In this document: positions 1 to 55,175 of the stretch, one piece after another
How the letters are laid out: each line of letters opens with the position of its first letter
Position numbering within the stretch: the stretch's first letter is position 1
Assembly (NCBI GenBank): GCA_030019415.1
Contig: JASEEX010000010.1
Span: 1 to 55,175, forward strand
Source of the DNA: Thermodesulfovibrionales bacterium
Lineage (GTDB): Bacteria; Nitrospirota; Thermodesulfovibrionia; Thermodesulfovibrionales; SM23-35
Direction: 5' to 3'
Length of the DNA: 55,175 nt
The notes under the pieces: model-generated
What the model was told of the DNA's origin: nothing
Seen by the model: only the letters and a program-made list of their open reading frames with translations
Database searches by the model: none
Position numbers and translations under genes: made by a program

Positions 1-53
1 TACATGAGGCAACGAATAGTCATTTCGTGTAGATTTTTACGTGAGGCAACAGG
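1..53. repeat. Left copy of 53-bp terminal inverted repeat
   Basis: Bases 1-53 are the exact reverse complement of the last bases of the window (53 of 53 identical, ending at the run before base 54). Inside the repeat a 13-base word (TAC-A/G-TGAGGCAAC) occurs twice, at 1 and 38, a 37-base period. A short hairpin ACGAA/TTCGT with a 7-base loop lies at 12-28. Either a dispersed repeat at which the assembly broke, or a real inverted pair. Confidence 0.9.
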
Positions 54-116
54 GGGGTTTTCATATAAAATTCTGACAAACTCAAATCTAATAAAAAGAC
101 GAGAAAAGGGGACAAA

Positions 117-479
117 ATGGAATACGGTGACCTCATACACGAAATCATCCTTGAGCAGGTAAGGAGAAAGCTTTCGAGGGATTATAAAGAGATAAGTGTG
201 AACAAGCCGGGTGAAAAAAAGGGCGAATACAAAGGCCATTACCCTGATATGATCCTTGGTAACCACGGCATGGTCCTTGCCCTCCTTGAGGTTGAGACAG
301 CAGATAGTATCTCTGAAAAACAGGCCGAGAACTGGGGAAAGCTCTCAGGCCTTGGTGTGAAGTTAATCCTGATGGTTCCTAAGGATATGAAAGTTAAGGC
401 AACAGAGCTACTTTGGTCCAAAGGCCTGATGGGAAAAGTTTCCCTCGGGACATATGAGATTTCTATAACTATGCCTTAG
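117..479 (+). CDS. Small unknown protein, possible PD-(D/E)XK-type fold
   Basis: A 120-residue soluble protein with a purine-rich ribosome site (AAAAGGGG) about 8 bases before the ATG. I do not recognise a named family. The centre (about residues 42-62) reads HYPDMI followed by a loop and LLEVET, an arrangement like the PD...(D/E)xK nuclease core, but the last position is E or T rather than K, so catalytic competence is doubtful. It stands alone on the plus strand, convergent with ybeY only 7 bases away. The nuclease idea is inference from motif order only. It begins shortly after the 53-bp end repeat, so part of its upstream region may lie in repeat sequence. Confidence 0.6.
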   Translation: MEYGDLIHEIILEQVRRKLSRDYKEISVNKPGEKKGEYKGHYPDMILGNHGMVLALLEVETADSISEKQAENWGKLSGLGVKLILMVPKDMKVKATELLWSKGLMGKVSLGTYEISITMP

Positions 480-486
480 CCACTCG

Positions 487-981
487 TTATTCTTTTTGTA
501 ATTTTTCAAGAAGCTCTTGTGTCTTTTTCCGCATCTTTCTTTTTGCATATCCGCCTTTTTCGTGGTCGTGCCCTACAAGGTGGAGAAGTCCATGTATTAA
601 GAGGAGCCCCAGTTCCTCATTAAAGGTGAGATTATGTTCGACTGCCTGTCTCTTTGCCTGATGGAGATTTACGACTATATCACCGAGAAGAAGCTCTGAA
701 GTTCTGAAGTTCTGAAGTTCTGAAGTTGCTGCATTCAAGACTTCTGACCTTCTGCACTTCTGCTCTTTTGGGCTATATTGTGGGAAAGAGAGGACATCTG
801 TGGTTTTATCTACACCGCTGTACTGGCGGTTCAGAATCTTCATCCTCCTGTTATTCACCAAGAGGATGCTGAGTTCAGCTTTGTGCAGCCCGAGTAGATG
901 GAGTGCCTTCCTTAGAAACCTTCTTATTCTCTGTTGATTTACCTTTATTAACCTTTGCTGGTTCCTTATATAGACCTTCAT
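487..981 (-). CDS. ybeY: Endoribonuclease YbeY (16S rRNA maturation)
   Basis: Single-strand-specific, metal-dependent endoribonuclease of rRNA maturation and ribosome quality control, cytoplasmic. The zinc triad H130-x3-H134-x5-H140 (HGLLHLVGHDH) and the upstream TTDVLSFP block near residue 60 are intact. Total length 164 residues; between those blocks sits an insertion of about 20 residues (roughly 76-96) encoded by a run of 8-bp repeats, absent from typical YbeY. The start matches the family N-terminus (MKVYIRN) and overlaps the end of the upstream 7TM-HD gene by 107 bases in another frame. It is the last gene of the phoH-HD-ybeY cluster, a conserved neighbourhood. The repeat number decides the reading frame, so slippage would inactivate it. 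Confidence 0.93.
   Translation of the reverse strand: MKVYIRNQQRLIKVNQQRIRRFLRKALHLLGLHKAELSILLVNNRRMKILNRQYSGVDKTTDVLSFPQYSPKEQKCRRSEVLNAATSELQNFRTSELLLGDIVVNLHQAKRQAVEHNLTFNEELGLLLIHGLLHLVGHDHEKGGYAKRKMRKKTQELLEKLQKE
694..727. repeat. 8-bp tandem repeat inside ybeY
   Basis: The octamer TTCTGAAG is repeated about four times (694-727), followed by looser relatives to about 765 (ACTTCTG words). It is read inside ybeY. Because 8 is not a multiple of 3, loss or gain of one unit shifts the frame. Confidence 0.85.
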
Positions 982-2446
982 CAGTAAAATCGAAACCTGG
1001 ATAGTCTATCCTTTTATGGAATATGCCTGTGAGTATGTAGGTGAAACACTTTTTTACTTCCTGGATATCTTTTAGGGTGAGCTCGCATTCATTAAGCTGG
1101 CCATCGAGGAATATGTGATTTATTATCCTGTCGACAAGAGATGCAATCCTTGACGGTGTTGGATCTGTAAGAACCCTCGATGCCGCCTCAACAGCATCTG
1201 CCATCATCACAAGGGCAGCTACCCGAGTCTGTGGTTTTGGTCCTGGATACCTGTAGTCCTCTTCAGAAGGTAAAACATCTGTTCCCTCTTCCTTAGCCTT
1301 CTGGTAGAAATATGTCATAAGAGATGCGCCATGGTGCTGCTGGATGATATCAATGATAGGTTGGGGAAGTTTGTGTTGCCTTGCAATCTCAACTCCTTCC
1401 TTAACGTGGTTAACTATTATCATACTGCTCATATGAGGAGTTAACCTGTCATGCTTGCTCACCGGGCCACTCTGGTTTTCTACAAAATAATCAGGCATTT
1501 TTACCTTGCCGATATCATGATAATATGAGCTAACCCTTGCGAGGAGAGGGTTTACTCCAACTGCCTCGGCAGCAGATTCTACAAGATTTCCTACTATAAC
1601 GCTGTGATGGTATGTGCCCGGGGCTGTAATCGTGAGGTTCCTCATCACAGGCTGGTTGAGGTCAAGGAGCTCAAGGAGGCTTATGTCAGTCGTAACATTA
1701 AAGGCATACTCGATGATAGGCAATAGCATAAAGACGATTGCAGAGACGCTTATACCCGCAAAGGCTGCGAAGGTCATCGAAGATAAAGCCTTTGTTGTAA
1801 AAAGACTGCCCTCAAATAGAAACAGTATTATTACGGTGAAAACATTAACTGCAAGTACCGAAAACCCTCCCCAGAGGAGTGCCGACCTCTTTTTGCACCT
1901 TATAACACTAAAGGCTGCCGTGAGGCTTCCAACGAAGGCGTAAATAGTATAGGATGCATCATGAAGCCAGAGACCTGTCAGAATGCTTACGGTAAATGAA
2001 AAGGTAATCGCAGTATGGAAGTCGAAAAGAAGGGCGACAAGCATCGCCCCTGCTGGTAAGGGCATCCCGAATACAGCACCCTCGATTGGTATAAAACCTA
2101 TGCCCTTAGAGAGACTGTAGAGCAGATAACTAAAGAGCCTTCCTATTGAGAGGGTAAATACGAGCATAAGGCAGAGGAGCAGTAACATGTTGTAATTTTT
2201 TATGTATGCAGGTTTGTATCGCATTATGTCCTTATAGAGAATGAAGAGCAATACACTCGCTATAAGGAACCCGCCTAACAGTTGTTCTATGTCCAGCCTT
2301 TCCTGTATAGACAGGGCAGAGATGAATCCGGCTATAAGAAGGATAGGTAACTTGAGTATATCCTGTTTGCCGATCCGCAAAAGGACTTTAGGTTTGCTCC
2401 GCCAAAGCCCCCTTTTCACTTCACTCTTAATGATTCCGTTTTTCAT
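875..2446 (-). CDS. Membrane HD-domain phosphodiesterase (PgpH/YqfF type, short form)
   Basis: Integral membrane protein with about seven hydrophobic segments (residues about 30-245) and a C-terminal cytoplasmic HD domain. H280/H281, the HD pair H310-D311 in YYHDIGK and later QQHHG and DAVEAASR elements are metal-site motifs of the 7TM-HD family, whose Firmicute member PgpH hydrolyses cyclic di-AMP. At 523 residues it lacks the large N-terminal extracytoplasmic domain of canonical 7TMR-HDED proteins (700+ residues) and starts straight before the first membrane segment. It lies between phoH (20-base overlap) and ybeY (107-base overlap), the usual order. Substrate here is inferred, not shown. 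Confidence 0.88.
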   Translation of the reverse strand: MKNGIIKSEVKRGLWRSKPKVLLRIGKQDILKLPILLIAGFISALSIQERLDIEQLLGGFLIASVLLFILYKDIMRYKPAYIKNYNMLLLLCLMLVFTLSIGRLFSYLLYSLSKGIGFIPIEGAVFGMPLPAGAMLVALLFDFHTAITFSFTVSILTGLWLHDASYTIYAFVGSLTAAFSVIRCKKRSALLWGGFSVLAVNVFTVIILFLFEGSLFTTKALSSMTFAAFAGISVSAIVFMLLPIIEYAFNVTTDISLLELLDLNQPVMRNLTITAPGTYHHSVIVGNLVESAAEAVGVNPLLARVSSYYHDIGKVKMPDYFVENQSGPVSKHDRLTPHMSSMIIVNHVKEGVEIARQHKLPQPIIDIIQQHHGASLMTYFYQKAKEEGTDVLPSEEDYRYPGPKPQTRVAALVMMADAVEAASRVLTDPTPSRIASLVDRIINHIFLDGQLNECELTLKDIQEVKKCFTYILTGIFHKRIDYPGFDFTDEGLYKEPAKVNKGKSTENKKVSKEGTPSTRAAQS

Positions 2447-3371
2447 ATCTTTCGTATGCCTTTATAATCTCCTGGACGAGTTTGTGCCTTACCACATCTC
2501 TTTCCGAAAAGTATATAAATTTAATTCCTTCAATATCCTTCAGTATCCTTTCTGCCTCTATAAGGCCTGAGGTCTTTCCTGCAGGAAGGTCTATCTGCGT
2601 TATGTCTCCTGTAATAACGGTCTTTGAATTAAACCCAAGCCTCGTAAGGTACATCTTCATCTGCTCTGACGTTGTGTTCTGTGCCTCGTCGAGTATTATA
2701 AAGGAATCATTCAGGGTTCTGCCCCTCATGAAGGCAAGGGGCGCGATCTCTATTACCCCCCGCTCTACAAGTCTGCTCACCTTTTCTGCCTCCACCATAT
2801 CGAAGAGTGCATCGTAGAGTGGTCTCAGATAAGGATGGACCTTCTCGTATATATCTCCAGGAAGAAAACCGAGTCTTTCTCCTGCTTCGACGGCTGGCCT
2901 TGCGAGAACGATCCTGCTTATCTGCTTTTCCAGCAGTGCATTTACAGCCATTGCCATTGCAAGGTAGGTTTTTCCTGTGCCGGCAGGGCCTATACCAATA
3001 ACCATGTCGGAGTCTTTTATAGCTTCTATATATCTCCTTTGAGTCTCTGTTTTTGGTATGATGAATCGTCTTTTTGAGGATACAGGGATATTATTCAAGA
3101 ACAGGTCTTTGAGCGAAGTATGTTCGCCTTCCGATGTAGACTTTATTGCATAACGTATGTCGTCAGGGTTAAGGTTATAACCCTCAGAGCTTATAGATCG
3201 AATATCCTGAATAAATCTTTCTGCCTTTTCTAAGGATTTATCATCTCCCCGTAGAAATATTCTATTCCCTCTCTGAGAGGCTGTAATGCCTAAGGTTTCT
3301 TCTATTACCTTCAGGTTTTTATCAAACCCACCATAGATTAGGCTATATTCCTTTTCGCTGTCAAGTTCAAT
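2427..3371 (-). CDS. phoH: PhoH family ATPase, start codon unusual
   Basis: PhoH-like P-loop ATPase, a cytoplasmic protein linked to RNA metabolism and usually next to ybeY. Walker A GPAGTGKT is at about residues 128-135 and Walker B IILDEAQN about 80 residues later. The first ATG/GTG/TTG in frame is the TTG at 3098, which would remove about 90 residues, yet the frame is open and clearly coding upstream: it encodes the family N-terminal domain (SLIYGGFDKNLKVIEETLGI). Full family length (about 315 residues) is reached at an ATT codon at 3371; an ACG at 3386 lies 5 bases after AGGAG. No standard start exists in this stretch, so the exact start is unresolved. It overlaps the SPOR gene's end region. 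Confidence 0.85.
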   Translation of the reverse strand: MELDSEKEYSLIYGGFDKNLKVIEETLGITASQRGNRIFLRGDDKSLEKAERFIQDIRSISSEGYNLNPDDIRYAIKSTSEGEHTSLKDLFLNNIPVSSKRRFIIPKTETQRRYIEAIKDSDMVIGIGPAGTGKTYLAMAMAVNALLEKQISRIVLARPAVEAGERLGFLPGDIYEKVHPYLRPLYDALFDMVEAEKVSRLVERGVIEIAPLAFMRGRTLNDSFIILDEAQNTTSEQMKMYLTRLGFNSKTVITGDITQIDLPAGKTSGLIEAERILKDIEGIKFIYFSERDVVRHKLVQEIIKAYERYEKRNH

Positions 3372-3373
3372 CT

Positions 3374-3880
3374 CTAAGGTTGACGTATGCTCTCCTGTTC
3401 TGTTTTAAAGGTTATGAATGTCTGCAAACCCTCGGCCTTTTTTATTTTCATGGATAGCATCTCAGCCCCTTTCCTATTACTGAATTCGCCTATCCATACC
3501 TTATAGAGCCTCCCTTTTCTTTTTGACCCTGATGGGGTCACATTTGCCTTGTACCCCTTTTTATCAAGTCTTGTCTTAAGGGCTTCTGCATCAGAGGCAT
3601 CCTTGAATGCACCTACCTGAACTGTGTATACGATCTTTGCTGGTTTCTGGGGCTGATGAGAGTCCCTTGCTGCCTCTTTTTTGGCCTTTACTGTCTCTGT
3701 TTGAAATCTCGCCTCTACAGGCGGGGTATTCATGTCCCGCAGATTCTCTTTAGTTGAGCTTTTCCCAACAAAATAACCGAGTATAAAACTGAGTGAGGAA
3801 GTAACGATTATGGCTGTAATAATAAGCCCTCTGCCAATAATAAAGGCAGATGATTTTTCTTTAAAATCGGTCTTTTTCAT
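3374..3880 (-). CDS. SPOR-domain inner membrane protein
   Basis: A 168-residue single-pass membrane protein: one transmembrane segment at about residues 16-40, a charged linker, and a C-terminal SPOR domain from about residue 88 (YTVQVGAFKDASDAEAL). SPOR domains bind denuded peptidoglycan glycan at the division septum, so a role in cell division or wall remodelling is likely. The topology (short cytoplasmic N-terminus, periplasmic SPOR) matches FtsN/DedD-like proteins, though it is smaller than FtsN. Its ATG overlaps the queA stop by ATGA, so it is translationally coupled to queA. Confidence 0.88.
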   Translation of the reverse strand: MKKTDFKEKSSAFIIGRGLIITAIIVTSSLSFILGYFVGKSSTKENLRDMNTPPVEARFQTETVKAKKEAARDSHQPQKPAKIVYTVQVGAFKDASDAEALKTRLDKKGYKANVTPSGSKRKGRLYKVWIGEFSNRKGAEMLSMKIKKAEGLQTFITFKTEQESIRQP

Positions 3881-4884
3881 AAAATAAGCATAGCATCACC
3901 ATAAGAAAAAAATCTATATTTCGCTGCAATAGCCCCTTCATAAGACTTCTTCAATTTTTCCCAGCCACAGAGGGCAGATGTGAGCATGAGGGGAGTAGAC
4001 CTGGGAAGGTGAAAGTTCGTGATTAAAGAGTCAACGACCCTGAAACTGTATCCAGGGTATATAAAGATGTCTGTCTTTCCCTTAAATCTTCCGTTTTGAG
4101 AAGTCAGACTGGATCTGCCGCTCATAAACCCCTCTATTGCCCTCGTTGTTGTGGTTCCCACTGAAATAATCTTTTTGCCTGATTCCTTAATCTTTTTAAT
4201 TTCAGAGATGAGCCCATCATCTATCTCAAAGTACTCAGGGTCCATAAAATGTTCTTCCACATTTTTGCTCCTTATCGGTCTGAATGTGCCTATGCCGACA
4301 TGCAGAGTCAGTTCTCTCACAACTATACCTTTTGAGATAATCTCCTTAAGTAATCTCTCCGTAAAGTGGAGACCTGCTGTAGGGGCTGCTATGGAGCCTT
4401 CTTCCTTCGCATATACGGTCTGGTATCTTTCTTTGTCTGACTCATCGGGCAGACGCCTGATGTATGGCGGAAGGGGCATACTACCGCATTTCCAGATAAT
4501 ATCCATGAAATCTCCAGAACACTGGAAATTTGCAGTCTTCCCATCATAAAGCTCCACCTGTAGTTCCTCCGAAATCCTCAGCGTTCCTGTAAACCTTCCT
4601 TCTGAGAGCACCTCCCACACATTGTCTTCCTTCTCTTTAACGAGAAGGATACTCACTCTGCCCCCGGTCTTTTTATATCCCGTGAGCCCTGCAGGAAAGA
4701 CCTTTGTGTTGTTTATAAGAAGCAAGTCTCCAGGGTCAAGATATGCGGGAAGGTCAGAAAACCTTCTGTGCTCAACCATACCATCCCTGTGGAGCACAAG
4801 AAGTCTTGATCTGTCCCGTTCTTTTAAAGGCCTTCTGGCAATCAGTTCTTTCGGAAGAAAAAAGTCAAAATCAGCGACCTTCAT
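3877..4884 (-). CDS. queA: S-adenosylmethionine:tRNA ribosyltransferase-isomerase QueA
   Basis: Converts 7-aminomethyl-7-deazaguanine in tRNA to epoxyqueuosine using the ribosyl group of SAM. The 335-residue frame starts MKVADFDFFLPKELIA, the family N-terminus, and contains GDLLLINNTKVFPA, GSIAAPTAGLHFT and ITNFHLPRSTPLML, all signature blocks. I chose the ATG at 4884 rather than the longer frame to 5010 because the extra 42 residues are not QueA-like and overlap the upstream gene. It overlaps the end of the SpoIID-like gene by 14 bases. The next pathway enzyme, queH, lies three genes upstream in the same run, so the queuosine end steps are co-encoded. Confidence 0.95.
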   Translation of the reverse strand: MKVADFDFFLPKELIARRPLKERDRSRLLVLHRDGMVEHRRFSDLPAYLDPGDLLLINNTKVFPAGLTGYKKTGGRVSILLVKEKEDNVWEVLSEGRFTGTLRISEELQVELYDGKTANFQCSGDFMDIIWKCGSMPLPPYIRRLPDESDKERYQTVYAKEEGSIAAPTAGLHFTERLLKEIISKGIVVRELTLHVGIGTFRPIRSKNVEEHFMDPEYFEIDDGLISEIKKIKESGKKIISVGTTTTRAIEGFMSGRSSLTSQNGRFKGKTDIFIYPGYSFRVVDSLITNFHLPRSTPLMLTSALCGWEKLKKSYEGAIAAKYRFFSYGDAMLIL

Positions 4885-5899
4885 ACGGCTGTATCGTTGT
4901 CCCTGGATAAAAGAAGGATAGGATCTCTTTATAATTTTTCCCTTCCCGTGCCATCTGAAGGGCACTCCACTGGCAGAGGCCGACGCCATGGCCGTAGCCT
5001 TTTCCTTCAAAGATCATCGAGTCCCCGTCCTGTTTAATTGTGAAGTTGGTGCTCGGAAGGCGGCTCCAGCCAAGGGCCTTTCTGAGGTCTGTGGCCTTAA
5101 TAGTGGTTATCCCGGAATCATTTACTATGGTGAGCTCTTTAACTCTCTTTGTTGAGGTATAGGATTTTATTGATATCTCTTTGATCTCTGATAAGTTTAA
5201 TGCTTTTTCGATCTCTGCAAGTTTAATCCCCCTTTCCCAGATCCAGTATGGAGATATCTCACAATTCGACTCAACAGATCTGAGATAGGGATAACTCTTT
5301 CCAAAGACATCCTCGGGGTTCTCTGTCTTTCCACCAGATGTTGAATGATAAAAGGCCTCTATAGGGCTGCCGTTAAAGGTGAGTATTTCACTGCTTGTTT
5401 CTGCAACAGCATGTGCCACCTTTGTATCAGAATTATTGCCCTTATAAACCTGATGAAAGACAGAAGACGTGATATGGTATAAGGAGCCTCCGTTTATCTC
5501 TTTCTGATATGCAGCATATGTCCTTGATATAACAGCCTGTGCCTTAAGTGCCTCCATCTCCCAGTTTGAACCAACTTCTGCCATAACAACACCTTTGACA
5601 TAATCTTCCATCGGGAGTTCGTTTATGAGATAGAGTCCGCTGTCACCTTTCCATACCTCGATGTTACCACTATGGCAAGAACCCATTACGAGAAAATCTC
5701 CTTTCATACTTCCCAGCTTCTCAATCTTCTCGTCCTTTGCAGGGATTTTAGGATATGCTTCATTTACAATAAGCACCTTTATGGTAGTCTCAGCGAAAGC
5801 AGTGAAAAGTGAAAAGTGAAAAGTGAAAAGTGAAAAAAAGAAGAAGATAAAAAATTTCTTTAACTTTGAACTCTTAACTTTGAACTTTGAACTTTCCAT
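4871..5899 (-). CDS. SpoIID/LytB-domain exported protein
   Basis: Exported 342-residue protein with a SpoIID/LytB domain, the family of lytic transglycosylases that cleave denuded glycan during sporulation or division. Seen motifs include YVKGVVMAEVGSNWEMEALK, AQAVISRTYAAY, AFYHSTSGGKTENPEDVFG and the C-terminal GKGYGHGVGLCQWSALQMA. The ATG at 5899 overlaps the upstream stop (TAATG) and follows GGAAGGAAG. Residues 1-37 form a signal peptide whose hydrophobic core (FSLFTFHFSLFTAFA) is encoded by a heptanucleotide repeat. In non-sporulating bacteria such proteins act in division or cell-wall turnover; that role is inferred. It is coupled with the downstream queA. Confidence 0.9.
   Translation of the reverse strand: MESSKFKVKSSKLKKFFIFFFFSLFTFHFSLFTAFAETTIKVLIVNEAYPKIPAKDEKIEKLGSMKGDFLVMGSCHSGNIEVWKGDSGLYLINELPMEDYVKGVVMAEVGSNWEMEALKAQAVISRTYAAYQKEINGGSLYHITSSVFHQVYKGNNSDTKVAHAVAETSSEILTFNGSPIEAFYHSTSGGKTENPEDVFGKSYPYLRSVESNCEISPYWIWERGIKLAEIEKALNLSEIKEISIKSYTSTKRVKELTIVNDSGITTIKATDLRKALGWSRLPSTNFTIKQDGDSMIFEGKGYGHGVGLCQWSALQMAREGKNYKEILSFFYPGTTIQPYEGR
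5801..5836. repeat. Heptamer repeat encoding a signal-peptide core
   Basis: AGTGAAA is repeated about five times in a row. It is read on the minus strand as the hydrophobic core of the SpoIID-like signal peptide; a second AACTTTG run (5871-5895) encodes the charged N-region. Similar heptamers occur between genes at 6129-6162, 9695-9724 and 24135-24168. Confidence 0.88.
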
Positions 5900-6126
5900 T
5901 ACTTCCTTCCTATGAGCCAGAAAAGAAGGGTCAGTATTATGCTTAAGAGTATACATGTAGCTAATGGAAAATAAAAGGTGAAATTCTTCTTCTGGATCAG
6001 GATGTCACCAGGAAGTCTTCCGAGCCAAGGGATCTTCCCTGAGAGAAGAAATAGCCCGCCAACAGCGGCGATTACGATGCCGAGGAGTATGAGGAATTTG
6101 CCTATATATTGAATACCATCAGCCAT
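5899..6126 (-). CDS. DUF2905 family small membrane protein
   Basis: A 75-residue protein with two transmembrane segments (about 8-28 and 50-71) separated by a conserved short loop, PWLGRLPGDILIQKKNFTFYFP cut here as GRLPGDI and NFTFYFP. This matches the DUF2905 family of unknown function found widely next to ruvB and queA in anaerobes. It sits between queH and the SpoIID-like gene, with a TAATG overlap downstream. No reaction is known; a membrane-integrity role cannot be inferred from sequence. Confidence 0.88.
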   Translation of the reverse strand: MADGIQYIGKFLILLGIVIAAVGGLFLLSGKIPWLGRLPGDILIQKKNFTFYFPLATCILLSIILTLLFWLIGRK

Positions 6127-6142
6127 TTTTAACTTTTAACTC

Positions 6143-6712
6143 TTAACTTTTAACTCTCTTTAGGTATCTCTCCATTTCCGAAAATACACACCCACAGTAT
6201 TTCTGCCGGTAAAGTCCGAGCTCTCTCGAGAGACTGATGCCGGCCTTCCATCCCTCCCTGAAGTCTTCAAGATAGAAGGGTATGGAATATCTCTTCCCCA
6301 TCTCCTGACCTATATTTGTTATCATATCAAACTTCTGATAAGGACTTACAAGAAGAGAAGTTGTAAAGCCGTCAAGCCCCATCTTTTTTGCAGTCTTTGC
6401 TGCCTCTTCAAGCCTCATAGAGTAGCAAATAATGCACCTGTCATCCTCCCTGTTTACCCCGTAGGAATGAATTCCAACGGGGTTTACCACTGCCCTGAGG
6501 AACTCCTTCAGGCCATAGTGGTCAGTATATTCTATATCCAGACTCCACACTTTCTGGAGCCTTTGTACAGACTCAAGGCGCATCTGATACTCAGTATAGG
6601 GATGGATATTAGGATTAAGCCAGAGCCCTTTTACATCAATACCTTTTGAGAAGAGTCTCTTTAGGGGATATAAACTGCAATTAGCGCAGCAGATGTGCAT
6701 TAAGAGTTTCAT
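6143..6712 (-). CDS. queH: Epoxyqueuosine reductase QueH
   Basis: Reduces epoxyqueuosine to queuosine in tRNA, the last step of the pathway, replacing the cobalamin-dependent QueG in many anaerobes. Cysteine pairs expected to bind an iron-sulfur cluster and iron are present: HICCANCS at residues 7-14, DRCIICYSMRLEEAA near 91, and YCGCVFSEMERYL at the C-terminus. Length (189 residues) is normal. It is three genes upstream of queA in the same minus-strand run. The C-terminal codons and stop fall in a heptamer repeat (TTAACTC/TTTTAAC at 6129-6162). Confidence 0.93.
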   Translation of the reverse strand: MKLLMHICCANCSLYPLKRLFSKGIDVKGLWLNPNIHPYTEYQMRLESVQRLQKVWSLDIEYTDHYGLKEFLRAVVNPVGIHSYGVNREDDRCIICYSMRLEEAAKTAKKMGLDGFTTSLLVSPYQKFDMITNIGQEMGKRYSIPFYLEDFREGWKAGISLSRELGLYRQKYCGCVFSEMERYLKRVKS

Positions 6713-6733
6713 CTAACTAACCAGCTTTTAGCA

Positions 6734-7774
6734 TCAGAACAACCCCTTTGGAAGACTCATCCCGAAATGTTGATAGGCACTTCTTGTGGCCTGTCTGCCG
6801 CGAGGGGTTCTTTCGATGAGGCCTTCCTGTAAGAGATAAGGTTCATAGACATCTTCGATGGTCTCCTTATCTTCCCTTAATGAGGCTGCAATAGTTTCAA
6901 TCCCAACAGGGCCTCCATTGTATTTCTCTATTATTATCAGAAGAAGTTTTCTGTCCATCTCATCAAGCCCCTTTTCATCAACATCGAGGGAACGAAGGGA
7001 ACTCTTTGTAATATCGAGGTTGATTTTTCCATCACCTTTCACCTGAGCAAAATCCCTGACCCTTCTTAAAAGCCTATTTGCTATCCTCGGGGTGCCCCTT
7101 GAGCGACGGGCTATCTCGAATGCAGCATCATCCCCGATCTCTGTCTTCAGTATCCGGGATGAACGGAGGACTATCTTCTGGAGCTCCTCAGGTGAATAGA
7201 ACTCGAGCCTGTTTATTACGCCGAACCTCTCCCTCAGGGGGGATGTGAGGAGGCCTGTCCTTGTTGTAGCTCCTATGAGAGTAAACTTCGGAAGGTTTAA
7301 TTTTAGTGTTCTCGCACTCGGCCCCTGTCCTATGATGATATCGAGCTGATAGTCTTCCATCGCCGGGTAGAGTATCTCTTCCACTATCCTCGGCAATCTG
7401 TGAATCTCATCTATGAAGAGGATGTCAAGGTCAGAGAGGTTCGTGAGTATGGCGGCAAGATCGCCAGGTCTTTCAAGTACCGGTCCTGATGTCTTCTTTA
7501 TATTCACCCTCAATTCTGTCGCTATTATATAGGCGAGGGTTGTCTTTCCAAGACCGGGTGGGCCATAGAACAGGACATGATCGAGAGGCTCTTTTCTCTT
7601 GCCTGTTGCTTCTATAAATATCTTGAGATTCTCCTTAATCTTATCCTGACCGATGAATTCATCAAAGGACCTTGGCCTCAGGGTGAGTTCAAAAGCTAAT
7701 TCATCTCCTCCGCCTGAGGCGGATAAGGTGGAAGGGATATCAGGATTCACTGTCCTATCATCTATTTTTTTCAA
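6734..7774 (-). CDS. ruvB: Holliday junction branch-migration ATPase RuvB
   Basis: Hexameric AAA+ motor that drives branch migration of Holliday junctions with RuvA. Walker A GPPGLGKT is at residues 71-78, Walker [11 protein letters not shown] near 120, sensor region [11 protein letters not shown], arginine finger LRERFG, and a C-terminal winged helix ending [17 protein letters not shown]. Length 346 is normal. A small insertion SASGGG near residue 18-23 is encoded by a 15-base palindrome also found in ruvA. It overlaps ruvA by 17 bases. Confidence 0.97.
7709..7723. repeat. 15-base palindrome inside ruvB
   Basis: TCCGCCTGAGGCGGA, a perfect 6-bp stem with a 3-base loop, read as SASGG in RuvB. 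Confidence 0.8.
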
Positions 7775-8354
7775 TTACTTCACCAGTAAGGTATTTTAAT
7801 GCCTCCTTAAGGAGTTTCTCAATGTCATTGTATCCACCTGAGGCGGATTTTCTGTATGCCTTTTCCAGAGACTCCTGTGCAACAGATTTTTTATATCCGA
7901 GATTAATAAGTGCAGAAAGGGTGTCTTCGAATGTCCTGTCCTTCGTTTCTTTTGCTGGAAGCTTCTCCCTGAGCTCAAGGATTAATCTATGTGCAGTCTT
8001 TTTCCCAAGGCCTGGTATCCTGCATAGCATTGCAACGTCTTCTGTCTCTATTGCATGGAGGAGGTCATTATGAGAAATTCCAGAGAGTATGTTTAGAGCC
8101 ATCTTTGGGCCTATGCCTGTAATGCCGAGGAGGGTGAGGAAGATCTTTTTCTCATTCTCTGATGTAAAGCCATAAAGCTGAAGTGAGCCTTCACGTACAT
8201 GGGTATAGATCTGGAAAAAAACATCATTACCCTCTTCGGGAAGAATAGAAAAGATGTTTAAAGGTACATTTATGTGGTACCCGACACCGCAGACCTCAAC
8301 AATAATGTGGTCGGGTTTCTTATAGATAAGTTTTCCCCTTAACGAGCCTATCAT
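7758..8354 (-). CDS. ruvA: Holliday junction DNA helicase RuvA
   Basis: Tetrameric junction-binding subunit of RuvAB. N-terminal OB domain begins [21 protein letters not shown], followed by two helix-hairpin-helix motifs ([18 protein letters not shown] about 91 and [20 protein letters not shown] about 124) and a C-terminal domain that contacts RuvB ([19 protein letters not shown]). At 198 residues it is of normal length. Just before the last helix, the residues SASGG near 172 are encoded by a near copy of the palindrome that also sits in ruvB. It overlaps ruvB by 17 bases and follows ruvC by 7. Confidence 0.97.
7833..7847. repeat. 15-base palindrome inside ruvA
   Basis: TCCACCTGAGGCGGA, one mismatch from the ruvB copy at 7709-7723; read as SASGG in RuvA. 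Confidence 0.8.
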
Positions 8355-8361
8355 AAATTAG

Positions 8362-8955
8362 TTACCCTCTATTAATTGCCTCCCTTAACTTTAAGGTATT
8401 CATGTGGCATATGGCGAGGGCGAGGGCATCTGCAGCGTCCTCGGTGAGAACGAAGCCTGGAGCATGGAGCATAAAGCATGGAGATAAAATCCTCATCACC
8501 ATCTCCTGGACCTGCCTTTTTTCAGCCCTTCCGTAACCGGTAATAGCCTTTTTAACCTCGAGGGCACTATATTCATAGACATTTAGACCCTGTGATGCAG
8601 CAGCAAGAAGCGCGATCCCCCTTGCCTGTCCGAGGTTTAATGCAGCCTTTGCATTCTTTGCAAAGAAGGCCTTCTCAACCACAGCCTCATGAGGGCTGTA
8701 TTCCCTTATAATGCCAATGAGGGCATCATAAAGTTTTTTTAGTCGCAGATAAAGTGGACTTTTTGGAGATAAAGTGATTCTCCCTGAGGTAATATAAGTG
8801 CACTCGCCATGTACCATTACGGTGCATGGCTCGTTACGCGTTACGCGTGACCCGTTACGGATTTCAATGATTCCATAACCACAGGTGACATTCCCTGGGT
8901 CGATGCCGAGGATTCTGATCTTATCTACCTGCTTATTTTTTTCTCGGTGCCTCAA
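8362..8955 (-). CDS. ruvC: Holliday junction resolvase RuvC, TTG start
   Basis: Dimeric endonuclease that cuts Holliday junctions. Acidic residues of the RNase H-like site are seen: D in ILGIDPG, E in AVVEKAFF, and two Asp in LTEDAADALALAICH. There is no ATG close to the conserved N-terminus; the TTG at 8955 lies 7 bases after a strong GGAGGAG, which overlaps the gmhA coding end, so I chose it (197 residues). Two local insertions look repeat-derived: residues about 35-50 from CGTAACG words (8829-8857) and about 165-175 from GGAGCAT/AAGCATGG words (8457-8485). Neither touches the active site. Confidence 0.93.
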   Translation of the reverse strand: MRHREKNKQVDKIRILGIDPGNVTCGYGIIEIRNGSRVTRNEPCTVMVHGECTYITSGRITLSPKSPLYLRLKKLYDALIGIIREYSPHEAVVEKAFFAKNAKAALNLGQARGIALLAAASQGLNVYEYSALEVKKAITGYGRAEKRQVQEMVMRILSPCFMLHAPGFVLTEDAADALALAICHMNTLKLREAINRG

Positions 8956-9517
8956 AGAGTATCTCCTCCACCATCCGGCAGAGAACATGTCCAAGCGTTA
9001 TATGTGTCTCCTGGATCCTTGGGGTGTTGTCGGATGGGACGATGAATGCATAAGTCGCCTTTGATGCAAACCTCTCTCCTCTTAAGCCAGTGAATGCAAC
9101 TGTTGTTAATCTCTTCTTCTTTGCAACATCCATTGCCTTAAGGACATTTGGTGAACTTCCGCTCGTACTGATGGCGATTACGATATCACCCTCATTTGAG
9201 ATGGATTTAAGCTGTTTTGCGAAGACCTCAGAGAAGTTATAATCGTTGGCAATGGATGTGATAACAGCCACATCTGTATTGAGTGCTATTGCCGGAAGGC
9301 TCGGACGTTCTTTCTTGTACCTATTAATAAACTCCGCTGCAATGTGAGAGGCATCAGTTGCGCTGCCACCATTACCAAAAAGGATCAATTTCTTTCCATC
9401 ATTGAAGGCTTTAGCAATAACCTTTGCTACCTCAAGTATTGTATCAACATTCTCCTTTACAAATTTCTTTTTGATCTCAATGCTTTCTTCGAAGACCTTA
9501 AATATCCTGTCTTTCAT
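8933..9517 (-). CDS. gmhA: Sedoheptulose-7-phosphate isomerase (GmhA-like)
   Basis: SIS-domain isomerase that turns sedoheptulose 7-phosphate into heptose 7-phosphate, first step of the ADP-heptose pathway for LPS core. Motifs: LILFGNGGSATDASHIAAEF about residues 43-62, IALNTDVAVITSIANDYN, and ISTSGSSPNVLKA near 117-129. The 194-residue length is normal. rfaE2 (29608-30063) supplies a later step and two GT9 heptosyltransferase-like genes are in the polysaccharide locus, which supports an LPS role. Other SIS isomerases (DiaA) are similar, but the context favours GmhA. It overlaps ruvC. Confidence 0.9.
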   Translation of the reverse strand: MKDRIFKVFEESIEIKKKFVKENVDTILEVAKVIAKAFNDGKKLILFGNGGSATDASHIAAEFINRYKKERPSLPAIALNTDVAVITSIANDYNFSEVFAKQLKSISNEGDIVIAISTSGSSPNVLKAMDVAKKKRLTTVAFTGLRGERFASKATYAFIVPSDNTPRIQETHITLGHVLCRMVEEILFEAPRKK

Positions 9518-9728
9518 GAGGGGTTCTTTCCAGCTTTAAAATGTACAAGCCTTTTTTTAGGGTCAGATTTTTATTAGAGTAACCCAAGAAGATTTTTATG
9601 TCAATCAGTAATCTTCTTATCTCCTAAAATAAAACAAACGAACTGTATAGGGAAGGCTGGCGAAGAATTTTTATACGACACCAGCATAACTTTTCACTTT
9701 TAACCATCAACTTTTAACTTTAAGTTGG

Positions 9729-10769
9729 CTATCTATAAGGAACAAAAACTACATCTCTTATCTCTGATGCAAGGCCTTCTTGTGAAGGGCCCAGAGCAGT
9801 TACCCTATAATTTCTCTTTGTTAAAGGTTTTTCTTTATCGAGGAATGCAGGGGTCTGGGTCTCTCCGATGAATATGAAACCCTCTTTTTTATCTATTTCT
9901 CTGTAAACCCTGTAACCGACTACCCATGTCTCAGGGGCCTCTCTCCAGATAAGATATACCTTTTCCTCTGTAATTACTGCCTGAAGTCCCTCAGGAGGAA
10001 ATGGCACGAATTCTGAAGGGTTTATCTCGAGCTCCTCTGATGCAGATCCCTCGTCCCTTGCCTCCCCTCCCCTAAGGTTTCTTATTATGTAGTAAACAGG
10101 CCTTTTTATAGAAAAGCTATCTCTGAAGGAGGTTCCCTTAATTGGTTCTTCGTTCACAGGCGTCAAAGGATATAGGCCTTTCTTATCACTTTTATAGATG
10201 TTATATAGAATTCCATCCCCTGCATCTTCCCACGTTAGCGTCAGCGAATCGTATTCGATTTTAAATAAAGGTCTTCTGGGAGGTGCTGGCGGGTCTTTTG
10301 GTTCTATCTCTATGATATTCGAGTCAATACTCGTTATACCTCTCAGATTCTGGGATATAATTTTATATCTATATTTAGAGCCGATTTTAAAGTCCCTATC
10401 TATATAGGACCGCTTGTCATTCTCAATAAAGGAGACTCTTTCAAAATCCCCCCTGCCCCCCTTTGACCCCTCTGCATCCCCCCTTACTAAGGGGGGAATT
10501 AAAGGGGGGTGTGGGGGGATTGATTTCATCAGATAAAACCCCTTTATCATTTGCTCCTTATTCTTTGGAAAGTCCCAAAAAAGGATAATCTCTGATTCTC
10601 TATGAATTGCCCTGAGCCCTGTGGGAGGATCTGGCTTTTCATACGATTTCAAAGTAGGATCACCTTTTTTACCACATGAAACGAGTAAGAAGTAGACAGT
10701 AAACAGTAGACAGCATACAGTAAAAGAAAAACTTCTGACTTCTGACTTCTGACTCCTGACTATTCTCAT
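9729..10769 (-). CDS. Lipoprotein with fibronectin type III-like domains
   Basis: Predicted outer-membrane or periplasmic lipoprotein of 346 residues. The signal peptide ends in the lipobox LLVSC-GKKGDP (Cys about 32), a GKKGDP start also seen in small LptM-type lipoproteins beside argH/lysA. The body contains two or three fibronectin III-like beta domains (PPTGLRAIHRESEIILFWD, PPAPPRRPLF..., PPEGLQAVITEEKVYLIWRE). A proline/glycine insert (SIPPHPPLIPPLVRGDAEG and on, about residues 84-110) is encoded by a C/G-rich dispersed repeat. The signal peptide is built from octamer and TACTGT-type repeats. It overlaps argH by 4 bases (ATGA). Function unknown. Confidence 0.8.
   Translation of the reverse strand: MRIVRSQKSEVRSFSFTVCCLLFTVYFLLVSCGKKGDPTLKSYEKPDPPTGLRAIHRESEIILFWDFPKNKEQMIKGFYLMKSIPPHPPLIPPLVRGDAEGSKGGRGDFERVSFIENDKRSYIDRDFKIGSKYRYKIISQNLRGITSIDSNIIEIEPKDPPAPPRRPLFKIEYDSLTLTWEDAGDGILYNIYKSDKKGLYPLTPVNEEPIKGTSFRDSFSIKRPVYYIIRNLRGGEARDEGSASEELEINPSEFVPFPPEGLQAVITEEKVYLIWREAPETWVVGYRVYREIDKKEGFIFIGETQTPAFLDKEKPLTKRNYRVTALGPSQEGLASEIRDVVFVPYR
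10444..10522. repeat. C-run/G-run palindromic repeat inside lipoprotein gene
   Basis: AATCCCCCC ... CTTACTAAGGGGGG ... ATTAAAGGGG: an imperfect inverted repeat about 79 bases long, in frame. A related copy lies at 43565-43618 inside a glycosyltransferase gene. Confidence 0.85.
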
Positions 10770-12139
10770 CTTATCAGCTGATTGAGTCTCTTTATCTGTC
10801 TTCTGACCTCATCTGGTGATGTGCCGCCCTGGGAAATTTTGAGCCTTACAGATTCTTCTGCCTTTAGGCAGGAATAGATATCGTCTGTAATTAGCTTAGA
10901 AAAGGTTTTTAATTCTTTTAGTGTGAGTTCTTCAAGTTTCTTTTTCTTCCTAATGCAATAGAGGACAATCTTGCCCGTGATTCCATGTGCCTTCCTGAAA
11001 GGTAATCCCTTCTTTACTAAGTATTCCGCGACATCGGTTGCAGTCGAATATCCTTCTTTAGCAGTCTCATGCATCCTCTCTGTGTTGAATTTTACGCCGG
11101 GTAGCATTTCGTTCAAGACAATAAGGCAGGATTTGATGGTATCAACAGTATCGAAGAGAGGTGGCTTATCTTCCTGTAAATCTCTGTTGTATGACAGAGG
11201 CAATCCCTTCATTATGGTCAGAAGTGAAAAGAGGTTACCATAGACCCTACCCGCCTTTCCCCTGATGAGTTCTGCTACATCCGGGTTCTTCTTCTGTGGC
11301 ATTGCGCTTGACCCTGTTGTGAAGGCCTCAGGCAGTTCGATGAATCCGAATTCCTCAGTTGACCACAATACAAGCTCCTCGGCGAGTCTCGAGAGGTGCA
11401 TGATGAGTATGGCTGCATTAGATAGAAACTCTATTACGAAGTCTCTGTCAGATACAGTATCAATACTGTTTTTAGATATATCATCAAAACCGAGAAGTTT
11501 TGCTACATAGATCCTGTCTATGGGAAAAGTCGTACCTGCAATTGCAGATGCTCCCAAGGGGAGGACATTTATCCTTTCAAACGCATTTTTAAGTCTTTCC
11601 TCATCCCTCTGCAGCATCTCAACATAGGCAAGGAGGTGATGAGACAGCAGCACCGGCTGTGCCCTTTGTAGATGTGTATAGCCGGGCATCAGTGAGTTGA
11701 GGTGTTTTGTAGCAATATTAAGAAGTGTCTTCTGGAATTCCTTTATAAATGATATTATCTCTTTTGCCTCTTCCCTGAGATACAATCTGATGTCAAGTGC
11801 TACCTGATCATTCCTCGACCTCGCTGTATGGAGTTTTCCACCCACCTCGCCTATCTTTCTTATTAATGCAGCCTCGATATTCATATGGACATCCTCGAGG
11901 TCTTCTCTGAACCTGAATTTTCCGTTTTCTATCTCTCTGGCTATCTCTTCAAGCCCATTTACTATCTTTTCAGAATCTTCTTTAGTGATGATGCCCTGCT
12001 TACCGAGCATCTTTGCATGTGCAATGCTTCCCTTAATATCATATCTCCAGAGGCGGTTATCAAAAGATATGGATTCCGTGAAGTGCTCTGCGATCTTTGA
12101 TGTCTCTCTCTTGAACCTTCCTGCCCATGGTTTTTTCAT
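10766..12139 (-). CDS. argH: Argininosuccinate lyase
   Basis: Last enzyme of arginine synthesis, splitting argininosuccinate into arginine and fumarate; a cytoplasmic homotetramer of the fumarase/aspartase superfamily. At 457 residues it starts MKKPWAGRFKRETSKIAEHF, the family start, and carries the signature GSSAMPQKKNPD near 277 and the HTARSRNDQVALD block near 105. No other arginine genes are in the window. It is first in the run with the lipoprotein downstream (4-base overlap), divergent from the flavoprotein at 12313. Confidence 0.97.
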   Translation of the reverse strand: MKKPWAGRFKRETSKIAEHFTESISFDNRLWRYDIKGSIAHAKMLGKQGIITKEDSEKIVNGLEEIAREIENGKFRFREDLEDVHMNIEAALIRKIGEVGGKLHTARSRNDQVALDIRLYLREEAKEIISFIKEFQKTLLNIATKHLNSLMPGYTHLQRAQPVLLSHHLLAYVEMLQRDEERLKNAFERINVLPLGASAIAGTTFPIDRIYVAKLLGFDDISKNSIDTVSDRDFVIEFLSNAAILIMHLSRLAEELVLWSTEEFGFIELPEAFTTGSSAMPQKKNPDVAELIRGKAGRVYGNLFSLLTIMKGLPLSYNRDLQEDKPPLFDTVDTIKSCLIVLNEMLPGVKFNTERMHETAKEGYSTATDVAEYLVKKGLPFRKAHGITGKIVLYCIRKKKKLEELTLKELKTFSKLITDDIYSCLKAEESVRLKISQGGTSPDEVRRQIKRLNQLIR

Positions 12140-12217
12140 ACCCCAAACCCCATTATAGTAAACGTCAAAAATAAATTGACAAACCGCTATCTAATAACAT
12201 CTTTAGAGATTTTTAAA

Positions 12218-12245
12218 TTGACAATGCATAATTCCAAAATATAAT
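12218..12245 (+). promoter_or_regulatory. Sigma-70 consensus promoter
   Basis: TTGACA (12218-12223), 16-base spacer, TATAAT (12240-12245): both hexamers perfect. It points at the flavoprotein gene starting 68 bases downstream. Confidence 0.75.
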
Positions 12246-12312
12246 ATACCAAAATTCGAATAAGATTATTCATAAATCTACGAGGTAATACATTCTGTAC
12301 CTGCAGGCCTGA

Positions 12313-12891
12313 ATGAAGATAATTGCATTTCTCGGAAGCCCAAGGAAAAATGGCAATACAGAACTTCTTCTTAAAGAGGCAATAAAGGGGATAAAGAATT
12401 CAGGATTTAAAGTTCGTGTCTTCAACCTGAATCGCATGAACATCTCACCCTGCCAGAACTGTGGAGGATGTGAACACACAGGTTTATGTATCTTTGAAGA
12501 TGATATGGCACAAATCTATAATGCAATCAGAGAGGCTGATAGGATAATCCTTGCTTCTCCTATCTTTTTCTTAGGGGTGAGTGCTCAGGCTAAGATAATG
12601 GTAGACAGATGCCAGTGCTTCTGGTATGAGAAATACCTATTGAAAAAACCGATACCTGAGGGTCCATACGGTAGAAGGGGGCTTTTATTATTAGTAGGTG
12701 GTCAAAAGAAAGAAATTGGCATTCACTGCGCTGAAGCTACAGTAAAGGCCTTCTTCAGGACAATCAGTGTTTCTGAACATAAGACCCTGAGATTTTTAGG
12801 TGTTGACTCAAAGGGTGCTATTGTCAATCACCCAACAGCGTTGAGCGAAGCCTATAAGGCAGGAAAAAAACTAATCGCTTCAAACAAATAA
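12313..12891 (+). CDS. NAD(P)H-dependent FMN reductase / iron-sulfur flavoprotein
   Basis: Flavodoxin-fold protein of 192 residues of the NADPH-dependent FMN reductase family. Residues 1-40 give the flavin phosphate loop (FLGSPRKNGNTELLL), followed by SPCQNCGGCEHTGLCIFEDDM (about 41-61) with a CxxCxxC...C cluster as in iron-sulfur flavoproteins of methanogens and anaerobes. Thus it may carry an [4Fe-4S] cluster as well as FMN. It has a perfect-consensus promoter upstream and is followed at 10 bases by the AhpD-like gene, so the two probably form a redox operon. Substrate unknown. Confidence 0.85.
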   Translation: MKIIAFLGSPRKNGNTELLLKEAIKGIKNSGFKVRVFNLNRMNISPCQNCGGCEHTGLCIFEDDMAQIYNAIREADRIILASPIFFLGVSAQAKIMVDRCQCFWYEKYLLKKPIPEGPYGRRGLLLLVGGQKKEIGIHCAEATVKAFFRTISVSEHKTLRFLGVDSKGAIVNHPTALSEAYKAGKKLIASNK

Positions 12892-12901
12892 GGAGGTCAA
12901 A

Positions 12902-13231
12902 ATGGTTTCAAAATTACCAGAGCAGTATCTGAACATAAAAAAGAGGTTTAAAAAATACTTCAGGGCCCTCGATAACCTTGGTAAGGCTGCGAGGGGATCA
13001 GGCCCTCTTGATGAGAAGACATCACACCTCATACAGTTAGCAGCCTCTGCTGCTATAAGGTCTGAGGGCTCTGTTCATTCCCATACGAGAAGGGCTTTAG
13101 AGGTAGGTGCAAAACCTGAAGAAATATATCATGCGATAATCCTGCTAGCAAGCACCATTGGATTTCCTACAGTATCTGCTGCATTGAGCTGGGCTGATGA
13201 TATTATAAAAAGAAAGAGTTCAAAGAAATAA
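12902..13231 (+). CDS. Carboxymuconolactone decarboxylase (AhpD-like) family protein
   Basis: A 109-residue all-helical protein of the CMD/AhpD family with a strong ribosome site (AAGGAGGTC). The family core AASAAIRSEGSVHSHTRRAL... is present, but where peroxidase AhpD members have C-x-x-C-x3-H this one has S-V-H-S-H, so both redox cysteines are missing and thiol peroxidase activity is unlikely. It is co-transcribed with the flavoprotein. CMD members without cysteines occur, with unknown role; binding or decarboxylase activity cannot be read from sequence. Confidence 0.85.
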   Translation: MVSKLPEQYLNIKKRFKKYFRALDNLGKAARGSGPLDEKTSHLIQLAASAAIRSEGSVHSHTRRALEVGAKPEEIYHAIILLASTIGFPTVSAALSWADDIIKRKSSKK

Positions 13232-13233
13232 TT

Positions 13234-13887
13234 TCATTTTTCCGTATTCCTTTCCCATCCGTATCTCCCGATGAGGGGTACAAATACACATGGGGTATGG
13301 TATTCTTCGGTGAGCCTGCTCTCGGACTTTTTGACCTTTAAAAGTTGTTGTGAGAAACGCTCTCCAACAGGGGCAATAATTGTACCTCCTTGAGATAGCT
13401 GCGGGATAAGAGGGCCTGGAATCCTTGGGGTTCCAGCAGTGATCATGATCCTGTCAAAGGGTGCCTCCTCTGGCCATCCGAGGGTTCCGTTACCAACCTT
13501 AACATGTATGTTGTTATAACCGAGGGAACGAAGCGTTTCCAAAGCTCTCTCAGCAAGCAGCGCAACACGCTCGACTGTATACACCTCCTTTGAAAGTTCA
13601 GCTAAGATTGCTGCCTGATATCCTGAACCCGTGCCTATCTCCAATACCTTCTCGTTTCCCTTAAGTTCGAGCAGCTCTGTCATGATTGCCACCATATAAG
13701 GTTGTGAAATAGTCTGCCCTTCACCAATAGGGAGGGCCATATCGTCATAGGCCTTATACTGGATGGGTTCATCAACAAAGAGATGTCTTGGGACCTTTTT
13801 CATTACCTTCAAAACGCGCTTATCTTTAATTCCTCTCGGAATGAGCTGGGTTATTACCATAAACTCTCTTAATTCTTCAAAGCCCAT
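13234..13887 (-). CDS. pcm: Protein-L-isoaspartate O-methyltransferase
   Basis: SAM-dependent repair enzyme that methylates L-isoaspartyl residues of damaged proteins. Rossmann motif I VLEIGTGSGYQAAIL near 80, the substrate-binding AYDDMALPIGEGQTISQPYM block near 47-66, and FDRIMITAGTPRIP near 150 are typical. Length 217 is normal. The ATG overlaps the FAD gene's stop (TAATG) upstream. surE, a frequent partner of pcm in stress operons, lies two genes upstream. Confidence 0.95.
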   Translation of the reverse strand: MGFEELREFMVITQLIPRGIKDKRVLKVMKKVPRHLFVDEPIQYKAYDDMALPIGEGQTISQPYMVAIMTELLELKGNEKVLEIGTGSGYQAAILAELSKEVYTVERVALLAERALETLRSLGYNNIHVKVGNGTLGWPEEAPFDRIMITAGTPRIPGPLIPQLSQGGTIIAPVGERFSQQLLKVKKSESRLTEEYHTPCVFVPLIGRYGWERNTEK

Positions 13888-15272
13888 TAGCCCAGCCTTT
13901 CTGCTATCTCCCTTGCAGCTATCATCCCTGAGGTAGATGCCTGGATAAGCCCCCTGCTTACTCCTGCCCCATCACCAATAGCAAAGAGGTTTTCTATTTC
14001 GGTCTCGAGGGATTCTGTCAGTTTAGGATATCTCGAGTAAAACTTCACCTCGGCTCCATAGAGGAGGGTATGTTCTGAATTTACACCAGGGGCAACTTTA
14101 TTGAGGGCCTCAAGCATCTCGAGGATGTCAGATATATAACGATAGGGTATGACAAAACTTAAATCACCCGGTGTCGCATCCTTGAGAGTTGGCTCTACAC
14201 CTCCTTTTGATATCCTCTCATACGTTGATCGCCTTCCCTGTTTTAAATCTCCAAGCCTCTGGACAATCACACCCTTGCCGAGAAGATTTGCAAGCTCTGC
14301 TATGTATCTTCCATACAATATGGGTTCATCAAAGGGCTCTGTAAAGGATGTGCTGACTAAAAGTGCGAAGTTTGTATTATTCGTCTTCCTGTTTGCATAG
14401 CTATGACCATTGACAGTCCAGATACCCTTGAGGTATTCCTTTACAACCTCACCATAGGGATTTACACAGAATGTCCTCACCCTGTCACGGAACTTTCTTG
14501 AATGGAATATGAGCTTTGGTTCATAGGTTATCTTTGTTAGCGGTTCAAATACAGAAGCAGGTACTTCGACCCTCAAGCCTATATCAACCGGGTTTCTGAA
14601 AAGTGTAAGATGCAGTCTCTTTGCTTCTCTTTCGAGCCACCTCGAACCCTCCCTGCCGGGGGCAAGGATCAGGAATTTAGAGTAAAGACTTTTGTCAGCT
14701 TTAAGCTTGATACCAGCTACCTTCCCCTTTTTTGTAATCACCCTTTCGGCTTCCGAATTGAATAGGATTTCTACTTTTCGATTGAGGTCTTCCTTAATCT
14801 TTTTCAGAAGCGCCTTGCACCGATCGGTACCTATATGTCTTATCCTCGAAGGTACAAAAAGAAGATTATTTTCTGAGGCAAGCCTTTCTATTTCATGTAT
14901 CCCTTCTGTATTGCCTCCGTATGTTTCTTTTGGGGCACCGTATCTTACATAGATTTCATCTACATAATTTATTAGAGATTTTAGTCTATCTATATCTATG
15001 TATCTCGAAAGAAAACCGCCAACCTCGGGAGAAAGGTTTAATTTCCCATCACTGAAGGCCCCTGCACCACCCCATCCACTGAGAAGTGCGCATTCAGGAC
15101 AGGTTGTGCATGAAATCTCTTTTACCTTCATTGGGCATATCCTTTTGTCGAGGTCCTTTCCCTTTTCGATGATAAGGATCTTTGCATCTTCCTTCTGCTC
15201 GAGAATTTCGAGGGCAGAGAATATACCGGCAGGACCAGCTCCGACGATTATTACATCATAATATCTTTCCAA
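13887..15272 (-). CDS. FAD-dependent dehydrogenase (COG2509-like)
   Basis: Flavoprotein of 461 residues with an N-terminal FAD-binding Rossmann fold (DVIIVGAGPAGIFSALEIL, residues 6-24). A cysteine-rich stretch CPMKVKEISCTTCPECALL near 46-64 precedes GWGGAGAFSDGKLNLSPEVGG, the hallmark of the uncharacterised FAD-dependent dehydrogenase group, and LFAIGDGAGVSRGLIQASTSG is the C-terminal FAD motif. Substrate is not known. It sits between surE (9 bases) and pcm (overlap), so it is probably in a stress/repair operon. Confidence 0.88.
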   Translation of the reverse strand: MERYYDVIIVGAGPAGIFSALEILEQKEDAKILIIEKGKDLDKRICPMKVKEISCTTCPECALLSGWGGAGAFSDGKLNLSPEVGGFLSRYIDIDRLKSLINYVDEIYVRYGAPKETYGGNTEGIHEIERLASENNLLFVPSRIRHIGTDRCKALLKKIKEDLNRKVEILFNSEAERVITKKGKVAGIKLKADKSLYSKFLILAPGREGSRWLEREAKRLHLTLFRNPVDIGLRVEVPASVFEPLTKITYEPKLIFHSRKFRDRVRTFCVNPYGEVVKEYLKGIWTVNGHSYANRKTNNTNFALLVSTSFTEPFDEPILYGRYIAELANLLGKGVIVQRLGDLKQGRRSTYERISKGGVEPTLKDATPGDLSFVIPYRYISDILEMLEALNKVAPGVNSEHTLLYGAEVKFYSRYPKLTESLETEIENLFAIGDGAGVSRGLIQASTSGMIAAREIAERLG

Positions 15273-15281
15273 CGGCTTATT

Positions 15282-16043
15282 CTAAATCTTTAAGTGAAAA
15301 TTCGCTCTCAAGAAATTCAAAGCCTCGTAATTTGTGAGATCAAGGTGGATAGGTGTGATGGAGACATAGCCGTCCTTTACAGCCTGAACATCCGTATCTT
15401 CAGCATGCTCCAGGCAGAGTTGGCTCCCGCCAAGCCAGTAGTGCCTTTTTCCCCTCGGGTCATGTATTTCCTGAATAGAATTGTTATAAACCATCTTACC
15501 CTGGCGTGTAAACTTTACTCCGAGGATTTTACTTTTATCCATATTTGGTACATTTATATTCAATAGTGTGTCAGATGGAAGTGATTTCTCGAGAATAGAT
15601 CTTCCAATATTTATGGCAAAGGCAGATGCAGTTTCGAAATGAAGGGGTTGTGTCTCTTCTCCTGTAACAAGAGAGATGGCAAAGGATGGAATGCCCAGTA
15701 TTGTACCTTCTATTGCACCAGAGACGGTACCTGAATAGGTAATATCACCTCCAAGATTACCACCTCTGTTTATCCCTGATGCAATAAGTGCAGGCCTTTC
15801 AGGTAAAAGCTTGCTTACACCTAATATTACGCAATCTGTCGGAGTGCCATCAATACTGTAAACACCTTCTCTAAGTTCTTCTACCTTTAGTGGTCTATGT
15901 AATGTCAGGGAATGGCTTACTGCACTTCTTTCTCTATCAGGAGCAACAATATACACATACCCGAGTTCTTTCATCACCCTGGAAAGGGCAATAAGACCAG
16001 GGGAATGAATCCCATCATCATTTGTGACAAGGACAACTGGCAT
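15282..16043 (-). CDS. surE: 5'-nucleotidase SurE
   Basis: Metal-dependent 5'/3'-nucleotidase and exopolyphosphatase. The N-terminal VVLVTNDDGIHSPGL (with metal Asp-Asp), then APDRERSAVSHSLTLHRPL, SGINRGGNLGGDITYSGTVSGA and GTPTDCVILG are signature blocks. I take the ATG at 16043 (MPVVLVTNDDG), giving about 253 residues, the family length. The frame stays open to an ATG at 16115 but neither start has a good ribosome site, and the longer N-terminus is not SurE-like. Divergent from purM. Confidence 0.94.
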   Translation of the reverse strand: MPVVLVTNDDGIHSPGLIALSRVMKELGYVYIVAPDRERSAVSHSLTLHRPLKVEELREGVYSIDGTPTDCVILGVSKLLPERPALIASGINRGGNLGGDITYSGTVSGAIEGTILGIPSFAISLVTGEETQPLHFETASAFAINIGRSILEKSLPSDTLLNINVPNMDKSKILGVKFTRQGKMVYNNSIQEIHDPRGKRHYWLGGSQLCLEHAEDTDVQAVKDGYVSITPIHLDLTNYEALNFLRANFHLKI

Positions 16044-16161
16044 CATTGATATTTTATCAGAATAATAGGCTTCTTTGAAGAGCGAATTTGCCCTTGCCTT
16101 TTGTAGCACGTTCATGCAATATATTAAGGCATCAAAATCTCCCCCTTAAAGAATAAGAACT

Positions 16162-17196
16162 ATGAGTAGCGAACTTACCTATAAGAAGTCCGGAGTTGAT
16201 ATTTATGAAGGTGATAGGTTTGTGAGCCTCATCTCTCCCATGGCAAAGAGGACATTCAGACCTGAGGTCATGACAGAAATTGGTTTTTTCAGCGCCCTTT
16301 TTAAGCTCGACCTGACAAGATATAAGGAGCCAGTGCTTGTAAGTGGTACGGATGGAGTGGGCACTAAGCTAAAGATAGCCTTTATGATGGACAGGCATGA
16401 TATAATCGGCATAGATCTTGTCGCCATGTGTGTAAATGATATACTCACCGCTGGTGCAGAACCCTTATTTTTTCTTGACTATCTTGCAACAGGTAAACTC
16501 CATGCAGAGAAGGCATTAAAGGTTATCGAAGGAATAGTCAAGGGCTGTAAAGAGGCAGGTTGTTCTCTTATAGGTGGCGAGACGGCTGAAATGCCAGGAT
16601 TTTATCCTGAGGGTGAATATGACGTTGCAGGTTTTTCTGTCGGTATAGTGGAAAAAGAAAAGATAATAAATGGCTCGAGCATAAGAGAAGGAGATGTCAT
16701 CATAGGCCTTGCATCAAATGGCCTCCACAGTAATGGATACTCCCTTGTGAGAAGACTTTTCTTTAATTTAAAGAAGATGGGTGTAGATACATACATCCCT
16801 GATCTCGGGACCACACTCGGAGAGGAGCTTCTCAGACCTACGAGAATATACGTAAAGGCATTTATGACTTTAAGAGACAATTTTGAGATAAAGGGTATGG
16901 CTCATATTACGGGTGGAGGGATTCCAGGAAACCTTCCGAGAATATTGCCTGAAGGCACGGGTGCAAATATTAGAATCGGTTCATGGCCTGTACCACCAAT
17001 TTTTGACCTCATAAAAAAGATTGGAAACATAGCAGATGAAGAGATGAAGAGGACCTTTAATATGGGGATAGGTTATATTATGGTCGCCTCCGAGGAGGTA
17101 TCAGAAAGAGTCGTTTCCTTGCTAAATGCGGCTGGATACAAGGTATTTATAATCGGTAATATAGAGAAAGGAGGTAAAGGTGTTAGATATTCATAA
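16162..17196 (+). CDS. purM: Phosphoribosylformylglycinamidine cyclo-ligase (AIR synthetase)
   Basis: ATP-dependent cyclisation of FGAM to AIR in purine synthesis. A 344-residue PurM with TYKKSGVDIYEGDRFVS at the start, VSGTDGVGTKLKIA and IGIDLVAMCVNDILTAGAEP, GCSLIGGETAEMPGFY, GLASNGLHSNGYSLVR and MAHITGGGIPGNLPRILP: all conserved segments. It overlaps the following M23 gene by 17 bases; no other pur genes are in the window. Confidence 0.97.
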   Translation: MSSELTYKKSGVDIYEGDRFVSLISPMAKRTFRPEVMTEIGFFSALFKLDLTRYKEPVLVSGTDGVGTKLKIAFMMDRHDIIGIDLVAMCVNDILTAGAEPLFFLDYLATGKLHAEKALKVIEGIVKGCKEAGCSLIGGETAEMPGFYPEGEYDVAGFSVGIVEKEKIINGSSIREGDVIIGLASNGLHSNGYSLVRRLFFNLKKMGVDTYIPDLGTTLGEELLRPTRIYVKAFMTLRDNFEIKGMAHITGGGIPGNLPRILPEGTGANIRIGSWPVPPIFDLIKKIGNIADEEMKRTFNMGIGYIMVASEEVSERVVSLLNAAGYKVFIIGNIEKGGKGVRYS

Positions 17197-18026
17197 AATA
17201 AAAGACTTATGTAAAAGGGCTTTTACCCCGATTACAGTAATGTTCATACCCCATAGTAATATTAGACCCCTGAACTTTAAGATTCCCTTTATGGGAATAT
17301 TCATCTCGATAATATTGTGTCTCTTTGGAACACTTTATGTTTTCTCGGTAGCCGTAAAATCCTTAGAATATCAGGTGATGAAAAAGAAGCTGAATTATTA
17401 TTCAAAACAGTTTTTAGAACTGAGGACGACGATTACAGCACTCAGAAATGCTGAAAAGGAATTCAGTAGGTTGTTTTCCCTCGGCTCCAAAGAAAGGATT
17501 CTTGAGAATATTGATACTTCATACACTGGGTCAATTGATATGGAAAATCTCAGGCAGCAGATTCAGAAAACAGTTGAGACAGTGAGTGAAATAAAGGATT
17601 ATTTACGATACCAGAAGGACCTTTATCTTGCAACTCCAAAAGGCCTACCTGTGGATGGGCCTATCACTTCTGACTATGGTAAAAGGCAACATCCTACAAG
17701 CGGTGAAATCAATTTTCATAGTGGTGTAGATGTAGCAGCGCCTCACGGGAGTCCTGTCAGGGCTACGGCGGATGGCATAGTAAGCTTCTCAGGTTGGAAT
17801 GGGGGCAGTGGAAACCTTGTTGTCCTGGAGCATGGATTTGGCTTTAAAACATTCTATGCCCATAATAAAATGAACATTGTAAAGGTTGGTCAAGAGGTCA
17901 AGAGGGGGGGATGTAATCGGTTACGTTGGTTCCACCGGTAACGCTACAGGGCCTCATGTGCATTACGAGGTATGGAAGAATGGTAAACCCGTTAATCCTG
18001 ACAGATATATCAATAGGAGGTCGTAA
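17180..18026 (+). pseudogene. M23 family peptidoglycan peptidase, frameshifted at G7
   Basis: Membrane-anchored LytM/M23 metallopeptidase. It starts at GTG 17180 after AGGAGG and has one transmembrane segment (about 36-58), a coiled region (about 65-135), then the peptidase core YGKRQHPTSGEINFHSGVDVAA and GNLVVLEHGFGFKTFYAHN. In the written sequence a run of seven G (17914-17920) shifts the frame after [10 protein letters not shown], giving a stop at 17941. With six G the frame continues as [20 protein letters not shown] with the final H-x-H zinc motif and ends at a TAA overlapping the bactofilin ATG (TAATG). So it is a sequencing error, a fresh mutation or a switchable run. Neighbour bactofilin is the classical partner. 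Confidence 0.85.
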
Positions 18027-18397
18027 TGTTTCACAGGAATAAAGAGAAGCTGGAATCTTTTATAGGAACCAATTCAAATTTCAAAGGCGATATAAATACA
18101 AAAGGAACTTTAAGGATTGACGGCACTATGGATGGAAATGTAAATGCTGACTGGGTAATCCTCGGTGAAAAGGCATTTCTCAAGGGTGATATTACAGCGA
18201 GGGGCGTCATCATAGGTGGCAGAGTTGAAGGTAATCTGAAGGCTAAAGAGATTATAGAGATAAAATCCAAGGGACAGGTATCTGGAGATACCTTTACGAG
18301 CAAGTTAGCAATAGTTGAGGGCGGGGTTTTCAACGGCAGGGTCTACATGGAGAGAGACGAATCAAAGATAGTAGAGTTTCAAGCAAAAGAGAGGTAA
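18026..18397 (+). CDS. Bactofilin (polymerising cytoskeletal protein)
   Basis: 123-residue bactofilin with the beta-helix repeat core from IGTNSNFKGDINTKGTLRID to KAKEIIEIKSKGQVSGD. Members polymerise at the inner membrane without nucleotides and act as scaffold for peptidoglycan enzymes. The preceding gene is a M23 peptidase, a conserved pairing (as in Helicobacter CcmA-Csd1 and others), so control of cell shape or local wall growth is likely. Start codon overlaps the peptidase stop; AGGAGG precedes it. Confidence 0.95.
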   Translation: MFHRNKEKLESFIGTNSNFKGDINTKGTLRIDGTMDGNVNADWVILGEKAFLKGDITARGVIIGGRVEGNLKAKEIIEIKSKGQVSGDTFTSKLAIVEGGVFNGRVYMERDESKIVEFQAKER

Positions 18398-18418
18398 ATA
18401 AAAGGTGCTGGGTTTACC

Positions 18419-18448
18419 TTGACATCACTTTTAATACAATGCTATTTT
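18419..18448 (+). promoter_or_regulatory. Promoter of tRNA-Ala
   Basis: TTGACA (18419-18424), 18-base spacer, TATTTT (18443-18448); the tRNA 5' end is 9 bases further on. Confidence 0.6.
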
Positions 18449-18457
18449 GGGATTTGA

Positions 18458-18530
<73 letters not shown>

Positions 18531-18576
18531 CTCAGTATTTTCAACCCTTTGCCTGCCATTAAAACCCTCTAACAAA

Positions 18577-19548
18577 CTACCCAGCCTCCAACTCACTACT
18601 CACGATAGCAATGGTTGGATTCTGACAACGATAAAGCATAGTTGAACTTACCCCTCCCAGTATGAGATCCCTGATGGCAGTGCGCCCCTTGCGGCCCATA
18701 ATGATCAGGTTGTAGTCCTCTTCTTCAGCCTCTTTAAGAATTTCTTCGGACGGTCTCCCTATCCTGACCCTGGTCGTAATAAGTCCTTCAGGAAACCCTG
18801 CTTCAAGAAAAACCGCCTTAGCTTCTTTTAGTATTCTCTTTGCCTCCTCCTCAGGGTCTATCCCCTCTCTAAGTCTTTCCGCAAAGAGTGCCAGATTAAT
18901 AACCCTAAGCAAGGTAATTTTACTCATGTAAGCCTTTAAATCCACTGTTAGGCAGGCAGCATATTCTACACCCCTCATGGAATAGGATGAACCGTCAACA
19001 GGAATGAGGACTTTAGGAACAGGACATGCCTTATCTTTCAGAATCCTATGGCCTACTATATACACAGTCTGCCTGCTTGCTGAATGTACAACCTTATTGG
19101 TAACACTTCCTAGGAGGAGCTCCATTATTTCTGAGAACCCTCTCCTGGCCATTATAATAGTTGAAAACTTTTTCTCATCAGCTACCCGGACAATTTCCCG
19201 AGCTGGGTCTCCTTCTACTATCAGTTTCTCTATATCGACCTCTATTCCTAAATCCCTTAGAATCCTTTCCCCTTCATCCAGTGAAGGCTTGATATTCTTC
19301 TCAATATGTTGTTCCTTGAACTTTGTGAAGGCATCCGACAGCTTGAGGATCTCTGCCCGAAGGTCAACGTAAGGTATATAACGGCTCATATAGCGTCCAG
19401 CCACAACACGAAGCAGAGCAAGGCCTGCGAGACTCTTTCCTAAGGATGCTCCCAGATACCCGGCAAACTGCACAGCCTGCTTAGAATGTTTGCTTCCATC
19501 CACAGGAAGCAGTATCTTTTTAACGGGGCACTGTAGCTTCATGATCAT
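18577..19548 (-). CDS. Tandem universal stress protein
   Basis: A 323-residue cytoplasmic protein of two Usp domains: residues about 8-160 (KKILLPVDGSKHSKQAVQFA) and about 176-316 (VLIPVDGSSYSMRGVEYA). The second half has the nucleotide-binding G-x2-G-x9-GxSS pattern (MGRKGRTAIRDLILGGVSS); the first has a variant (ARRGFSEIMELLLGSVTNK). UspA-like proteins bind ATP/AMP and help survival of stress. It is a single-gene unit; a 26-27-base GGGTTAACCC-centred motif lies upstream. Start may be the ATG at 19548 or two codons later. Confidence 0.9.
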   Translation of the reverse strand: MIMKLQCPVKKILLPVDGSKHSKQAVQFAGYLGASLGKSLAGLALLRVVAGRYMSRYIPYVDLRAEILKLSDAFTKFKEQHIEKNIKPSLDEGERILRDLGIEVDIEKLIVEGDPAREIVRVADEKKFSTIIMARRGFSEIMELLLGSVTNKVVHSASRQTVYIVGHRILKDKACPVPKVLIPVDGSSYSMRGVEYAACLTVDLKAYMSKITLLRVINLALFAERLREGIDPEEEAKRILKEAKAVFLEAGFPEGLITTRVRIGRPSEEILKEAEEEDYNLIIMGRKGRTAIRDLILGGVSSTMLYRCQNPTIAIVSSELEAG

Positions 19549-19590
19549 CTCACTTAGATTATAGCAAAATTAGATTTAATTACATCTCAA

Positions 19591-19616
19591 GGGTAAGCCA
19601 TTTTGGGTTAACCCTT
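19591..19616. promoter_or_regulatory. GGGTAA-spacer-GGGTTAACCC motif (copy 1)
   Basis: GGGTAAGCC, spacer, GGGTTAACCCTT. A very similar 27-base copy lies upstream of rmlA (36999-37025). Here it is 43 bases upstream of the Usp start. Possibly a regulator site. Confidence 0.4.
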
Positions 19617-19620
19617 TTTA

Positions 19621-20376
19621 TTAATATGCGAATCTGTAAAATAACAATCCCATGTATTCACGCACAGCAATACAAGTGTTTTTAAATCCTGAGACATCAG
19701 GCAAGTAATCTTCCCATCCATATTTTTTATCCTTCCATGTTTTTAAACCAGCAGGGAATGGCGTGACATCCATATCAACCTTTTTAAAGCTCAGGACGGA
19801 ACGGCTCATATGATATGCAGATGTCACTAATATCGGCTTTTTAAAGCCCAGTTTTTCACAAATTACCTTAGTGTATCTCGCATTTTCAATAGTGTCTCTG
19901 CTTTTGTCTTCCAAAATAATTTTGTTTAACGGGACACCAAGGTCAATAAGAAAACGCCTTACAATAAGTACCTCGGATGGCTTGTGTTTGAAGACCTGTC
20001 CACTTGACACAATAATGGGGACACCAAGCCTTTTTTGAAGTCTCACAGCAGTGACAATTCTGCCAAGCATATCGTCAGCAGGAAAGCCTATTCCGGACAA
20101 ATCTTGAGCCCCTGTATGTGAACCACTACCTAAAAGAACTATTACATCTCCCCGCGGATTTTCAGGAATCTTAAAGTCAGATTCAAGCCCCCTGAGCATG
20201 ATATCCGAGACAGGGGATATGGAAAGAAACCACGTGAAAATGCCAATTAAGCAATTAATAATACTCGCTTTCCAATGCCTTTTGAACAAAAACAATAGAC
20301 CTGAGAATATTAAAATAACAATAAATATTCCAGGTGGTAAAAGGAATGGGGTTAATATCTTCTTTAAAATGAACAT
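19621..20376 (-). CDS. YdcF/ElyC (DUF218) family membrane protein
   Basis: 251 residues with two N-terminal membrane segments (about 12-32 and 38-56) and a soluble DUF218 domain: GDVIVLLGSGSHTG near 76-89, VSSGQVFKHKPSE near 123-135, LEDKSRDTIENARYT near 157-171 and ILVTSAYHMSRS near 182-193. ElyC-type members influence envelope/undecaprenyl-linked peptidoglycan assembly; SanA-type affect permeability. No operon partner; convergent neighbours. Function here inferred from family only. Confidence 0.85.
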   Translation of the reverse strand: MFILKKILTPFLLPPGIFIVILIFSGLLFLFKRHWKASIINCLIGIFTWFLSISPVSDIMLRGLESDFKIPENPRGDVIVLLGSGSHTGAQDLSGIGFPADDMLGRIVTAVRLQKRLGVPIIVSSGQVFKHKPSEVLIVRRFLIDLGVPLNKIILEDKSRDTIENARYTKVICEKLGFKKPILVTSAYHMSRSVLSFKKVDMDVTPFPAGLKTWKDKKYGWEDYLPDVSGFKNTCIAVREYMGLLFYRFAY

Positions 20377-20598
20377 TTATCAATCTGAATCAACTCACAT
20401 CTTTTCAGCCACCAACTCTTATTCTGAGTTAATATTCTATCGACATGCTCTTTAAATGTTAGCTTTCTATTATATCTTCTTTCTTTCTTCCTTTTGTGAT
20501 AAAATTTTCATGAGCTCTTTGAGATCTTTTCTCATGGAAGAGCAAATCTGTTGAGATTAAGGATAAGATAATTGAATGTTGAAAAAGGGTGAGTTTAT

Positions 20599-21207
20599 AT
20601 GGTGGAGTTAGGACAGATTGAGAGACCGAAGGCGGAAAGCTTTGCCGGGAGAAGGAAGCTCTATTGTGTACCGAATATTTATCCTATCGATGATGCACCT
20701 AATGACTATAAAGAACTTTTCAACAAATACTGGGATGAGGTGGCACAACAGATAGAAAAGATCGAGGTTGCCGGAAAGATAAAAAAGATATTCTGTGAAA
20801 TGGTTTATCTTCAAGGCGAAGAGGCGCTAAATATACTGGCAAAGATTAATGACCGAGCCACGCAGATCATTAAGAGGAAGTCAGAAGAAGGGGGAACCCT
20901 TTTTCCTCTGGAAACTAAAGAAATATTTGGACCTTATCTGGATTGGGGTAATTGTCTTAAAATTGTAAACACACAGGAAGTATTTACAAAGGTCTTTGAG
21001 TTTTACACAGAGTATATGGACAAAAGGCTTCAGCATATCCTGAGTGTGATAGACAGCAACCTCTCGGCAGCCGAAGCAGGCCTGCTCATAATGAAAGACG
21101 AAGATAGGACAAAACTCCAGTTTCCCAGAGACATTGAGGTGTTTTTAGTAACACCTCCATCTTATGATGACATTATGAGATGGTTTAGGGAGAAATGGAA
21201 ATTGTGA
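20599..21207 (+). CDS. Unrecognised soluble protein
   Basis: A 202-residue protein I do not recognise. It is acidic-basic mixed with no membrane segment or signal peptide and is predicted mostly helical; residues about 45-150 have long amphipathic helices (KYWDEVAQQIEKIEVAGKI, VFTKVFEFYTEYMDKRLQ). The ATG has a good ribosome site (AGGGTGAG). The 221 bases upstream contain a GCTCTT/AAGAGC stem around TGAGA/TCTCA at 20515-20548 but no certain promoter. It converges on the THEP1 gene with 23 bases of overlap. No catalytic motif seen. Confidence 0.65.
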   Translation: MVELGQIERPKAESFAGRRKLYCVPNIYPIDDAPNDYKELFNKYWDEVAQQIEKIEVAGKIKKIFCEMVYLQGEEALNILAKINDRATQIIKRKSEEGGTLFPLETKEIFGPYLDWGNCLKIVNTQEVFTKVFEFYTEYMDKRLQHILSVIDSNLSAAEAGLLIMKDEDRTKLQFPRDIEVFLVTPPSYDDIMRWFREKWKL

Positions 21208-21715
21208 GTAAAATTCCTAACAACAGGGAGTCTATGTTGTTTCGTGTCACCTCAAAAAGCTTTACATTATTTCTTTTCTTTATTTCTTCAATAAGGCCAA
21301 CACCTTTAAAGGCAATGGTTGCAATAACCATTTTCTCGGAGTCAATGATCTCTTTTATGAGTCTTCTGAACTTAGGGGACAGGCATTCCATCTTTCCAAT
21401 CTCATCAATAATGACGAGATTGGTTTCAGGGGCAAAAAATGCGATGGAGTCAAGAAAACCTTCAAAGCCCCTAACATCAACCCTGTATTTGCCAACCCTG
21501 TAAGGGCTTTCTATCTCTGTATGGGAGAGAAGCCCCCTCCTTCCATCAAGGCTTATCAAATCAAACCCCTTTCTAATGCCTTCTTCTCTTATCTCCTCTG
21601 TGTAAAAACCAGCGGGATGTAAGCCCTTTAATTCCCCGGAGAGTTTCTTGATAAGTGTCGTCTTTCCGACTCCCGGAGGCCCTGTTAAGAGGATATTCTT
21701 TTTTGTTAAACCCAT
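21185..21715 (-). CDS. Nucleoside-triphosphatase, THEP1 family
   Basis: P-loop NTPase of the THEP1 type (176 residues) with Walker A LTGPPGVGKTTLIKKL at residues about 10-25, Walker B LVIIDEIGKMEC near 99-110, and the family GFYTEEIREEGIRKGFDL segment near 38-55. THEP1 enzymes hydrolyse ATP, GTP and other NTPs slowly; the physiological role is uncertain (suggested RNA or nucleotide metabolism). Start chosen at ATG 21715, 7 bases after AAGGAG, instead of a longer frame from 21742. Confidence 0.88.
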   Translation of the reverse strand: MGLTKKNILLTGPPGVGKTTLIKKLSGELKGLHPAGFYTEEIREEGIRKGFDLISLDGRRGLLSHTEIESPYRVGKYRVDVRGFEGFLDSIAFFAPETNLVIIDEIGKMECLSPKFRRLIKEIIDSEKMVIATIAFKGVGLIEEIKKRNNVKLFEVTRNNIDSLLLGILLTISISP

Positions 21716-21811
21716 ATTCAATCTCCTTGATAATTTTAACATTAGTTCAGGTATCCATGATGTAGATCGATATGTCTGTTGGTTAACTCAAACGAAGAGA
21801 GAAACAGAATC

Positions 21812-21820
21812 TGGTATAAT
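21812..21820 (+). promoter_or_regulatory. Extended -10 promoter for the selenoprotein gene
   Basis: TG-G-TATAAT at 21812-21820 is a perfect extended -10; no clear -35 is needed for such promoters. It lies 57 bases before the ATG at 21878. Confidence 0.55.
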
Positions 21821-21877
21821 AGCGAAGATATAAATACAATCTAAGAGAGAGGCAAGAACTGTATGGGAGGTAATTTC

Positions 21878-22093
21878 ATGGGAAAAAGGGTTATTATCTA
21901 CGGCAAGGCTGGCTGACCCTTTACCGAAAAGGCCAGGTTAGCCTATGGAGATAGTGCTGAATATTTCGATGTTAAATCAGACAGCACAAGATTACAGGAG
22001 ATGCTCAGATACTCAGGTGGTGTCCAAAGGGTACCGGTTATCGTTGAGGGTGATAAGGTAACTGTCGGTTACGGGGGCTATTGAGGTATTTGA
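21878..22093 (+). CDS. Glutaredoxin-like selenoprotein with two in-frame UGA codons (Uxx-star type)
   Basis: A gene that ordinary ORF calling misses. From ATG 21878, 7 bases after GGGAGG, the frame reads MGKRVIIYGKAG-U-PFTEKA with UGA at 21914-21916 exactly where glutaredoxins have the first Cys of CPYC, then EYFDVKSD, GGVQRVPVIVEGDKVTVGYG (the cis-Pro VPVIV region and glycine-rich end of the thioredoxin fold), and ends GGY-U-GI-stop with a second UGA at 22082-22084. Total 71 codons. The C-terminal U-x-x-stop matches the known Uxx-star (seleno)protein families. Each UGA is followed 16-17 bases later by a hairpin with loop CAGGTTA or CAGTTTA. This is a predicted small redox selenoprotein. The neighbour is a corrinoid activator. 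SelA/B/C are not in the window. Confidence 0.82.
21930..21944 (+). promoter_or_regulatory. SECIS-like hairpin after first UGA
   Basis: AGGC (21930-21933), loop CAGGTTA (21934-21940), GCCT (21941-21944), with possible outer pairs CC (21924-25)/GG (21947-48). The loop begins 17 bases after the UGA and contains GGU, as in the E. coli fdhF SelB site. Confidence 0.65.
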
Positions 22094-22096
22094 TTA

Positions 22097-22111
22097 CCGG
22101 CAGTTTACCGG
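22097..22111 (+). promoter_or_regulatory. SECIS-like hairpin after second UGA
   Basis: CCGG (22097-22100), loop CAGTTTA (22101-22107), CCGG (22108-22111). The loop begins 16 bases after the UGA and differs from the first loop by one base. It lies past the final stop codon. Confidence 0.6.
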
Positions 22112-22204
22112 CATCTTTAATTCCCTTTAAACCCCAATTTAATTTTTGGTTCTTCTCCCAATTAGTTGCTAAACATGGGTCAAGAGGTCCAGGATTCGAG
22201 GATT

Positions 22205-24073
22205 ATGGATATTAAATTAACCACGGGGAGAACCCTCCACATCTTAGAAGAGGAAAGCCTGCTACAGGCATTGAAAAGGCATGGCATATACCTTGTTGCC
22301 TCATGCGGAGGGAAGGGAATATGCAGTAAATGTCGTGTCAGACTCCTCGAAGGAAAGAGCAAGATTGCCTCCACGGGCAAACTCGAACCACGTGAGATAA
22401 AGACGGGGATTACCCTTGCATGCCAGACCTTTCCAGAAGAGGACATCTTCATTGATATACCGAAGGAATCAAAACTTGTTGTAGGAGAGAAGATAGCGAT
22501 ATCAAAATCTACAGACCTAATTGAACTACTTCACTCTTTAGAGGCTGAGATATCTCCAATTGTGAAGCGAATTACATTGAATCTGCCCCCGCCTACCATC
22601 CATGACAATATAAGTGACCTTGAAAGGCTTAAAAGGTCGCTGGAAGAAAGGGATTTAATAGGGATAAGATTTTCCCATGGGTTAGTCTCATCCATCTCAA
22701 AGGTACTCAGAGAGGCAGAGTGGAAGATAACTCTAAGATACACCGATAGCCATGATGCCATCTCCATTTCACCTGCTGGTATGGACGGGGACAGGTATGG
22801 ACTTGCAGTGGACATAGGGACAACCACTGTGGTTATATATCTTGTAAATCTTACAGATGGACGGCTCATTGATGTGGGCTCCACCTATAATTCCCAGATG
22901 AGATACGGAGACGATGTTATTACGCGCATAATCTATGCTACAGAGAGTGGAGGACTTGATGAGCTCAGAGACTCTGTGGTTTCCGACATAAATGATCTAT
23001 TAGCCCCATTAATAGAAAGACATAGCATAAGCAGGAAGGACATCGAATCAGTTGTTATAACAGGCAACACCACTATGACCCATATATTCTGGGGGCTTAA
23101 CCCTGCCCATATCAGGGAGGAACCTTATATTCCAACAATAAACTTTTTCCCAAGATGGAATGCAGGGACCGCTAAGCTTAAGATCAATCCCCTGTCCCCA
23201 ATATATACGGTCCCCTGCGTTGCAAGCTATGTTGGTGGTGACATTGCTGCTGGTGTGCTTTCATCGAAGCTGCATAGAAGCCCGGAGATAGCCCTTTTCA
23301 TAGATATAGGTACAAATGGAGAGATTGTCATAGGAAACAATGAGTGGCTCATGGCTGCTGCTTGCTCCGCAGGCCCCTGCTTTGAAGGAAGCGGGATAAA
23401 ACATGGGATGAGGGCGACTGAAGGGGCGATAGAATCCATTAAGATAGACCCTGAGACATTTGAGCCTGTATTTAATGTTATCGGAAATGGACAACCCATG
23501 GGCATATGTGGCTCAGGTATGATAGACGCCATCTCAGAGATGTTCCTGACAGGGATAATAGACCAGAAAGGCAAGTTTATCAGAGAGGTCAAGACTGGTA
23601 GAATAAGGAATGGTGTAGATGGTCCTGAGTTTTTGATTTTCAGCAGAGATGGAAGGGATATTGTCCTTACAGAGGTTGATATCGAGAACATTCTGAGGGC
23701 AAAGGCTGCGATATATGCTGGTGTGTCCCTGCTTTTAAAGGAGGTTGGTTTTGGCCTGGATGCGATAGAAAGGGTTTATATCGCGGGGGGATTCGGTAAT
23801 TATCTCAACGTTGACAGAGCCATCATCTTAGGGATGTTACCTGATCTTCCGAAGGATAAGTTCTCTTTCCTTGGGAATGCCTCAATTACAGGGGCATACT
23901 TATGTCTTCTTTCTAAGGAACTCAGGAAAGAAGCTGGTATTATCGCTTCAAAGATGACATATCTCGAACTCTCAGTCTCAAAAAGGTTCATGGATGAGTA
24001 TATATCTGCCCTCTTTTTGCCCCATACCCATATGAGGCTCTTCCCAACAGTAAAAAAATTGCTATCAAAATAA
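22205..24073 (+). CDS. Reductive activator of corrinoid enzymes (RACE: 2Fe-2S + ASKHA)
   Basis: 622-residue protein with an N-terminal plant-type [2Fe-2S] ferredoxin domain (C-x5-C-x2-C in CGGKGICSKC, final Cys in ACQTF; residues about 36-80), a linker domain, and a C-terminal ASKHA ATPase (DUF4445) with AVDIGTTTVVIYLVNL, VVITGNTTMTHIFWG, FIDIGTNGEIVIGN, GICGSGMIDAI and YIAGGFGNYL. Such proteins use ATP to reduce inactive Co(II)-corrinoid proteins of methyltransferase systems (RamA-like in function, ASKHA type in fold). Start at ATG 22205; upstream TTG/ATG codons lack ribosome sites. No corrinoid protein or methyltransferase lies in the window, so the partner is elsewhere. Confidence 0.9.
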   Translation: MDIKLTTGRTLHILEEESLLQALKRHGIYLVASCGGKGICSKCRVRLLEGKSKIASTGKLEPREIKTGITLACQTFPEEDIFIDIPKESKLVVGEKIAISKSTDLIELLHSLEAEISPIVKRITLNLPPPTIHDNISDLERLKRSLEERDLIGIRFSHGLVSSISKVLREAEWKITLRYTDSHDAISISPAGMDGDRYGLAVDIGTTTVVIYLVNLTDGRLIDVGSTYNSQMRYGDDVITRIIYATESGGLDELRDSVVSDINDLLAPLIERHSISRKDIESVVITGNTTMTHIFWGLNPAHIREEPYIPTINFFPRWNAGTAKLKINPLSPIYTVPCVASYVGGDIAAGVLSSKLHRSPEIALFIDIGTNGEIVIGNNEWLMAAACSAGPCFEGSGIKHGMRATEGAIESIKIDPETFEPVFNVIGNGQPMGICGSGMIDAISEMFLTGIIDQKGKFIREVKTGRIRNGVDGPEFLIFSRDGRDIVLTEVDIENILRAKAAIYAGVSLLLKEVGFGLDAIERVYIAGGFGNYLNVDRAIILGMLPDLPKDKFSFLGNASITGAYLCLLSKELRKEAGIIASKMTYLELSVSKRFMDEYISALFLPHTHMRLFPTVKKLLSK

Positions 24074-24165
24074 GTTATAAGTTGAAAGTTAGAGGGAAAG
24101 AATGCAGGTAATATTTTCTATTTCTAAGTTCTAATTTTTAACTTTAAACTTTCAACTTTTAACTT

Positions 24166-24504
24166 TTAATGTACTGGTCCTGAAGAAAGCAGTTTCTCCA
24201 CCTCTTTTTTTATTACTAAAGGAGGTATGCCTCCGTGTATTTTAATCACCCCATTTATTAAAACAATAGGGGTATTTATAGCACCTGACCATAAAAGCTC
24301 CCTTATCTTTTCGAACTCTTCTTCCCTCTCCATAAACAGGTCTATGTACTCCACAAATACGAGGGAAGGATAGAAATAATTCAGTTCCTTTTTGAGTTCC
24401 TCTGCAAGTACCCTGTTTGTTATAGAAGGTTCGAACTCCTCTCCATTGAAGAGAATGTCCTCTAATGAACTGTCCAGTATCTGGACATGAACTCTTTGGA
24501 GCAT
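24166..24504 (-). CDS. Thioredoxin-like small protein without cysteines
   Basis: 112 residues, predicted alternating beta/alpha (VHVQILD, FVEYIDLF, TPIVLINGVIKIHGGIPP). The NTPIVLINGVIKIHG stretch looks like the cis-Pro strand of a thioredoxin fold, but there is no Cys or in-frame UGA at the N-terminal helix where a redox pair would sit; DSSLEDI occupies it. I do not recognise a named family. It directly abuts panC (start 1 base before the panC stop region) so is co-transcribed. The intergenic DNA on its 3' side is a heptamer repeat (24135-24168) that provides its last codons and stop. Confidence 0.65.
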   Translation of the reverse strand: MLQRVHVQILDSSLEDILFNGEEFEPSITNRVLAEELKKELNYFYPSLVFVEYIDLFMEREEEFEKIRELLWSGAINTPIVLINGVIKIHGGIPPLVIKKEVEKLLSSGPVH

Positions 24505-25407
24505 TCAGATTGCCCTTTCCTTTAGACTCTTAAAATTGGGCTGCTGTATCTGGTAATCGCTACTTGTAACCAGCATATTATCTATGAGCCTCGTATCTCC
24601 AATCCTTAATGCCACGGTAAGCAGTACATCGCCTTTTATCTCGGAAAGTTCATTCATAGTCTCAGGGTCATACACTCCGGCATAATCAACCGATGATACC
24701 GCAGGTTCCTTCAAGAGTCTATCTTGCATTAAACCTTTAATATAAGTTCTATCTATTACGCCAGACTTTATTAAATCCGAGGCCTCTTTAAGACATCTAT
24801 AAATGACTGTTGCTGCCTCCCTCTGTGCTCTATCAAGGTAGGCGTTTCTTGAACTCATTGCGAGTCCATCCTGCTCTCTTACCGTTGGACATACAACAAC
24901 ATCAACATCCATATTGAGGTCTTTTACGAGCTGCTTTATAATGATACTCTGCTGAAAATCCTTCTGACCGAAGTATGCCCTTGTCGGTTTTACGATATTC
25001 AGGAGCTTTGTTACGACTGTTGCTACACCTCTGAAATGGCCCGGCCTGAATGCGCCACAAAGCCTTTCTGAAATCTTCTCTACCTCCACATAGGTCAAAA
25101 AAACCTCTGGATACATTGAAGATATCTCTGGCATGAAGATTATATCCACCTTTTCTCTCCGAAGCTTTTCTGTATCACCCTCGATGTCCCTCGGATATCT
25201 TTCAAGGTCCTCTGAGGCTCCAAACTGGATTGGATTTACGAAGATGCTCACCACTGTGATATCATTCTCTTGTTTCGCCCTTCCTACAAGACTGAGATGG
25301 CCCTCATGAAGGGCACCCATCGTAGGCACAAGGCCTATAGTTTTACCATCCACAAGATACTCCTTTGATGTCTCCTGCATAATCTTTGGTATGCTGATTA
25401 TCTCCAT
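24505..25407 (-). CDS. panC: Pantoate-beta-alanine ligase
   Basis: Makes pantothenate from pantoate and beta-alanine with ATP. The nucleotidylyltransferase fold shows LVPTMGALHEGHLSL (residues about 26-40), SIFVNPIQFGASEDLERYPR, CGAFRPGHFRGVATVVTKLL, YFGQKDFQQ and LAMSSRNAYL. At 300 residues the length is normal. It overlaps the end of ispG by 10 bases; panB and panD are not in the window. Confidence 0.96.
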   Translation of the reverse strand: MEIISIPKIMQETSKEYLVDGKTIGLVPTMGALHEGHLSLVGRAKQENDITVVSIFVNPIQFGASEDLERYPRDIEGDTEKLRREKVDIIFMPEISSMYPEVFLTYVEVEKISERLCGAFRPGHFRGVATVVTKLLNIVKPTRAYFGQKDFQQSIIIKQLVKDLNMDVDVVVCPTVREQDGLAMSSRNAYLDRAQREAATVIYRCLKEASDLIKSGVIDRTYIKGLMQDRLLKEPAVSSVDYAGVYDPETMNELSEIKGDVLLTVALRIGDTRLIDNMLVTSSDYQIQQPNFKSLKERAI

Positions 25408-26453
25408 AGTGAAATCTCATTCATTAACTCATCGAGAAGATCCTTCTCTTTTATTTTTTTAATGACCCGTCCTTTTTTGAAGAGGATTCCTATACCCTTA
25501 CCGCCCGCTATACCGAGGTCAGCCTCTTTTGCCTCTCCAGGGCCATTTACAACACAACCCATAACAGCGATCTTTATTGGTTTATCAATCTCTCTGAGCC
25601 TGTATTCAACCTCTGTTGCGAGCCCCCTCAGGTCAATCCTACACCTCCCACAGGTAGGGCAGGATATAATCTCTGCACCCTTCTTTCTGAGGTTAAGGGA
25701 CTTTAGTATCTCATAGGCAACACGGACCTCTTCTTCTGAATTTGCAGTGAGAGATACCCTGATAGTATCTCCTATCCCTTCTGAAAGTAATATGCCGAGG
25801 CCAACAGAACTCTTTATTATCCCTGTGGATGGAGGGCCAGTCTCTGATATTCCTATATGGAGTGGATAGTCGTATCTCTCCGAGAATAACCTGTATGCCT
25901 CCACGGTAGTTGGAACATCTGAACCCTTCAGTGAGACCTTAAGGTTAGTAAAATCTATTTCTTCGAGTATCTGTATATGTCTTTCTGCGCTCTCAACGAG
26001 GGCCTCCGGTACCGGATGTCCATATTTCTGAAGGAGTTCTTTCTCGAGGGAGCCAGCATTTACTCCGATTCTAATAGGTATCCCCCTTACTTTTGCAGCA
26101 GTAACGACCTCTTTTACCTTCCACCTCGCACCTATATTACCCGGGTTTATCCTCAGGCCATCAACCCCCTGTTCTATTGCCTCGATGGCAAGCCTCCGGT
26201 CAAAGTGTATGTCAGCTATCATGGGTATATCGATAGATTTTTTTATAGCGCCAAGTGCCTTTGCTGCCTTCATATCGGGCACTGCGAGCCTTATTATCTC
26301 ACACCCCAAGGCCTCCAGGGATTTAATCTGTCTTACCGTTGAGGTTACATCTGTTGTGTTAGTCTTTGTCATGGACTGAACGACAATCGGATTTCCTCCT
26401 CCCACGGGCACCCTGCCTACATAAATTGTCCTCGTCTTTTTACGAGCTTCCAT
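25398..26453 (-). CDS. ispG: 4-hydroxy-3-methylbut-2-enyl diphosphate synthase
   Basis: [4Fe-4S] enzyme of the MEP isoprenoid pathway, making HMBPP. Sequence blocks: VGGGNPIVVQSMTKTNTTDV at the N-terminus, LRINPGNIGA near 100, and the cluster region ISCPTCGRCRIDL near 265 with three cysteines counting the earlier ones, then VMGCVVNGPGEAKEAD. 351 residues, normal for the short bacterial form. dxr lies about 5 kb away in another run, so the MEP genes are scattered but both present. Confidence 0.96.
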   Translation of the reverse strand: MEARKKTRTIYVGRVPVGGGNPIVVQSMTKTNTTDVTSTVRQIKSLEALGCEIIRLAVPDMKAAKALGAIKKSIDIPMIADIHFDRRLAIEAIEQGVDGLRINPGNIGARWKVKEVVTAAKVRGIPIRIGVNAGSLEKELLQKYGHPVPEALVESAERHIQILEEIDFTNLKVSLKGSDVPTTVEAYRLFSERYDYPLHIGISETGPPSTGIIKSSVGLGILLSEGIGDTIRVSLTANSEEEVRVAYEILKSLNLRKKGAEIISCPTCGRCRIDLRGLATEVEYRLREIDKPIKIAVMGCVVNGPGEAKEADLGIAGGKGIGILFKKGRVIKKIKEKDLLDELMNEISLWR

Positions 26454-27474
26454 TCTCCCCAGTCACTTCTTTAATGTCTTCTTTACTTCCTGCATTTTTC
26501 TTTTTTCTGTATGACTCCACAGCAGACAGATGTTCTCCCTCCGTAACCGAAAACTGATGTGTGCCGTCATTATTTGATACAAAATATATATAAGGCACAT
26601 TTGCAGGATAAAGTGCTGCAATAATTGATTTGATGCTGGAAGAGGCGATAGGCCCTGGTGGGAGCCCCTTTATGACGTATGTGTTGTAAGGGGTTTTTCG
26701 CCGCAGGTCTCTTGCGGTTATCCTTTTTCTAAAGCTCTTTATCCCATAAATACAGGTAGGATCAGCCTGGAGGGGGATTCCTTTCCTGAGCCTGTTATGG
26801 TATACAGCAGAGATTAATGGTCTCTCTTCATCTGTTACAGCCTCCTTCTCGATGATTGATGCAAGAGTTAGTACCTCTCTTTCTGAGAGACCGAGCTCAT
26901 ATGTCTTTTCCATAAGTTCACCTGAGTATTTTTCTCGCATCTTGCTTATCATCATACTTATAGCATCGACTGGATCCATACCTTTTGGAATCCTATATGT
27001 ATCAGGAAATAGATAGCCCTCAAATGTCGGGGCATCAATATCATATAAAGCGAGAAAGTCTTTATTCGACGAAAGTTTCATGAAATCCTCTTTATTAATG
27101 ATACCTTTTTCTGAAAGTTTTTCTGCTATCTCTCTGAGCGAATCTCCTTCAACTATTTTTATCTCATATTCTATTATCTGTCCCTTCTTAAGCATTTTGA
27201 AAATGTCGAGGGGACTCATTGAACCATGGATGGAATAGTATCCGGCCTTTATCTTTCTATCCAGGCCGCTTATTCTGCCAATAAAGAGGAAGAGGTTTTT
27301 GTCTTGTATGAGCCCCTCTCTTGAAAGGATTTCAACAGCCTGCCTGAAAGTGGCACCTTTTGGTATCTTAATCTCTTTACTAACGAAAGGGGAAGGGACC
27401 AAGAGTTCTGATGTTACATAAATCAAACACAATAATATTATGCCAGCTAAGATGAAAATTACATTTCTTTTCAT
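26440..27474 (-). CDS. mltG: Endolytic murein transglycosylase MltG
   Basis: Inner-membrane lytic transglycosylase that terminates nascent glycan strands (YceG family). One N-terminal membrane segment (about 5-25), a LysM-like middle region, and the catalytic YceG domain with EREVLTLASIIEKEA (catalytic Glu), ISAVYHNRLRKGIPLQADPT, YNTYVIKGLPPGPIASSSI and YFVSNNDGTHQFSVTEGEH. 344 residues, normal. It overlaps ispG by 14 bases and is the first gene in the run mltG-ispG-panC; its promoter must lie close to or inside the 27475-27527 stretch. Confidence 0.95.
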   Translation of the reverse strand: MKRNVIFILAGIILLCLIYVTSELLVPSPFVSKEIKIPKGATFRQAVEILSREGLIQDKNLFLFIGRISGLDRKIKAGYYSIHGSMSPLDIFKMLKKGQIIEYEIKIVEGDSLREIAEKLSEKGIINKEDFMKLSSNKDFLALYDIDAPTFEGYLFPDTYRIPKGMDPVDAISMMISKMREKYSGELMEKTYELGLSEREVLTLASIIEKEAVTDEERPLISAVYHNRLRKGIPLQADPTCIYGIKSFRKRITARDLRRKTPYNTYVIKGLPPGPIASSSIKSIIAALYPANVPYIYFVSNNDGTHQFSVTEGEHLSAVESYRKKKNAGSKEDIKEVTGENGSS

Positions 27475-27509
27475 CTTTTTAAGATGCCAGAATCAACGAC
27501 TCATAGTCA

Positions 27510-27527
27510 ATCACTCTATTTTTCTAT
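27510..27527 (+). repeat. Left 18-bp direct repeat bracketing the GIY-YIG element
   Basis: ATCACTCTATTTTTCTAT, identical to 28131-28148. It flanks the element at 27528-28130, as a target duplication would. Confidence 0.85.
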
Positions 27528-27626
27528 GTTACGGAAATATCATTTATGTACTATTTGTAAAAATCATAATTGGACATGTTAAGTCAAACACTTGTTTCTT
27601 TGATAGAAAAGTAATATATTAGTTCC

Positions 27627-27653
27627 GTCATTCCTGCGAAGGCAGGAATCCAG
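27627..27653 (+). repeat. REP-like hairpin unit
   Basis: GTCATTCCTGC, loop GAAG, GCAGGAATCCAG; 9 bases before the GIY-YIG start codon. Inverted partner at 27998-28024. Confidence 0.88.
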
Positions 27654-27662
27654 AGATATTGA

Positions 27663-28023
27663 ATGAAGAGATTTTATGTTTACATTCTTAGTAACAAACG
27701 AAATGGGACTTTATATACAGGCATTACATCTGATCTTATTAAGCGTATTTGTCCCTGCAGGCTTTTAAGCAGGGAACACAAAAATAATCTGGTTGAGGGT
27801 TTTACTCAGAAATACAATATTCACCGTTTAGTCTGGTACGAGATACACAAAACATCAGAGACCGCCATTAGAAGAGAAAAACAAACCTGTCCCTGCGAAG
27901 GCAGGGATAAAGGCATGGAAACGGCAGTGGAAACTAAGACTTATAGAGAAGAAAAATCCTGAATGGAATGATTTATATGATATTATTTGTAAAGGTACTG
28001 GATTCCTGCCTCCGCAGGAATGA
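27663..28023 (+). pseudogene. GIY-YIG single-domain endonuclease interrupted by two palindromes
   Basis: Small UvrC-N/URI-type nuclease. The core reads FYVYILSNKRNGTLYTGITS (GIY-YIG in the form YVYIL...LYTGI; residues about 4-23) and LVEGFTQKYNIHRLVWYEIH. After IKRI an 8-residue insert (CPCRLLSR, from TCCCTGC...GCAGGGA at 27752-27775) keeps the frame before EHKNN. After REKQ a second palindrome (27890-27907) adds 22 bases and shifts the frame; the ancestral reading KAWKRQWKLRLIEKKNPEWND resumes in the next frame to 28023, where the stop codon is supplied by the flanking hairpin repeat. Read as written, translation ends at 27962. The gene is probably dead or altered. Confidence 0.85.
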
Positions 28024-28024
28024 C
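27998..28024 (-). repeat. REP-like hairpin unit, inverted
   Basis: CTGGATTCCTGCC ... GGAATGAC, inverse of the unit at 27627-27653 with a loop change. A degenerate relative (CCCGCAGGCTTTAAGCAGG) lies at 28038-28057. Confidence 0.88.
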
Positions 28025-28130
28025 ACAATAAACATATCCCCGCAGGCTTTAAGCAGGAAGAGCAAGAACTTTACCTAATAATATGTCTAAAAATGCTTTC
28101 CCATATGTACAAGAATGATTTTTACGTAAC

Positions 28131-28148
28131 ATCACTCTATTTTTCTAT
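28131..28148 (+). repeat. Right 18-bp direct repeat
   Basis: ATCACTCTATTTTTCTAT, identical to 27510-27527. The remaining 118 bases to hisD hold a G8 run at 28191-28198 and no recognised promoter. Confidence 0.85.
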
Positions 28149-28266
28149 TCTCAGTTCTCCTGACCTGCCATCGAAAATGTTCAATAAAAAGGGGGGGGTT
28201 GGAGGTGGGCTTTCTACATAAAAGCAGAGCATTGAATAATCAGCTCCTAAAGTTTAGAATTAACTT

Positions 28267-29613
28267 ATGAAGATTATAAGGAGCAAAAAAGATATAGGAG
28301 CTTTTTTGAAGGTTCTCAGGGAGCGTGCCTCAGGCAGTCAGGAGATCGAACACAAAGTTAAGGCTATACTCGATGATGTAAGGAGAAATGGTGACAAGGC
28401 GATCCTTAAATACACAAAGGCCTTTGATTCCCTCACAACAAAAAGATTGAAGATAACCCCTAACAAGATATCAAGACATGCGAGGAAGGCTAAAAGAGAT
28501 GTAGTGGAGGCGCTAAAGACCTCGGTAAAGAGGATAAGGACATTCCATGAGATGCAGAGGGAAGAGTCATGGTTTGTCACAGATCCAGGGTATCAAAGAT
28601 TTTCTATTGACAGATGCAGTGATATTCCGGGGGGCTCGTGGGGGGAACGAAGTTCTCCCCGCGCTTTCCTCGGGCAGGTGATAAGGCCTCTTGAAAGGGT
28701 TGGTGTATATGTGCCGGGTGGCAAGGCCTCCTATCCATCCACTGTTTTGATGAATGTTATCCCTGCACAGGTTGCAGGTGTAAAAGAGATAGCCCTCTGT
28801 GTGCCCACACCGAAAGGAGAGTTAAACCCCTATGTCATGGCAGCAATAAAATTGCTCGGCGTTAAGGAGGTCTATCGGATTGGAGGGGTCCAGGCAATCG
28901 GGGCAATGGCGTACGGAACAGAGACGATAAAGAAGGTTGACAAGATTGTGGGTCCCGGAAATATCTATGTGGCAGTAGCAAAGAAGATGGTCTTTGGAGA
29001 GGTTGATATAGACATGATTGCAGGGCCAAGTGAGATACTAATTATTGCAGATGATTCAGCGAACCCGACATTTGTTGCAGCTGATTTACTCGGCCAGGCA
29101 GAGCATGACGAGTTTGCATCATCCATATTAATCACTAACTCCAGAAGGCTGGCAGATGCTGTTGCTGAGGAGCTTAAGAGACAACTCTCCGTGCTCAGGA
29201 GAGAGGAGATTGTGAGGAAGTCTATTGATAAATATGGAGCGATAATAATCACAAAGGATATAAAGGGTGCTGTGGAGCTCTCGAATCATATTGCACCTGA
29301 GCACCTCGAGGTTATGACTGAGGAGCCAATGGATCTATTACCCATGATTAAAAACGCTGGTGCCATACTCCTTGGAGAGTGGACACCAGAGACATTAGGG
29401 GATTATTCAGCAGGGCCGAACCATACCCTCCCAACAGGTGGAACAGCAAGGTTTTCATCACCCCTCGGAGTCTATGATTTTGTCAAACGTTCAAGCCTTT
29501 TGAGGTTCACTAAGGATGGCTTTGCGAAACTCGCAAAGACGATCAAAATAATTGCGGCAAGTGAAGGCTTAGAGGCCCATGGAAACACTATAAGAGTAAG
29601 GGAAGGATTATAG
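28267..29613 (+). CDS. hisD: Histidinol dehydrogenase with repeat-coded insert
   Basis: Zinc enzyme of the last two steps of histidine synthesis. Conserved blocks: RVGVYVPGGKASYPSTVLMN, GGVQAIGAMAYGTETI, VGPGNIYVAVAKK, AGPSEILIIADDSANP, GQAEHDEFASS (metal and base residues), LSNHIAPEHLEV and GPNHTLPTGGTARF. Length 448 is slightly above normal because about 20 residues between FSIDRCSDI and LGQVIRPLERVG (about 122-138) are encoded by a G/C-run palindrome. The insert falls before the active region and keeps frame. It stands alone and converges on rfaE2 with 6 bases overlap. Confidence 0.95.
   Translation: MKIIRSKKDIGAFLKVLRERASGSQEIEHKVKAILDDVRRNGDKAILKYTKAFDSLTTKRLKITPNKISRHARKAKRDVVEALKTSVKRIRTFHEMQREESWFVTDPGYQRFSIDRCSDIPGGSWGERSSPRAFLGQVIRPLERVGVYVPGGKASYPSTVLMNVIPAQVAGVKEIALCVPTPKGELNPYVMAAIKLLGVKEVYRIGGVQAIGAMAYGTETIKKVDKIVGPGNIYVAVAKKMVFGEVDIDMIAGPSEILIIADDSANPTFVAADLLGQAEHDEFASSILITNSRRLADAVAEELKRQLSVLRREEIVRKSIDKYGAIIITKDIKGAVELSNHIAPEHLEVMTEEPMDLLPMIKNAGAILLGEWTPETLGDYSAGPNHTLPTGGTARFSSPLGVYDFVKRSSLLRFTKDGFAKLAKTIKIIAASEGLEAHGNTIRVREGL
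28627..28673. repeat. G-run/C-run palindrome inside hisD
   Basis: GGGGGGCTCGTG then GGGGGGAAC-GAA-GTTCTCCCC, an imperfect hairpin about 47 bases, in frame, different in sequence from the families at 10444 and 27627. Confidence 0.75.
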
Positions 29614-30063
29614 CCTTTTTATCTTCTCAATTATCTCTGAAGTCGATACACCCTTAATATACGGAAGGCTGTGGGTCTCTTTTACAATGTCAGAACCAAC
29701 AATATCCCCCTTCTTCCAGTCACCGCCTTTAACGAGTATATCAGGCTGAAGTAACTTTATTAATTCATAGGGAGTCTCTTCGTCAAAAAGGGTCACGTAA
29801 TCAACCATCTCAAGGGATGACAGAACCTCTGCCCTATGATCCTGGGGATTGATCGGTCTGGTAGGTTTAATTATAGATATGGAATTATCCGAGTTTAACC
29901 CGACAACAAGCACGTCTCCGAGTGCCTTTGCCTCTTTGAGATACCTTATATGGCCCACGTGTAAAATGTCAAAACAGCCGTTTGTGAAGACAATCCTCTT
30001 GCCCTTTGCCTTGAGGCTGTCAACAACTGTCTTTAGTTCATGCCAGCTTAATATCTTTCCCAT
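29608..30063 (-). CDS. rfaE2: D-glycero-beta-D-manno-heptose 1-phosphate adenylyltransferase
   Basis: Nucleotidyltransferase that makes ADP-heptose (HldE C-terminal domain as a separate protein). Residues about 20-50 VFTNGCFDILHVGHIRYLKEA and later LVVGLNSDNSI, ILVKGGDWKKGDIVG give the family pattern. At 151 residues it is the stand-alone RfaE2 form; the kinase half (RfaE1) and GmhB are not seen in this window. With gmhA it points to heptose-containing LPS. It is followed upstream on the same strand by the NUDIX gene. Confidence 0.94.
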   Translation of the reverse strand: MGKILSWHELKTVVDSLKAKGKRIVFTNGCFDILHVGHIRYLKEAKALGDVLVVGLNSDNSISIIKPTRPINPQDHRAEVLSSLEMVDYVTLFDEETPYELIKLLQPDILVKGGDWKKGDIVGSDIVKETHSLPYIKGVSTSEIIEKIKRL

Positions 30064-30111
30064 AAAATTAAATTACAATAACCAAATAATACCGATGATT
30101 CAATCACAAAG

Positions 30112-30195
30112 TTCGGGTTTTGGTAATTGGAATTTATTTGGTTATTGGTGCTTGGTGTTTGGAATTTGTTTGATTATTGGTGTTTGGAATTTGGT
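30112..30195. repeat. Stutter repeat of TTGGTGTTTGGAATTTG words
   Basis: Variants of TTGG-T-GTTTGGAATTTG are repeated about four times. It spans the 3' end of the NUDIX gene and contributes its last residues. Confidence 0.75.
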
Positions 30196-30621
30196 TATTA
30201 TCTCCTTTGCCTTCTCTATCATCTCCCCCTCATTCTTATAACTGGCTTTTTCTATTGCTTCTTCAATCGGAAACCAGGATACATCCTCTACTTCCCAGTC
30301 ATGGTTTGAGATGTCTCCGCTTTCGTATTCAATTAGAAAAAAGTGCACGGTTTTCCTGCACTTAGCCTCTTCCTCTTTAAGGTAATACCAGTATGTTATT
30401 TCTCCCAGCTTTTCGATAATCCTTCCCTTAAGCCCCGTCTCTTCTGCGACCTCCCTTATTGCAGCCTTTTCAGGGCTCTCACCTTTATCAACAAGGCCCT
30501 TGGGAAGGCACCATACCTTACCACCCTTAACAGCAACAAGGGCAATTTCTATTGAGGCATTATTTTTTCTAAATATAACCCCACCTGATGAAACCTGCCT
30601 TTTTATGGTCCCCGGCCTCAT
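30142..30621 (-). CDS. NUDIX hydrolase
   Basis: 159-residue NUDIX protein. The Nudix box G-x5-E-x7-REVAEETG is complete (GLVDKGESPEKAAIREVAEE, residues about 40-60), so it should hydrolyse a nucleoside diphosphate linked to a group X; the substrate cannot be told. It starts right at the rseP stop (ATGA-type overlap of 4 bases), and the C-terminal residues after KEIITKF come from the dispersed stutter repeat and are not part of the family fold. Confidence 0.9.
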   Translation of the reverse strand: MRPGTIKRQVSSGGVIFRKNNASIEIALVAVKGGKVWCLPKGLVDKGESPEKAAIREVAEETGLKGRIIEKLGEITYWYYLKEEEAKCRKTVHFFLIEYESGDISNHDWEVEDVSWFPIEEAIEKASYKNEGEMIEKAKEIITKFQTPIIKQIPNTKHQ

Positions 30622-31688
30622 GGGATTGGCTTACCCGTAATTATTCTCATTATGTCATTGTAAAGGGCGAAGACCATTATGAAGAGGATTATTGCAAGTC
30701 CGACCCTCTGGGCAACGGTTATTAGCTTATCACTGAGGGGTTTCCTCCTTACCGCCTCAATCCCGAGGAACAATATATGTCCCCCATCAAGGATCGGGAT
30801 AGGAAGCAAGTTCAGTATCCCGATGTTGACATTTATAATAGCCATAAATATAAAGAAATTTAATAAACCTAAGGATGCCTGCTCCCCTGCCATCTGAAGG
30901 ATGAGTATAGGTCCACCAATCGTCTCCATAGGTATCACCCTCTGAATGAGCTTTGCAACAGCAACAACCGTTAAGGCAGATATCTCCCACGTCCTCATGA
31001 CTGCATTTCCTATAGCCTTGATAAGGCCTTCCTGCCTTTTCAGGGTATTGCCCGAGGGCTTTATCCCTATTAGTCCGATTTCCCTCTCCTCTCCAAAGAT
31101 GTCTTTAACCTTCCTTTTCTCAGGGACAATCGGTACCGTCATGATCTCGGTCTGCCTCTTGACCTTCAGGTTGAGACTCCTGCCGGGGCTATTGTGTATA
31201 ATCTTTGTCATCTCACCCCACTGGGTTATCTGTGAATCATCGATAGCAACAATAGTGTCTCCCTTTATAACCCCTGCCCTCTCGGCAGGTGACCCGGTTA
31301 ATACCTCCCCGACCTCAGGAAGCAATACGGGAAGGCCGTGTAAGAAAATACAGACGAAGATAACAAGGGCAAACAACAGGTTAAAAAGTGGCCCTGAAGA
31401 TACTATTATGAACCTCTTCCATACAGGCTGGTGGGTATAAGATCGTGCCTTCTCCTCTTCCACAAGTACCTCTTCTCTGTGCTCTCCGAGCATCTTTACA
31501 TAGCCGCCAAAGGGGATTGACGATATGAGGTATTCGGTGTCGCCATATCTCTTGCCGATAATCTTAGGTCCAAAACCGAGTGAAAATTTCAGAACCCTGA
31601 CACCTACCAGCTTTGCTGAGAGGAAGTGTCCGATTTCGTGAACAAATATAATAATGCCAAGAAGAATTATTGCTGATAGAAATGTCAT
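30618..31688 (-). CDS. rseP: Site-2 protease RseP
   Basis: Membrane zinc metalloprotease of regulated intramembrane proteolysis. HEIGHF at residues 16-21 is the HExxH motif; NLLPIPILDGGHILF near the C-terminus gives the third zinc ligand Asp. A single PDZ domain (about 125-200) is seen (AERAGVIKGDTIVAIDD), fewer than the two of E. coli RseP, as in shorter family members. About four membrane segments. Located in the classic dxr-rseP-cdsA-uppS run. Confidence 0.95.
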   Translation of the reverse strand: MTFLSAIILLGIIIFVHEIGHFLSAKLVGVRVLKFSLGFGPKIIGKRYGDTEYLISSIPFGGYVKMLGEHREEVLVEEEKARSYTHQPVWKRFIIVSSGPLFNLLFALVIFVCIFLHGLPVLLPEVGEVLTGSPAERAGVIKGDTIVAIDDSQITQWGEMTKIIHNSPGRSLNLKVKRQTEIMTVPIVPEKRKVKDIFGEEREIGLIGIKPSGNTLKRQEGLIKAIGNAVMRTWEISALTVVAVAKLIQRVIPMETIGGPILILQMAGEQASLGLLNFFIFMAIINVNIGILNLLPIPILDGGHILFLGIEAVRRKPLSDKLITVAQRVGLAIILFIMVFALYNDIMRIITGKPIP

Positions 31689-32851
31689 TTTCTTAATTTT
31701 TCAATGGCTTCTTCTGCCGTTTTCCTTGCCCACCTGTCGGCCTCTATTACTGCATCGAGTTCCGTATCAGGCATCACAACATGCCTTTCCATCGTTGCTC
31801 TGATTATAAGAGGTATCTCGATGAACCTTATTATGCCTTTCAGGAATGCATCCACTGCAACCTCATTAGCTGCATTAAGTACAGAAGGCATTGTGCCTTT
31901 AGCCTCCATAGCCATGTATGCATAAGAGAGGCATGGGAAGCATTCGTTGTCCGGTTTTTTAAAAATAAGAGATTCGATCCTGTCGAGGTCAAGACCCTGC
32001 ATCACATCCTCAAGCCTTTCCGGGTAAGAGAGGGCATAAGCTATCGGCCCTTTCATGTCAGGTATCGAAAGTTGCGCAATACAGCTTCTGTCATTAAACT
32101 CGACTATGGAATGAACAATGCTTTGTGGATGGATGAGCACTTCTATCCTTTCCGGCGGAATGTTAAACAAATAGTGTGCCTCGATCATCTCAAACCCTTT
32201 GTTTATGAGTGTTGCAGAGTCTATAGTTATCTTCTTTCCCATGCGCCAGCTCGGGTGTTTGAGTGCATCCTCGGGCTTAATATCATTCAGTTCGTTAACA
32301 CCCTTGCCAGCAAAGGGTCCTCCCGAGGCTGTGAGTATAATCCTCCTCACATCAGATTTTTTGTGTCCCTCAGTACACTGAAATACTGCGCTGTGTTCGC
32401 TGTCCACAGGAAGGATTCTCACCCCATATTTCTTTGCCTCTTCGGTCACAATCCTCCCTGCCATTACAAGGGCTTCCTTGTTTGCAAGTCCAATCGTCTT
32501 TCCGGAGCGTATGGCTGTTATTGTTGGGATCAGTCCAGCAGCTCCGACAATTGCGGAAAGGACAAAGTCTGAGTCTTCGTAGCTTGCGGCCTCAGCAACA
32601 CCATCATGGCCTGATAGTATCTTTAGGGAAGGGGCATGTCTTCCCATCCTCCTCTGCAATTCACTGGCAGCTGCCTCATCAGCAACGGCAACAACTTTGG
32701 GAGAAAAGGATTTTATTTGTTCTTCAAGGAGGTCGATGTTTCTCCCTGCCGTCAGTACAACAACCCTGAACCGATCTCTGTGGCTTGAAACAATATCGAG
32801 GGCATTTCTCCCCACCGAGCCTGTTGAACCGAGAATTGTTATACGCTTCAT
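31685..32851 (-). CDS. dxr: 1-deoxy-D-xylulose-5-phosphate reductoisomerase
   Basis: NADPH-dependent second step of the MEP pathway. N-terminal Rossmann RITILGSTGSVGRNALDIV, then NKEALVMAGRIV, PVDSEHSAVFQCTEGH, LTASGGPFAG, LKHPSWRMGKKITIDSATL, and IVEFNDRSCIAQLS: all conserved. 388 residues, normal. It overlaps rseP by 4 bases and follows cdsA by 7. Confidence 0.97.
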   Translation of the reverse strand: MKRITILGSTGSVGRNALDIVSSHRDRFRVVVLTAGRNIDLLEEQIKSFSPKVVAVADEAAASELQRRMGRHAPSLKILSGHDGVAEAASYEDSDFVLSAIVGAAGLIPTITAIRSGKTIGLANKEALVMAGRIVTEEAKKYGVRILPVDSEHSAVFQCTEGHKKSDVRRIILTASGGPFAGKGVNELNDIKPEDALKHPSWRMGKKITIDSATLINKGFEMIEAHYLFNIPPERIEVLIHPQSIVHSIVEFNDRSCIAQLSIPDMKGPIAYALSYPERLEDVMQGLDLDRIESLIFKKPDNECFPCLSYAYMAMEAKGTMPSVLNAANEVAVDAFLKGIIRFIEIPLIIRATMERHVVMPDTELDAVIEADRWARKTAEEAIEKLRK

Positions 32852-32858
32852 GAACTTA

Positions 32859-33650
32859 CTACTTTATTATTCCCAGGACTGTTAAAATCCAGAAAAGAAT
32901 TGGTCCTGCAAAAAGCACCCCATCAATCTTGTCTAATATACCTCCGTGCCCCGGGATTATAGTGCCTGAATCCTTGACGCCGGCGTCACGTTTAAACATG
33001 GATTCCACAAGATCGCCGAGGACGGAGATGATTCCAATTATTATACCAATTAAAAGTGCAGAGGGCACAGATAGGACAGGTATAAGGGTAGCTTTCATAA
33101 TCATCGCAGCGATAATACCACCAACAAGCGAACCTGCTGCGCCTGCTACGGTCTTATTGGGGCTTACCTCCACATAGAGTTTTCTCTTTCCCATCAATGT
33201 GCCAAGATAGTAAGCCACGCTGTCTGCTGCCCATACTGTTGCATAAAGGAGTATTATCCACTCAGGTCCGATCTCTCTGATCTGCGCCTGAAATGTGAGT
33301 AGGCACGGGATGTAGAGCAACCCAAAGACAGGGAGAGAGATTTCAGAAAGGGAGGACATGGGATTCCTCTTGAAAAGAAGCCTTATACCTGCTATCGCGA
33401 TTACAGAAAAAATAATGATATCGAGTAGGAGATCTTTCGAAATGTAAGATATACTTAGGATTGAGACTCCAGAGAACAGACCTGCATATCTTAACATTCC
33501 TTCTAAGCGATACATGGAATAAAATTCTGACATGGCAATGACGGACATGAATATAAGAAAAAAGAGAAAATATATCGCAGGGAGATACATGATATAGAGA
33601 TAAAGAGCAGGCAGAAGGACTGCTGCAACAGCTATCCTCTTAAGGTGCAT
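32859..33650 (-). CDS. cdsA: Phosphatidate cytidylyltransferase
   Basis: Makes CDP-diacylglycerol for phospholipid synthesis; integral inner-membrane enzyme with about seven to eight segments. The C-terminal signature is present around KDSGTIIPGHGGILDKIDG. Start chosen at ATG 33650 (263 residues), 2 bases after GAGGAG and overlapping uppS by 11; a longer frame to 33776 gives an unlike N-terminus. Same run as uppS and dxr. Confidence 0.94.
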   Translation of the reverse strand: MHLKRIAVAAVLLPALYLYIMYLPAIYFLFFLIFMSVIAMSEFYSMYRLEGMLRYAGLFSGVSILSISYISKDLLLDIIIFSVIAIAGIRLLFKRNPMSSLSEISLPVFGLLYIPCLLTFQAQIREIGPEWIILLYATVWAADSVAYYLGTLMGKRKLYVEVSPNKTVAGAAGSLVGGIIAAMIMKATLIPVLSVPSALLIGIIIGIISVLGDLVESMFKRDAGVKDSGTIIPGHGGILDKIDGVLFAGPILFWILTVLGIIK

Positions 33651-34359
33651 CTCTCCTCGTAGAGATGACTCCGAACCTCCTCTCCCTCTGCTGATAATCC
33701 TGTATTGCGAGAAAGAACTCTTCCTTTGTAAAATCTGGCCAGAGCGTATCCGTAAAATATAGTTCTGAATACGCACCTTGCCAGAGCAGAAAATTACTTA
33801 TGCGCATCTCTCCGCTGGTCCTTATAATAAGGTCCGGGGCAGGCAGGCCAGCAGTATCAAGGTAAGAGCCAAAAGACTCTTCAGTCAGTTCTTCAGGCCT
33901 GACACCTGAATAGAGAACCTTCTTCACGGCCCTGAGGATCTCATTTCTTCCGCTATAACTTAATGCAGCAACAAGGGCCATGCCCTTGTTAGAAGCGGTC
34001 TTTTCCTCTATCTCCCTTATGAGGGCCTGTATTTCTCCGGGCAGCCTCCATATATCTCCAATCGTTTTGAAGACAATATCTTTTGCCATCAACTCAGGTA
34101 GTTCTTTTTTCAGATGTAATTCGAGAAGCCTCATCAGGGTCTTGACCTCTGATGTTGGTCTCTGCCAGTTCTCTAAAGAAAAGGCATAAAGGGTTAATGC
34201 CTTCACCCCGAGTTCCGCTGCTACCTCGAGTATCTCACTCACGCGTTCAGTCCCTCGTCTGTGCCCCTCTATCCTCGGAAGGCCGCGCAGCTCAGCCCAC
34301 CTTCCATTTCCATCCATAATAATTCCTACATGTCTCGGTATACGTCCGGTTAATAGCAA
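33640..34359 (-). CDS. uppS: Isoprenyl (undecaprenyl) diphosphate synthase
   Basis: Cis-prenyltransferase making the C55 lipid carrier for peptidoglycan and O-antigen. Conserved IIMDGNGRWAE (catalytic Asp), GHRRGTERV, LTLYAFSLENWQRP and PDLIIRTSGEMRISNFLLWQ are present in 239 residues. The product feeds the polysaccharide locus further along. It overlaps cdsA by 11 bases. Confidence 0.97.
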   Translation of the reverse strand: MLLTGRIPRHVGIIMDGNGRWAELRGLPRIEGHRRGTERVSEILEVAAELGVKALTLYAFSLENWQRPTSEVKTLMRLLELHLKKELPELMAKDIVFKTIGDIWRLPGEIQALIREIEEKTASNKGMALVAALSYSGRNEILRAVKKVLYSGVRPEELTEESFGSYLDTAGLPAPDLIIRTSGEMRISNFLLWQGAYSELYFTDTLWPDFTKEEFFLAIQDYQQRERRFGVISTRRDAP

Positions 34360-34370
34360 TTCTCTCTCCT

Positions 34371-36170
34371 CTACCCCTTTTTAATCCAATAGATGTAAAG
34401 TATTGATCCCAGTGGATTTTCTCCCTTCAGTATGTTTTCAGGCTTGATGCCAAACATGGGGCTTACCAGAACCATGACCTTGTCACCAATAACTGCATAA
34501 TCAAGGACAGAACCTTTTATGTCATCTATCATAACGCCTTCCTCCATAGAAAGCCCATCCCACCATAAGTTTTTAATCTGAGACCCTTTATAACCAAGTC
34601 CCCTTGCCATCTCTAAAAAAGGAATCCTCTTGACTAAAAGAACCTCCCTGTTTCTAAGAAACAACCTATCTTTAATCGCCCATTCACCTCTGTCAATAAG
34701 CATCGAGGGAGATGACTTTTTGAAGGTTGTGAGAAAGCCCCCTGTGTCAGTTTTGCTCCTCCATAACCTTATATCTTTATCATATAGATTAAGAAATCCT
34801 TTTTCATCATAAGCGAGGATCAGTCTACCCGTTCGGGGATCATCAATATATATGAAATCATATATGTTAATGTCCTTTGGTAGTTTTATCGAGCTTCCCC
34901 TTTTATATTCTCCTTCCCATAATATACTGAATACATCACCCATAAACCCTTCGTCTTTCGAATAGGCCTGGGCTATAAGTTCCTTTCCTATTCTCCGCAG
35001 AAAGACATTGTCTTTGTATAGAAGAACAAATTCCGTACCCCTCAGCTCATAGATGTAGGATACAATACCACCACTTCTAACTGAGGAGAGGGTGACCTCA
35101 TCCCTTCCGTTTCTGTAAACGTCTTCTGTCTCAGCTTTTCTTCTCATTGAGGTGACGATGATCTCATCCCTTCCGTTTTCGTTAAGGTCTATTGTTTCAA
35201 TCCAGAGGTGGTCGTCAAGGTTAGAGCCTTTTATATGGATTCCGCCCAGGGCAGGCTGTAGGTCCGCACCAGGCGTATAAATCCTGACATCCTTTCCTGT
35301 GCTGAGCAGAATCTCCTGGTTTCCATCTCCATCGATGTCACCTACTGTTAAAAGCCTTACGCCGAAGGGCAGGTCTACCTGTAGCCATGCCCCTTCCTTA
35401 CGGAGTGTGAAGAACTCCTCACCGAACCTCATCTCCTTTGCATAGGCGGCATCGATCTCTGTATCCATCTCAGCAAACCCGAGGCCGTCAGAGACCCAGA
35501 AAAGTCTCTGTGTGAGAAGCATGCCTGAGTCGACTGTCCTGGATGTCAGAAGGAGTGCAACTTCTGCATTAAGCCTCTTCGCCTCCTTGATAACCTCTTG
35601 CGGGTCATCCGTCTCAATGCCTGTTTCAATAAGATTAAATCTCCCTGTCTCCTTCAGAACTCTGTAATATGAGTCAGCTATATACCAGTCAATATCTCCT
35701 GACTGGCAGAAGAGCATACTGACTTGTATCTCCGATATCCTGACCTTATCGCCTTCCTTTGCTTCTCCCGTAATTATGATGCCCATTGATGAGTCAATGC
35801 CGGCTTCTTTTATCTCAAGCCTGCCCACAGGAAACTCTAATTTTCCCAATGCCTTTTTTGTGACAGGGTGTATGAATGTAGCTCCTTCTCTCAGTATTGT
35901 AAATCTCATGCCAGTCTTCACAGAGTCTCCTGTCCCTAAATTAACTAAGCCCTTCTGACCCTCGACCTTTATGACTCTGCCTGTCATGGGTTTAAAATAG
36001 GAAACTGTTTCATCTCTCATTCCGTTAAGTAGATTATCATCAGCGTTAGCAGCGACAGGAGAGCATAGGGCGTAGAGCATAGGGCATAGAGCTATTAGCA
36101 ATGCATACATTAAACGGTAAAGGCAATAAAGCCCGTTTCGGTTACCCTTATCCTTTTCTCTTCGAGTCAT
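34371..36170 (-). CDS. Exported FG-GAP/VCBS-like repeat protein
   Basis: 599-residue protein with an N-terminal signal peptide (about 18-43, hydrophobic core ALLIALCPMLYALC, cleavage near ANA-DD). The middle has a putative nucleotide/peptide-binding fold region (about 130-240) and then FG-GAP-like calcium-loop motifs VGDIDGDGNQEILLSTGKD (about 285-303) and ETIDLNENGRDEIIVTSM (about 331-348). Such motifs build beta-propellers; the rest of the C-terminus is beta-rich. I do not know its function. The signal core is encoded by an AGGGCATAGAGC-type stutter (36059-36094). It overlaps the GH57 remnant by 23 bases upstream and precedes uppS by 11. Confidence 0.7.
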   Translation of the reverse strand: MTRREKDKGNRNGLYCLYRLMYALLIALCPMLYALCSPVAANADDNLLNGMRDETVSYFKPMTGRVIKVEGQKGLVNLGTGDSVKTGMRFTILREGATFIHPVTKKALGKLEFPVGRLEIKEAGIDSSMGIIITGEAKEGDKVRISEIQVSMLFCQSGDIDWYIADSYYRVLKETGRFNLIETGIETDDPQEVIKEAKRLNAEVALLLTSRTVDSGMLLTQRLFWVSDGLGFAEMDTEIDAAYAKEMRFGEEFFTLRKEGAWLQVDLPFGVRLLTVGDIDGDGNQEILLSTGKDVRIYTPGADLQPALGGIHIKGSNLDDHLWIETIDLNENGRDEIIVTSMRRKAETEDVYRNGRDEVTLSSVRSGGIVSYIYELRGTEFVLLYKDNVFLRRIGKELIAQAYSKDEGFMGDVFSILWEGEYKRGSSIKLPKDINIYDFIYIDDPRTGRLILAYDEKGFLNLYDKDIRLWRSKTDTGGFLTTFKKSSPSMLIDRGEWAIKDRLFLRNREVLLVKRIPFLEMARGLGYKGSQIKNLWWDGLSMEEGVMIDDIKGSVLDYAVIGDKVMVLVSPMFGIKPENILKGENPLGSILYIYWIKKG

Positions 36171-36864
36171 ATATAAATTTTATATTAAACCCTAACCTTC
36201 TTTCATCACCAAAATCAAGCTTTTTCACGAATAGAAATGCTGTGCCCTGATAGATTCTCTCCACACCCTGCTCTGAAAGAGATATGGTCTCTACAGGATA
36301 GTGCCAGAGATCTATCTCTTCATCGAAATTATAACCAACGCAGAGGTTCAAAAACTCATCCTTCAGATAAAACTCCTTAACATCATTATGGGTTCCCTTG
36401 TTCCTTATAGGGAGATTTTTATCACCCACAAGGATGGAAGAATAGGGAGAGCCGAAAAAGGAGATGTTAAACTCTACAGCAAAAAGTCCGGAAAATATAC
36501 CATCAATTTTGTAATCTACCCTCAGTTCCAGAGGCGTAATCAATCTCAATGTCTTCAGGAGTTTTAAGGGATTGCCATTCACGATACCCTTTCTAAAAAG
36601 GTTCACGGTAACAGTATCTCCCCCCTCGCTAATATAAATATCTTCAAAACCATCACAATCATAGTCAGACCTTCCTACAGTTAGTTTCTCACTAAGTACG
36701 CCTTCAGCTATGCCCTCTGCCCTCAGGAGATGCCTGTAAAGGGATGACCTCAGGTGAGGCAGATAGGCCTTTCTATAAGATTCCTCAAATATATGTTCGA
36801 AATTTCCTACAGGTTGGTGATTATGGATTGCAAGGATTAAATAGAGCTTTGAATTATTTACCAG
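36148..36864 (-). pseudogene. GH57 4-alpha-glucanotransferase/amylase remnant, catalytic core deleted
   Basis: The frame opens at 36864 (CTG, 7 bases after GGAGG; no ATG) and reads LYLILAIHNHQPVGNFEHIF, the N-terminus of GH57 enzymes, then YRKAYLPHLRSSLYRHLLRA, where the sequence jumps to the segment that precedes the C-terminal DUF1926 domain. It continues in frame through YDCDGFEDIYI and VGDKNLPIRNKGTHNDVKEF, DLWHYPVETISLSEQG to the stop at 36148. About 238 residues remain of an expected 650-720; the catalytic barrel is missing. The join lies at the residues YLP, common to both flanks, so a microhomology deletion is likely. The remaining protein would lack both catalytic acids. Confidence 0.8.
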
Positions 36865-36972
36865 AGAGAATCCTCCAAAAGTTATTTATTTTTAATTTAA
36901 TTATAACACAGTTCATTTTTAACGGAAGACAAGCTTAAGATTGAAAAATGATGAAAAAAAATTTAATTGTAA

Positions 36973-36981
36973 TGATATAAT
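36973..36981 (+). promoter_or_regulatory. Extended -10 for rmlA
   Basis: TG-A-TATAAT at 36973-36981, 68 bases before the rmlA ATG. Confidence 0.5.
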
Positions 36982-36998
36982 AAGTCACTTTAAAGAAT

Positions 36999-37025
36999 GG
37001 GTAACACCTTTATGGGTTAACCCTT
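36999..37025. promoter_or_regulatory. GGGTAA-spacer-GGGTTAACCC motif (copy 2)
   Basis: GGGTAACACC, spacer, GGGTTAACCCTT, near-copy of 19591-19616. It lies between the extended -10 and the rmlA start, a possible repressor position. Confidence 0.4.
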
Positions 37026-37048
37026 AAGTTGAGAGATCGGGAATAGAA

Positions 37049-37930
37049 ATGAAAGGTATAATCCTGGCTGGAGGCTCGGGGACAAGATTACATCCTGCTA
37101 CCCAGGTTGTGAACAAACATCTTTTACCTATATATAACAAGCCCATGATTTATTACCCCCTTTCTACCCTTATGCTTATGGATGTGATAGATGTCCTCAT
37201 TATCTGTAATAAAGAAGATTTAGAAGTTTATAGAAAACTCTTCTGGGACGGTTCCAAAATGGGAATTAATATATCTTACAGGATTCAGGAAAAGCCGAGA
37301 GGTCTCGCAGAAGGATTATTACTTGCTGAAGATTTTGTGGAAGATGATGATATGTGCATGATCCTCGGAGACAATATATTCTTTGGTCACGGACTACCCG
37401 ATCTTTTACTGGAAACCAGAAGAGACCTTGAGAAGAATGGGGGAGCTATAATATTTGCTTACTGGGTTCATGACCCGGAAAAGTATGGAGTTGTCGAGTT
37501 TGATGAAGAAGAGAATGTCCTTTCCCTTGAAGAGAAGCCTAAACACCCTAAATCAAATTGGGTAGTGACAGGACTTTACTTTTATAACAATAAAGCTGTT
37601 GAGATTGCCAAAAAAATAAAACCATCTCATAGGGGAGAGCTCGAAATCACAAGTGTAAATGAAGAATATTTAAAACGGGGAGAATTGAAAGTAAAACTCC
37701 TGGGAAGAGGTTTTGCATGGTTTGATGCCGGCACTCACGACAGTTTTTTGGAGGTGAGTGATTTTATAGCAACTATTGAAAAGAAAACAGGGCTCTTAAT
37801 TGGATGTATCGAAGAGATCGCTTACAGAAAGGGGTGGATGGATAAGGGTCAGCTTGTAAAGCTCGCACAGCCATTGAAGAAAACAGGATATGGGGGATAT
37901 CTTCTTAAAATAGCAGAGGAGAAAAAATAG
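37049..37930 (+). CDS. rmlA: Glucose-1-phosphate thymidylyltransferase
   Basis: First step to dTDP-L-rhamnose. Starts [18 protein letters not shown] (nucleotide loop), then [28 protein letters not shown] and [13 protein letters not shown]; 293 residues, normal. First gene of an rmlACDB run (spacing 64, 9 and 56 bases). Upstream are an extended -10 and a GGGTTAACCC motif. Confidence 0.97.
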
Positions 37931-37994
37931 TTATTAGTTTGTGTCAATTAAAAACTAAAAACTTAAAACTAAAAATTAAACAGCAGGTAAATAA

Positions 37995-38549
37995 ATGCCT
38001 TTTAAATTTTCCCGCCTGGAAATTCCCGATGTGATACTCATTGAGCCTCTTTTTTTTGAAGACGTGAGGGGTTTCTTTATGGAAATCTATAAGTACTCAG
38101 ACTTTGCCAGAGCGGGCATAAAGGAATATTTCCTCCAGGATAATTATTCCAAATCAGCAAAGAATGTCCTAAGGGGTCTCCATTATCAGAAAGATCCCGG
38201 GGCACAAGGGAAATTGGTGCGATGCATAAAAGGTAGAATCTTTGATGTAGCCGTAGATATAAGGAAGGGTTCTCCGACCTATGGTCATTGGGTTGGTGTT
38301 GAAATGTCGGGAGATAACAATCTCATGCTTTATATCCCTTCTGCCTTTGCCCATGGTTTTGTTGTCTTGAGTGATTTTGCTGAGGTTATGTATAAATGCA
38401 CTGAAGAATATTTTCCTGAGGATGAAAGAGGAGTCATCTGGAACGACCCTGATATCGGAATTAACTGGCCTGTTGAAAAGCCAATTCTTTCAGAAAAGGA
38501 CAGTAAACATCCAATGTTAAAGGACGCTGATAATAATTTTAAGTATTAA
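37995..38549 (+). CDS. rmlC: dTDP-4-dehydrorhamnose 3,5-epimerase
   Basis: Cupin epimerase of 184 residues. Catalytic His/Asp context is visible: FLQDNYSKSAKNVLRGLHYQ, GRIFDVAVDIRKGSPTYGHW, YIPSAFAHGFVVLSD and MYKCTEEYFPEDERGVIWND. Third step of dTDP-rhamnose synthesis; in the rmlACDB run. Confidence 0.96.
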   Translation: MPFKFSRLEIPDVILIEPLFFEDVRGFFMEIYKYSDFARAGIKEYFLQDNYSKSAKNVLRGLHYQKDPGAQGKLVRCIKGRIFDVAVDIRKGSPTYGHWVGVEMSGDNNLMLYIPSAFAHGFVVLSDFAEVMYKCTEEYFPEDERGVIWNDPDIGINWPVEKPILSEKDSKHPMLKDADNNFKY

Positions 38550-38558
38550 TTTGAAGAT

Positions 38559-39491
38559 ATGAGGTTCCTCATTACTGGTGCAAAGGGGCAGCTTGCGGGA
38601 GAGTTTTTAAGAACGCTACAAAATGATAAACATGAAATAACGGCCCTGAACAAAGAAAAACTGGATGTTTCTGTTCTTAGTACTGTTTTAGAGGCAGTTT
38701 CACACTATAGACCTGATGTCGTTATTAATTGTGCTGCCTACAATTTTGTCGATAAGGCTGAAGAAGATTTTGATACTGCTTTCAAGATAAATGCTTTAGG
38801 GCCTAAAAACTTAGCATCTGCCTGTAAAAAACATAACGTCCTTTTGATCCACTATAGTACAGATTATGTCTTTGATGGAAAAAAAGAGGATTTTTACACG
38901 GAACAGGATGAGCCAAACCCAATTAACAAATATGGCAAGAGCAAATTAGAGGGTGAAAGATTTCTAATAGAGGAAACAGATAACTTCTTATTATTCAGGG
39001 TTAGCTGGGTATTTGGAGAGGGCAAGCAGAATTTCCTCTACAAACTAAAACAATGGGCAGAGAAACAAAAAGTTATAAGGGTAGTTTATGACCAGATCTC
39101 TATCCCGACATATACAGAGGACATTGTAAGATTTACAATTCGGTCCATAGATGAAGGGCTGAGAGGTGTTTACCATCTTGCGAACAGTGGATATGCCTCA
39201 CGATGTGAAGTTGCTCGCTATTTCAGCGAAAAGATTGGCCTTGATAGACTAATCCTTCCTGTCAGCTCAGATTATTTTAATGCACCCGGTTTAGGCGGAC
39301 AAACTGCCAAGAGACCCTTTTTCTCAGCAATGTCTAATGCCAAGCTTTCAGGGGAATTAAAAATTGACATTCCCCACTGGAAGGATGCTGTTAATAGGTT
39401 TATAAAAAGGCAACCTTTCAACCGTCATTCCCACGAAAGTGGGAATCCAGTAAATTTAAAGGGCTCTGGATTCCTGCCTTCGCAGGAATGA
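38559..39491 (+). CDS. rmlD: dTDP-4-dehydrorhamnose reductase with repeat-derived tail
   Basis: NAD(P)H reductase of the last dTDP-rhamnose step. MRFLITGAKGQLAGEFLRTL is the Rossmann start; VINCAAYNFVDKAEEDFDTAF, HYSTDYVFDGKKEDFY, NPINKYGKSKLEGERF follow. The true fold ends near VNRFIKRQPFN (about residue 288); the last 22 residues (RHSHESGNPVNLKGSGFLPS and on) are the translation of two inverted hairpin repeats (39424-39492), and the stop codon itself is repeat DNA. So the C-terminus has been replaced or extended by a mobile-type repeat. Confidence 0.95.
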   Translation: MRFLITGAKGQLAGEFLRTLQNDKHEITALNKEKLDVSVLSTVLEAVSHYRPDVVINCAAYNFVDKAEEDFDTAFKINALGPKNLASACKKHNVLLIHYSTDYVFDGKKEDFYTEQDEPNPINKYGKSKLEGERFLIEETDNFLLFRVSWVFGEGKQNFLYKLKQWAEKQKVIRVVYDQISIPTYTEDIVRFTIRSIDEGLRGVYHLANSGYASRCEVARYFSEKIGLDRLILPVSSDYFNAPGLGGQTAKRPFFSAMSNAKLSGELKIDIPHWKDAVNRFIKRQPFNRHSHESGNPVNLKGSGFLPSQE

Positions 39492-39492
39492 C
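39424..39492. repeat. Inverted pair of REP-like hairpins in the rmlD tail
   Basis: GTCATTCCCACGAAAGTGGG at 39424-39443 then AATCCAG, and CTGGATTCCTGCCTTCGC ... GGAATGAC at 39466-39492, separated by 15 bases. Each is a hairpin; stems differ (CCCAC/GTGGG and CCTGC/GCAGG) while ends agree. Confidence 0.9.
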
Positions 39493-39547
39493 AAAAGAGA
39501 GGGAATGAAAACAATTAAAAGTAAAAATTAAAAGACCGGAGAATTAA

Positions 39548-40504
39548 ATGAAAAAGCTTCTCGTTACAGGTGGAGCAGGCTTTATAGGTAGTGAATTTGT
39601 CAGACAGGGAGTAAGGCGCGGCTACGAGATTGTGGTGGTAGATAAGCTTACCTATGCCGGTGATTTAAGAAGAATAAAAGAGGTTGAAAAAGAAATAACA
39701 TTTTACCAAGCGGATATTACAGATAAAGAATTTATGGAGCACATTTTTGTTAAGGAAAAACCTTATGCGGTAATCCACTGGGCAGCAGAAAGCCACGTTG
39801 ACAGAAGCATAGGGGATGCTTTCCCCTTTTTGGAAACAAATGTAAGGGGAACCCAGATTTTGTTTGAGATTTCTAAGCGTTATCGAATAGAGAGATTCAT
39901 AAACATATCAACGGATGAAGTATATGGAGAACTTAAGGGTGAAGGTAATTTTTATGAAACATCTCCTCTAAATCCCAATTCTCCCTATTCAGCAACTAAG
40001 GCTTCTGCTGACATGCTCGGAAGGGCCTATTTTAGGACCTTTGGTGTGCCCGTAATAACAGTGAGGCCATCAAATACCTATGGTCCATTCCAGTATCCTG
40101 AAAAACTTATTCCTGTGGCTATCAGCAGGGCAATGGACAATAAGCCTGTCCCTATATACGCAAAAGGTGAAAATGTGAGGGAGTGGCTCTATGTGAAGGA
40201 TTGTGTAAGTGGCACTTATGCTATGCTGGAGAAAGGCAGAATAGGAGAGGTTTACAATATAGGAAGTGGGCAGGAAAGGAAGAACATAGATGTCGTAAGA
40301 AGGATTCTCTCAATTCTCGGTAAATCTGAAAGCTTAATAGAGTTTGTAAAGGACAGACCAGGCCATGACTTCAGATACAGTTTGAACTCGGAGAAGATAA
40401 AAAATGAACTTAGCTTTGAGGCTGAAACAGGATTTTATGAGGGATTAGAAAAGACCGTCCGATGGTATGTGGATAATGAATGGTGGTGGAGAAGACTCTT
40501 GTGA
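39548..40504 (+). CDS. rmlB: dTDP-glucose 4,6-dehydratase
   Basis: Second step of dTDP-rhamnose synthesis. KLLVTGGAGFIGSEFVRQ (NAD loop), HWAAESHVDRSIGDAF, FINISTDEVYGE and PLNPNSPYSATKASADM (YxxxK) are all seen. 318 residues, a little short for RmlB (about 340-355) but with all active-site blocks. Good ribosome site (CCGGAG). Last gene of the rml run; the next gene starts 2 bases after its stop. Confidence 0.96.
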   Translation: MKKLLVTGGAGFIGSEFVRQGVRRGYEIVVVDKLTYAGDLRRIKEVEKEITFYQADITDKEFMEHIFVKEKPYAVIHWAAESHVDRSIGDAFPFLETNVRGTQILFEISKRYRIERFINISTDEVYGELKGEGNFYETSPLNPNSPYSATKASADMLGRAYFRTFGVPVITVRPSNTYGPFQYPEKLIPVAISRAMDNKPVPIYAKGENVREWLYVKDCVSGTYAMLEKGRIGEVYNIGSGQERKNIDVVRRILSILGKSESLIEFVKDRPGHDFRYSLNSEKIKNELSFEAETGFYEGLEKTVRWYVDNEWWWRRLL

Positions 40505-40505
40505 G

Positions 40506-41621
40506 ATGAGACTTGCATTTATAAAAAAGAGGTTCTTTTTTCATGGAGGGGCAGAAAGATATCTCCAGACACTCTTAACATATTTAAAAAGTGCAGGACA
40601 TGAGATACACATTTTCGCAAACCAGTGGTCAGGACAAAATGGGATATTTTTTCACAAAGTAGATACCTTATCCCTTGGTTCATTCCTCTCCACAATAACT
40701 TTTAATGAGAACGTTAAAAGGGCAATAAAAAAAGATAGTAAACCTGATTGTGTGATAAGTTTTGAACGAACGACCTGTCAGGATATATATAGAGCTGGAG
40801 AAGGGTGTCATTCAGAATGGCTTGAAATAAGATCAAAATTTGAGCCTCTTTACAAAAGATTGTCATTCAAAATAAACCCCCTCCATATCTCCCTGATCAA
40901 TCTGGAAAAAAGACTTTTCTCTAATACCAGACTTATAGTTGCCAATTCAAAAATGGTAAAGGAGCAAATTATAAAACACTATGCCGTCCCGGAGGAAAGG
41001 ATAACTGTAATTTATAACGGAGTTGATTTGATTAGGTTTACTCCAGAAAATAAAGACAGATGGCATAGGGATGTAAGAAAGAGTCTTAACATATCAAATG
41101 ATTCAAAAGTGTTGCTCTTTGTTGGCTCTGGCTTCAAAAGAAAGGGGCTAAAAACCCTTATAAATGCTATCCCTATAATAAAAAGAGAGGATATTAAAGC
41201 TCTGATTATCGGCAAGGGTGATGTGAAAGAATACAAGACCTTGGCAGAAAAGTACGGTATCTCTGATAAGATTATCTTTCTCGGACCCCGGAAGGATATA
41301 GAAAAATTATACGCTGCAGCAGACATTTTTGTTCTGCCAACACTCTATGACCCTTTCAGTAATGCCTCCTTAGAGGCAATGGCATCAGGCCTTCCTGTAA
41401 TCACTACAAAGAATAACGGTGCATCTGAACTTATTGAAAAAGGACATGAGGGCTTTGTTCTGGATAATTTGTTCGATGCACAGGAATTGGCTGATAAGAT
41501 ATATCTTTCCTTGGATAATCTTAAGTTGATAGGAGAAAGGGCAAGAAAAAAGGCTGAACAATTCCCCATAGAAAAGGCAGTACCGGAATTTATAACCGTA
41601 ATAGAACAACTAAAAATATGA
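40506..41621 (+). CDS. GT4-family glycosyltransferase (WaaG-like)
   Basis: 371-residue GT-B fold glycosyltransferase. N-terminal RFFFHGGAERYLQTLLTYLK, middle VPEERITVIYNGVDLIRFTP and KVLLFVGSGFKRKGLKTLIN, C-terminal AADIFVLPTLYDPFSNASLE with the GT4 ExFGxxxxE-like motif FSNASLEAMA. The similarity to LPS core glucosyltransferases (WaaG) is a guess from the GAERY start. ATG chosen at 40506 (TGAGATG with rmlB). Confidence 0.88.
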   Translation: MRLAFIKKRFFFHGGAERYLQTLLTYLKSAGHEIHIFANQWSGQNGIFFHKVDTLSLGSFLSTITFNENVKRAIKKDSKPDCVISFERTTCQDIYRAGEGCHSEWLEIRSKFEPLYKRLSFKINPLHISLINLEKRLFSNTRLIVANSKMVKEQIIKHYAVPEERITVIYNGVDLIRFTPENKDRWHRDVRKSLNISNDSKVLLFVGSGFKRKGLKTLINAIPIIKREDIKALIIGKGDVKEYKTLAEKYGISDKIIFLGPRKDIEKLYAAADIFVLPTLYDPFSNASLEAMASGLPVITTKNNGASELIEKGHEGFVLDNLFDAQELADKIYLSLDNLKLIGERARKKAEQFPIEKAVPEFITVIEQLKI

Positions 41622-41650
41622 GGCTGTTCAATAATAAAGGTAGGTTTTAT

Positions 41651-41801
41651 GTCCCCCGTATTAAATACAGGGCTGCCCCCTGCTTCCGCAGGGGTAAACT
41701 TGTCCCCGCGAAAGTGGGGAGCAGGGAACTATAGACTCAAAGGATTGGATTCCCGTTTTCACGGGAAATCCTGGATTCCGTGTCAAGCACGGAATGACAG
41801 G
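41651..41801. repeat. Cluster of four REP-like hairpins
   Basis: CCCCTGC/GCAGGGG (41676-41693), CCCC/GGGG around GCGAAAGT (41703-41719), GGATTCCCGT/ACGGGAAATCC (41747-41770) and ATTCCGTG/CACGGAAT (41775-41796). Same ends as the GTCAT...AATCCAG family with different stems. The flanks 41622-41650 and 41802-41877 hold nothing else I recognise. Confidence 0.85.
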
Positions 41802-41877
41802 TTGCGGCAAGTTGAAAAATGAAACAGTTATGACACCTTGATTTTCAAAGGATTGCAAGTTTTTGAACAGGCTCAAA

Positions 41878-43023
41878 ATGAAAAGGAACAGGAATTTTAA
41901 TGGAATAAAGAAGATTCTCGTTATAAAACTCCGACATATCGGAGATGTACTTCTCACCGTCCCTGTCTTTAGGGCATTGAGAGAAACATTTCCCCATGCC
42001 CATATCTCCGCACTCGCAAATCTGGAAACAGAGGAGGTTCTGACAGGCAATTCCCTGATAGACGAAATACTGCCTTTTGATAGAAATATAAAGAAACTTT
42101 CGCACATGAAGTATTATTTGAAAGAGATAGATTTTTTAATGCAGATCAAGAAAAAAGGTTTTGACATGACCGTTGATCTTACAGGTGGAGACAGGGCAGC
42201 AATGATATCCTTTGTGTCAGGGGCAAGATATAAACTGGGATGGGAATCTAAAAAAGGTTTTATAGGGAAAGGGCATCTTTATACCCACTTGTATAAGCCT
42301 AACGGAAATAGGCATATGGTTCTACAGAATCTTGACGTTGTCAGGCATTTTGGAATTAATACAGAAGATCTTTCTGTGGATTTTCAAATTCCAGAGGATG
42401 ACAAAGCTCTAATCAAAAAAATCCTTAATGAAAAGAATGTTAAGGAAGATGCTCCGATTGTGCACGTCCACCCCACCTCACGGTGGCTTTTTAAGTGCTG
42501 GGAGGACGAATACATGGCGGAGGTTATGAACTGGCTGCTTGAGCAGAGGGTAAATATAATTGTTACATCTTCACCGGATGAACGAGAGTTAGATAAAGCT
42601 AAAGGGATATTGTCTTTAGTGTTATCAGGACTCACAACTCACGACTCACAGTTCATAGATTTGTGTGGAAAAACAACAATAAAACAACTGGCTGCCATCT
42701 CAGATGTGTCAGATCTATTTTTTGGTGTTGACTCCGCGCCCATGCACATTGCTGCAGCAGTTGGGACGCCTGTTATTGCCTTATTTGGGCCAAGTGGTGC
42801 ATTCAACTGGGGGCCATGGGATAATGAAAGTTCAAAGTTTAAGAATCCCTATATTCAGAGAAACGGGATACAGACTTTTGGTATGCATACCGTTATTCAG
42901 AGGGATTGGGAATGTATTCCATGTGGGAAGGATGGATGTGATGGAAGTAAAATAAGCAAGTGTCTTGATGATATTAAACCAGGAGAGATTATAAACATCC
43001 TGAGAGAAAAATTAAAAAAATAA
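41878..43023 (+). CDS. GT9 heptosyltransferase-like protein
   Basis: 381-residue glycosyltransferase family 9 (LPS heptosyltransferase) protein. KKILVIKLRHIGDVLLTVPV at the N-terminus, PIVHVHPTSRWLFKCW, and GVDSAPMHIAAAVGTPVIALFGPSG (ADP-heptose binding region) are typical. C-terminal cysteines CIPCGKDGCDG are usual in RfaQ-like members. A small insert GLTTHDSQF comes from an ACTCAC stutter (42631-42652). Start at ATG 41878; a TTG five codons upstream is less likely. Confidence 0.88.
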   Translation: MKRNRNFNGIKKILVIKLRHIGDVLLTVPVFRALRETFPHAHISALANLETEEVLTGNSLIDEILPFDRNIKKLSHMKYYLKEIDFLMQIKKKGFDMTVDLTGGDRAAMISFVSGARYKLGWESKKGFIGKGHLYTHLYKPNGNRHMVLQNLDVVRHFGINTEDLSVDFQIPEDDKALIKKILNEKNVKEDAPIVHVHPTSRWLFKCWEDEYMAEVMNWLLEQRVNIIVTSSPDERELDKAKGILSLVLSGLTTHDSQFIDLCGKTTIKQLAAISDVSDLFFGVDSAPMHIAAAVGTPVIALFGPSGAFNWGPWDNESSKFKNPYIQRNGIQTFGMHTVIQRDWECIPCGKDGCDGSKISKCLDDIKPGEIINILREKLKK

Positions 43024-43031
43024 GAGGATAA

Positions 43032-44165
43032 ATGCTTACCATACTCCATACAGAATCGTCAATGGGCTGGGGAGGGCAGGAGATAAGGATACTGGAGGAA
43101 TCTCTCGGCATGATCAGGCGGGGGCATCGTGTGATTATTGCAGCGCCAGAAAAAAGCAATATATCTAAAAGGGGAAAAGAAAGGGGTATAGAGGTCTTCC
43201 CCGCAGGTTTCAAGAAAAATCCCTTCTCGTTGTTGAGAATTATTTCTCTCATTGACAGGGGGAAGATCGAGATAGTCAATACCCACAGCTCTTCTGACAG
43301 CTGGGTCGCTACAGTCGCTGCAAGGCTATCCAGAGCGAAGCCAAAGATAATCAGGACGCGGCACCTTTCAACACCCATCAGCAGATCCTATCTCAGCCGT
43401 TTGTTATATGATGTGCTGCCTGATGCTATAATAACCACCGGTGAAGAGATAAAAAGGAGGATGGTGAGTGACAACAGGTTTGATGCCTCAAGGATTTTCT
43501 CCATACCAACAGGGGTCGATTTAGACCGCTTTAATCCGGCAAAGGTCAAACCAGCCCAGTTAAAAAATCCCCCTGTACCCCCCTTTACTAAAGGTGGGCA
43601 GGGGGGATTAAGGGGTGGTTTTTCCATAGGTATGATAGGAGTCTTAAGAAGCTGGAAAGGACACAAGTTCTTCATCGAAGCGGTTCCAGAAATATTAAGT
43701 CAAATACCTTATGCAGTCTTTTATATAGTCGGAGATGGTCCACAATATGAAAATATCAAAAATCTCATTCAGGAATTATCATTGCAGAACAGGGTCTTTA
43801 TGCTCGGTCATAGGGAAGATATACCTGAAATACTGGCGTCGCTGGATGTCGTTGTGCATCCCTCATATGCAAATGAAGGTGTCCCCCAGTCCATTCTTCA
43901 GGCGTTAGCCATGAAAAAGCCCGTAGTTGCTTCTGACGCAGGGTCTATAAGAGAAGTAATAATGAATGGTCAAACCGGATTTCTCATACCAACAAAAAAT
44001 CCATATAAGATTGCATCGAAACTCATAGATCTTTATAAGAACCCAGAACTATGCGCACGATTTGGTGAAGAAGGAAGAAAGCTCATCGAGAAACATTATT
44101 CAATAGATCAAATGCTTGACAAAATTGAAAGGCTTTATAAGACTTATCACAGACAAATTGAGTAA
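43032..44165 (+). CDS. GT4-family glycosyltransferase with repeat-coded insert
   Basis: 377-residue GT4. LTILHTESSMGWGGQEIRIL start, DASRIFSIPTGVDLDRFNPA, VFYIVGDGPQYENIKNL, VFMLGHREDIPEILASLDVV and GVPQSILQALAMKKPVVAS with the acceptor/donor motif. Residues about 178-198 (NPPVPPFTKGGQGGLRG) are encoded by a C/G-run palindrome between the two GT-B domains, and keep frame; the same repeat family appears in the lipoprotein gene. Ribosome site GAGG before ATG. Confidence 0.88.
   Translation: MLTILHTESSMGWGGQEIRILEESLGMIRRGHRVIIAAPEKSNISKRGKERGIEVFPAGFKKNPFSLLRIISLIDRGKIEIVNTHSSSDSWVATVAARLSRAKPKIIRTRHLSTPISRSYLSRLLYDVLPDAIITTGEEIKRRMVSDNRFDASRIFSIPTGVDLDRFNPAKVKPAQLKNPPVPPFTKGGQGGLRGGFSIGMIGVLRSWKGHKFFIEAVPEILSQIPYAVFYIVGDGPQYENIKNLIQELSLQNRVFMLGHREDIPEILASLDVVVHPSYANEGVPQSILQALAMKKPVVASDAGSIREVIMNGQTGFLIPTKNPYKIASKLIDLYKNPELCARFGEEGRKLIEKHYSIDQMLDKIERLYKTYHRQIE
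43565..43618. repeat. C-run/G-run palindromic repeat inside GT4 gene
   Basis: AATCCCCCTGTACCCCCC, TTTACTAAAGGTGGG, CAGGGGGGATTAAGGGG; related to 10444-10522 and read as NPPVPPFTKGGQGG. Confidence 0.85.
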
Positions 44166-44167
44166 CA

Positions 44168-45310
44168 ATGAAGCGATTTATTGACCGATTCAAAAATAGT
44201 GCAATTAAGAAGATTATAACATTATCACAGCAGTTGAACGTCCCGAAGAGAAATAACCGCAGAGCTATTCCCTCCAGATTTCTTGTAGTAAGCACAACAG
44301 GTATCGGAGATACACTATGGGGAACACCTGCTATAAGGGCTTTAAAAGAAACATATCCTGATAGTTACCTGGGTGTTTTGACAAACCAGATAGGGTCTGA
44401 GCTTTTACAGGAGAATCCAAACATAGATGAATTCTTTATTTTTAGGAGGGGGGGCAGGGCGATTTTTTCGTTACCAGTGCTATTAAAGATTCTCAGACAG
44501 AAAAAGTTTGAGGTCGCCTTTATTTTTCATGCCTCTGATCGGGTTATCTGGCCATTGGTGTTCTTTACAGGGGCAGGTGAAATTATAGGGACATATGATA
44601 CTAAAGGACTTGATTTCATATTGACAAGATCGACTGACCAATTACTTCATTCTCATGCCATTGAAAATAGATTGGCACTTGTTCGGCAGTTGGGAGCAAA
44701 TACAGAAGATAGGGCCCTGGAATTATATTTAACCGTTGAAGAAAGGAACAGAATGGAACAATTTCTCAAAGATAGAGGTATTAACAGAGACGTATTAATA
44801 GTAGGTTTGCATCCCGGTGCTAAGAATGTTTACAGGCGGTGGCCTTCAAAAAATTTTATTGATTTAGGGAATATACTTATAAAAAAACTGAACTGTCAAA
44901 TACTTATAACAGGCAGCAAGAAAGAAAATTCGTTAGTTGACGAGATATCAGCCAAAATCAATGGGGCTATTCCAATAGCAGGAAAATTATCGATAAGAGA
45001 GAGTGCTGCCCTTATAGAAAAGATGGATCTGTTTATTACCAATGATACGGGTCCTATGCATATTGCTTTCGCTTTGGAGACACCAACGATAGCAATGCTT
45101 TCCCCATCAAACCCTAACAACTGTGGTCCGTATAAGGCTAAAGGAAAATATAGGATAATAAAAAAACCTCAGACATGCACACCATGCATTTATAAAAAAT
45201 GCTATAACCCTGTTTGCATGGAACATATAACGGTTGAAGAGGTTGTTGCAGATGCAGAATCTTTACTGGGAAGTAAGGCAAGGGAAGGAAAAAATGGAAA
45301 ACATGTATAA
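44168..45310 (+). CDS. GT9 heptosyltransferase-like protein
   Basis: 380-residue GT9 protein. FLVVSTTGIGDTLWGTPAIR start, GLHPGAKNVYRRWPSKNFID, and FITNDTGPMHIAFALETPTI as the ADP-heptose region; cysteines CTPCIYKKCYNPVC at the C-terminus as in RfaF/RfaQ-like members. Third glycosyltransferase in the run. Overlaps the start of the ligase gene by 17 bases. Confidence 0.87.
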   Translation: MKRFIDRFKNSAIKKIITLSQQLNVPKRNNRRAIPSRFLVVSTTGIGDTLWGTPAIRALKETYPDSYLGVLTNQIGSELLQENPNIDEFFIFRRGGRAIFSLPVLLKILRQKKFEVAFIFHASDRVIWPLVFFTGAGEIIGTYDTKGLDFILTRSTDQLLHSHAIENRLALVRQLGANTEDRALELYLTVEERNRMEQFLKDRGINRDVLIVGLHPGAKNVYRRWPSKNFIDLGNILIKKLNCQILITGSKKENSLVDEISAKINGAIPIAGKLSIRESAALIEKMDLFITNDTGPMHIAFALETPTIAMLSPSNPNNCGPYKAKGKYRIIKKPQTCTPCIYKKCYNPVCMEHITVEEVVADAESLLGSKAREGKNGKHV

Positions 45311-46541
45311 ATCAGACACAAAATCATACAATCTGTTTGCATATGGCATAGTTATCGTATTAAGTATTTTGGTCTTCACGTTCCCTATTGCACATACAGC
45401 TACAATTAAGGCGATATGCCTTATTTTATTGTTAACATTGTGGTTTTCAAAAATGACAATTCAGAGAGAATGGCATATTCAAAAAACATCCATTGATTGG
45501 TTTATATTTTTTTACTTTCTTTTTGGAGTATTATCCCTATTTTCATCTGTAGATAGAATGGCAACCTTAAACTCGATAAAGAAAGAGATGATTGTAAATT
45601 TCATCCTCCTTTATCTTATAGTTAACAATCTCAAAAAAATATCTTATATTAAACCTATCCTAATAGCTATCTTCTTAGGCAACCTCATAGTGATTCCTTA
45701 TGGTTTTTACGACTTTTTCCTCATCCAAAAAGGAAATCTGTATAACCCTGCTATACGTTTTCACTCACTCAGTGCAGATTTTGCCTTTTTTTCCGCATAT
45801 TCAGTAACTACATTTCCCTTCATCTTCATTGCTTTTTTTTATGTAAAGGGCTTTAAACATAAGAGCCTCCTTGCTTTGTTGCTTACGACAAATATTTTAG
45901 CCCTCTATCTTAATCACCAACGTGGAGCATGGATTGCTGTTCTCATTGGATGTTTATTTACTCTCATGATATTTAAAAAATGGAAAGTTATGATTATATT
46001 CTCTCTCGCTTTTTTAGCAGTCCTTTTATCTTTACTACCGCCAAACGTCTTTCAGCATGGGGAAAAATTAATATCAAAGTCTGGCAAAGTTGATATCGAA
46101 AAAGTCGGAGGTAGTATAACTCCCAGGATTGAGACATGGAAATTTGCTCTCCAAAAGATAAAAGAAAATCCCTTCCTAGGATATGGACTTGGAAGGGACA
46201 ACTTTGCAAAAAAATATCCTCAACTCAAAGAAAAGTTCGGTCCAACAATTTTCCACGCACACAACATCTTCTTAGATACAGCCCTCCAGATGGGGCTTGG
46301 AGGACTCATAGTCTTTGTTTTACTCATTGGTAAAATACTCAAGGTACATTGGCATGCTTTCAAGCAGAGTAAAATCGCATTACAACAATATCTCTTATTA
46401 TCAATAATCGTAGTAACAATTGTTTTTTTAATAAGAAATTTTTTTGATACCCTTTTTGTTTCAGATAGTGGTTCTTTTCTTTGGTTTTTATGGGGGATCG
46501 GTATATCGCAATGCGTAAGGGAGACAGAAACCAATGGTTAA
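45294..46541 (+). CDS. O-antigen ligase/polymerase family membrane protein
   Basis: 415-residue protein with about ten membrane segments and a periplasmic loop between segments near residues 260-330. Wzy_C/WaaL pattern: LNHQRGAWIAVLIGCLF (Arg in cytoplasmic/periplasmic signature) and GYGLGRDNFAKKYPQL ... FHAHNIFLDTALQMGLGGL (His). It joins or polymerises glycan on lipid carriers; ligase and polymerase cannot be told apart from sequence alone. ATG at 45294 after AAGGAAAAA. Confidence 0.85.
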   Translation: MENMYKSDTKSYNLFAYGIVIVLSILVFTFPIAHTATIKAICLILLLTLWFSKMTIQREWHIQKTSIDWFIFFYFLFGVLSLFSSVDRMATLNSIKKEMIVNFILLYLIVNNLKKISYIKPILIAIFLGNLIVIPYGFYDFFLIQKGNLYNPAIRFHSLSADFAFFSAYSVTTFPFIFIAFFYVKGFKHKSLLALLLTTNILALYLNHQRGAWIAVLIGCLFTLMIFKKWKVMIIFSLAFLAVLLSLLPPNVFQHGEKLISKSGKVDIEKVGGSITPRIETWKFALQKIKENPFLGYGLGRDNFAKKYPQLKEKFGPTIFHAHNIFLDTALQMGLGGLIVFVLLIGKILKVHWHAFKQSKIALQQYLLLSIIVVTIVFLIRNFFDTLFVSDSGSFLWFLWGIGISQCVRETETNG

Positions 46542-47652
46542 TATTCTCTACCTTTTTGTCACTTTACCGATCGGAGGTGCTGAAGAACACCTGCTTACTG
46601 TTCTGAAAAATATTGATCAAACCACATATCATCCCATAGTATGTTGTATCCGGGAAAAAGGGGAAATAGGGGAAGAAATTGAAAAAATGGGTTTTGAGGT
46701 AATAGCTATGATGAGAAAGAGCAAGATGTGGGACATCAAGATAGTAACAGACATTCTCAGGATTATACGGGATAGGAAGATACACCTTGTTCATACACAC
46801 CTCTATCATGCGAATATGTATGGAAGGATAGCATCTCTTATAGCGAGAAAACCCGTCATTGCTACAGAGCACAATATCTATCCTTACTACAAGATGAAGC
46901 GGAGGGTTATAAATTGGCTTTTGGCAAAAAAAACTGATAGGATAATCGCGGTTTCTGAAATGGTTAAAAAAGAAGTAATGGCAAGGGATTGGATAAAACC
47001 ATCAAAGGTGGAAGTCATATATAGCGGCATAGATATGACAAGGTTTTCCTCTTCCCTGACAAGGGCAGAAGCTCGTCAGAGACTCGGAATTCCAATGGAT
47101 TGTTTTTTAATCGGAAATGTAAGCAGGCTCATCGAGCAGAAAGGACAGATATTTCTTATTAATGCTATGAGCATCGTCAATGATGCTATTCCAGGTGTTA
47201 AACTGGTAGTAGTTGGGGCAGGCCCATTGGAACCATATTTAAAAAATGAAGTTTCTACTAGAGGTCTTAATCAATATGTTAAGTTCATCGGCTCAAGAAG
47301 AGATATCCCTGATGTATTGAAAGCTATGGATGTTTTTGTTCTGCCCTCTCTTTGGGAAGGATTAGGAATTGTTCTTTTAGAAGCAATGGCATTATCGCTT
47401 CCTGTTATTGCCACTCCTGTTGGAGGTGTCGTTGAGATTGTACATCATGGGATTAATGGCCTCATCGTGCCACCCCGCAATGAAATTGCATTAGCAGAGT
47501 CAATAATCGAGCTTTATAAAGATGATAAGAAGCGGAAGATTTTTGGTGAGAGAGGGTTGGAAATGGTACGAGAGAAATTTACCTCTTCGAATATGGTACG
47601 ACATCTTGAATCGGTTTATCAATCTGTTACGGATTTCTTGAGATTCCAATGA
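46534..47652 (+). CDS. GT4-family glycosyltransferase
   Basis: 372-residue GT4. VTLPIGGAEEHLLTVLKNID start, TEHNIYPYY, VEVIYSGIDMTRFSSS, IGNVSRLIEQKGQIFLINAM, VVGAGPLEPYLKNEV and VLPSLWEGLGIVLLEAMALS. Overlaps the ligase gene by 8 bases and the methyltransferase by 4. Likely adds a residue of the O-chain or core; donor unknown. Confidence 0.9.
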   Translation: MVNILYLFVTLPIGGAEEHLLTVLKNIDQTTYHPIVCCIREKGEIGEEIEKMGFEVIAMMRKSKMWDIKIVTDILRIIRDRKIHLVHTHLYHANMYGRIASLIARKPVIATEHNIYPYYKMKRRVINWLLAKKTDRIIAVSEMVKKEVMARDWIKPSKVEVIYSGIDMTRFSSSLTRAEARQRLGIPMDCFLIGNVSRLIEQKGQIFLINAMSIVNDAIPGVKLVVVGAGPLEPYLKNEVSTRGLNQYVKFIGSRRDIPDVLKAMDVFVLPSLWEGLGIVLLEAMALSLPVIATPVGGVVEIVHHGINGLIVPPRNEIALAESIIELYKDDKKRKIFGERGLEMVREKFTSSNMVRHLESVYQSVTDFLRFQ

Positions 47653-48350
47653 ACAGGAAAAACACGGCACAAGTGATCAACTACTATAAGTTTTATATTG
47701 TTAAGCGGTTGCTCCATAGAAGTTTTAAAAAAAATGGTAGAGAATACATAAAGGGGTTAGTTCTTGATGTGGGAGCAGGATTAAGCCCTTTTCAGAAATA
47801 TATACAGAATGGAAAAATTATAACCCTTGATTCTACAAACCGGGTAAATCCATCTGTTGTGGGAGCCGCAACCTTTTTGCCTTTCAAATCAAATTCTTTT
47901 GACAGTATTATGTGCACCGATGTTCTCGAACATATAGAGGAGCCAGGCTTGTGTATCAGAGAAATACAACGGGTATTGAAAAATGATGGGTACCTGTACA
48001 TCACGGTGCCCATGCTTTGGTGCTTACATTATGAGCCGAGAGATTTCTATAGATTCACAAAGTATGGCATTACCTACCTTCTTGAAAAAGAAGGTTTGAC
48101 AATTGTAAAAGTAGAGCCTATCGGAAAGATTTTTTCATATGGAGCAGCTCGGTTTTGTGAAAAGCTTTACAATATTGTGAATAAGATATTTTTTTTCCTT
48201 CCAAAACAGCAGCGATTTATGATAGTTATACCTCTCCTTTTGCCAATACTTCTTTCTATGTATGGTATTACAGCGATTTTAGATACATTTAACAGGAGAG
48301 ATGTCTATTCTTGGTGTGTTATAGCGAAAAAGATAACTGTCTGGTCTTGA
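47649..48350 (+). CDS. SAM-dependent methyltransferase
   Basis: 233-residue class I methyltransferase. LVLDVGAGLSPFQKYIQ (motif I, about 38-54), FDSIMCTDVLEHIEEPGLCI (post-II region), DGYLYITVPMLW; a C-terminal hydrophobic hairpin near 185-215 suggests membrane association. In the polysaccharide run, so it probably modifies a glycan or lipid carrier; acceptor unknown. Confidence 0.85.
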   Translation: MNRKNTAQVINYYKFYIVKRLLHRSFKKNGREYIKGLVLDVGAGLSPFQKYIQNGKIITLDSTNRVNPSVVGAATFLPFKSNSFDSIMCTDVLEHIEEPGLCIREIQRVLKNDGYLYITVPMLWCLHYEPRDFYRFTKYGITYLLEKEGLTIVKVEPIGKIFSYGAARFCEKLYNIVNKIFFFLPKQQRFMIVIPLLLPILLSMYGITAILDTFNRRDVYSWCVIAKKITVWS

Positions 48351-48366
48351 CACTGCCATCTGTTAC

Positions 48367-48386
48367 GTGATACATTTTTGTATTAC
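48367..48386. promoter_or_regulatory. Possible VapB operator
   Basis: GTGATACA, four T, TGTATTAC: 8-base arms with one mismatch, 20 bases before the vapB ATG. Ribbon-helix-helix antitoxins usually repress through such a palindrome. Confidence 0.4.
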
Positions 48387-48405
48387 AAATTTAGAGGAGG
48401 ACATT

Positions 48406-48669
48406 ATGCCTGTGAGTGTAAGACTGGATAAGGAGACAGAGGAATTATTAGATAAGGCATCAAGGCTTCTTAGGACTTCAAAAAGTGAAGTGATAAAGAG
48501 GTCAATAAAACAATACTGCGAACCCATGATAGAAGAAAAAAAGCAAAATCTATCTGACTTTATCAAAGAGCTTATAAAAGACCATCCGGGAAGCGGAAGA
48601 GGAGACCTGTCAATCAGGGCTGAAGAGATATTAAGAGAAAGGCTCAGGAAACGGCATGATAATTATTGA
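48406..48669 (+). CDS. vapB: Ribbon-helix-helix antitoxin (VapB-like)
   Basis: 87-residue antitoxin. The MPVSVRLDKETEELLDKASR N-terminus is a ribbon-helix-helix with two helices and a basic DNA-binding strand; the charged C-terminus (about 50-87) would bind the toxin. ATG at 48406 follows GAGGAGG; it overlaps the toxin gene by 14 bases, the typical TA layout. Confidence 0.85.
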   Translation: MPVSVRLDKETEELLDKASRLLRTSKSEVIKRSIKQYCEPMIEEKKQNLSDFIKELIKDHPGSGRGDLSIRAEEILRERLRKRHDNY

Positions 48670-49075
48670 TACAGGCCCATTGGTTGCCCTTTTTGATAAA
48701 AGCGACAACCGCCATGATTTATGTCATGCTATTCTAAGAACTACTAAAATGTCTCTGATTACGACAATTCCGGTGCTAACTGAGGCATTTTATATCCTGA
48801 GTTTTTCGTGGCATATACAAGATGATTTATGGAAGTTTATTACTGATGACAATTTGGGGATATACAATCTCGACAGAAACCTTTTAAAGATATGTAGAGA
48901 GTTGATGAATAAATATCAAGACCTTCCCATGGACTTTGCGGATGCCTCACTGGTGGTGGTAGCAGAAAGGGAAAATATATCTACCGTTTTTACCCTTGAT
49001 CATAAAGATTTCAAGGTTTACAGAACAAAACACGGGAAAGGCTTTAAACTGCTGCCATCTTCATTAGAGTCCTAA
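48656..49075 (+). CDS. vapC: PIN-domain toxin (VapC-like)
   Basis: 139-residue PIN-domain RNase toxin. Acidic site: D5 in IIIDTGPLVAL, E in PVLTEAFYIL, D in PMDFADASLVVVAE, and a fourth in FTLDHKDFKVYR. VapC toxins cut tRNA or rRNA; the partner vapB overlaps. It is an insertion in the polysaccharide locus, and the next DNA (after TAATG) is gene debris. Confidence 0.92.
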   Translation: MIIIDTGPLVALFDKSDNRHDLCHAILRTTKMSLITTIPVLTEAFYILSFSWHIQDDLWKFITDDNLGIYNLDRNLLKICRELMNKYQDLPMDFADASLVVVAERENISTVFTLDHKDFKVYRTKHGKGFKLLPSSLES

Positions 49076-49146
49076 TGCTTACCATACTTGACACGAAATC
49101 ATCGGTGGGCTGGGAAGGCATAATTAAGACAAAGGAGACTGACTGA
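49075..49146 (+). pseudogene. GT4 5' fragment
   Basis: 24 codons: MLTILDTKSSVGWEGIIKTK and a stop, matching the start of the intact GT4 at 43032 (MLTILHTESSMGWGGQEIRIL). The stop is ours; the rest of the gene is missing. Confidence 0.75.
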
Positions 49147-49149
49147 TTA

Positions 49150-49296
49150 ATGCATATTGGAATTATCGGAACAGGTTATGTAGGGCTTGTTACAGGCGCT
49201 TGCTTCGCTGAATTTGGCGTTCTTGTTACCTGTGTTGACAAGGATGAAAAAAAGATAAAATCTCTGAAGAAAGGCATATCACGATTACCATATTAA
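49150..49296 (+). pseudogene. UDP-glucose 6-dehydrogenase 5' fragment
   Basis: 49 codons reading [20 protein letters not shown] then [19 protein letters not shown], the NAD-binding start of UDP-sugar dehydrogenases (Ugd/TuaD). It breaks at GGCATATCAC (49273-49282) and runs out of frame. Downstream is smpB. With the breakpoint inside a shared word, this looks like a deletion join. AGGAG precedes the ATG at 13 bases. Confidence 0.85.
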
Positions 49297-49688
49297 TGAG
49301 ACAGTAGAGTCTGGTATTGCCCTGTTAGGTACGGAAGTCAAATCCCTCAGAGAAGGCAAGGCTAACCTGAAAGACAGTTATGTAATTATAAAAGGGAGAG
49401 GTTTTTCTCCTGAACTGTCATATCAGCCTTTACAGCCACGGTAATATCATGAACCATGACCCTTTGAGGACACGGAAACTCCTCCTGCACAAGAAAGAGA
49501 TAAGCAGGCTGGCAGGTAAAGTTGTTGCCAAGGGATATACATTAATACCGCTAAAGCTGTATTTCAAGGATTCTTTTGCGAAGGTCGAGATCGGGCTTGC
49601 AAAAGGCAAGAAACTTTTTGAAAAAAGAGATACAATAAAAGAAAGGGAGGCACGGAGAGAAATCGAAAGGGCCATGAAAAGCAAATAA
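49275..49688 (+). pseudogene. smpB: SmpB (tmRNA-binding protein), 5' truncated and frameshifted
   Basis: From 49275 the frame reads [40 protein letters not shown], the SmpB start minus about 10 residues, fused to the ugd fragment. A T5 run (49412-49416) shifts the frame; with four T it continues [53 protein letters not shown] and ends at 49688. SmpB rescues stalled ribosomes with tmRNA. In intact form it would need another copy in the genome. A 3' ssrA stub may follow at 49755. Confidence 0.88.
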
Positions 49689-49707
49689 GCAGTGGCACTA
49701 TGCAGTA

Positions 49708-49745
49708 GGCAGTATTATTTTGCTGCTTACTGTTTACTGCCTACT
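49708..49745. repeat. GTAGGCAGTA inverted repeat
   Basis: GTAGGCAGTA (49708-49717) pairs with TACTGCCTAC (49735-49744). It has TACTG-type stutter words as in the lipoprotein signal peptide. Could be a terminator-like hairpin without a U run. Confidence 0.5.
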
Positions 49746-49754
49746 TGTAACGTC

Positions 49755-49766
49755 GGGGGCGAAAGG
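49755..49766 (+). pseudogene. ssrA: Possible tmRNA 5' stub
   Basis: GGGGGCGAAAGG matches the 5' end of bacterial tmRNA and lies next to smpB, its usual neighbour. Only 12 bases, then an unrelated coding fragment, so it is tentative. Confidence 0.4.
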
Positions 49767-49767
49767 G

Positions 49768-49872
49768 CACAGAAACTTCCTACATGGAGAGATAGGGCCA
49801 GAGAAATGGCCAAGTGTCTGGAACTACCCTCGCCATAAATACGCTACCTACCATGAGAAGATTGCTCAATAA
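49768..49872 (+). pseudogene. 3' fragment of unknown gene
   Basis: In-frame 34 residues HRNFLHGEIGPEKWPSVWNY, PRHKYATYHEKIAQ and stop TAA at 49870-49872. Its end overlaps the start of the next GT9 (ATG 49853), as genes do in polysaccharide operons. No start or family seen. Confidence 0.55.
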
Positions 49873-50795
49873 ACTGTTCAACGGAAAAGAAAAGATAGGG
49901 ATACCACAAACGAATTTGATGAAATTTTAGAAAGGGCCAGGCAGAATAACGCTCAGCGTTTTCTTATTGTATGGAACCGCCGACTCGTTGATATTGCACT
50001 CGGACTTTATGCACTCACTGAGAGGATCAAGACAATTATTCCAGACGCAAAACAAACCATTATGACCCGAAAAGAACTTGAAGAGGCGTTCCTTCTTCTT
50101 GAAGAAATCAGTGTTATCGGTGTTCCCTGGTGGCAGAGAGGAAGACCTGTAAATTTAGATGACACGTTCAGAAGGGTAAACATGAAAAAAGTGACTACCA
50201 TATTATCTTTGAGAGAGTCGATCCAACGAAATGGCTATCATGGCAAATCGGGAAGCTGACCCCAAGGCTTAAATGGAAGGATAAGTATGACAACTTGTGG
50301 AAACGCTTTAATTTACAGGACTCATCATTCTATATTGCTGCCCACGTAAATACAGAAACCCAGCAGTTTTATGGCTATAAAAAAGATTGGCCATTCGATA
50401 ACTGTAAGATGCTTTTTGAAAAACTTTCTGAAAAATCAGATACAAAAATAATACTGTTTGGTCATAGTAAAACAGACTCTTTTAATCTGTCTTCAATCAT
50501 AGACCTCAGGGGTAAGACCAGCCTCGTTGAAATGCTCTCAACAATCAAAAACTGCTGCAATATCCTCATCGCACCTGACGGCGGAGTGCTCTCTATCACA
50601 TACTACCTCGATGTTTGTTTTCCTATAACAGTAATATCTCTCTGGGGAGATTCAAATCAGGGAATATTAAAACAATCTGTACCTTCACCAAACACAGGAC
50701 TTAAACACATATCCATAATTGGTAGAGGTAAAGATGTATCCAATATAAAGGTTGAAGAGGTAATGAAAGAAATTAAGAGCATAAGTTATATATAA
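49853..50795 (+). pseudogene. GT9-type glycosyltransferase with frameshifts
   Basis: Begins ATG 49853 (MRRLLNKLFNGKEK), then in another frame ERARQNNAQRFLIVWNRRLV, DIALGLYALTERI (the GT9 phosphate-binding start), TRKELEEAFLLLEE. After an A6 run (about 50181-50189) the frame shifts again to YHIIFERVDPTKWLSWQI, then SSFYIAAHVNTETQQF, IILFGHSKTDSFN and LIAPDGGVLSITYYLD (ADP-heptose site in variant form). At least two single-base shifts, each at an A run. Probably dead; or one real gene with sequencing errors. Confidence 0.75.
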
Positions 50796-50846
50796 GGGGT
50801 CAAATATTTACAGGCTGGCGAAAAAGTTCCAATATTGACAATCTTG

Positions 50847-50917
50847 TCATGCTGAACTTGTTTCAGCATCTTATAAAATCAACAAGTTATGAGACCCTGA
50901 ACCAAGTTCAGGGTGAC
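50847..50917. repeat. REP-like hairpin pair (GTCAT...)
   Basis: GTCATGCTGAACTTGTTTCA then GCATC at 50847-50871, and GAGACCCTGAACC ... GGTGAC at 50891-50917, inverted to each other. Same ends as the other hairpin repeats, with stems GCTGAA/TTCAGC and CCCTGAA/TTCAGGG. The rest of 50796-50966 holds nothing else I see. Confidence 0.85.
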
Positions 50918-50966
50918 ACAAACATTCTTTTTCAACAGGCTGGAAAGATTTTACCCTATATAGGTT

Positions 50967-52076
50967 TTACTGGAAAAAATCCAAAATTTTTCTATCAACA
51001 AATTCCTTGAATTCCTCTTTAAACCGTTCTCTGCTAAACCTTTCTGCATTTCTTCTAATCTCAAGGCAATCAAACTGATCCTGTCTTTTTTGAAATTCAT
51101 TAATAGCCTCAATGAGACTTTCCACTGTTTGCTCTTTGAAGAAGATACCAGTCTTGCCCTCTGCAACAGTCTCCAGTATACCGCCAGCCCCATAGGCAAT
51201 AACAGGAGTTCCGCAGGCCTGTGCCTCAACTGGAAGAATTCCAAAATCTTCCTCAGCAGCAAATATGAAGGCACGAGCCTTCTGCAGGTATTCCTTTAGC
51301 GTGTCATCTTTTTGATAACCCAGAAAGGTCACATTCTTCTTTGCTTTCCTTTTTACCTTTTCAAAATCAGGCCCATCACCAATGACTATAAGCGGAAGCC
51401 CTGTCTCTGAAAATGCCTCTGCAATCAGGTCTATCTTTTTGTAAGGGACCATCCTTGAGGCTGTTAAAAAGAAATTATCTTTTTCACTGCACATTTGAAA
51501 TTTTTCTATATCAACTGGTGGATAGATAACTTTTGCCTCTCGTCCATAGACCCTTCTTATCCTGTTTGCTACATATTTTGACAGAGTGACAAAATGGTCA
51601 ACTCTGTTAACAGTAGTGTGGTCCCATATTCTTAAATAATGAAGAACTGCTTTAACAACGAATGCCTTCATTCCTTTTTCAAGTTCTGATTCCTTTAAAT
51701 ATTGGTGATAGAGTTCCCAGGCATATCGCATGGGGGTATAGCAGTAACATATGTGGAGCTGGTTACTGTTTGTCAAAATTCCCTTAGCCACCGCATGGCT
51801 GCTGGAAATGATGAGGTCGTATCCTGAAAGATTGAATTGCTCCACAGCAAAAGGCATCAAAGGGAGGTAACTCCTGTATTTTTTCTTTGCAAACGGCAGG
51901 TTCTGAATGAAACTTGTCTGTACCTTTTTATTCTTAATAAAATACCTTTGACTGACAGGCAGAAAATCAATAAGGCTGAATAAGTCAGCCTCTGGATATA
52001 TTTCCAGTATCTCTTCCAGAACCCTTTCAGCTCCGGCAGGGGTCACCAACCAATCGTGAACGATAGCGACCTTCAT
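50967..52076 (-). CDS. GT4-family glycosyltransferase
   Basis: 369-residue GT4. MKVAIVHDWLVTPAGAERVL start, FNLSGYDLIISSSHAVAKG, CYCYTPMRYAWELYHQY, VDIEKFQMCSEKDNFFLTAS, VIGDGPDFEKVKRKAKKNV and FIFAAEEDFGILPVEAQACG (E-x7-E). Similar to GDP-mannose-dependent transferases next to gmd, so a mannose or rhamnose donor is plausible. Start ATG 52076, overlapping gmd by 5 bases at most. Confidence 0.9.
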   Translation of the reverse strand: MKVAIVHDWLVTPAGAERVLEEILEIYPEADLFSLIDFLPVSQRYFIKNKKVQTSFIQNLPFAKKKYRSYLPLMPFAVEQFNLSGYDLIISSSHAVAKGILTNSNQLHICYCYTPMRYAWELYHQYLKESELEKGMKAFVVKAVLHYLRIWDHTTVNRVDHFVTLSKYVANRIRRVYGREAKVIYPPVDIEKFQMCSEKDNFFLTASRMVPYKKIDLIAEAFSETGLPLIVIGDGPDFEKVKRKAKKNVTFLGYQKDDTLKEYLQKARAFIFAAEEDFGILPVEAQACGTPVIAYGAGGILETVAEGKTGIFFKEQTVESLIEAINEFQKRQDQFDCLEIRRNAERFSRERFKEEFKEFVDRKILDFFQ

Positions 52077-52081
52077 AAAAT

Positions 52082-53110
52082 TCAACGCTGGTTTTCTTTT
52101 TGGATAAGCACCAAATCATGCTCTACCATTATACGGACAAGCTCTTTGAAGGTTGTCTTTGGAGACCAGCCAAGTTTCTCTTTGGCCTTTGAATAATCGC
52201 CCATAAGAAAATCGACCTCAGCAGGTCTGAAAAATTCAGGTGCCACCTGTATAAGTATTCTTCCGCTTGCCTTATCTTTTCCTTTTTCATCCACTCCTTT
52301 ACCCGACCATACTATATCAATACCGGCATTTTTAAATGCTAACTCAACAAACTCCCTGACACTGTGCGTTTCTCCGGTCGCTATAACGTAGTCATCCGGC
52401 TTGTCCTGCTGGATCATCAGCCACATCGCCTCAACATATTCAGGTGCATAGCCCCAATCCCTTCTGGAATCCAGATTTCCAAGTATTATTTTATCCTGAA
52501 AGCCATATTTTATTCGTGCAACTGAATGCGTTGTCTTCCTTGTAACAAATTCAAACCCTCTTAAGGGAGATTCGTGGTTAAAGAGGATACCGGAGCATAA
52601 AAACATTCCGTAAGACTCCCTGTAATTCACTGTTATCCAATGAGCAAAAAGCTTTGATGCTGCATAGGGACTTCTCGGATAAAAAGGGGTCTTCTCATTC
52701 TGGGGTGTTTCCTGTACCCTACCAAACATCTCGCTTGAAGATGCCTGATAAAATTTTATTTTTGGGTTGATATCTCTTATAGCCTCAAGAATTCTCAGTG
52801 CCCCAAGGGCTGTTACATCAGCAGTAAATATCGGAATTTCAAAAGACACTGCGACAAAACTTTGTGCACCAAGATTATAAATTTCATCTGGTTGGATCTT
52901 CTCTATTGTTCTGTAAATATTGGTAAATTCGTGAAGCTCTAAAGGGACATATTTTATTTTATCAGCAACTTTTAAAAACTTCAGCTTGTTCAGATGCAGA
53001 TCAGATGTCCTTCTGAACGCACCATAGACTTCATATCCTTTCTCGAGTAAGAGTCTTGAAAGGTACGCCCCGTCCTGACCTGTAATGCCTGTAATTAGCG
53101 CTTTCTTCAT
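52082..53110 (-). CDS. gmd: GDP-mannose 4,6-dehydratase
   Basis: NADP-dependent dehydratase giving GDP-4-keto-6-deoxymannose, precursor of GDP-rhamnose, fucose or perosamine. KALITGITGQDGAYLSRLLL (dinucleotide loop), NLGAQSFVAVSF, YQASSSEMFGRVQETPQNEK, FYPRSPYAASKLFAHWI (YxxxK) and FNHESPLRGFEFVTRK. 342 residues, normal. Followed by a GT4 that may use the product; no reductase is present in the window. Confidence 0.96.
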   Translation of the reverse strand: MKKALITGITGQDGAYLSRLLLEKGYEVYGAFRRTSDLHLNKLKFLKVADKIKYVPLELHEFTNIYRTIEKIQPDEIYNLGAQSFVAVSFEIPIFTADVTALGALRILEAIRDINPKIKFYQASSSEMFGRVQETPQNEKTPFYPRSPYAASKLFAHWITVNYRESYGMFLCSGILFNHESPLRGFEFVTRKTTHSVARIKYGFQDKIILGNLDSRRDWGYAPEYVEAMWLMIQQDKPDDYVIATGETHSVREFVELAFKNAGIDIVWSGKGVDEKGKDKASGRILIQVAPEFFRPAEVDFLMGDYSKAKEKLGWSPKTTFKELVRIMVEHDLVLIQKENQR

Positions 53111-53128
53111 GTGTAGCTCTCTCCTTAA

Positions 53129-53365
53129 TCAATAATTAATGATTTCTTCAAAAACCTTGATATGCTTTCTTGCCGACTTTTCCCGCATAAAAAAGTTTAG
53201 CCATACTTTTGATAATCTAAAAGCCTTAGGTTCTTCTTTATACTCTCAAAACCAGGCCCGTCACCGAGGACTATATGAGATAAAAACCTTGCAAAGAGGA
53301 CTCCAGAACTCGCTCCGCAGATGCATAGATTACGAGCCAGACATTGATAAGTGCAATCTTCCTTA
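53129..53365 (-). pseudogene. Miniature GT4 remnant (N-, middle and C-terminal slivers)
   Basis: Three pieces of a GT4 in correct order within 240 bases: KIALINVWLVIYASAERVLE (near 53362-53300), IVLGDGPGFESIKKNLRLLDY (about 53262-53200) and REKSARKHIKVFEEIINY with a stop at 53129. Each is in a different frame. It resembles the intact GT4 at 50967-52076, whose first 20 residues are nearly the same. Large internal deletions are inferred. Confidence 0.7.
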
Positions 53366-53568
53366 CTTGGGTAAAGTCTGTTTTTCAACCTCATCGATAA
53401 AGGTATAGAAGTCCTTATATCCTGAGCGAAGGTTTTGATGGCCTTAAAAACTATGGGGTTCTGGAGGATGGCCCCATCGTCATAACCTTTTAGAAGGTCT
53501 TCTAAATCTATGGTATTCTTCTTGATATCATATAAATAAGTCTGGATCCTTTGATGGTCAATTCGCAT
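53363..53568 (-). pseudogene. HepT-like partner, internally deleted
   Basis: The first 45 residues (MRIDHQRIQTYLYDIKKNTI then LEDLLKGYDDGAILQNPIVF) match the HepT/DUF86 helical start; after AIK a frame change leads to LRSGYKDFYTFIDEVEKQTL and a stop at 53363, like the HepT C-terminus. The middle with the RX4-6H RNase motif is missing, so it is not functional. If translated without shift, the product runs into GT4 debris. Confidence 0.7.
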
Positions 53569-53942
53569 CAGAAAAATGCCTCCCTCAAAATCCCTTCAGC
53601 CTCTCTGTATCGCATGGAGAAGGATTCTATAAAATCCCCCCTCAAATCTGTATCCTTATCCACTAATAGCTGACCATTAAGCACCTGTTCCAGATAAAGG
53701 AGGTTATCGGCATTATTTATAATCTGGATATCGAATTGGTCTGGAGGAATGGCTGTTTCAGCGAAAAGGGCAATCTTGAGATCGCTCGAAAGCTCCTGGG
53801 GATTCTCTCCACCTGATATATAAATTCCTATATCTATATCCCTGTATTGTTCCTCATAGATGGTCGAACCATAGAGATAGGCAAAGACTACCCTTTGATC
53901 CTTTTCCAGGACCTTGCTAATAAGATGGTGAATGGATCTCAT
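53568..53942 (-). CDS. MNT-type nucleotidyltransferase (MntA-like)
   Basis: 124-residue minimal nucleotidyltransferase. GS motif in YLYGSTIYEEQYRDIDIGIY (G-S-x9-D-x-D near 26-43) is complete. In HepT-MNT toxin-antitoxin modules MNT AMPylates the HepT RNase. Its stop overlaps the HepT start (TGATG) here; since HepT is broken, the antitoxin alone is left. Confidence 0.87.
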   Translation of the reverse strand: MRSIHHLISKVLEKDQRVVFAYLYGSTIYEEQYRDIDIGIYISGGENPQELSSDLKIALFAETAIPPDQFDIQIINNADNLLYLEQVLNGQLLVDKDTDLRGDFIESFSMRYREAEGILREAFF

Positions 53943-53985
53943 GGTAAAAGGATAGCATAATCAGGAAGGCTATTCAATAAATCCA

Positions 53986-54039
53986 AGCACCTTGACCACA
54001 GGGTATTTATCCAGCACTTTAGTCAAGGTGCTGGATAAA
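53986..54039. repeat. Overlapping alternative hairpins
   Basis: AGCACCTTGAC (53986-53996) pairs with GTCAAGGTGCT (54022-54032), and TTTATCCAGCAC (54006-54017) pairs with GTGCTGGATAAA (54028-54039). The two right arms share 54028-54032, so only one hairpin can form at a time. Confidence 0.65.
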
Positions 54040-54226
54040 GCTTTATCTTCAGTGATTCAAAAACCTTGATATACTCCCTTGCCGACTTTTCCCAGCTAAA
54101 GAGTTTTGTCCTTTCAAGACCTTTCTCTATCAGACTCTGTCGTAAAGTGTCATCCGTGAGCACCTTATGGCAATGCTTTCCACATTATATGGGTCAACAT
54201 AATACGCTGCATCCCCGCAGACCTCA
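54023..54226 (-). pseudogene. GT4 3' fragment
   Basis: RC reading shows EVCGDAAYYVDPYNVESIA, a frame break (GCCATAAGG), VLTDDTLRQSLIEKG, WEKSAREYIKVFESLKIK and a stop at 54023, the C-terminus of a GT4. Its upstream half is missing; it abuts the 3' end of the AbiEii-like gene. Confidence 0.7.
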
Positions 54227-54877
54227 TTTTTTCATAACCAGTCTTTTAAAGAAATCTTCGACCTCATCCCATTCTCTCTTTCCTATACGAGCTACTTCCC
54301 CGTTTTTTACCAATGTTACATCTCCAAGACCTTTTACAGCATCATCAAAAAATACCAGGCTTTTTTTAATCTGATAACTATATTCTTCTGATACACCATA
54401 TTTTTTATGAATCTGAGATATTAAAAACTGTAGCGATAGGTCATAGGAAGAGATTATTGCCCTGAGGTCAACAAAATCTTTAGCTGTTCCCCTCTGCACT
54501 ATTGCAACAACCTTCATAACTGCTATATCTACTGGTGAAGCGACATGTACCTTTAGGTCGGGATTAAAATTTGTTGGTTCGAGCAAAGGATAGGGATATC
54601 TGAGAAGACTTAACCTAACCTTGTTAATATTAGAAATGAATGTATCTTTTTCAGCAGCACTTAAAACTTCTATCACATATCTCTCTTTAAGAGATGATAT
54701 GATTGGGCCACTATAGAATTCTTTCTCTGTAAATAGGTCAATATCAACTGAAATCCTGTGTCCTAAATACAGCGCTACGGCAGTGCCGCCTGCAAGATAG
54801 GTATCGGGAGGCAGTGGCAACAGATGAATCTCTTTTAAGAGGGCAACCACAGGTAAGGTAATGGCCTTGAATAACAT
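54224..54877 (-). CDS. AbiEii/AbiGii-type nucleotidyltransferase
   Basis: 217-residue nucleotidyltransferase. TYLAGGTAVALYLGHRISVD then IDLFTE (GG-[x]-D-x-D near 28-50), SPVDIAVMKVVAIVQRGTAK, DFVDLRAI (K..D..L motif near 125-140) are typical AbiEii motifs; AbiEii toxins modify tRNA or nucleotides in abortive infection. ATG follows GAGGGGAG. The partner gene overlaps by 43 bases upstream. Confidence 0.88.
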   Translation of the reverse strand: MLFKAITLPVVALLKEIHLLPLPPDTYLAGGTAVALYLGHRISVDIDLFTEKEFYSGPIISSLKERYVIEVLSAAEKDTFISNINKVRLSLLRYPYPLLEPTNFNPDLKVHVASPVDIAVMKVVAIVQRGTAKDFVDLRAIISSYDLSLQFLISQIHKKYGVSEEYSYQIKKSLVFFDDAVKGLGDVTLVKNGEVARIGKREWDEVEDFFKRLVMKK

Positions 54878-55170
54878 TTTGTATCTCCCCTCTTCAGATT
54901 AAAGAATAAACACCAATAATTTACGGTCTTGGGAGAGAGATATGAACTTTCCTTTACAACACAAATAATATCCTCGACACTATAATTACTCAACATGAAC
55001 TCTATCTGCCTATCTCCTCCGTGTTCCAGTATGCGTTCAATGATGAGAAATTTATCTGCCTCAATATCAAGGTATCCAATCGCTGCCCCCCATAGACATG
55101 AACTCAGTATGTCTATATCTCCTGTTGCCTCACGTAAAAATCTACACGAAATGACTATTCGTTGCCTCAT
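54835..55170 (-). CDS. Upstream partner of AbiEii (DUF6922-like), start inside the end repeat
   Basis: 111 residues. YLDIEADKFLIIERILEHGG then YSVEDIICVVKESSYLSPKT and NYWCLFF are the conserved block of small proteins encoded before AbiEii. The first in-frame ATG (55170) and residues 1-17 lie within the terminal inverted repeat, so they may not be native; the core begins near ILSSCLWGAA. It overlaps the AbiEii gene. Antitoxin role inferred from context. Confidence 0.7.
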   Translation of the reverse strand: MRQRIVISCRFLREATGDIDILSSCLWGAAIGYLDIEADKFLIIERILEHGGDRQIEFMLSNYSVEDIICVVKESSYLSPKTVNYWCLFFNLKRGDTKCYSRPLPYLWLPS

Positions 55171-55175
55171 GTAAA
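55123..55175. repeat. Right copy of terminal inverted repeat
   Basis: Reverse complement of bases 1-53 (window bases 55121-55173); two further bases reach the window end. If the shared word is 55 long, it equals a common assembler k-mer size. Confidence 0.88.

Follow-up and report, generated by a model that had tools for sequence, protein, structure and literature searches.

A gene for a small glutaredoxin-like protein, in which two in-frame UGA codons very probably encode selenocysteine (Sec), was found in the window, that is, the whole stretch of 55,175 nucleotides analysed here (contig JASEEX010000010.1 of a Thermodesulfovibrionales bacterium). The gene (21878..22093, + strand; 71 amino acids plus a UGA stop) was assigned to UXX-star selenoprotein family 1 by sequence reading and by its match to the NCBIfam model NF041114, and we hold with high confidence that it belongs to this glutaredoxin-like family with both UGA 13 and UGA 69 read as Sec. 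The double-Sec layout is already known, because a 2026 review (PMC13188914) lists NF041114, there called 'distant Grx-like protein 1', as a family that has two Sec residues and the motif UxxT, and attributes this to earlier work; the window gene is a new member of a catalogued family. The first-pass annotation, which had proposed a small glutaredoxin-like selenoprotein of the Uxx-star kind in which two codons specify Sec, was borne out by the family score, the Sec machinery of the genome and the conservation of both SECIS hairpins.

Gene structure and family assignment

The ATG start codon lies at 21878 and is preceded by the ribosome site that had been claimed for it, a Shine-Dalgarno-like GGGAGG (21865..21870, + strand, read directly from the sequence) located 7 nt 5' of the start. 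Two in-frame UGA codons on the + strand were assigned to Sec from the reading frame and from the codons of the homologues. The first, TGA at 21914..21916, is codon 13 and stands in the context G-U-P-F-T at the position of the glutaredoxin Cys, while the second, at 22082..22084, is codon 69 and specifies the third residue from the C-terminus; both were placed where the first-pass annotation had put them, the second being two codons ahead of the final stop. The 3' end of the gene reads UGA GGU AUU UGA (22082-22093), i.e. U-G-I-stop, and this U-x-x-stop arrangement is the source of the family name. The product has 71 residues provided the first two UGAs are read through. In the gap of 423 bases between the genes at 21742 and 22166 no ORF of at least 80 aa was listed, in keeping with the earlier statement that normal ORF calling misses this gene; it had been overlooked by the standard procedure.

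The terminal UGA (22091..22093, + strand) was also considered as a third Sec codon and was ruled out. It is an ordinary stop, because it lies only about 9 nt from the loop of the second SECIS hairpin, outside the 16-37 nt range, and because TAA or TAG occupies this place in about 50 homologous loci, which is most of the homologues.

With UGA read as Sec, the window protein scored 101.7 bits against NF041114 (cut-off 72; profile positions 1-70 of 70), 75.8 bits against the umbrella model NF041212 (cut-off 66) and 29.5 bits against the Pfam family PF00462 (Glutaredoxin; cut-off 22.9). The UXX-star family is reportedly named in Haft and Gwadz 2023 and in Haft and Tolstoy 2025. Scores for the other UXX-star models NF041211, NF047338 and NF045501 were 39.6, 38.3 and 46.5 bits against cut-offs of 100, 97 and 325, and membership of UXX-star families 2 and 3 or of the HUGP/GUXX-star fusion was excluded by these sub-cut-off values. 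The curated glutaredoxin models were not reached either (GRX_bact, 23.5 versus 90 bits; GlrX_YruB, 24.7 versus 88.55 bits). NF041114 had one matching place in the source genome.

Selenocysteine machinery of the source genome

The first-pass annotation had proposed a search for selA, selB, selC and selD. In the source genome (1.94 Mb, 166 contigs, estimated complete) selA, selB, selD and tRNA-Sec were all present, with matches over the cut-off of 620 bits for SelA, 373 for SelB, 381 for SelD and 75 for tRNA-Sec. The SelD of this genome (L016, G000:C111) itself contains Sec at an in-frame UGA. A Sec-containing FdhA fragment (L117, G000:C166), cut by the contig end, was also seen; its UGA is in frame and its SECIS is paired throughout. 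As to the location of tRNA-Sec in other genomes, its distance from the UXX gene was about 5.5 kb in L024 and L026, which belong to one genus, and in L068 it lay about 700 nt 5' of that gene; these cases are too few, and linkage of selC to the UXX gene is not claimed.

SECIS hairpins across the family

A bacterial SECIS is modelled as a hairpin with G and then G/U early in a loop of 3-9 nt, located 16-37 nt from the UGA (PMC13188914). When a simple stem score of at least 13 was taken as presence, a hairpin after U69 was detected in 89% of the loci; the figure was 10% for dinucleotide shuffles and 8% for 642 ends of ordinary ORFs. In most loci the loop of this hairpin begins 17-20 nt 3' of the UGA, beyond the stop codon and in a region free of protein constraint. 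All seven pairs of the stem showed double changes, and the covariation of 0.577 exceeded that of the shuffles (0.242) and of any slid pairing (0.207 at most). The U13 hairpin lies within the coding sequence, where 94.1% of the cells were paired. Its innermost pair, over 54 rows, was C-G in 38, U-A in 13 and A-U in 2, mostly through an exchange of GCC...TCG for GCT...TCA; this is a switch at third codon positions, for which protein constraint gives no explanation.

Judged from these alignments, each of the two UGAs has 3' of it a hairpin in agreement with the bacterial SECIS model, with compensatory changes across homologues. The preservation of the second hairpin by such changes 3' of the stop codon argues strongly for decoding of the C-terminal UGA. 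A chance open frame without a product, in which UGA13 and UGA69 are ordinary stops, would have in its favour nothing beyond the presence of three UGA codons; it is refuted by the family score, by conservation across phyla and by SECIS covariation 3' of the stop codon, and its probability is negligible.

SECIS elements of the window copy

Family alignment and folding placed the hairpin for Sec13 inside the coding region at 21930..21944 (+ strand; AGGC-CAGGUUA-GCCU) and that for Sec69 3' of the stop at 22095..22113 (+ strand; UACCGGCA-GUU-UACCGGCA). In both, the second pair from the loop is a C-A mismatch, unique among the 54 and 47 aligned members, respectively, and in the second hairpin one lower pair is also mismatched, giving it two mismatches in all. 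The 46 nt after U69 folded with -6.5 kcal/mol (z -0.36), so that the window U69 element falls short of the bSECIS threshold of -7.5 kcal/mol quoted in PMC13188914. Position and loop of the window elements agree with the bSECIS description while the stems are weak; across the family the hairpins agree with it and show covariation.

These mismatches may reflect decay, a tolerated A-C wobble or an assembly error. If the window copy were decaying, its weak SECIS elements would let translation stop mostly at codon 13, and the unique mismatches in both stems point that way, the more so since the SECIS elements of SelD and FdhA in the same genome are fully paired; for the same reason a genome-specific SECIS type with a C-A mismatch was not supported. 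On the other hand, the protein sequence is intact and well above the family cut-off, each hairpin still has four base pairs in its stem and, at about 18-19 nt, GG/GU in its loop; A-C wobble pairs could be acceptable, and base errors are possible in a metagenome-assembled genome (MAG). We consider decay improbable and retain the reading of both window UGAs as Sec.

Codon states at sites 13 and 69

The genome collection contributed 43 loci to the homologue set, and among the relatives 30 of 101 genomes scored over the family cut-off. The two-UGA layout was present in dozens of genomes from several phyla, with a spacing of 55-60 codons between the two UGAs in almost every row. Codons were counted over 72 usable loci, a few of which are the same contig present in two collections. 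Codon 69 was TGA in 71 of the 72 and TGG in one (L035), whereas codon 13 was TGA in 64, Cys in six (L027, L050 and L061-L064), TAA in one (L068) and uncovered in one. A wider search of the phylum added two further Cys13/Sec69 members (L094, L097), and the Cys13 cases scanned score over a UXX-star cut-off; most of the weaker matches examined in that search lacked the C-terminal tail and were glutaredoxin-like proteins of the ordinary kind. No Cys69 member was seen in the 72 loci or in the wider phylum search. UGA-Cys exchange, which the first-pass annotation had suggested looking for at both sites, was hence found at site 13 and did not turn up at site 69. A tree of 74 rows, in which many forks are unresolved for so short a protein, requires five changes to account for the Cys13 state, and well-supported branches make at least three of these unavoidable.

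The codon data show that Sec and Cys were exchanged several times at site 13, with no exchange seen at site 69, and because of this difference the C-terminal Sec, rather than the glutaredoxin-type Sec, is the near-invariant feature of the family. The earlier picture of a catalytic N-terminal Sec with an accessory C-terminal one fits this conservation poorly. The contrast between the two sites was not found stated in the literature searched, the founding papers being outside its scope, and novelty is not claimed for it.

Two loci depart from the usual pattern in other ways. L068 (G064:C63, around 1489-1734) has UAA instead of UGA as its codon 13, with the body and the second SECIS intact, and its genome carries a second, divergent UXX-star copy (L113). 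L035 (5-214) is the sole member with TGG at codon 69, i.e. Trp for Sec, with an intact downstream SECIS hairpin; this is possibly a recent mutation or a base error.

Gene neighbourhood

A gene for a RACo/AcsV-type corrinoid activation protein (22166..24073, + strand; profile matches) lies on the same strand, 72 bases downstream of the UXX gene, and the first-pass annotation had linked the two. That link did not hold up. AcsV-type genes occurred in 100 of 101 relatives, with or without UXX, compared with UXX family 1 over the cut-off in 30, and the two were near each other only in the window, in L060 (about 0.4 kb upstream) and in G033 (1.4 kb downstream). In the other genomes the two genes were either on separate contigs or at least tens of kilobases from each other; the flanks of many loci were only 1.5 kb long, and whole-genome positions of AcsV and UXX cover those genomes. 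A service to the adjoining corrinoid/Wood-Ljungdahl system, by delivery of electrons to AcsV or its protection, would have the proximity in these three places in its favour and is weakened by the separate positions elsewhere. We regard such a service as very unlikely, and the adjacency in the window, which is not conserved, as most likely incidental.

The 52 immediate neighbours on the same strand matched 55 Pfam families, each in two members at most, and no conserved operon partner was found among them. The main neighbour clusters were lineage-bound and the immediate neighbours highly varied, which supports a stand-alone general function. In seven genomes of the window's family (L069, L072, L073, L076, L080, L083, L091) the UXX-star gene is preceded, at a distance of 2-51 nt, by a gene for a NagA-like deacetylase (resembling N-acetylglucosamine-6-phosphate deacetylase; named by eye), which is absent upstream in the window. 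A variant subgroup (L041, L046, L048, L050, L051) carries a UPFC/CPFC motif and a 13-residue insertion before a C-terminal GGTU, and, as an exception to the variety of neighbourhoods, its neighbours include ACR3 arsenite efflux, an ArsE-like thioredoxin and a permease distantly like SaoE.

Fold and possible function

The AlphaFold2 model was a confident glutaredoxin fold (mean pLDDT 89.9, pTM 0.76) that ends just after the last strand, and the nearest solved structures were glutaredoxins, including C. oremlandii cGrx1. The glutaredoxin active-site motif and the Val-Pro of the cis-Pro loop (VP at 52-53) are retained, and Thr occupies the usual place of the resolving Cys (position 16). In glutaredoxins the glycine turn after the last beta strand adjoins the active site. 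Sec69 is kept in members that have Cys16 (L041, L050, L051, L062), with a CxxC/UxxC motif noted in L050, L051 and L062, and for this reason it may be more than a replacement resolving residue.

In the mechanism that we propose, Sec would be inserted at codon 13 under the hairpin inside the coding region and at codon 69 under the second hairpin beyond the stop, and translation would end at the third UGA. The product of the window copy would then be a UXX-star family 1 selenoprotein of 71 residues with a truncated glutaredoxin fold, in which Sec13 occupies the position of the attacking Cys of glutaredoxin. From its place at the glycine turn that follows the last beta strand, Sec69 could act either as the residue that resolves the Sec13 intermediate or as the principal reactive selenol. 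A general role as a cytoplasmic selenol/thiol oxidoreductase seems fairly likely, and a two-Sec relay with a Sec13-Sec69 bond is plausible. Because Sec/Cys exchange is repeated at 13 and never seen at 69 in our data, the C-terminal Sec might even be the essential reactive residue of a C-terminal-selenol enzyme that uses the glutaredoxin fold as a scaffold and in which site 13 is the partner, which we put forward tentatively from the sequences.

The selenols might instead serve as ligands, the main role being that of a metal, metalloid or organometal ligand or carrier. UXX-star Sec residues may bind metals or substrates not yet known, according to PMC13188914, and the variant subgroup adjoins arsenic genes, but in the typical members, that of the window included, the conserved neighbourhoods contain neither metal nor arsenic genes, and the glutaredoxin Val-Pro strand and active-site motif are kept. 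We consider a ligand role rather unlikely and favour an oxidoreductase.

UXX-star family 1 comprises catalogued small two-Sec glutaredoxin-like proteins, and no biochemistry for it was found in the literature searched. The stronger retention of the C-terminal Sec than of the active-site Sec opens the way to a direct test of function by Cys swaps at 13 and 69.

Comparison with known systems

The closest system is NF041114 itself, with which the window protein shares a score above the cut-off over the full model, the motif U-P-[FYH]-T, the C-terminal U-G-[VIL]-stop and two Sec residues. It differs in having Tyr before Sec69, where the family usually has Thr, Ser or Ala, and in the C-A mismatch of both SECIS stems, which is absent in the other aligned members. 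With UXX-star families 2 and 3 and the HUGP/GUXX-star fusion it has the fold and the idea of a C-terminal Sec-x-x-stop in common. Clostridium oremlandii cGrx1 (PDB 7c10) shares the glutaredoxin fold, and its native form carries Sec at the N-terminal position of the active site (Kim et al., 2011, cited in PMC13188914). However, it is only about 23-25% identical to the window protein, has a second active-site Cys and further C-terminal residues, and lacks a C-terminal Sec. E. coli glutaredoxin 3 resembles the window protein in fold and active-site position, but has a CPYC motif, a longer C-terminus and no Sec; its third Cys presumably lies at a GG-C-DD turn, near the place of Sec69.

Follow-up and report, generated by a model that had tools for sequence, protein, structure and literature searches.

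How one short messenger RNA may carry three UGA codons and have them read in two ways is the question raised by a gene on the forward strand of the window, by which we mean the whole stretch of 55,175 nucleotides from a Thermodesulfovibrionales bacterium that was analysed. A sequence-only reading of this DNA had proposed that two of these UGA codons encode selenocysteine (Sec) and that each has a SECIS-like hairpin of its own downstream. The explanation that we consider very probable is that the gene encodes a 71-residue selenoprotein of UXX-star family 1 with two Sec residues, that each Sec-UGA would be served by its own hairpin, the second being a bacterial SECIS placed in the 3' UTR, and that distance would pick the UGA to be recoded.

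A glutaredoxin-like gene with two in-frame UGA codons

The gene occupies positions 21878 to 22093 (+ strand), with a purine-rich GGGAGG a few bases 5' of its ATG. Translated with TGA as U, it gives a product of 71 amino acids with two Sec, U13 and U69 (MGKRVIIYGKAGUPFTEKARLAYGDSAEYFDVKSDSTRLQEMLRYSGGVQRVPVIVEGDKVTVGYGGYUGI). This protein matches NCBIfam NF041114 (gluta_UXX_star_1, "UXX-star selenoprotein family 1") with 101.4 bits for a cut-off of 72, over positions 1-70 of the 70 of the profile, and is also matched by the Pfam glutaredoxin family PF00462. Its C-terminus has the UXX-star arrangement of a Sec codon, two residues and a stop (U69-G-I-stop). Like the NF041114 family, which it resembles over its whole length and from which it differs only by ordinary divergence, it is glutaredoxin-like with a Sec two residues before the end, and the gene is, by its predicted product, a new member of this catalogued selenoprotein family. 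The protein family and the SECIS principle were already known, and the gene itself is no surprise.

The structure predicted from 24 sequences has a glutaredoxin fold (mean pLDDT 91.7), and its top PDB match is the glutaredoxin 3ic4 (E 4.6e-4). Glutaredoxins usually end in a final helix; the predicted model stops after the last strand, without this helix. In an alignment of 178 loci, Sec-UGA 1 (21914 to 21916, + strand) occupies the catalytic position of the glutaredoxin motif G-U-P-F-T, and Sec-UGA 2 (22082 to 22084, + strand) is the third-last codon, as seen from the translation and from the homologues at this site. The first Sec would thus lie at the glutaredoxin catalytic position and the second after a GG turn near the C-terminus, and the two may have a joint redox role, as a diselenide or selenenylsulfide pair, or a role in a metal site; for the UXX-star family, a passage of one review mentions metals or other substrates as possible binding partners of Sec (PMC13188914).

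By gene content, the window's genome is able to make and insert Sec, as tRNA-Sec (75 bits), SelB (373 bits), SelA (620 bits) and SelD (L235, C111) are all over their cut-offs. The SelD gene carries an in-frame UGA within S-G-U-A-A-K, and the Sec machinery of this genome seems, from that sequence, to include a selenoprotein itself. This UGA is followed by GUCCAGGGGAC, in which, reading the letters by eye, pairing is possible without a C.A mismatch. Five genomes of the family of the window's genome (G166, G180, G283, G285 and G355) have two SelB matches each over the family cut-off, which could represent two SelB proteins for different hairpins.

Using NF041114, we collected matches over the cut-off from 61 of the 395 genomes of the window's phylum, most of them with the same two UGA codons, from 89 of 345 genomes of the phylum of locus L075 and from 3 of 199 genomes of the phylum of locus L073. 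Two over-cut-off places from the L075-phylum search (in G596 and G499) were left out of the locus set, as were L111-L118, largely duplicates of L073-L088; L222, L223 and L228 stand outside the counts, and in these three both sites are Sec and both hairpins are paired by eye. A virus scan gave distant relatives only (the best with 71% identity over 17 residues, the rest about 37%), which were left unused.

Among the 178 typed loci, site 1 is Sec (UGA) in 137, Cys in 40 and UAA in one. That one, L015, has UAA in place of UGA, a nearly complete hairpin 1 and a UGA at site 2, and reflects either a loss of function or a sequence error. Identical sequences were counted once, giving 129 unique Sec rows from the 137 and 38 unique Cys rows from the 40. 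Site 2 was not found in L070 and L205; in every locus where it was located it is Sec, except L161, which has Cys there, so the C-terminal Sec is more constant than that of site 1. A subfamily (L119, L203, L205 and L211-L216) has about ten extra residues before the second UGA (e.g. GFAGDxSLRGGIPLFGGTU), placing the C-terminal Sec further from the glutaredoxin core, and in most of these loci the ends beyond the second UGA deviate also.

No conserved neighbourhood was found in the flanks of the window and of the long-flank loci, the largest cluster comprising 9 loci and the window belonging to none of the 14 largest. Downstream on the same strand lies a gene for a RACo-like corrinoid-activation protein (22166-24073; Fer2, RACo linker, middle and C-terminal domains). 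Because there is no such conserved neighbourhood, and because this gene is absent from the flank families common to the relatives, it was rejected as a partner.

The hairpin inside the reading frame

SECIS-like hairpin 1 (21930 to 21944, + strand) consists of AGGC (21930-21933), CAGGTTA (21934-21940) and GCCT (21941-21944), that is, an AGGC/GCCT stem, a C21934.A21940 mismatch and an apical AGGUU, its seven-base loop lying 17 nt from the UGA at 21914-21916. As this hairpin has a fixed place in the frame, homologues could be compared without alignment. Taking the T of the UGA as 0, the pairs are 16-30, 17-29, 18-28, 19-27 and 20-26 around a five-base loop. All five are possible in 76 and four in 33 of the 129 unique Sec rows, and the mean number of pairs is 4.41 of five in these rows versus 2.82 in the 38 unique Cys rows, a contrast that is partly confounded because the Cys rows come largely from other lineages. 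The mean of the Sec rows also exceeds that obtained by redrawing synonymous codons (3.27, sd 0.06) and by permuting them within columns (4.07, sd 0.03), both nulls ignoring kinship. The Cys rows exceed their own two nulls too (z 4.7 and 3.2), and some of them are taken as recent switches in which the sequence was retained.

These comparisons bear on the idea that hairpin 1 is only a by-product of protein and codon constraint on the stretch Lys-Ala-Arg-Ser-Ala, UGA 1 using some other structure such as a longer stem that holds the UGA itself. Such a competing stem can be drawn at 21911 to 21943 (+ strand), by pairing GGCUGACC (21911-21918) with GGUUAGCC (21936-21943); it would contain the UGA and appears in the fold of 21908-21955, all eight of its pairs are possible in 36 of the 129 Sec rows, and we have not counted it as functional. 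In the same direction, RNAalifold yields no structure when run on A2, a site-1 alignment with 43 of the 129 rows, picked at even steps. Constraint on the protein does not account, however, for pairing above both synonymous-codon nulls and for the weaker pairing of the Cys rows, nor for the behaviour of the closing pair 20-26, which joins two third codon positions, is C-G in 90, U-A in 28, U-G in 9, A-U in 1 and C.A in 1 of the 129 rows, and ranks first by corrected mutual information among 465 column pairs (17-29 ranks third). The loop Arg codon, moreover, is AGG, CGT or CGG in all 119 Sec rows that have Arg there. We regard the by-product explanation as very unlikely, and retain hairpin 1 as the probable SECIS of UGA 1.

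Other measures at this site are as follows. When the pairing partner is shifted by 1-3 bases, the paired fraction drops from 0.88 to 0.19-0.57; the covariation score on A2 is 0.293 versus 0.207 for shuffled and at most 0.165 for slid controls; and the count for the named structure on A2 is above the controls in three of five measures. On a quick tree with few well-supported branches, the minimum number of pair-type changes is 20 for 20-26 and 39 for 17-29, and the 3 independent row pairs on well-supported branches by which the covariation of site 1 is testable are too few to decide.

The window's letters, stem pairing and spacings of 17 and 16 nt are, at both hairpins, as the sequence-only reading had given them. 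That reading had also proposed to predict both folds in context, and here the outcome was unfavourable: neither hairpin beats shuffled sequences (z-scores of six stretches from -1.46 to +0.15), and around UGA 1 the fold of lowest energy is a different one, from which hairpin 1 is absent. Such single-sequence folds are accordingly not counted as evidence for either hairpin.

The hairpin behind the stop codon and the proposed reading of three UGA codons

SECIS-like hairpin 2 (22097 to 22111, + strand), described from letters, folds and homologues, consists of CCGG (22097-22100), CAGTTTA (22101-22107) and CCGG (22108-22111), with a CCGG/CCGG stem, a C22101.A22107 mismatch, an A22102-U22106 pair and an apical GUU; its seven-base loop lies 16 nt from the UGA at 22082-22084. 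The terminator UGA (22091 to 22093, + strand) is 9 nt 3' of Sec-UGA 2, and the hairpin begins 3 nt past it, wholly in the 3' UTR. Of the 173 unique rows, 162 have a stop codon at precisely this distance of 9 nt from Sec-UGA 2 (72 UGA, 51 UAA and 39 UAG), which places hairpin 2 outside the coding region, as had been claimed for it from the window. The 11 rows without a stop at +9 were dropped from the fixed-register covariation, stem-score and distance tests.

We called a site-2 stem strong when its score was at least 7 and it lay within 32 nt of the stop, and used the stretches from +70 to +102 of the same loci as controls. Strong stems occur in 150 of the 162 loci, whereas dinucleotide shuffles have them in 18.9% of cases and the controls in 21 of 162; for strong stems with an apical G[GU], the figures are 147 loci, 5.5% of shuffles and 3 of 162 controls. 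In A3, an alignment made from sequence alone with 41 of the 162 rows (picked at even steps), RNAalifold gives a hairpin of seven pairs, each of them with compensatory changes; the covariation score is 0.562 versus 0.247 for shuffled and at most 0.228 for slid controls, and only two columns are invariant, the apical G being one of them. Covariation among homologues, which had been named as a check on both hairpins, is accordingly present at both sites. The site-2 hairpins of the relatives have mostly longer stems with loops of 3-5 nt; by stem score, that of the window is one of 12 low scorers of the 162, and only 5 of 173 rows have a weaker minimum free energy.

A G+C-rich hairpin right after a stop codon, followed in the window by a short T-containing stretch, might instead be an intrinsic transcription terminator. 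Termination does not need the apical G[GU] of those 147 loci or the invariance of its G in the 41-row alignment, and the distance from Sec-UGA 2 to the apical G is held to 16-28 nt, mostly 18-20; inspection of the site-2 rows by eye shows no general T run after the hairpin. We judge this explanation extremely improbable, in favour of hairpin 2 as a candidate SECIS.

The terminator is itself a UGA in 72 of the 162 loci, including the window. In all 68 loci that have a UGA terminator and a scored hairpin, this codon is less than 16 nt from the apical G, closer than the 16-37 nt that the published model allows (PMC13188914). Since UAA or UAG stands at the same place in the other 90 loci, the third UGA presumably terminates. 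These loci do not shun UGA as a terminator, and whether it is used is independent of the distance: an avoidance of UGA terminators at larger hairpin distances was not found among the 162 site-2 rows with a stop at +9 (Mann-Whitney p 0.53).

In the proposed mechanism, SelB with Sec-tRNA would bind hairpin 1 as the ribosome arrives at UGA 1, and likewise hairpin 2 as it arrives at UGA 2, the loop of each recruiting hairpin beginning 16-17 nt past its UGA. Hairpin 2 would be in range of UGA 2 and too near to the terminator UGA 9 nt later, so that distance would select the codon to be recoded and the ribosome would stop two codons past UGA 2, at the third UGA. Both SelB binding and actual Sec insertion are here what we infer from sequence. 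Loci in which a single hairpin follows both a Sec-UGA and, 9 nt further on, a stop-UGA offer ready-made tests of distance in the choice between recoding and termination.

The near-identity of the two loops, CAGKTTA, had been taken as the signature of a motif read by a protein. The letters are indeed so in the window, but, the window included, a single one of the 129 Sec rows carries CAG[GT]TTA at site 1 and two of the 173 rows carry it at site 2, and as nearly all homologues with UGA lack it, a constant CAGKTTA loop has to be abandoned as a motif. What the homologues conserve is a closing pair with, at the apex, a G whose next base is G or U. In the relatives, the outermost bases of the loop string do pair (C-G or U-A), whereas in both hairpins of the window they form a C.A mismatch, and the two loops therefore look alike through this general apical rule, G[G/U], together with a C.A mismatch occurring twice in the gene. 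Among 109 genes, the loop type of one hairpin shows no correlation with that of the other hairpin of the gene (Fisher p 0.80 for those 102 whose site-1 hairpin has an apical G[GT]). The double mismatch may be due to chance, to decay or to adaptation of the local SelB.

Decay would mean that only one of UGA 1 and UGA 2 is recoded here, one or both hairpins degenerating while the gene loses Sec. Both the twin mismatches and the place of the window's hairpin 2 among the weakest suggest this, and at the closing pair of hairpin 1 the window is the sole case of C.A among 129 Sec rows. Yet neither UGA codon has been lost, the frame is unbroken, the protein reaches 101 bits against NF041114, the hairpins retain their other four pairs and their apical triplets (G-G-U and G-U-U), and L192 has the same CAGTTTA in its hairpin 2 together with both UGA codons. 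Decay is, in our view, unlikely. That two UGA codons are read as Sec, each with its own SECIS-like hairpin and the second hairpin outside the coding region, is strongly supported by comparative evidence, namely the curated family, covariation at both sites, weaker pairing in the Cys rows and the full Sec machinery; this part of the sequence-only reading stands, and the CAGKTTA motif does not.

A more far-reaching view, which we hold tentatively and place slightly below even, is that the family has a natural, conserved bacterial 3'-UTR SECIS in which the hairpin acts as a ruler, one UGA being Sec and a UGA 9 nt nearer being a stop, so that three UGA codons in the window's mRNA would have two meanings by distance alone, the C.A mismatches possibly being matched by a change of SelB in the window's lineage.

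Comparison with known SECIS systems

The consensus model of the bacterial SECIS (bSECIS) describes a short stem, an apical G then G or U and an N1-N2 closing pair, at 16-37 nt from the UGA, with limits of 4-16 bp for the upper stem, 3-9 nt for the apical loop, a G in the first two loop positions and an MFE of -7.5 kcal/mol or lower, typically in the coding region (PMC13188914). The hairpins of the window share the apical G then G or U, the short stem (4 bp, with a loop of 7 nt, in both) and the distance from the UGA (17 and 16 nt), and differ by the C.A mismatch in the closing pair. Their G falls in the first two loop positions only if the C.A and the A-U above it are counted as stem, and is strictly third; among the relatives, G is in the first two positions in 121 of 129 rows at site 1 and, with a stem score of at least 7, in 147 of 162 at site 2. 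In context, hairpin 2 forms part of folds with energies of -7.9 and -10.3 kcal/mol, and by itself it has -5.2, values to be read with the proviso that the stretch folded by the model may differ. Hairpin 1 lies inside the coding region, as usual; hairpin 2, by contrast, lies wholly past the stop codon, and we therefore report it as working, in all probability, like a bSECIS at another place.

In two reviews, the parts that deal with location assign the SECIS elements of bacteria to translated sequence (PMC13188914, PMC11431864). Contrary to these statements, the site-2 hairpins indicate that a bacterial SECIS can sit wholly in the 3' UTR. About 170 such natural hairpins, free of protein constraint, make a clean covariation set for the study of bacterial SelB recognition, their common pattern being a closing pair and an almost invariant apical G with G or U after it. 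In the portions of the literature that our search covered, a scope outside which the family's own description lies, we found no description of a natural bacterial 3'-UTR SECIS, and we claim no priority.

With the archaeal and eukaryotic SECIS of the 3' UTR, the likeness is in location only, the hairpins of the window's family being instead bSECIS-like and at a fixed short distance. A similar layout is that of an E. coli thioredoxin reductase construct, which, in the portion of the source that presents it, has the formate dehydrogenase SECIS after the stop codon and is drawn with a UAA stop (PMC11431864). The two share a C-terminal Sec-UGA with a SECIS past the stop; the construct is engineered and ends in UAA, whereas the arrangement in the window's family is natural, conserved and often ended by UGA. 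By this analogy, and as far as that portion of the source describes the construct, hairpin 2 appears as the natural counterpart of the engineered E. coli design.
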